A stretch of 12,815 bases of DNA from Candidatus Bathyarchaeota archaeon (GTDB taxonomy: Archaea; Thermoproteota; Bathyarchaeia; Bathyarchaeales; Bathycorpusculaceae): assembly GCA_018396935.1 (NCBI GenBank), contig JAGTRA010000021.1, positions 1 to 12,815 on the forward strand, read 5' to 3'. Shown piece after piece: positions 1 to 12,815 of this stretch; position 1 is the first letter of the stretch, and the number at the start of each line of letters is the position of its first letter. Under the pieces are notes generated by a model that had not been told where the DNA came from, made no database searches, and saw nothing but the letters and a program-made list of their open reading frames with translations. Made by a program: the position numbers and the translations under genes.

Positions 1-51
1 ATGCGTATTCCACTTGGTAAAAGGGAAAGGGGGGAGAATAAGGGTGAGTAA
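1..51 (+). CDS. C-terminal tail of an upstream gene, probably RNase P protein component 4 (partial)
   Basis: Frame 1 is open from the window edge to a TAA at 49-51 and reads MRIPLGKRERGENKGE. A short basic tail beginning with an R-I-P-L strand resembles the end of archaeal RNase P component 4 (Rpp21/Rpr2 family), whose last beta strand after the zinc ribbon is often of this type, and that gene is commonly found just upstream of yhbY and rps19e in archaea. The zinc-binding cysteines would lie outside the window, so the identity is inferred from 16 residues plus context. The stop codon overlaps the GTG start proposed for the next gene, as expected for translationally coupled neighbours. The ATG at position 1 is probably internal. 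Confidence 0.42.
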   Translation: MRIPLGKRERGENKGE

Positions 52-337
52 GCTTACTTCGAGGATGAAGCAACGTATTAGGAGAGAATTTATGACTGAG
101 AAGCCAACGGTTCATGTTGGAAAGAAGCAAATTTCGAAAGAGCTTATTGAAGAAATAAAGAAGCAGCTTGAAAGTAGAGAAGTTGTTAAAGTTAAGATTT
201 TAAAAAGTGCTTTAGGGGATATGAAAGCTGAAGAGCTTGCTTCCACCATAGCTAAAGAGACGGAGTCAACCCTTATTGAAGTTAGGGGACATACTTTTAT
301 ACTCTATAAACGTAAACAAAAGGGTTTGCAAAAGTGA
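44..337 (+). CDS. YhbY/CRM-domain RNA-binding protein
   Basis: This 97-residue protein consists of one CRM (CRS1-YhbY) domain, the IF3-C-like RNA-binding fold found in bacterial YhbY, where it associates with pre-50S particles; a role in ribosome assembly is the expected one here too. Visible landmarks are PTVHVGKKQIS, the helix ELIEEIKKQLE, the strand VVKVKIL, and the final ILYKRK. Length matches the family. I chose GTG at 44 rather than TTG at 14 because GGGGAG (31-36) lies 7 nt before it, and the longer form would add a basic stretch over the upstream gene's tail. The usual GxxG loop reads GKKQ, so its second glycine is missing. It is followed by S19e after a 39-nt gap holding a possible new promoter. 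Confidence 0.85.
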   Translation: MSKLTSRMKQRIRREFMTEKPTVHVGKKQISKELIEEIKKQLESREVVKVKILKSALGDMKAEELASTIAKETESTLIEVRGHTFILYKRKQKGLQK

Positions 338-357
338 AAGCCTTTATATTAGGCTTT
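337..357. promoter_or_regulatory. Inverted repeat with TATA-like loop between yhbY and rps19e
   Basis: aaagcct (337-343) and aggcttt (351-357) are perfect 7-bp inverted arms around the loop ttatatt. The T-rich 3' side could end yhbY transcription, while the TATA-like loop sits about 27-30 nt before the GTG of S19e, the right distance for a promoter giving a near-leaderless S19e transcript. Both readings rest on position and base composition only. Confidence 0.4.
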
Positions 358-376
358 TAAATTACTCAAAGGACGC

Positions 377-859
377 GTGAGGAAGATTAGATTGCTGACT
401 CCTAATGAAGTGCCTGCACAAGAATTCATTCAAAAACTAGCTGAGTATCTCAAGAATAATGTTAGGCAGGTTACTCCACCTCCATGGGCAAGTGTGGTGA
501 AAACTGGAGCTCATGTCCAAAGGCCTCCAGAAAACCCGGATTGGTGGTATATTCGCTGTGCCTCACTACTTAGGAAACTTTATATTCACGGGCCCATGGG
601 TATTGAAAAACTTCGAGCAGAGTACGGTGGCCGTAAGGATTATGGAGTTAAGCCAGAACATGCTGTAAAGGCGGGTGGAGCAATAATAAGGAAGGCGCTA
701 CAGCAATTAGAGGAAGCAGGACTTGTGGAGAAATATCAAAATAAGGGTAGAAGAGTAACAGCTAAGGGTAGGAAGCTCCTTGAGGAAATAGCTGAGGAGG
801 TTAAGGAGGAGTTAATTAAGGAGATCCCAAGTTTAGAGAAGTATCAGAGGGCTAGCTAA
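377..859 (+). CDS. rps19e: 30S ribosomal protein S19e
   Basis: Small-subunit protein specific to archaea and eukaryotes; in eukaryotes it is needed for maturation of the 40S head and the 3' end of 18S rRNA. The 160-residue protein shows the family hallmarks: PPPWASVVKTG (34-44), the RPPENPDWWYIR block (49-60), YGGRKDYG (83-90) and the winged-helix segment IIRKALQQLEEAGLV (103-117). It is slightly longer than typical archaeal S19e, mainly through a charged C-terminal helix after residue 135. The start is GTG at 377 with no convincing Shine-Dalgarno sequence at good spacing, consistent with a leaderless or very short leader from the TATA-like element at 344-350. One base separates its stop from the PDCD5 ATG. 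Confidence 0.97.
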   Translation: MRKIRLLTPNEVPAQEFIQKLAEYLKNNVRQVTPPPWASVVKTGAHVQRPPENPDWWYIRCASLLRKLYIHGPMGIEKLRAEYGGRKDYGVKPEHAVKAGGAIIRKALQQLEEAGLVEKYQNKGRRVTAKGRKLLEEIAEEVKEELIKEIPSLEKYQRAS

Positions 860-860
860 G

Positions 861-1190
861 ATGTCGGATAGAGAGCTTGAGGAGCTTCGCCAAAGAAAGC
901 TATTAGAGCTTCAAAGAAAGATTGCAGAAGAACAACAAAAAGCTCAAATTCAACAGCAGATTGAAATGCAGAAGCAGGAGATACTTAGGAATATATTAAC
1001 TCCTGAAGCTAGACAGCGGCTGGCAAATCTCAAGCTTGTAAAGCCGGAATTTACAGCTCAGTTGGAATCTTACCTCATTCAACTTGCACAGTATGGAAAG
1101 TTACCAATACCTTTAACTGATGAACAGCTTAAAAGAATATTAATGCAACTTCAATCCCATAGAAGGGAGATAAAGATAAGGAGAATCTGA
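861..1190 (+). CDS. PDCD5-family (TFAR19) DNA/RNA-binding protein
   Basis: A 109-residue homologue of PDCD5, a three-helix-bundle nucleic-acid-binding protein found in all archaea and eukaryotes. The N-terminal half is a long, Gln/Glu-rich helix ([11 protein letters not shown] and [11 protein letters not shown]) and the core contains the conserved [18 protein letters not shown] segment (residues about 45-62) followed by the helix ending in IQLAQYGKL. It ends with a basic RREIKIRRI tail. Length and order match archaeal members. In archaea the gene almost always sits between S19e and L39e, which suggests a role near the ribosome, but no precise biochemical function is known. Its stop is one base before the L39e ATG, so the two are likely translated from one message. 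Confidence 0.95.
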
Positions 1191-1191
1191 A

Positions 1192-1347
1192 ATGGCGAGG
1201 AATAAGCCTACAGCTAAGAAGAGGAGACTTGCAAAAGCTGGAAAGCAGAATAGAGCGGTTCCAGCATGGGTTATAGTTAGAACGGCAGGCAGGTTTAGAA
1301 CCCATCCTAAGAGGAGGCATTGGAGGAGAAGTAAGATTAAGGCTTAG
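1192..1347 (+). CDS. rpl39e: 50S ribosomal protein L39e
   Basis: This 51-codon gene reads [20 protein letters not shown], continues with [27 protein letters not shown], and ends at TAG 1345-1347. L39e is the smallest large-subunit protein of archaea and eukaryotes; it is very basic and lines the polypeptide exit tunnel. The conserved P-x-W-V-hydrophobic-hydrophobic-R-T centre and the R-x-H-P-K-R-R-x-W-R-R C-terminus are both present. The ATG follows the PDCD5 stop by one base, and the GGAG at 1180-1183 gives a reasonable ribosome-binding site at 8-nt spacing. Its position between PDCD5 and L31e is the standard archaeal order. Confidence 0.96.
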
Positions 1348-1357
1348 GTGAAAAAAG

Positions 1358-1741
1358 ATGGGAGAAAATATTGAAGCTAAAGGAGAGGAGCAACTTCTAG
1401 AGGAAGAGGTTAGTAAGGAAGTTAAACCAAAGTCTCGAGATGAAGGAGACATAGTTGAGGAGAGATTTTACACAATACCACTGGGGAAGGCTTGGATTGC
1501 CCCTTCAAAGAAAAGGGCTCCAAGAGCTATTAGGATAATAAGGGATTTTATTAAGAGACATATGAAGGTGGAAACTTTAGAAGGTTCTGAGGGAGCTGAA
1601 TCTAGAAAGATCATTATAAGTAATGAAGTGAATGAGAAAATTTGGGAGAGAGGCATAGAAAAGCCTCCCAGAAAAATAAGAGTTAAAGCTGTAAAAGATA
1701 GAGAGGGGAATGTTACAGTTTACTTGGCTGAAGGAGACTAA
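1358..1741 (+). CDS. rpl31e: 50S ribosomal protein L31e with acidic N-terminal extension
   Basis: Large-subunit protein near the tunnel exit, specific to archaea and eukaryotes. The recognisable domain begins near residue 32 with VEERFYTIPLGKAWIAP, followed by KKRAPRAIRIIRDFIKRHMK and the strand pattern PPRKIRVKAVKDREG to the end. The first ~30 residues (several EE/EEE runs, mixed with Lys) are an additional acidic, probably disordered tail, unusual for a basic ribosomal protein of about 90 residues. No in-frame ATG, GTG or TTG occurs between the first codon and the domain, so the extension appears genuine. AGGTG (1346-1350) lies 7 nt before the ATG. The eIF6 GTG follows 2 nt after the stop. 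Confidence 0.95.
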   Translation: MGENIEAKGEEQLLEEEVSKEVKPKSRDEGDIVEERFYTIPLGKAWIAPSKKRAPRAIRIIRDFIKRHMKVETLEGSEGAESRKIIISNEVNEKIWERGIEKPPRKIRVKAVKDREGNVTVYLAEGD

Positions 1742-1743
1742 GT

Positions 1744-2472
1744 GTGGCAATCTATTCAGCGAATCTTTTTGGAAGCGCAAGTATAGGAGTATATTCACTA
1801 GCTACAGAAGAGATTCTAATAGTTCCAAAAGCTGTAAGCCTAAGGAAAGCCGAAAGGATGAGTAAATGGTTAAACGTGAAACTTATACACACTAACATAG
1901 GCGGCTCCATCGTCGTAGGCGCTCTCGTATGCGCCAACTCTAATGGAATTATACTTCCACACTTCGTTAAGGATGAGGAAATAGAAGCCATAAAGGCTGT
2001 TTTTGATGGAAACATAACTGTAATGGAGACTAAAAAGACTGCCTATGGGAACATGGTTCTGGCTAATGATTATGGCGCCGTAGTTGATCCCCGCTTAAAG
2101 CCATCAGAAATTAAGCAGATATCTGACACACTTGGCGTTGAAGCTGTCCCAGGCGAAATTGCCAACCTACCTTATGTTGGCTCACTAGCTGCTGCAACAA
2201 ATAGAGGTGCTTTAGCTCACCCCATGATAACAGATGAAGAACGCAAATTATTAGAAGACGTCTTAAAGGTTCGAGTTGAAGCCACTACCGTCAACTGTGG
2301 AATACCCTACGTTGGAACTGGGTTGATAGGCAATAGCCACGCGGCAATCGTAGGTTCATTGACAACAGGACCAGAAATGTTTATAATTGGTCATGCCTTG
2401 GGAGTAGTGAAGGAAGATGAGCGAATTGAAGATTTTCAGGGTAATAGGGCGGATATTGAAACCGAACTTTAA
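1744..2472 (+). CDS. eif6: Translation initiation factor 6 (aIF6)
   Basis: aIF6 binds the large ribosomal subunit on its intersubunit face and prevents premature joining of the 30S subunit; in eukaryotes it is also a biogenesis factor. The five-fold pseudo-repeat (pentein propeller) is visible: FGSASIGVYS near the start, ANSNGIILPHF, NDYGAVVDPRL, ATNRGALAHPMI, and GNSHAAIVGSL near the end, each an N-x-x-G-x-hydrophobic-type turn. The GTG at 1744 is chosen because it gives the typical MAIYSANLFG start. At 242 residues it is a little longer than most archaeal members: after GHALGV it runs on for about 23 residues and overlaps the L18a start by 56 nt, so tight coupling is expected. Confidence 0.96.
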   Translation: MAIYSANLFGSASIGVYSLATEEILIVPKAVSLRKAERMSKWLNVKLIHTNIGGSIVVGALVCANSNGIILPHFVKDEEIEAIKAVFDGNITVMETKKTAYGNMVLANDYGAVVDPRLKPSEIKQISDTLGVEAVPGEIANLPYVGSLAAATNRGALAHPMITDEERKLLEDVLKVRVEATTVNCGIPYVGTGLIGNSHAAIVGSLTTGPEMFIIGHALGVVKEDERIEDFQGNRADIETEL

Positions 2473-2659
2473 AACAAACTTCGAGAAAGAAGTTATAGCC
2501 CTGAAGCCTGAACATGCTATAGAGAAAATTTATGCAGAATTAGGTAGCAGGCATCGTGTTAAGAGATTTCAAATTGAGATAGAGAGGATTAATGAAGTGA
2601 AACCTGAAGAAGTAAAGGACCCCATTATAAAAAAGATTATGGCAATAGGAGAAGTCTAA
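2417..2659 (+). CDS. rpl18a: 50S ribosomal protein L18a (LX)
   Basis: An 80-residue protein matching archaeal LX/L18a, the half-length counterpart of eukaryotic L20/L18a in the large subunit. Landmarks are KIFRVIGRI near the N-terminus, the FEKEVIALKPEHAIEKIYAE segment (about residues 22-41), and LGSRHRVKRFQIEI leading into the C-terminal strand. It starts inside the 3' end of the eIF6 gene in another frame; GAAGGA upstream is a weak ribosome-binding site, so reinitiation by ribosomes finishing eIF6 may contribute. Only one base separates its TAA from the TTG of prefoldin alpha. The eIF6-LX-prefoldin-FtsY order is common in archaea. Confidence 0.94.
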   Translation: MSELKIFRVIGRILKPNFKTNFEKEVIALKPEHAIEKIYAELGSRHRVKRFQIEIERINEVKPEEVKDPIIKKIMAIGEV

Positions 2660-2660
2660 A

Positions 2661-3101
2661 TTGACTCAGAAAATTGATGAAGAGGAAATTAGAAGGCTTA
2701 GCGTGGAAATTCGATTTCTTGAAGAAACTGCTGAAGCTATTCAGTCAAGAATTAGAATGCTAAATGCCGCTATTTCAGATCTAACATATGCAAGCATGAC
2801 TCTAGAGGGGCTGGAAAAGGAAGGAGAAAATGCTGAACTTCTTGTCCCAATTGGTGGAAACTCATACATAAAAGCTAGACTTCAGTCGGCGGATAAGGTA
2901 ACGGTTGGAATTGGTGCGGGAATTTCCATAGAAAAAACAATTCAAGAAGCTAAGGAAATAGTTAGGAAGCGAATTGAAGAGCTGGAAAAAAGTAGAGAGG
3001 AATTACAGCGCCAGTTCTCCCAAGTGATAGCTAGGATCCAGGAGGATCAGGATAGGCTTCAAAAAATAGCCGCTACCCTCACGCAGGAGAAAAATAAATA
3101 G
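2661..3101 (+). CDS. pfdA: Prefoldin alpha subunit
   Basis: Prefoldin is a jellyfish-shaped hexamer (two alpha, four beta) that captures unfolded proteins with coiled-coil tentacles and passes them to the group II chaperonin. The 146 residues show the alpha-class layout: an N-terminal coiled coil (about 5-58), the beta-hairpin core containing ELLVPIGGNSYIKARL (about 59-75) and VTVGIGAGISIEKTI, then a C-terminal coiled coil rich in Glu, Lys and Gln. Length is normal. The start is TTG at 2661, one base after the L18a stop, with AGGAG at 2647-2651 upstream. The beta subunit gene is not in the window. FtsY begins one base after the TAG. Confidence 0.94.
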   Translation: MTQKIDEEEIRRLSVEIRFLEETAEAIQSRIRMLNAAISDLTYASMTLEGLEKEGENAELLVPIGGNSYIKARLQSADKVTVGIGAGISIEKTIQEAKEIVRKRIEELEKSREELQRQFSQVIARIQEDQDRLQKIAATLTQEKNK

Positions 3102-3102
3102 A

Positions 3103-4008
3103 ATGTTTGATAGGCTTAAAAAGGGATTAAGCGGCTTAATAAACAAAATTACGACAACGGAACTTAAAGCGGAAAACCTGCAGCCAATACTTTCAGAATT
3201 TAAGCTTGAACTTGTTGAAAATGATGTAGCCCTTCAAGTAGCTGATCGCATATGTAGTGAACTGGAAAAACGTCTAGAGGGAGTTCAAGTCAAGAGGACA
3301 GAGGACAAGAAGAAGATCGTTAAGCGAGCTCTTAAAGAAATACTCTTAGAGATTATGCTTACAAATGAGAGAGTAGATTTCCTGAGGAGCATAGATGAAA
3401 AACGCAAAAAGAAAGAGCCATTTACAATACTTTTTGTTGGAATAAATGGCACTGGAAAAACTACAACCATAGCTAAGGTTGCAAGATTCTTAATGTCTAG
3501 AGATTACACAGTGGTGATGGCGTGCAGCGATACTTATAGAGCTGGATCAATAGAACAGCTTGAAACCCACGCAAAGAAATTAGGCATACGCATGATAAGA
3601 CATAATTACGGCGCAGATCCCGCAGCAGTAGCTTATGACGCAATTAACCATGCAAAAGCTAATGGCATACACGTGGTATTGATTGATACTGCGGGCAGAA
3701 TGCAGACAAACAGGAATTTGATGGATGAACTGGCAAAAATAAAGAGGGTTGTGAAGCCGGATCTAACTATTTTAACTATTGACTCCTTAACGGGAAATGA
3801 TGCAGTAATGCAAGCTGAGGAATTTCACAAAAGTATTGGAATAGACGCAATTATACTCACGAAGGTTGATGCAGATGTTAAAGGTGGTTCAGCCATAAGC
3901 GTTACATATGTAACTAAGAAACCAATATTGTTTGTAGGTGTTGGGCAAAAGTATGAAGACTTAGAGGAGTTTAAGCCGGAGAAATTCGTTAACATGATAT
4001 TAAAGTAA
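3103..4008 (+). CDS. ftsY: Signal recognition particle receptor FtsY
   Basis: FtsY is the GTPase receptor that docks SRP-ribosome complexes at the membrane and hands nascent chains to SecYEG. An N-domain four-helix bundle occupies about residues 1-95. The G domain has all SRP-GTPase motifs: P-loop GINGTGKT (113-120), DTYRAGS (143-149, the insertion-box side), DTAGR (195-199), TKVD (253-256) and the closing GGSAIS (261-266), followed by FVGVGQKYEDLEEF. At 301 residues it has almost no acidic A-domain, as in most archaea, so membrane binding probably depends on the first basic amphipathic helix (FDRLKKGLSGLINKI). The ATG lies one base after the prefoldin stop. The gene converges on bpsA with only 13 nt between the stops. 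Confidence 0.97.
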   Translation: MFDRLKKGLSGLINKITTTELKAENLQPILSEFKLELVENDVALQVADRICSELEKRLEGVQVKRTEDKKKIVKRALKEILLEIMLTNERVDFLRSIDEKRKKKEPFTILFVGINGTGKTTTIAKVARFLMSRDYTVVMACSDTYRAGSIEQLETHAKKLGIRMIRHNYGADPAAVAYDAINHAKANGIHVVLIDTAGRMQTNRNLMDELAKIKRVVKPDLTILTIDSLTGNDAVMQAEEFHKSIGIDAIILTKVDADVKGGSAISVTYVTKKPILFVGVGQKYEDLEEFKPEKFVNMILK

Positions 4009-4019
4009 ATCTTTTACTT
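4003..4019. terminator. Small palindrome between convergent ftsY and bpsA
   Basis: aagtaaa (4003-4009) and tttactt (4013-4019) form a perfect 7-bp inverted repeat with a 3-nt loop, covering the ftsY stop codon and reaching to 3 nt from the end of bpsA. The A/T-rich arms give a T-rich transcript end in both directions, so a shared bidirectional terminator is plausible; T-tracts are the main archaeal termination signal. The low GC content means the hairpin itself would be weak. Confidence 0.4.
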
Positions 4020-4021
4020 AG

Positions 4022-5068
4022 TTACTTAGTCATATTTTTGTAAAGGGCAGGATGGGTTATGTCTTCGCTTTTGTCGATGGATTGGATACGCATAGGTTTA
4101 TCAGGCTTCAAAATGAGTTTTGGTTTTCCGAGAACTTCAAACCGGAAAAGGGCTGATTTATACCAGTTTACTCCAGGATTCCTGCCGACTTCGAATCCTA
4201 TATATTTAACAAAAGCTTCATAGTTTGCGTCACATCCATAATCCATGGGATATACTGAAAATCCTTGTATTATATCTGTTATCACACAATTCATTCTGGA
4301 TAAAAGCTTCTGAACAGCAAGCCACTTTTTATGGGATGCTTCATAATGGGTTAATCCGAAATAGCCTACACCATTCTCCTTTAGACAGGCGACACCCCTA
4401 CTTATAAAGGCTCGAAGCCCGGATAGAGTTTCAAGAGGTTCAGAGGAGAAGACGTCAAATTGACCACGCAGTGATTCAGGCAGGGGGTCAGCGACGTTAT
4501 ACCGTATGAACTCTATTGAAAATCCATATTCCCCATTTACTTTTTCCAAGAATTCGCCTAGGCGTGAATCTATATCCAGTACCACTATTCGAGACGGAAG
4601 TCTCGTTAAAGCTAATGCAACACTTAAGAGGTCATCATCGCCTATCATTACAATTGATTTCCCATCAAGGTCATGGTAGTAATGCATTAAGGCAGTTCTC
4701 GCAATGACGTCTTCCTCAAGCATGTAACCTTGGAAGTATTCAAGGGTGGGAGTTGGCCTATTTGAGGATATGCGTTTAAAATCTTCAAGAATCTCTTTAA
4801 ACCTTCCCTCAGCTATTACTCGCTTTCCAGCACAATTGGGGCATATTCTCGTCTCAATTTTCAGAGATTCAGGGTTAACACTACGCTTGCCCTTCTCTGT
4901 TAAATAGAAAGCACCACCATCAATAGCTATCAGACCATCATCTATAAGCTTCCTTAAGACATTAATGAAGTCTTTAAGGGGACAATTGGAGATATCAAGA
5001 AGCTCCCAAATGCTTCTACCCTTATATGCGAGAGCTGTTATGATTCGTGATTCAATTCTCCCCAACAA
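4022..5068 (-). CDS. bpsA: N4-bis(aminopropyl)spermidine synthase (branched polyamine synthase, DUF43)
   Basis: BpsA transfers two aminopropyl groups from decarboxylated SAM to the N4 of spermidine, giving a quaternary branched polyamine that stabilises nucleic acids in thermophiles. The 348-residue protein has an N-terminal winged-helix region (about 5-65), a CPNC pair (76-79), and a Rossmann-type domain with the diagnostic GDDDLLSVALALT (143-155; the GDDD motif is the established catalytic signature), the acidic strand end VVLDIDSRL (162-170), and the FSSEPLETLSGLRAFISRG block (207-225). Many relatives have D-P-P where this one has S-E-P, a conservative change. The start is TTG at 5068 with GGAGGG (5075-5080) 6 nt upstream; it overlaps the end of speD by 17 nt, which supports coupled expression with the enzyme that makes its co-substrate. 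Confidence 0.92.
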   Translation of the reverse strand: MLGRIESRIITALAYKGRSIWELLDISNCPLKDFINVLRKLIDDGLIAIDGGAFYLTEKGKRSVNPESLKIETRICPNCAGKRVIAEGRFKEILEDFKRISSNRPTPTLEYFQGYMLEEDVIARTALMHYYHDLDGKSIVMIGDDDLLSVALALTRLPSRIVVLDIDSRLGEFLEKVNGEYGFSIEFIRYNVADPLPESLRGQFDVFSSEPLETLSGLRAFISRGVACLKENGVGYFGLTHYEASHKKWLAVQKLLSRMNCVITDIIQGFSVYPMDYGCDANYEAFVKYIGFEVGRNPGVNWYKSALFRFEVLGKPKLILKPDKPMRIQSIDKSEDITHPALYKNMTK

Positions 5069-5402
5069 AGATATCCCTCCTTATAATACGCTTTTCAACA
5101 GCTTCAGGTTTAAACTCTTCTAATAGTAACTGAAAAGCCTTTAAAGCAGGCTCATCATCTCCACAGGTGAAAATATCCAAAGCCATGTACCTATACTCGG
5201 GCCATGTATGAACACTAAAGTGAGATTCACTCAAAAGGTAAATGGCAGAAACACCATAAGGCTGGAATTGATGAAAACTTGAAGAAACAACATGCAATCC
5301 AGATTTAGCAACTATGCTATCCAAAATTGGGCGAAGGACTTCCACACGGGAAATCTTGCTTGGATCCACTCCTCGAAATTCGGCGATAATGTGGATGCCC
5401 AT
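5052..5402 (-). CDS. speD: S-adenosylmethionine decarboxylase proenzyme
   Basis: SpeD decarboxylates SAM to supply the aminopropyl donor for polyamine synthesis; it self-cleaves at Glu-Ser to make a pyruvoyl cofactor. The signature LSESHFSVHTWPEYRYMALD followed by IFTCGDD is intact. Counting from ATG 5402, cleavage is E59-S60, with H65 and C80 as the processing and catalytic residues. A GTG at 5411 would add three residues and gives the same numbering as the Thermotoga enzyme (E62/S63, H68, C83). I prefer ATG 5402 because GGGTG lies 6 nt upstream. Its 3' end overlaps bpsA. Arginine decarboxylase of the crenarchaeal SpeD-derived type cannot be excluded from sequence alone, but the bpsA neighbour favours SAM as substrate. 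The start codon sits in a large hairpin loop. Confidence 0.93.
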   Translation of the reverse strand: MGIHIIAEFRGVDPSKISRVEVLRPILDSIVAKSGLHVVSSSFHQFQPYGVSAIYLLSESHFSVHTWPEYRYMALDIFTCGDDEPALKAFQLLLEEFKPEAVEKRIIRRDIFVGEN

Positions 5403-5436
5403 ATGGAACACCCAACATTATCGTCGAATTTCGAGG
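5371..5436 (-). promoter_or_regulatory. Long hairpin enclosing the speD start codon
   Basis: The arms 5371-5394 and 5412-5436 are inverted copies: 23 of 24 positions pair, with one C-A mismatch in the transcript (5383/5424) and a single-base bulge (5414). The 17-nt loop (5395-5411) contains the speD ATG (5400-5402), and the GGGTG ribosome-binding site straddles the top of the stem. The 3' arm encodes the first residues of SpeD (IHIIAEFRG), so the upstream arm is an antisense copy of coding sequence. A stem of this length would be expected to restrict initiation, pointing to translational control of speD. The structure is directly visible; the regulatory role is inference. Confidence 0.72.
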
Positions 5437-5461
5437 TCAGCTGTACAGATGACAGCCGACC
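5435..5461 (-). promoter_or_regulatory. Second hairpin in the speD leader
   Basis: In the minus-strand transcript ggtcggctgt (5461-5452) pairs with acagctgacc (5444-5435) over 10 bp, including one G-U pair, with a 7-nt loop. It shares two bases (5435-5436) with the foot of the start-codon hairpin, so the two stems either stack or compete by strand migration. Together they fill the leader between the predicted transcription start and speD. Confidence 0.55.
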
Positions 5462-5463
5462 AT
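5437..5463 (-). other. Possible 8-codon upstream ORF in the speD leader
   Basis: From the ATG at 5463 the leader reads M-V-G-C-H-L-Y-S and stops at TGA (5437-5439), exactly over the upstream hairpin. A second ATG at 5467 in another frame opens 51 codons that run through the start-codon hairpin and end inside speD at 5312. Neither has a well-spaced ribosome-binding site (AGAGG at 5479-5483 is 11 nt from the 5467 ATG). These may be chance ORFs; they are listed because ribosomes on them would disturb the hairpins. Confidence 0.2.
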
Positions 5464-5500
5464 GCATATACTTTCTATCCTCTAGGCTCTTCTCCAATTA

Positions 5501-5517
5501 AGTTTATTATATAAACT
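5501..5517 (-). promoter_or_regulatory. speD promoter (TATA box within a palindrome)
   Basis: agtttat-tat-ataaact is a perfect 7+7-bp inverted repeat. On the minus strand it contains TTTATATAA preceded by a purine-rich AAAA stretch, a good archaeal TATA box. A start about 25 nt downstream would fall near 5482-5488, giving a leader of roughly 80 nt, unusually long for this genome region and just long enough to hold both hairpins. Confidence 0.55.
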
Positions 5518-5557
5518 TTTTGGAGTTTAACCAAGCTTTCAAGAATAAATTGAGAAG

Positions 5558-6466
5558 TCAACCAAGCACTTTCATTAGAATGGCTTTTGCTGAATATAGG
5601 CGGTTCTCGCTTTGCTCATATATTATAGATCTAGGGTCTTCTATCATGTCTGCAGAAATTTCATAGCCCCTATGGATAGGCATATCATGCATAATGTAGG
5701 CGTTACTATCCTTCAACAAATCCCTATTTACTTGATATGGCATCATAAGCTTAATGCGTCTTTCTTTTTCCTCAGCATATTTTGGGTCTAGGAAGAACTC
5801 CATGTCAACCCATGTATCAGTATAAACGAAGTCTGCGTCTTTAACAGCCTCTCTGACATCTAAAGTTGTGGTCCACAACCCTGTTTTCCTAGCTTCCTCG
5901 AGGAGTTCATCATCTCTGCTGTGTTCGTTAAAAATTGGAGTTACTGTTGTAATTTTAACGCCCACTTTTGTACAGCCTTCAATAAGCGAATTGCACACAT
6001 TATTATGAACTCCTATATAGACGAGTTTAACCCCTTTTAGGCGTCCCATCTTCTCCTTAATGGTCATTAAGTCGGCTATAACCTGGCTTGGGTGATATTT
6101 CTCGTCACATCCATTAATTACGGGAACTTTTGATGCTTTAGCCATAACTTGTAGGTCTGCATGTCTAAGTAGTCTAGCCATTATGCAGTCAACATTTCTA
6201 GAAAGATATTGAGTCTCATCGTATATGTCTGCGATGGTGAAATTTGTTGTTCTCCAGTCGATGTAAATGGCGTGACCACCCATTTGAGTCATAGCTACTT
6301 CGAAGGAGACTCTTGTTCGAGTTGAGGTTTTCTGGAATATCATCGCCAGAGACATGCCATCTAAGGCTTTTCGGTATTTTTCAGGGTTATATTTAACCTC
6401 TATAGCCTTGTCAATCAGTTCTAAAAGCTCTTGACTTGATAGGTTCTTAAAATTGAGTAAATGCAT
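5558..6466 (-). CDS. Ornithine carbamoyltransferase-like enzyme with altered substrate pocket
   Basis: The 302-residue protein is an aspartate/ornithine carbamoyltransferase superfamily member. The carbamoyl-phosphate site is intact: STRTR (48-52), R98 in MARLLRH, and HPSQ (125-128, usually HPCQ in OTC). The amino-acid side differs. The OTC loop D-x-x-x-S-M-G reads D217-T-W-V-D221-M222-E, and the catalytic HCLP reads H260-D-M-P, followed by IHRGYEI. The N155-N156 pair that contacts ornithine is kept. OTC enzymes use the missing Ser and Cys for ornithine, so a plain argF assignment is doubtful. The new Asp at position 221 would suit a substrate with an extra positive charge; with speD-bpsA downstream on the same strand, a di- or polyamine substrate is a reasonable guess. 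GGGTGG (6473-6478) gives a good ribosome-binding site. Confidence 0.75.
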   Translation of the reverse strand: MHLLNFKNLSSQELLELIDKAIEVKYNPEKYRKALDGMSLAMIFQKTSTRTRVSFEVAMTQMGGHAIYIDWRTTNFTIADIYDETQYLSRNVDCIMARLLRHADLQVMAKASKVPVINGCDEKYHPSQVIADLMTIKEKMGRLKGVKLVYIGVHNNVCNSLIEGCTKVGVKITTVTPIFNEHSRDDELLEEARKTGLWTTTLDVREAVKDADFVYTDTWVDMEFFLDPKYAEEKERRIKLMMPYQVNRDLLKDSNAYIMHDMPIHRGYEISADMIEDPRSIIYEQSENRLYSAKAILMKVLG

Positions 6467-6495
6467 TTATTCCACCCTCAACCTAAGCACAGAGA

Positions 6496-6540
6496 TGTTA
6501 AATAATCATGAAAAGTTAAAGTTTATGGAAAAATAATTTC
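6496..6540. promoter_or_regulatory. Divergent promoter region, carbamoyltransferase and dtdA
   Basis: The 99-nt gap is very A/T-rich. For dtdA, aaaataatt (about 6530-6538) lies 27-30 nt before the ATG at 6566 and no Shine-Dalgarno sequence precedes that ATG, suggesting a leaderless message. For the minus-strand gene, attatttaa (6498-6506) lies about 35 nt from its ATG, allowing a short leader with the GGGTGG site. Assignments rest on spacing and composition only. Confidence 0.35.
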
Positions 6541-6565
6541 TTCAACAAACTACCTTTATTCCCCT

Positions 6566-7396
6566 ATGGACACAATAGTCATAGCATCATCTATTAAGGA
6601 TCAGGCAAGCATAAACATCGCCAAAAGCATCCTGCGAAACTATCCATTTAAGGAGGTTCCCAAAGTAATTGAAGGAAATCCTGTTTATAGGGCTGAGGTT
6701 GAAAGTAGGGAAGTATTGCTTATAACATTGAATGAGGAGCTAATTTATGCTCAGCATATTACGGATGTTATTCCAAAGCCTGAGATGATAATTTTCGTCT
6801 CGAGACACAGCAGCTTAAGTGGTATTCCCACCCTATCAGTACATGTACCTGGAAACCTTGGAAGTGCAGAACTTGGTGGAGAACCTAGGAGAGTTTCAAT
6901 AGCCCCAGCTTTCGCTATGAAAGCAGCCCTAAAAGCTATGAATAGGCTCGTTATCGAGGAAAACTTGGAATATGAGGTTTCATATGAATGCACCCATCAT
7001 GGTCCATCACTTGATGTCCCAGCAATGTTTGCTGAATTGGGGAGTTCTCCTGAAAATTGGAGGGATGAACAAGCTGCTATGGTTGTAGCTCAAGCAGTTA
7101 TTGAATCAATATTAGGTTTTAACGAAGAAAAAGGTCAACCAGCGCTGGGCATAGGTGGCCCTCACTATAATATAAAGTTCACGAGGAAGGCTATTGAGGA
7201 AGATATAGCCTTTGGCCACATTATACCAAAATATGCTCTTCAATGGATAGATGCGGACATCATAAGGCAGTGTGTTGATAGAACTAGGGAAAAGGTTAGA
7301 ATTGCAGTACTAGATTGGAAAGGAATTCAGGGATTATATAAGCATCAAATAGTTGAATGTCTTGAAAAAATTGGCTTAAGTATAGTAAAGGCTTAA
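6566..7396 (+). CDS. dtdA: D-aminoacyl-tRNA deacylase (DTD2/GEK1 type)
   Basis: This enzyme hydrolyses D-amino acids wrongly attached to tRNA (and, as shown for plant and archaeal DTD2, aldehyde-modified aminoacyl-tRNA), protecting translation. The 276-residue protein carries the family blocks SRHSSLSGIPTLSVHVPGN (79-97), CTHHGPS (142-148), ELGSSPENW (157-165) and GIGGPHY (195-201), and length matches archaeal DtdA. The His pair at 144-145 and H200 are the expected metal/active-site histidines. The ATG at 6566 has no ribosome-binding site and is probably leaderless. It stands alone on this strand, divergent from the carbamoyltransferase and followed by a 113-nt gap before the secE operon. Confidence 0.95.
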   Translation: MDTIVIASSIKDQASINIAKSILRNYPFKEVPKVIEGNPVYRAEVESREVLLITLNEELIYAQHITDVIPKPEMIIFVSRHSSLSGIPTLSVHVPGNLGSAELGGEPRRVSIAPAFAMKAALKAMNRLVIEENLEYEVSYECTHHGPSLDVPAMFAELGSSPENWRDEQAAMVVAQAVIESILGFNEEKGQPALGIGGPHYNIKFTRKAIEEDIAFGHIIPKYALQWIDADIIRQCVDRTREKVRIAVLDWKGIQGLYKHQIVECLEKIGLSIVKA

Positions 7397-7463
7397 CACG
7401 CTCATAACTAATCATTTTGAAAAGTTTTAAACAAAAACAACCTAGGCTGAATAGAAAAGTTAA

Positions 7464-7494
7464 TTTATAAATTTGTGTTGTTTAGAGAACACAA
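7464..7494 (+). promoter_or_regulatory. Promoter and dyad upstream of the secE-nusG-L11 operon
   Basis: tttataaat (7464-7472) is a good TATA box; a start about 26 nt downstream would be near 7490-7496, about 15-20 nt before the secE ATG. Immediately after the TATA box, ttgtgtt (7473-7479) and aacacaa (7488-7494) form a perfect 7-bp dyad with an 8-nt spacer. A dyad between TATA box and start site is where archaeal repressors often bind. The rest of the 113-nt gap (7397-7463) is A/T-rich and shows nothing further. Confidence 0.5.
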
Positions 7495-7509
7495 CTTGTG
7501 GTATATAAA

Positions 7510-7674
7510 ATGGGGTTAAGAGGTTTCCTATCTCAATGTGCACGGGTCCTGAAGTTAGCGGTTAAGCCTGGACGAGATGAATTACGGTTATCAATAAGAA
7601 TATGCTTCCTAGGGATAAGCGTGGTGGGCCTCATAGGTTTTGTAATAAAGATGTTAACAAGTGCAATACCATAG
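7510..7674 (+). CDS. secE: Preprotein translocase subunit SecE (Sec61 gamma)
   Basis: A 54-codon gene beginning MGLRGFLSQCARVLKLAVKP and ending IKMLTSAIP at TAG 7672-7674. SecE clamps the two halves of SecY in the membrane channel. The archaeal pattern is clear: a short amphipathic N-terminal helix, the K-P-(G/T)-R-(D/E)-E loop (KPGRDE, residues 19-24), then a single C-terminal membrane span (about 32-50, ICFLGISVVG through LIGFVIKML). The predicted membrane span and the position directly before nusG match nearly all archaea. The ATG follows a TATA box at the expected distance; GTGGT just upstream is a weak ribosome-binding site. FtsY in the other block delivers substrates to the channel this subunit belongs to. 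Confidence 0.93.
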   Translation: MGLRGFLSQCARVLKLAVKPGRDELRLSIRICFLGISVVGLIGFVIKMLTSAIP

Positions 7675-7687
7675 GCTGTGGAGGATG

Positions 7688-8167
7688 ATGAACTTGGAGA
7701 AAAAGCCAACGAAGATATTTGCTGTAAGAGTCACAACAGGGCAGGAGAGAAACGTAGCTAGGCTTTTAGCTGCAAGGATAGAGATGCATAACATTCCGAT
7801 AAAGGCCATCCTTGTTCCAGAGGCGTTGAAGGGTTACATATTTATGGAGGCTGAAGGACCCCATATGGTGGAACAAGCCATAGCAGGCGTCAGGCACATA
7901 AGATCTAGAGTTCCAGATTTCGTTAACTTTTCTGAAATTGAGAAGTATATCGTACGTAAGCCGGTTATAGAAGAGCTTAGCGAAAACGACATAGTTGAAA
8001 TTATAGGTGGGCCATTTAAGGGTATGCGCGCCAAAATAACTCGTGTGGATAGGGATAAAGAGGAAGTAACCCTTGAGCTTTTAGAAGCAACTTTCATTAT
8101 GCCGATAACAGTTCATTCAGATTACGTGAAGCTTGTTGAAAAGGCAAAAAGTGAAGGAGGCGGTTAG
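7688..8167 (+). CDS. nusG: Transcription elongation factor Spt5/NusG
   Basis: Archaeal Spt5 binds the RNA polymerase clamp with Spt4, raising processivity and linking RNA polymerase to the ribosome. The NGN domain (about residues 8-85) begins [17 protein letters not shown] and includes [12 protein letters not shown]; a single KOW domain follows with [17 protein letters not shown] and ends near [10 protein letters not shown]. The start is uncertain: ATG 7685, ATG 7688 and TTG 7694 all follow GGAGG (7680-7684), and TTG 7694 has the best spacing (9 nt), giving [12 protein letters not shown] longer form from 7661 would overlap secE and adds nothing conserved. The L11 start lies one base after the stop. 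Confidence 0.95.
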
Positions 8168-8168
8168 A

Positions 8169-8663
8169 GTGGGTGAGAAAAAAGTTGTAGAATTGCTTGT
8201 AAATGGTGGACAGGCTACGGCAGGTCCGCCCCTAGGGCCAGCTTTAGGACCTTTAGGCGTAAACGTCATGGCTGTTGTAAACAAAATAAATGAGCTTACT
8301 AAGGAATTTTCTGGAATGAAGGTGCCCGTTAAAGTTACCGTTGACGTTGAAACTAAGGAGTTCGAGGTGGCTGTTGGAACTCCAACGACTTCAGCGCTTA
8401 TCATAAGTGAGCTTAAAATAGAGAAGGGTTCAGGAAATCCTAAGCAGGATAAAGTTGGAAATTTAACCATTCAGCAAGCTATACGAATTGCAAAAATAAA
8501 ACGTCCAGAGTTACTAGCTAAGTCCTTAAAGAACGCGGTAAAAGAGATTTTAGGAACCTGCGTAAGTATGGGCGTTACGGTTGAAGGCAAGGATCCAAGG
8601 GAAATTATTAGGGAAATAGATGAAGGTGTATACGACAAAATATTAACTGAAAGTGAAGACTGA
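8169..8663 (+). CDS. rpl11: 50S ribosomal protein L11
   Basis: L11 forms the base of the ribosomal stalk on the GTPase-associated 23S region. The N-terminal domain has the invariant [20 protein letters not shown] (residues 13-32, the hinge to the factor-binding face), and the C-terminal RNA-binding domain contains [15 protein letters not shown] and the C-terminal [17 protein letters not shown] block. At 164 residues it fits archaeal L11. GTG 8169 is chosen because a perfect GGAGG (8156-8160) lies 8 nt upstream and the family starts just before this point; an upstream in-frame TTG at 8133 inside nusG would add non-conserved residues. A TATA-like element follows the gene before L1. Confidence 0.97.
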
Positions 8664-8671
8664 AGAGAACA

Positions 8672-8717
8672 TTTTTATAATGGCTTTCTCATCCATGAAT
8701 GGCGCGGGGCCCTTTAA
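8672..8717 (+). promoter_or_regulatory. L1 leader with possible internal promoter
   Basis: The 54-nt gap between L11 and L1 is the largest inside this operon. tttttataa (8672-8680) resembles a TATA box and would start transcription near 8700, just before GCGGGGCCC (8704-8712), which contains the palindrome gggccc. In methanogens L1 represses its own operon by binding its mRNA at or near this position, so this gap is the natural place to look for an L1 site; I cannot recognise one with confidence. Confidence 0.3.
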
Positions 8718-9371
8718 ATGCCAATAGAAAAGAAAGCAATACTTGCAGCGGTTAAAGAAGCCAGAGAGAAGAGTAAAAAAAGAAACTTCATACAGTCAGT
8801 AGAGCTTATCTTAAGCCTAAAAGACATAGATATGAAGTCCTCTCAAAGCAGAATTCAGGAAGATATTGAAATTCCAAACCCTCCAAAGGAAAAAACAAGC
8901 AAAATATGCGTCATCGCGACCGGAGAAGTTGCCTTAAAGGCTAAAAAGGCGAAAGCGGATATGGTTATGGATCGACCTGAGCTTGAAGCTCTAGCTGGAA
9001 ATAAGAAGGAGCTTAGGAAAATAGCAAATGAGTATGATTTCTTTCTTGTAGAGGCTCCACTTATGCCCCTTGTTGGTAAAGTTTTAGGCGCCTTCCTCGG
9101 TCCTAGAGGTAAAAGACCTGTGCCCATACCGCCAACAGCAGACCTAGAAGCATTACTAAATAAGTACCGTAGGACTGTTAGCATTAGGATGCGAAATCAG
9201 CCAGTTATACAGTGCCGCATTGGAACAGAAAACATGAGCGATGATGAGATAGCTGAAAACATAAGCGCCGTTATAAACGCCATAGAAAGTAAGCTGGAGA
9301 AAGGTGTAAAAAACATTAAGTCAATTTATATTAAAACCACGATGGGTTCACCAGCAAAGGTAAGAATGTGA
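8718..9371 (+). CDS. rpl1: 50S ribosomal protein L1
   Basis: L1 forms the mobile stalk near the E site and in archaea can repress its own operon. The 217-residue protein has the two-domain archaeal form: an N-terminal RSKKRNFIQSVEL-like start (here KSKKRNFIQSVEL, 19-31), a Rossmann-like inserted domain (about 65-155) with LMPLVGKVLGAFLGPRGKRP, and the C-terminal return to domain I with MRNQPVIQCRIGTENMSDD and TTMGSPAKVRM. The conserved T-x-M-G-x-P loop needed for 23S binding is intact. ATG 8718 follows a GC-rich stretch with no clean Shine-Dalgarno site. Its TGA overlaps the L10 GTG by 4 nt (GTGA), so L10 translation is coupled. Confidence 0.97.
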   Translation: MPIEKKAILAAVKEAREKSKKRNFIQSVELILSLKDIDMKSSQSRIQEDIEIPNPPKEKTSKICVIATGEVALKAKKAKADMVMDRPELEALAGNKKELRKIANEYDFFLVEAPLMPLVGKVLGAFLGPRGKRPVPIPPTADLEALLNKYRRTVSIRMRNQPVIQCRIGTENMSDDEIAENISAVINAIESKLEKGVKNIKSIYIKTTMGSPAKVRM

Positions 9372-10252
9372 AGGAGGAGACGAATCTGCCATCCCAACAG
9401 GTTTTAATGCAAAAAGCAAAACAAGTTGAAGAGGTAATAGGGCTCCTAGGAAAATATAGAGTGTTGGCCATAGCAGATTTGCAGAAAGTGAGGGCGTCTC
9501 AACTCCAAGAATTCAAGAAAAAGTTTGGATCTGAAGTTTACATCAGGGTGATAAAGAATACTTTAATGAAGAAAGCCTTAGAAAAGTGCGCTGACAAGCC
9601 TGAATCAAGGGAATTACTTAGATACATAACTGGACAAAACGTTTATCTTTTCACTAACATGAATCCATTTAAGCTAGCTCTACTCCTCGAGCGGGGAAAA
9701 GTTAAACTTATAGCAAAAGCGGGAGATGTGGCCTCCTTTGACGTAATAGTTCCAGCGGGCAACACAGGCATACCTCCTGGACCAATTATAAGTCAATTAA
9801 ATGCTGTTGGTCTACCGACGAGGATAGAGTCGGGGAGCGTCTGGATAAGCAAGGATACCTTAGTAGCCCGTAAGGGCGAGGTAATATCTGAAAAGTTAGC
9901 GAGCGTTCTTGCTAAGCTTGGAATTAAAGCTGTTGAAGCAGGATTATCGCTAAAGGCTGTATACCTTGATGGCTTAATAATAGAAGGCAGCCAGCTTAAG
10001 GTAGATATTGAAAAAGTAAGGAAGGATGTTGAAAACGCTCATGTGGAGGCCTTTAAACTTTCAGTGGGCGTAGCTTACCCAACTAGGGAAAATGTACAAA
10101 TGCTAGTCCAGATCGCTTATAGAGAAGCCCGTGCCTTAGCCATAGGCGCTGCGATACCAACTAAGGAAACCATTAAAGACCTCATCTTAAGGGCCCATGC
10201 TGAAATGTTAAGTTTAAGTATGAGAATCCCTAATTTGGAAGAAGCAAAATAA
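9368..10252 (+). CDS. rpl10: 50S ribosomal protein L10 (P0), without acidic tail
   Basis: P0 anchors dimers of L12/P1 to the stalk base beside L11. Residues 1-110 form the rRNA-binding domain (YRVLAIADLQKVRASQLQ and RVIKNTLMKKAL), then the archaeal insertion domain with PAGNTGIPPGPIISQL and the strand SGSVWISKDTLV. The C-terminal spine (about 210-290) contains helices that hold L12 dimers (SVGVAYPTRENVQML and IGAAIPTKETIKDLIL). The protein stops at IPNLEEAK, residue 294. Most euryarchaeal P0 proteins continue with a hinge, an acidic segment and an L-x-x-L-F-G end like that of P1; here that is absent. The gene has a four-base overlap with L1. The absence may be normal in this lineage. Confidence 0.96.
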   Translation: MKEETNLPSQQVLMQKAKQVEEVIGLLGKYRVLAIADLQKVRASQLQEFKKKFGSEVYIRVIKNTLMKKALEKCADKPESRELLRYITGQNVYLFTNMNPFKLALLLERGKVKLIAKAGDVASFDVIVPAGNTGIPPGPIISQLNAVGLPTRIESGSVWISKDTLVARKGEVISEKLASVLAKLGIKAVEAGLSLKAVYLDGLIIEGSQLKVDIEKVRKDVENAHVEAFKLSVGVAYPTRENVQMLVQIAYREARALAIGAAIPTKETIKDLILRAHAEMLSLSMRIPNLEEAK

Positions 10253-10293
10253 GGAGATGCTAGTTAAAATAATTGGGTAGAGAGGTGAAGTGA

Positions 10294-10617
10294 ATGGAAT
10301 ATGTATATGCTGCAATGTTACTTCACAGGGCTGGAAAAGAGATAAATGAGGAAAACCTAACGCGGGTGCTTTCAGCAGCAGGCGTAAATGTCGACGCCGT
10401 AAGGGTTAAGGCGCTAGTTGCAGCTTTATCCGAAATAAACATAGATGAAGTAATTAAGTCTGCTTCAACCATGATGGCTGCTCCAGTAGCTGCGGCACCA
10501 ACACCTACAACAGGCGCTGAAGCAAAACCAAAGGAAGAGGAAAAGAAGAAAAAGGAAGAGGAAGAAAAGGCAAGAGAAGAAGCAGCCCTGGAAGGACTTG
10601 GAGCACTCTTCGGCTAA
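10294..10617 (+). CDS. rpl12: 50S ribosomal protein L12 (P1)
   Basis: The stalk protein that recruits elongation and initiation GTPases. The 107-residue protein has the archaeal layout: N-terminal dimerisation and P0-binding helices (1-60, [20 protein letters not shown] and the [17 protein letters not shown] segment), an Ala/Pro hinge (62-75), a lysine/glutamate-rich flexible linker (77-98), and the factor-binding tail LEGLGALFG. It carries the only copy of that tail motif in this window because P0 lacks it. GAGGTGA (10282-10288) gives a strong ribosome-binding site at 5-nt spacing, in keeping with the several copies per ribosome that must be made. A T-rich stretch follows the stop. Confidence 0.97.
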
Positions 10618-10619
10618 AA

Positions 10620-10640
10620 ACACTCCTTTTTAAATTTCTC
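10620..10640 (+). terminator. T-rich end of the stalk operon
   Basis: The five-T run at 10627-10631, followed by aaattt, lies about 10 nt after the L12 stop without a clear hairpin. Archaeal RNA polymerase usually stops at T-rich tracts alone, and the next gene has its own TATA box, so this is the likely end of the secE-L12 transcript. Confidence 0.45.
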
Positions 10641-10669
10641 CAAATACTTCCCCCATACAGATTTTTAGG

Positions 10670-10681
10670 TTAAAATTTAAA
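10670..10681 (+). promoter_or_regulatory. Promoter of the DUF523 gene
   Basis: ttaaaatttaaa is a TATA-like box centred about 30 nt before the ATG at 10708, and no ribosome-binding site precedes that ATG (tttagttaattatg), which together suggest a leaderless transcript. Confidence 0.4.
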
Positions 10682-10707
10682 CCCTGAAACATCTTTTTTA
10701 GTTAATT

Positions 10708-11121
10708 ATGAAACTATGCAGCGCATGCCTGCTGGGTTTAAAGTGCCGATATGATGGTGGCCATTCACTTAACGATAGGGTCGTAAATCTCCTTAAAGAA
10801 GAGGTTTTAATCCCTATTTGCCCTGAGCAACTCGGTGGTCTACCTACTCCAAGGGAGCCAGCTGAAATAAGAAATGGAAGAGTTCTAACAAAATCTGGTA
10901 AAGATGTTACGGAAAACTTTCAAAGAGGCGCAGAGCAAGTATTAATGCTAGCGAAACTGATGGGCATAAAGGAGGCAATTTTAAAGCAGGGAAGCCCATC
11001 TTGTGGTTGTGGCCGAATTTTCGATGGGACATTTACAGGTAAGTTAACAAGGGGAGATGGTGTAACAACGACCCTACTTAAAAAGAACGGCATAAAAGTT
11101 ATACCAGATGATGAGCTTTAA
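10708..11121 (+). CDS. DUF523 protein, TudS-like thiouracil desulfidase/Fe-S protein
   Basis: The 137 residues match the DUF523 family throughout: SACLLGLKCRYDGGHS (5-20), PICPEQLGGLPTPREPAEI (36-54) and ILKQGSPSCGCG (91-102). The characterised member TudS removes sulfur from thiouracil, using a [4Fe-4S] cluster held by three cysteines whose fourth iron binds the sulfur. The matching cysteines here are probably C7, C38 and C99, with E40 and S96 as nearby conserved residues. Extra cysteines (C4, C13, C101) may be lineage-specific. A role in recycling thiolated pyrimidines from thio-modified tRNA would fit a thermophile but is inference. The gene has its own promoter and is followed 77 nt later by the DUF2148-family gene on the same strand. 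Confidence 0.85.
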   Translation: MKLCSACLLGLKCRYDGGHSLNDRVVNLLKEEVLIPICPEQLGGLPTPREPAEIRNGRVLTKSGKDVTENFQRGAEQVLMLAKLMGIKEAILKQGSPSCGCGRIFDGTFTGKLTRGDGVTTTLLKKNGIKVIPDDEL

Positions 11122-11147
11122 AACTGAAAATTAAATGGTCCTGCGCT

Positions 11148-11157
11148 AATTATTTAA
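11148..11157 (+). promoter_or_regulatory. Promoter of the DUF2148-family gene
   Basis: attatttaag sits about 45-50 nt before the preferred GTG start at 11199. A start near 11178 would exclude the upstream GTG at 11160 from the message and leave a short leader with TGGGGGA (11184-11190) as ribosome-binding site, which is one reason for choosing 11199. Confidence 0.35.
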
Positions 11158-11198
11158 GGGTGCATTATCGTCAAAATCAGGCTTGGGGGAATAGTTAC

Positions 11199-11741
11199 GT
11201 GACTGTAATAAATTCAGATGAGGCTGAATTTAATGCTGCTTTAACTGTGGCTAATTTAATGGTTGCTTCTGCAAGGACCGCTCCAAAGGCTATGGGAGTA
11301 GATAATATTATAGCTGCGATCGTAACAGGTGAGGATAAGGATAGATTAGCAGATAGAATGATGGAGTCGCCTTCTCTACCTATTCCACAAGAGCGCGTAC
11401 AAAAGCAGGTGATGAATGTTAGAAATGCTGACGCTGTGGTTTTGATTGGAGTGAAAATCGATGCTAATGCTGATGAAACGCAGCGTATTTTAAGGCTTAT
11501 AGACTTGGGTATAGCAATAGGTTCAGCTGTAAAAATGGCAAGTCTTCTAAATGTGGATAACCGAGTTATGTATACTGTTGGAAGGGCAGCTCAGGATTTA
11601 AAAATGATAGAAGGCGATGTGGTTTTTGGCATACCCATATCCATAAGGGGGAGCAACATATTCTTCGACCGATATGATCCAATTAAAGCTAAATGGCAGA
11701 ATGAATTGCCTCCTAGGAAGATGAGCAATAAGCCTAAGTAA
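11199..11741 (+). CDS. DUF2148-family protein lacking the Fe-S cysteines
   Basis: A 180-residue member of the archaeal/anaerobe family described as containing a ferredoxin domain (COG4739/DUF2148), of unknown function. The family frame is clear: ARTAPKAMGVDNI (25-37), the V-L-I-G-V strand (81-85), IDLGIAIGSAVK (101-112), VDNRVMYTVGRAA (119-131) and GIPISIRGSNIFFDR (144-158). Typical members carry a cysteine-rich insert, with an N-C-G-A-C-G-type motif, between G-V-K and the I-D-L-G block; here only about 15 residues (IDANADETQRILRL) join the two and the protein has no cysteine at all. The reading frame is intact and the loss clean, so this looks like a functional derivative, not decay. GTG 11199 is chosen over GTG 11160, because family members begin near V-I-N-x-x-E-A-E. 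Confidence 0.8.
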   Translation: MTVINSDEAEFNAALTVANLMVASARTAPKAMGVDNIIAAIVTGEDKDRLADRMMESPSLPIPQERVQKQVMNVRNADAVVLIGVKIDANADETQRILRLIDLGIAIGSAVKMASLLNVDNRVMYTVGRAAQDLKMIEGDVVFGIPISIRGSNIFFDRYDPIKAKWQNELPPRKMSNKPK

Positions 11742-11742
11742 T

Positions 11743-11762
11743 GTTTTAGCTTAAGCTAAAAC
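11743..11762. terminator. Perfect 20-bp palindrome between convergent genes
   Basis: gttttagcttaagctaaaac is its own reverse complement. As RNA it gives an 8-bp stem with a TTAA loop in either direction. It starts right after the stop of the DUF2148-family gene and contains the stop and last codons (F-S-L-S) of the convergent methyltransferase gene. A bidirectional terminator is the simplest reading. Confidence 0.5.
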
Positions 11763-12612
11763 CAAAAAAGATGTTAAAAATTGCCAGAGAAGCCAGAATC
11801 GCCTCTTCAGTTCGCACCGTTTCAGTACACTGTCCAGGAATCATGTTTACAGTAAAATCTACATTCTCATCTAATTTGAAGCCTTCTTGCTCAGCTATTT
11901 CATAAAGCCCACGGGTTGGGGCGCCAAAAAGAATTAAGGGTGTTTTAGAATGTTTCCACTTTAAAGCCATAGTCTCCATCACTTCATTAAATATCCTACC
12001 ACGTCTAGAGGTAGCTATTTTTAAGTCGTATGACCTGTTTTTTAAAAGATCAGCAAGATAACCATCAAGCACGGTGACCTTATAGCCCCAATACACAGGT
12101 ACTTCTTTTGGATCAGCGAGAATAGCTGTTAACATTTTATTGTTGACATATGTAATTCTTACAGTTACCCGTTTACCGGGCTGTAGGCGAGTTTCAGGGA
12201 TTATTGCAGGCTTCTCCACGCCGACATCAACCAACGTGCCAACTTTAGACGTGGCTATTGTAACGCCTTCTCTGTACTCTCCAACTTTTAAATCAGTTAT
12301 TTTTCGCCCTAATGGATGATGGGGGGTTCGAAGAGGTGGCAGAATGCCAGCATATTTAAGTTCCGGCTTAAGCTTAAAGAGCCTTTTACGCAGGTATTGG
12401 GGGGTTTCCATATAATTAAGCAGTGTAGCAATTAAATTTGCTTCAAAGCGTTGATCGCGATTAGGCTCATCTCGATAAATAACTATTTCACCTACACCAA
12501 ATATGGCGGCAGCTCGACCAATTAATCCGATTTTTGAGGTTTTCTCCCTTAAATGGGGCGTGTCTGAAATCACTGAGGCAGGGATAGCTATTGAAATTTT
12601 TTTACGCGACAT
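11746..12612 (-). CDS. SPOUT-class RNA methyltransferase (DUF171, SPOUT1/C9orf114 family)
   Basis: The 288-residue protein matches the archaeal DUF171 family, SAM-dependent RNA methyltransferases with a trefoil knot and an inserted OB-fold. Landmarks are KISIAIPASVISDTPHLREK (5-24), LPPLRTPHHPLG (91-102), the OB-like insert (about 107-170), LILFGAPTRGL (226-236) and the knot segment NMIPGQCTETVRTEEAI (256-272). In relatives the knot motif is generally G-Q-G-T-E-T-V-R-T-E-E; here the second Gly is Cys262. The target RNA is not established for archaeal members, though the gene is often found near ribosomal protein L3. GGTGA just upstream of the ATG is a good ribosome-binding site. It converges on the DUF2148-family gene, with only 4 nt between stops. 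Confidence 0.88.
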   Translation of the reverse strand: MSRKKISIAIPASVISDTPHLREKTSKIGLIGRAAAIFGVGEIVIYRDEPNRDQRFEANLIATLLNYMETPQYLRKRLFKLKPELKYAGILPPLRTPHHPLGRKITDLKVGEYREGVTIATSKVGTLVDVGVEKPAIIPETRLQPGKRVTVRITYVNNKMLTAILADPKEVPVYWGYKVTVLDGYLADLLKNRSYDLKIATSRRGRIFNEVMETMALKWKHSKTPLILFGAPTRGLYEIAEQEGFKLDENVDFTVNMIPGQCTETVRTEEAILASLAIFNIFFGFSLS

Positions 12613-12639
12613 TTATTCACCTTCATAAGTTTGATTAAT

Positions 12640-12649
12640 GATTTATACC
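12640..12649. promoter_or_regulatory. Shared TATA box for divergent methyltransferase and isomerase genes
   Basis: gatttatacc reads as GGTATAAATC on the minus strand, a strong TATA box about 30 nt before the methyltransferase ATG, and as ATTTATA on the plus strand about 26 nt before the ATG at 12671. The whole divergent gap is 58 nt, so the two initiation complexes probably compete. Confidence 0.4.
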
Positions 12650-12670
12650 TTTAGAAATTAATAGAGGAGC

Positions 12671-12815
12671 ATGAGGCTATCGAACGGGTATTCCAAATTG
12701 TTAAACCTAAACGAGGTAAATGAAATTAAGAAGATAGATAAGAGCGGAATGCTTTCATTCTGCATTGAAGCACCGAGACACTATGAGCAGGCATATAGGT
12801 TATCTCAAAAGCTTG
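12671..12815 (+). CDS. Probable bifunctional phosphoglucose/phosphomannose isomerase (N-terminus only)
   Basis: The last 145 bases encode 48 residues starting MRLSNGYSKLLNLNEVNEIK and open to the window edge. The KKIDKSGMLSFCIEAPRHYEQAYRLSQKL region (split here for reading: IDKSGML, then APRHYEQAYRLSQ) resembles the start of archaeal bifunctional glucose-6-phosphate/mannose-6-phosphate isomerases, which begin with D-x-x-x-I-x-x-x-D-K-S-x-M-L and a Pro...Ala helix before the SIS domain. No catalytic residue is inside the window, so the assignment rests on this N-terminal pattern. AGAGGAG (12663-12669) is a ribosome-binding site very close to the ATG; a leaderless transcript from the shared TATA box is also possible. 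Confidence 0.6.
   Translation, partial: MRLSNGYSKLLNLNEVNEIKKIDKSGMLSFCIEAPRHYEQAYRLSQKL

Follow-up and report, generated by a model that had tools for sequence, protein, structure and literature searches.

Genes for S-adenosylmethionine decarboxylase (AdoMetDC) in mammals and plants carry regulatory upstream open reading frames (uORFs), with ribosome stalling that depends on the peptide sequence, and uORF2 of ATF4 is an inhibitory uORF that overlaps the main start. In phage MS2, the coat and lysis genes overlap by 50 nt, and the structured downstream start is thought to be opened by ribosomes on the overlapping ORF, according to an RNA-unfolding model outlined in a review (PMC12548453); one E. 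coli study treated there found translational coupling lost at an overlap of 25 nt (PMC12548453). Cis control of polyamine-linked genes by leader RNA is described for a bacterial spermidine riboswitch (PMC10853860). Control by a start hairpin that is crossed by an upstream ORF is already known in kind. Searches of the open-access literature on leaders of archaeal SpeD/AdoMetDC genes, on hairpin-bearing upstream ORFs in archaea and on polyamine riboswitches yielded no description of a conserved leader ORF overlapping the hairpin-locked start of an archaeal metabolic gene, and the arrangement reported here, an archaeal polyamine-operon start hairpin crossed by an upstream ORF with unconserved peptide, looks undescribed.

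The window, i.e. the whole stretch of 12,815 nucleotides analysed here, belongs to contig JAGTRA010000021.1 of a Candidatus Bathyarchaeota genome (1.08 Mb, 155 contigs, 75% complete). Its minus strand carries speD (5052..5402; PF02675 E 6e-35; TIGR03330 120.1 bits, cut-off 75.65), the product of which is, judged by family models over their cut-off, S-adenosylmethionine decarboxylase. The gene for branched-chain polyamine synthase, bpsA (4022..5068, minus strand; PF01861 E 1.2e-69), overlaps the speD 3' end, and an ornithine carbamoyltransferase gene is located upstream of speD, on the minus strand as well. The speD start codon ATG (MGIHIIAEF..., 5400..5402, minus strand) is placed where close homologues align from the identical residue; an alternative in-frame GTG is found 9 nt 5' of it, at 5411. 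Some SpeD homologues decarboxylate arginine or ornithine, as reported in PMC10407285, and the SpeD of the window might use one of these substrates.

At this start, comparison of related sequences shows a conserved hairpin that holds the Shine-Dalgarno (SD)-like site and AUG of speD, with the first speD codons as its 3' arm. It also shows a short leader ORF, mostly with an SD site of its own, that crosses the entire hairpin out of frame without a stop; its stop codons begin 59-95 nt inside speD. Leader frame (+1 or +2) and leader peptide are free to change. The reading tentatively favoured here, at a little under even chances, is a cis-acting translational gate on the speD-bpsA operon, in which the hairpin would shut the start and leader-ORF ribosomes would unlock it. 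As in MS2 coat-lysis, a downstream start would be silenced by RNA structure, and an overlapping upstream ORF ends within the downstream gene. The upstream ORF of MS2 is, however, a structural gene and not a short leader with unconserved peptide, its overlap measures 50 nt against stops beginning 59-95 nt inside speD, and it belongs to a phage, whereas speD is part of a chromosomal archaeal metabolic operon in which dependence on the leader is hypothetical. The eukaryotic AdoMetDC uORFs share with this locus the enzyme step and upstream-ORF control, but they act in a peptide-dependent manner, while the speD leader peptide is unconserved and the start hairpin is central; the comparison gave no evidence of common descent. 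ATF4 uORF2 likewise is an out-of-frame ORF overlapping the main start by tens of nucleotides, but archaea lack cap scanning and use SD-driven starts, and an extra start hairpin is present here. The spermidine riboswitch, as far as described in PMC10853860, differs in that no aptamer-like conserved fold is seen in the speD leader outside the start hairpin.

The start hairpin appears in the window as an inverted repeat (5371-5392 / 5415-5436, 95% complementary), which ranks highest among the 8 inverted-repeat pairs listed for the window at a spacing of up to 300 nt. Minus-strand RNA of 5340-5490, the segment that the initial annotation had proposed for folding, folds to -61.7 kcal/mol, whereas shuffled sequences average -39.4 ± 4.5 (z -5.0), and none of 200 shuffles does as well. 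The stem of this 151-nt fold consists of 10 + 9 + 8 = 27 pairs, two outermost pairs being lost to a neighbouring hairpin; folded alone (-46 to +42 of speD), it possesses 12 + 9 + 8 = 29 pairs. An A.C mismatch and a bulge of one base separate its blocks; the innermost 8 bp, including G.U pairs, close a 5-nt loop. The 5' arm (5406..5436, minus strand) is supported by fold, inverted repeat and covariation, and the 3' arm in speD codons 1-11 (5371..5400, minus strand) by fold and covariation, besides synonymous constraint on codons 2-11. The predicted loop (5401..5405, minus strand) contains A and U of the start codon (5402-5400), the G being paired. GGGUG (5409..5413, minus strand), the SD-like site of speD, is predicted to be paired within the stem; SD matches were called with the general archaeal anti-SD sequence, on which the speD call relies because no 16S rRNA match was found in the host genome. 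A local hairpin GGUCGGCUGU...ACAGCUGACC at 5435-5461 (minus strand), within the leader ORF, competes with the two outermost start-hairpin pairs and is, by eye, not common to relatives.

The initial annotation had described a near-perfect hairpin at 5371-5436, with arms of 24-25 nt and a 17-nt loop holding the ATG. Repeat, fold and occurrence in relatives bear out the hairpin itself, with a stem longer than claimed; the 17-nt loop gives way to the 5-nt one, the rest of the 17 nt being mostly paired, and the ATG is only partly looped out. Its further remark that nothing comparable precedes other genes agrees, as far as tested, with a folding comparison over 130,556 bases of the host genome (the window and pieces of 20 other contigs), in which the segment -46 to +42 of speD (-41.7 kcal/mol) ranks first among 147 ORF starts (first ATG taken), followed by a runner-up at -27.4. 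Sliding 88-nt windows over the same bases place only 1 of 12,890 below the speD hairpin (-45.1 vs -42.8); several other top-scoring ones resemble tRNA or rRNA sequence by eye.

SpeD matches at E 0.001 are present in 20 of the 60 nearest genomes, 44 of 162 genomes of the order and 92 of 256 genomes of the class, own genome counted each time; the other 164 class genomes have no match at this threshold. Close MGIH-type SpeD (E <= 5.8e-45) is found in 36 of the 92, and only a more distant SpeD homologue in 56. The set of 38 loci studied here combines 35 close-SpeD loci with three further records (L025, L030, L032). bpsA adjoins speD, following it, in 37 of these, so that the element would govern decarboxylated SAM supply and branched-polyamine synthase jointly. 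The exception, L052 in genome G127, has no adjoining BpsA match and reads MGIYII for MGIHII and HTWPK for HTWPE; its speD is perhaps a decaying copy.

The extended hairpin was assigned to 21 of the 38 loci, imperfectly in L025 and L032. In L019 and the families f9, f27 and f25, folding predicts mainly a core of roughly 8-10 bp around the speD start; the best folds predicted for L014 and L018 (both f9) lack even this, and in f11 the same segments pair more weakly. The speD start carries the hairpin or its inner core across Bathyarchaeota-type genomes, and a downstream SD site and AUG enclosed in a stable hairpin, as in the MS2 type, occur with the extended stem in the 20 loci counted, the structure being weaker elsewhere. 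No hairpin core was seen by eye upstream of distant SpeD homologues in four loci (L065-L067, L069). Two irregularities recur at fixed places in the stem: a mismatch, mostly A.C, at 5424/5383 and one bulged base, which differs in identity between loci, at 5415 (columns 25/67 and 34 of alignment A2).

Covariation was assessed for 29 pairs in 20 of the 38 loci with 500 shuffles and five measures. None of the shuffles reaches the observed share of paired cells (93.8%, shuffle mean 90.2), the number of cells with both sides changed (25, mean 10.1) or the covariation score (0.220, mean 0.156); the other two measures are weak, in that 19 of the 500 shuffles match the count of six pairs altered on both sides and 82 match the count of pair types. 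Pairing falls to 38-50% in these 20 loci if the partner is slid by 1-3 columns. RNAalifold recovers 27 pairs of the start stem unaided from the 20-locus set and keeps only 4 core pairs over all 38 loci; a single class-wide structure is not supported. Synonymous identity of speD codons 2-11 is 0.81 versus 0.50 elsewhere in the gene (pairwise, 21 loci; permutation P 1e-5). An alignment for compensatory changes, as the initial annotation had suggested, thus displays both conservation and covariation, and the lack of either, which it had named as counter-evidence, did not occur.

A covariance model of the hairpin matches in 33 of 256 class genomes at E <= 0.1, always at speD; 18 of these 33 had been used in building the model. 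It misses three (G055, G183, G184) of the 36 close-SpeD genomes. Eleven genomes of a 398-genome phylum sample match at E <= 0.01, each already found in the class search. The element was detected nowhere else than at speD, neither in the class (E <= 0.1) nor in the phylum sample (E <= 0.01), under strict filters that lose weak matches. Outside the class, in the 13 of 14 phylum loci that were readable, SpeD mostly possesses an N-terminal extension preceded by an SD-like run, by eye. Chance or artefact as the origin of the hairpin was rejected on shuffles, covariance-model matches, the ranking over 130,556 bases and the stem in separately assembled genomes; an assembly artefact in particular is very unlikely because separately assembled relatives carry the same stem. 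An Rfam search of 4900-6000 gave at best 28.2 bits, for a microRNA hairpin family with a gathering threshold of 95; no score near the gathering threshold occurs in this segment, and no known RNA family was identified there.

Upstream of the hairpin, a TATA box TTTATATAA of the leader promoter is located at 5507..5515 (minus strand), which, by the archaeal rule for the distance from TATA box to start site, would put the transcript start just 5' of the SD site of the leader ORF. In 27 of 30 loci, a TATA-like hexamer precedes the start of the leader ORF by about 42-58 nt (mostly about 48-54), a count made without chance control. The SD site, GAGGA at 5478..5482 (minus strand), belongs to a block found in 30 loci, which reads GAGGATAG in most f1 loci and AAGGAG or AAGGGG in f9. 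The leader ORF itself (5312..5467, minus strand) comprises 51 codons from an ATG at -65, is out of frame with speD and ends 91 nt inside it; read from an upstream TTG, it extends as 5312-5497. Promoter, SD site and leader ORF start are the only shared leader blocks visible beyond the hairpin, and no metabolite aptamer was found in the speD leader. The translational switch responsive to polyamine, SAM or temperature that the initial annotation had envisaged is strengthened in its first half by a conserved, covarying, start-sequestering structure; a specific sensor finds no support, there being no Rfam match and no other leader blocks than these three. That account recognised the hairpin and missed the leader ORF, the adjoining bpsA and the restriction of the outer stem to part of the class.

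With an anchor rule requiring an SD core 45-105 nt upstream of speD and an ATG 9-19 nt after the first SD base, the leader ORF is anchored in 31 of the 38 loci; its ATG is situated between -52 and -77 in 30 of them and at -31 in the other, L062. Each of the 31 ORFs continues without a stop beyond the speD start, in a frame that differs from that of speD by an offset of 1 in 25 loci and of 2 in 6; from the same point, the other out-of-frame reading stays open in 7 of these loci and the speD frame in 6. Leader stop codons begin at +83 (20 loci), +88 (6), +59 (3), +80 and +95. An out-of-frame ORF passing through the hairpin and ending in the downstream gene is thus shared with the MS2 type in 31 of 31 anchored loci, and loosely in the other 7 of the 38, whereas the overlap, with stops from +59 to +95 in the 31 loci, lies outside the measured coupling range of about 50 nt. 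When the variable segment alone, from ORF start to hairpin, is shuffled, 19 of the 31 ORFs are expected to be open (product probability 1.5e-7; 1.6e-4 for 17 representatives), and a shuffle extended to -1 gives 8e-10 for the 17 representatives; these probabilities are not strict because the loci are related. A similar rule asks for an ATG between -110 and -25 that follows an SD site and begins an out-of-frame ORF open to at least +30. It is satisfied by 31 of 38 loci, by 0 of 118 long-ORF starts of the host genome and by 0 of 13 outside-class speD genes, with control start codons guessed (first ATG, or nearest SD-bearing start) and a 14th outside-class locus unplaceable.

The remaining seven loci likewise have an out-of-frame ORF crossing the speD start, which makes 38 of 38 by a loose rule: GTG replaces the leader ATG in L016; the ATG has no clear SD site in L056, L019 and L063; it follows GGTG at -25 in L064; and in L059 and L061 it stands at -19, behind a strong SD site. 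Loci of f9 and f27 with a short hairpin core still keep the leader ORF. Six f9 loci (L017, L047, L049-L051, L053) have TTG at the usual speD start and an in-frame ATG 9 nt upstream, right after GGUGG, and many other loci have GTG at -9 of speD; the true speD start may differ from the assigned one.

The peptides encoded at offsets 1 and 2 are unrelated in sequence, and pN/pS of the leader ORF (0.69) is little below that of the other two readings of the same DNA (0.89 and 0.82; 18 aligned pairs), so that selection on the peptide was not found. Nascent-peptide control, in which the leader peptide would stall the ribosome on polyamine as in the mammalian AdoMetDC leader, could appeal to the regulatory upstream ORF of the eukaryotic counterpart of the same enzyme; with two frames encoding unrelated peptides and a pN/pS of this kind, it is very improbable. 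Still less credible is programmed frameshifting that fuses the leader ORF to speD with the hairpin as stimulator. An out-of-frame ORF does run into a strong hairpin, as such a device would have it, but offsets of 1 (25 loci) and 2 (6 loci) would require opposite shifts, the segment before the hairpin is variable, and no conserved slippery site was seen in it; frameshift fusion was rejected on the occurrence of both offsets. The conserved property is rather that a ribosome coming from near the 5' end can read out of frame through the hairpin and well into speD.

Opening the initiation site is predicted to cost about 20 kcal/mol at 37 °C and 9.5 kcal/mol at 70 °C (mean of 21 loci; extrapolated parameters). 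Useful speD translation seems to need aid because of this cost, and the leader-ORF ribosome is the only candidate aid in evidence. For the stem of the window, the predicted stability is -12.8 kcal/mol at 70 °C and declines to -6.1 at 80 °C and 0 at 90 °C. Regulation by the hairpin alone, as a thermosensor, a polyamine-tightened stem or a protein operator with the leader ORF as a by-product, would draw on this predicted fading between 80 and 90 °C, on the strength and conservation of the stem with its conserved mismatch and single bulge, and on the branched polyamine reported in PMC12979288 to stabilise RNA and affect translation. It is nevertheless improbable: it leaves unexplained why the leader ORF is open, has an SD site and is absent at 118 other starts, and why f9 and f27 loci retain it with a short core.

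Equilibrium folding around a ribosome footprint gives little support to a passing ribosome as a simple key. By the time the P-site of a leader-ORF ribosome has reached about +25 to +30, the speD start is no more open than in free RNA; the opening cost of -15 to +12 at 70 °C drops at best from 9.5 to 6.4 kcal/mol (P-site +28, extended loci), and the aid amounts to 0.3 kcal/mol in 11 core-only loci. Among the positions modelled, exposure of the speD start is best at P-site +20, where the ribosome still crowds it. Simple equilibrium unlocking is not supported by these results, which cover P-sites outside -29 to +19, and unlocking would have to be a kinetic hand-over, since equilibrium folding gives little ribosome help.

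The same results bear on a double lock, in which the leader ORF is inhibitory: direct entry would be blocked by the hairpin, and ribosomes loaded at the 5' end would cross the speD start out of frame and be released too deep in speD for restart, keeping SpeD very low until leader initiation drops and the hairpin loosens, as at low polyamine or in heat. Several observations would fit: the leader ORF shares the speD frame in 0 of 31 anchored loci, the peptide sequence is not conserved, the hairpin recloses behind the ribosome in the folding model, and stops lie at +59 or beyond, past the re-initiation range as reported in a review (PMC12548453). Yet the hairpin alone already costs about 9.5 kcal/mol (70 °C) or 20 (37 °C), so that a second lock would seem superfluous; there is no visible ON state, and hairpin and leader ORF co-occur in all 38 loci. 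The double lock is accordingly a possible but doubtful explanation, and unlocking is favoured over it because both parts co-occur in the whole set and the hairpin needs no second lock.

In the favoured translational gate, the leader ORF would be translated by ribosomes and the hairpin alone would be too stable for useful speD initiation; from these two premises, speD, and hence bpsA, would be made mainly via leader-ORF ribosomes. A passing leader ribosome would strip the 3' arm off the SD site, and a new small subunit might briefly be able to bind, with SpeD output tracking the frequency and slowness of leader-ORF reading. More speculatively, polyamines, as the operon product, could feed back on the gate, either by making the hairpin tighter or by making the ribosome faster. 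For Thermococcus kodakarensis, PMC12979288 reports that branched polyamine has a stabilising effect on RNA, RNA polymerase and ribosomes and changes translation; the operon content and these published effects make a polyamine input plausible. That the whole forms a class-wide feedback switch, with an obligatory sequence-free leader ORF as input and a start hairpin tightened by branched polyamine as gate, is on balance rather unlikely; if true, it would work with ribosome and hairpin only, with no aptamer and no regulatory peptide, and would have been placed independently on the enzyme step that eukaryotes control with uORFs. If the favoured gate is confirmed, archaea would gain leader-ORF control of polyamine synthesis in parallel to the eukaryotic AdoMetDC uORFs. 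Since its peptide can vary freely, the locus would also offer a clean natural example in which effects of ribosome transit can be told from those of the peptide.

Several minor features accompany the element. At speD codon 28, D is encoded by GAT in 34 of 37 cases versus 98 of 168 elsewhere in speD, and R at codon 29 by AGR in 28 of 30 versus 145 of 221, which together create the TAG at +83 in the +1 frame. Eight offset-2 loci (6 anchored, L019 and L056) also have GAT though not using the +83 stop, and for this reason the bias cannot be linked clearly to the leader ORF, nor read as selection acting on the leader stop. A second hairpin within speD, from +25 to +50, is seen by eye in L004, L006, L017 and L032, e.g. 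TTTCGGGG/CCCCGAAA; it could compete with the outer stem, and is perhaps a mere consequence of the F-x-G-V-D-P-x-K codons. In many loci, the leader ATG begins a segment of approximately ATGCnnnGTyGGC (5467-5455 in the window), and UCGGC of this leader-ORF start, absent in several loci by eye, could pair with GCCGA of the 3' arm.
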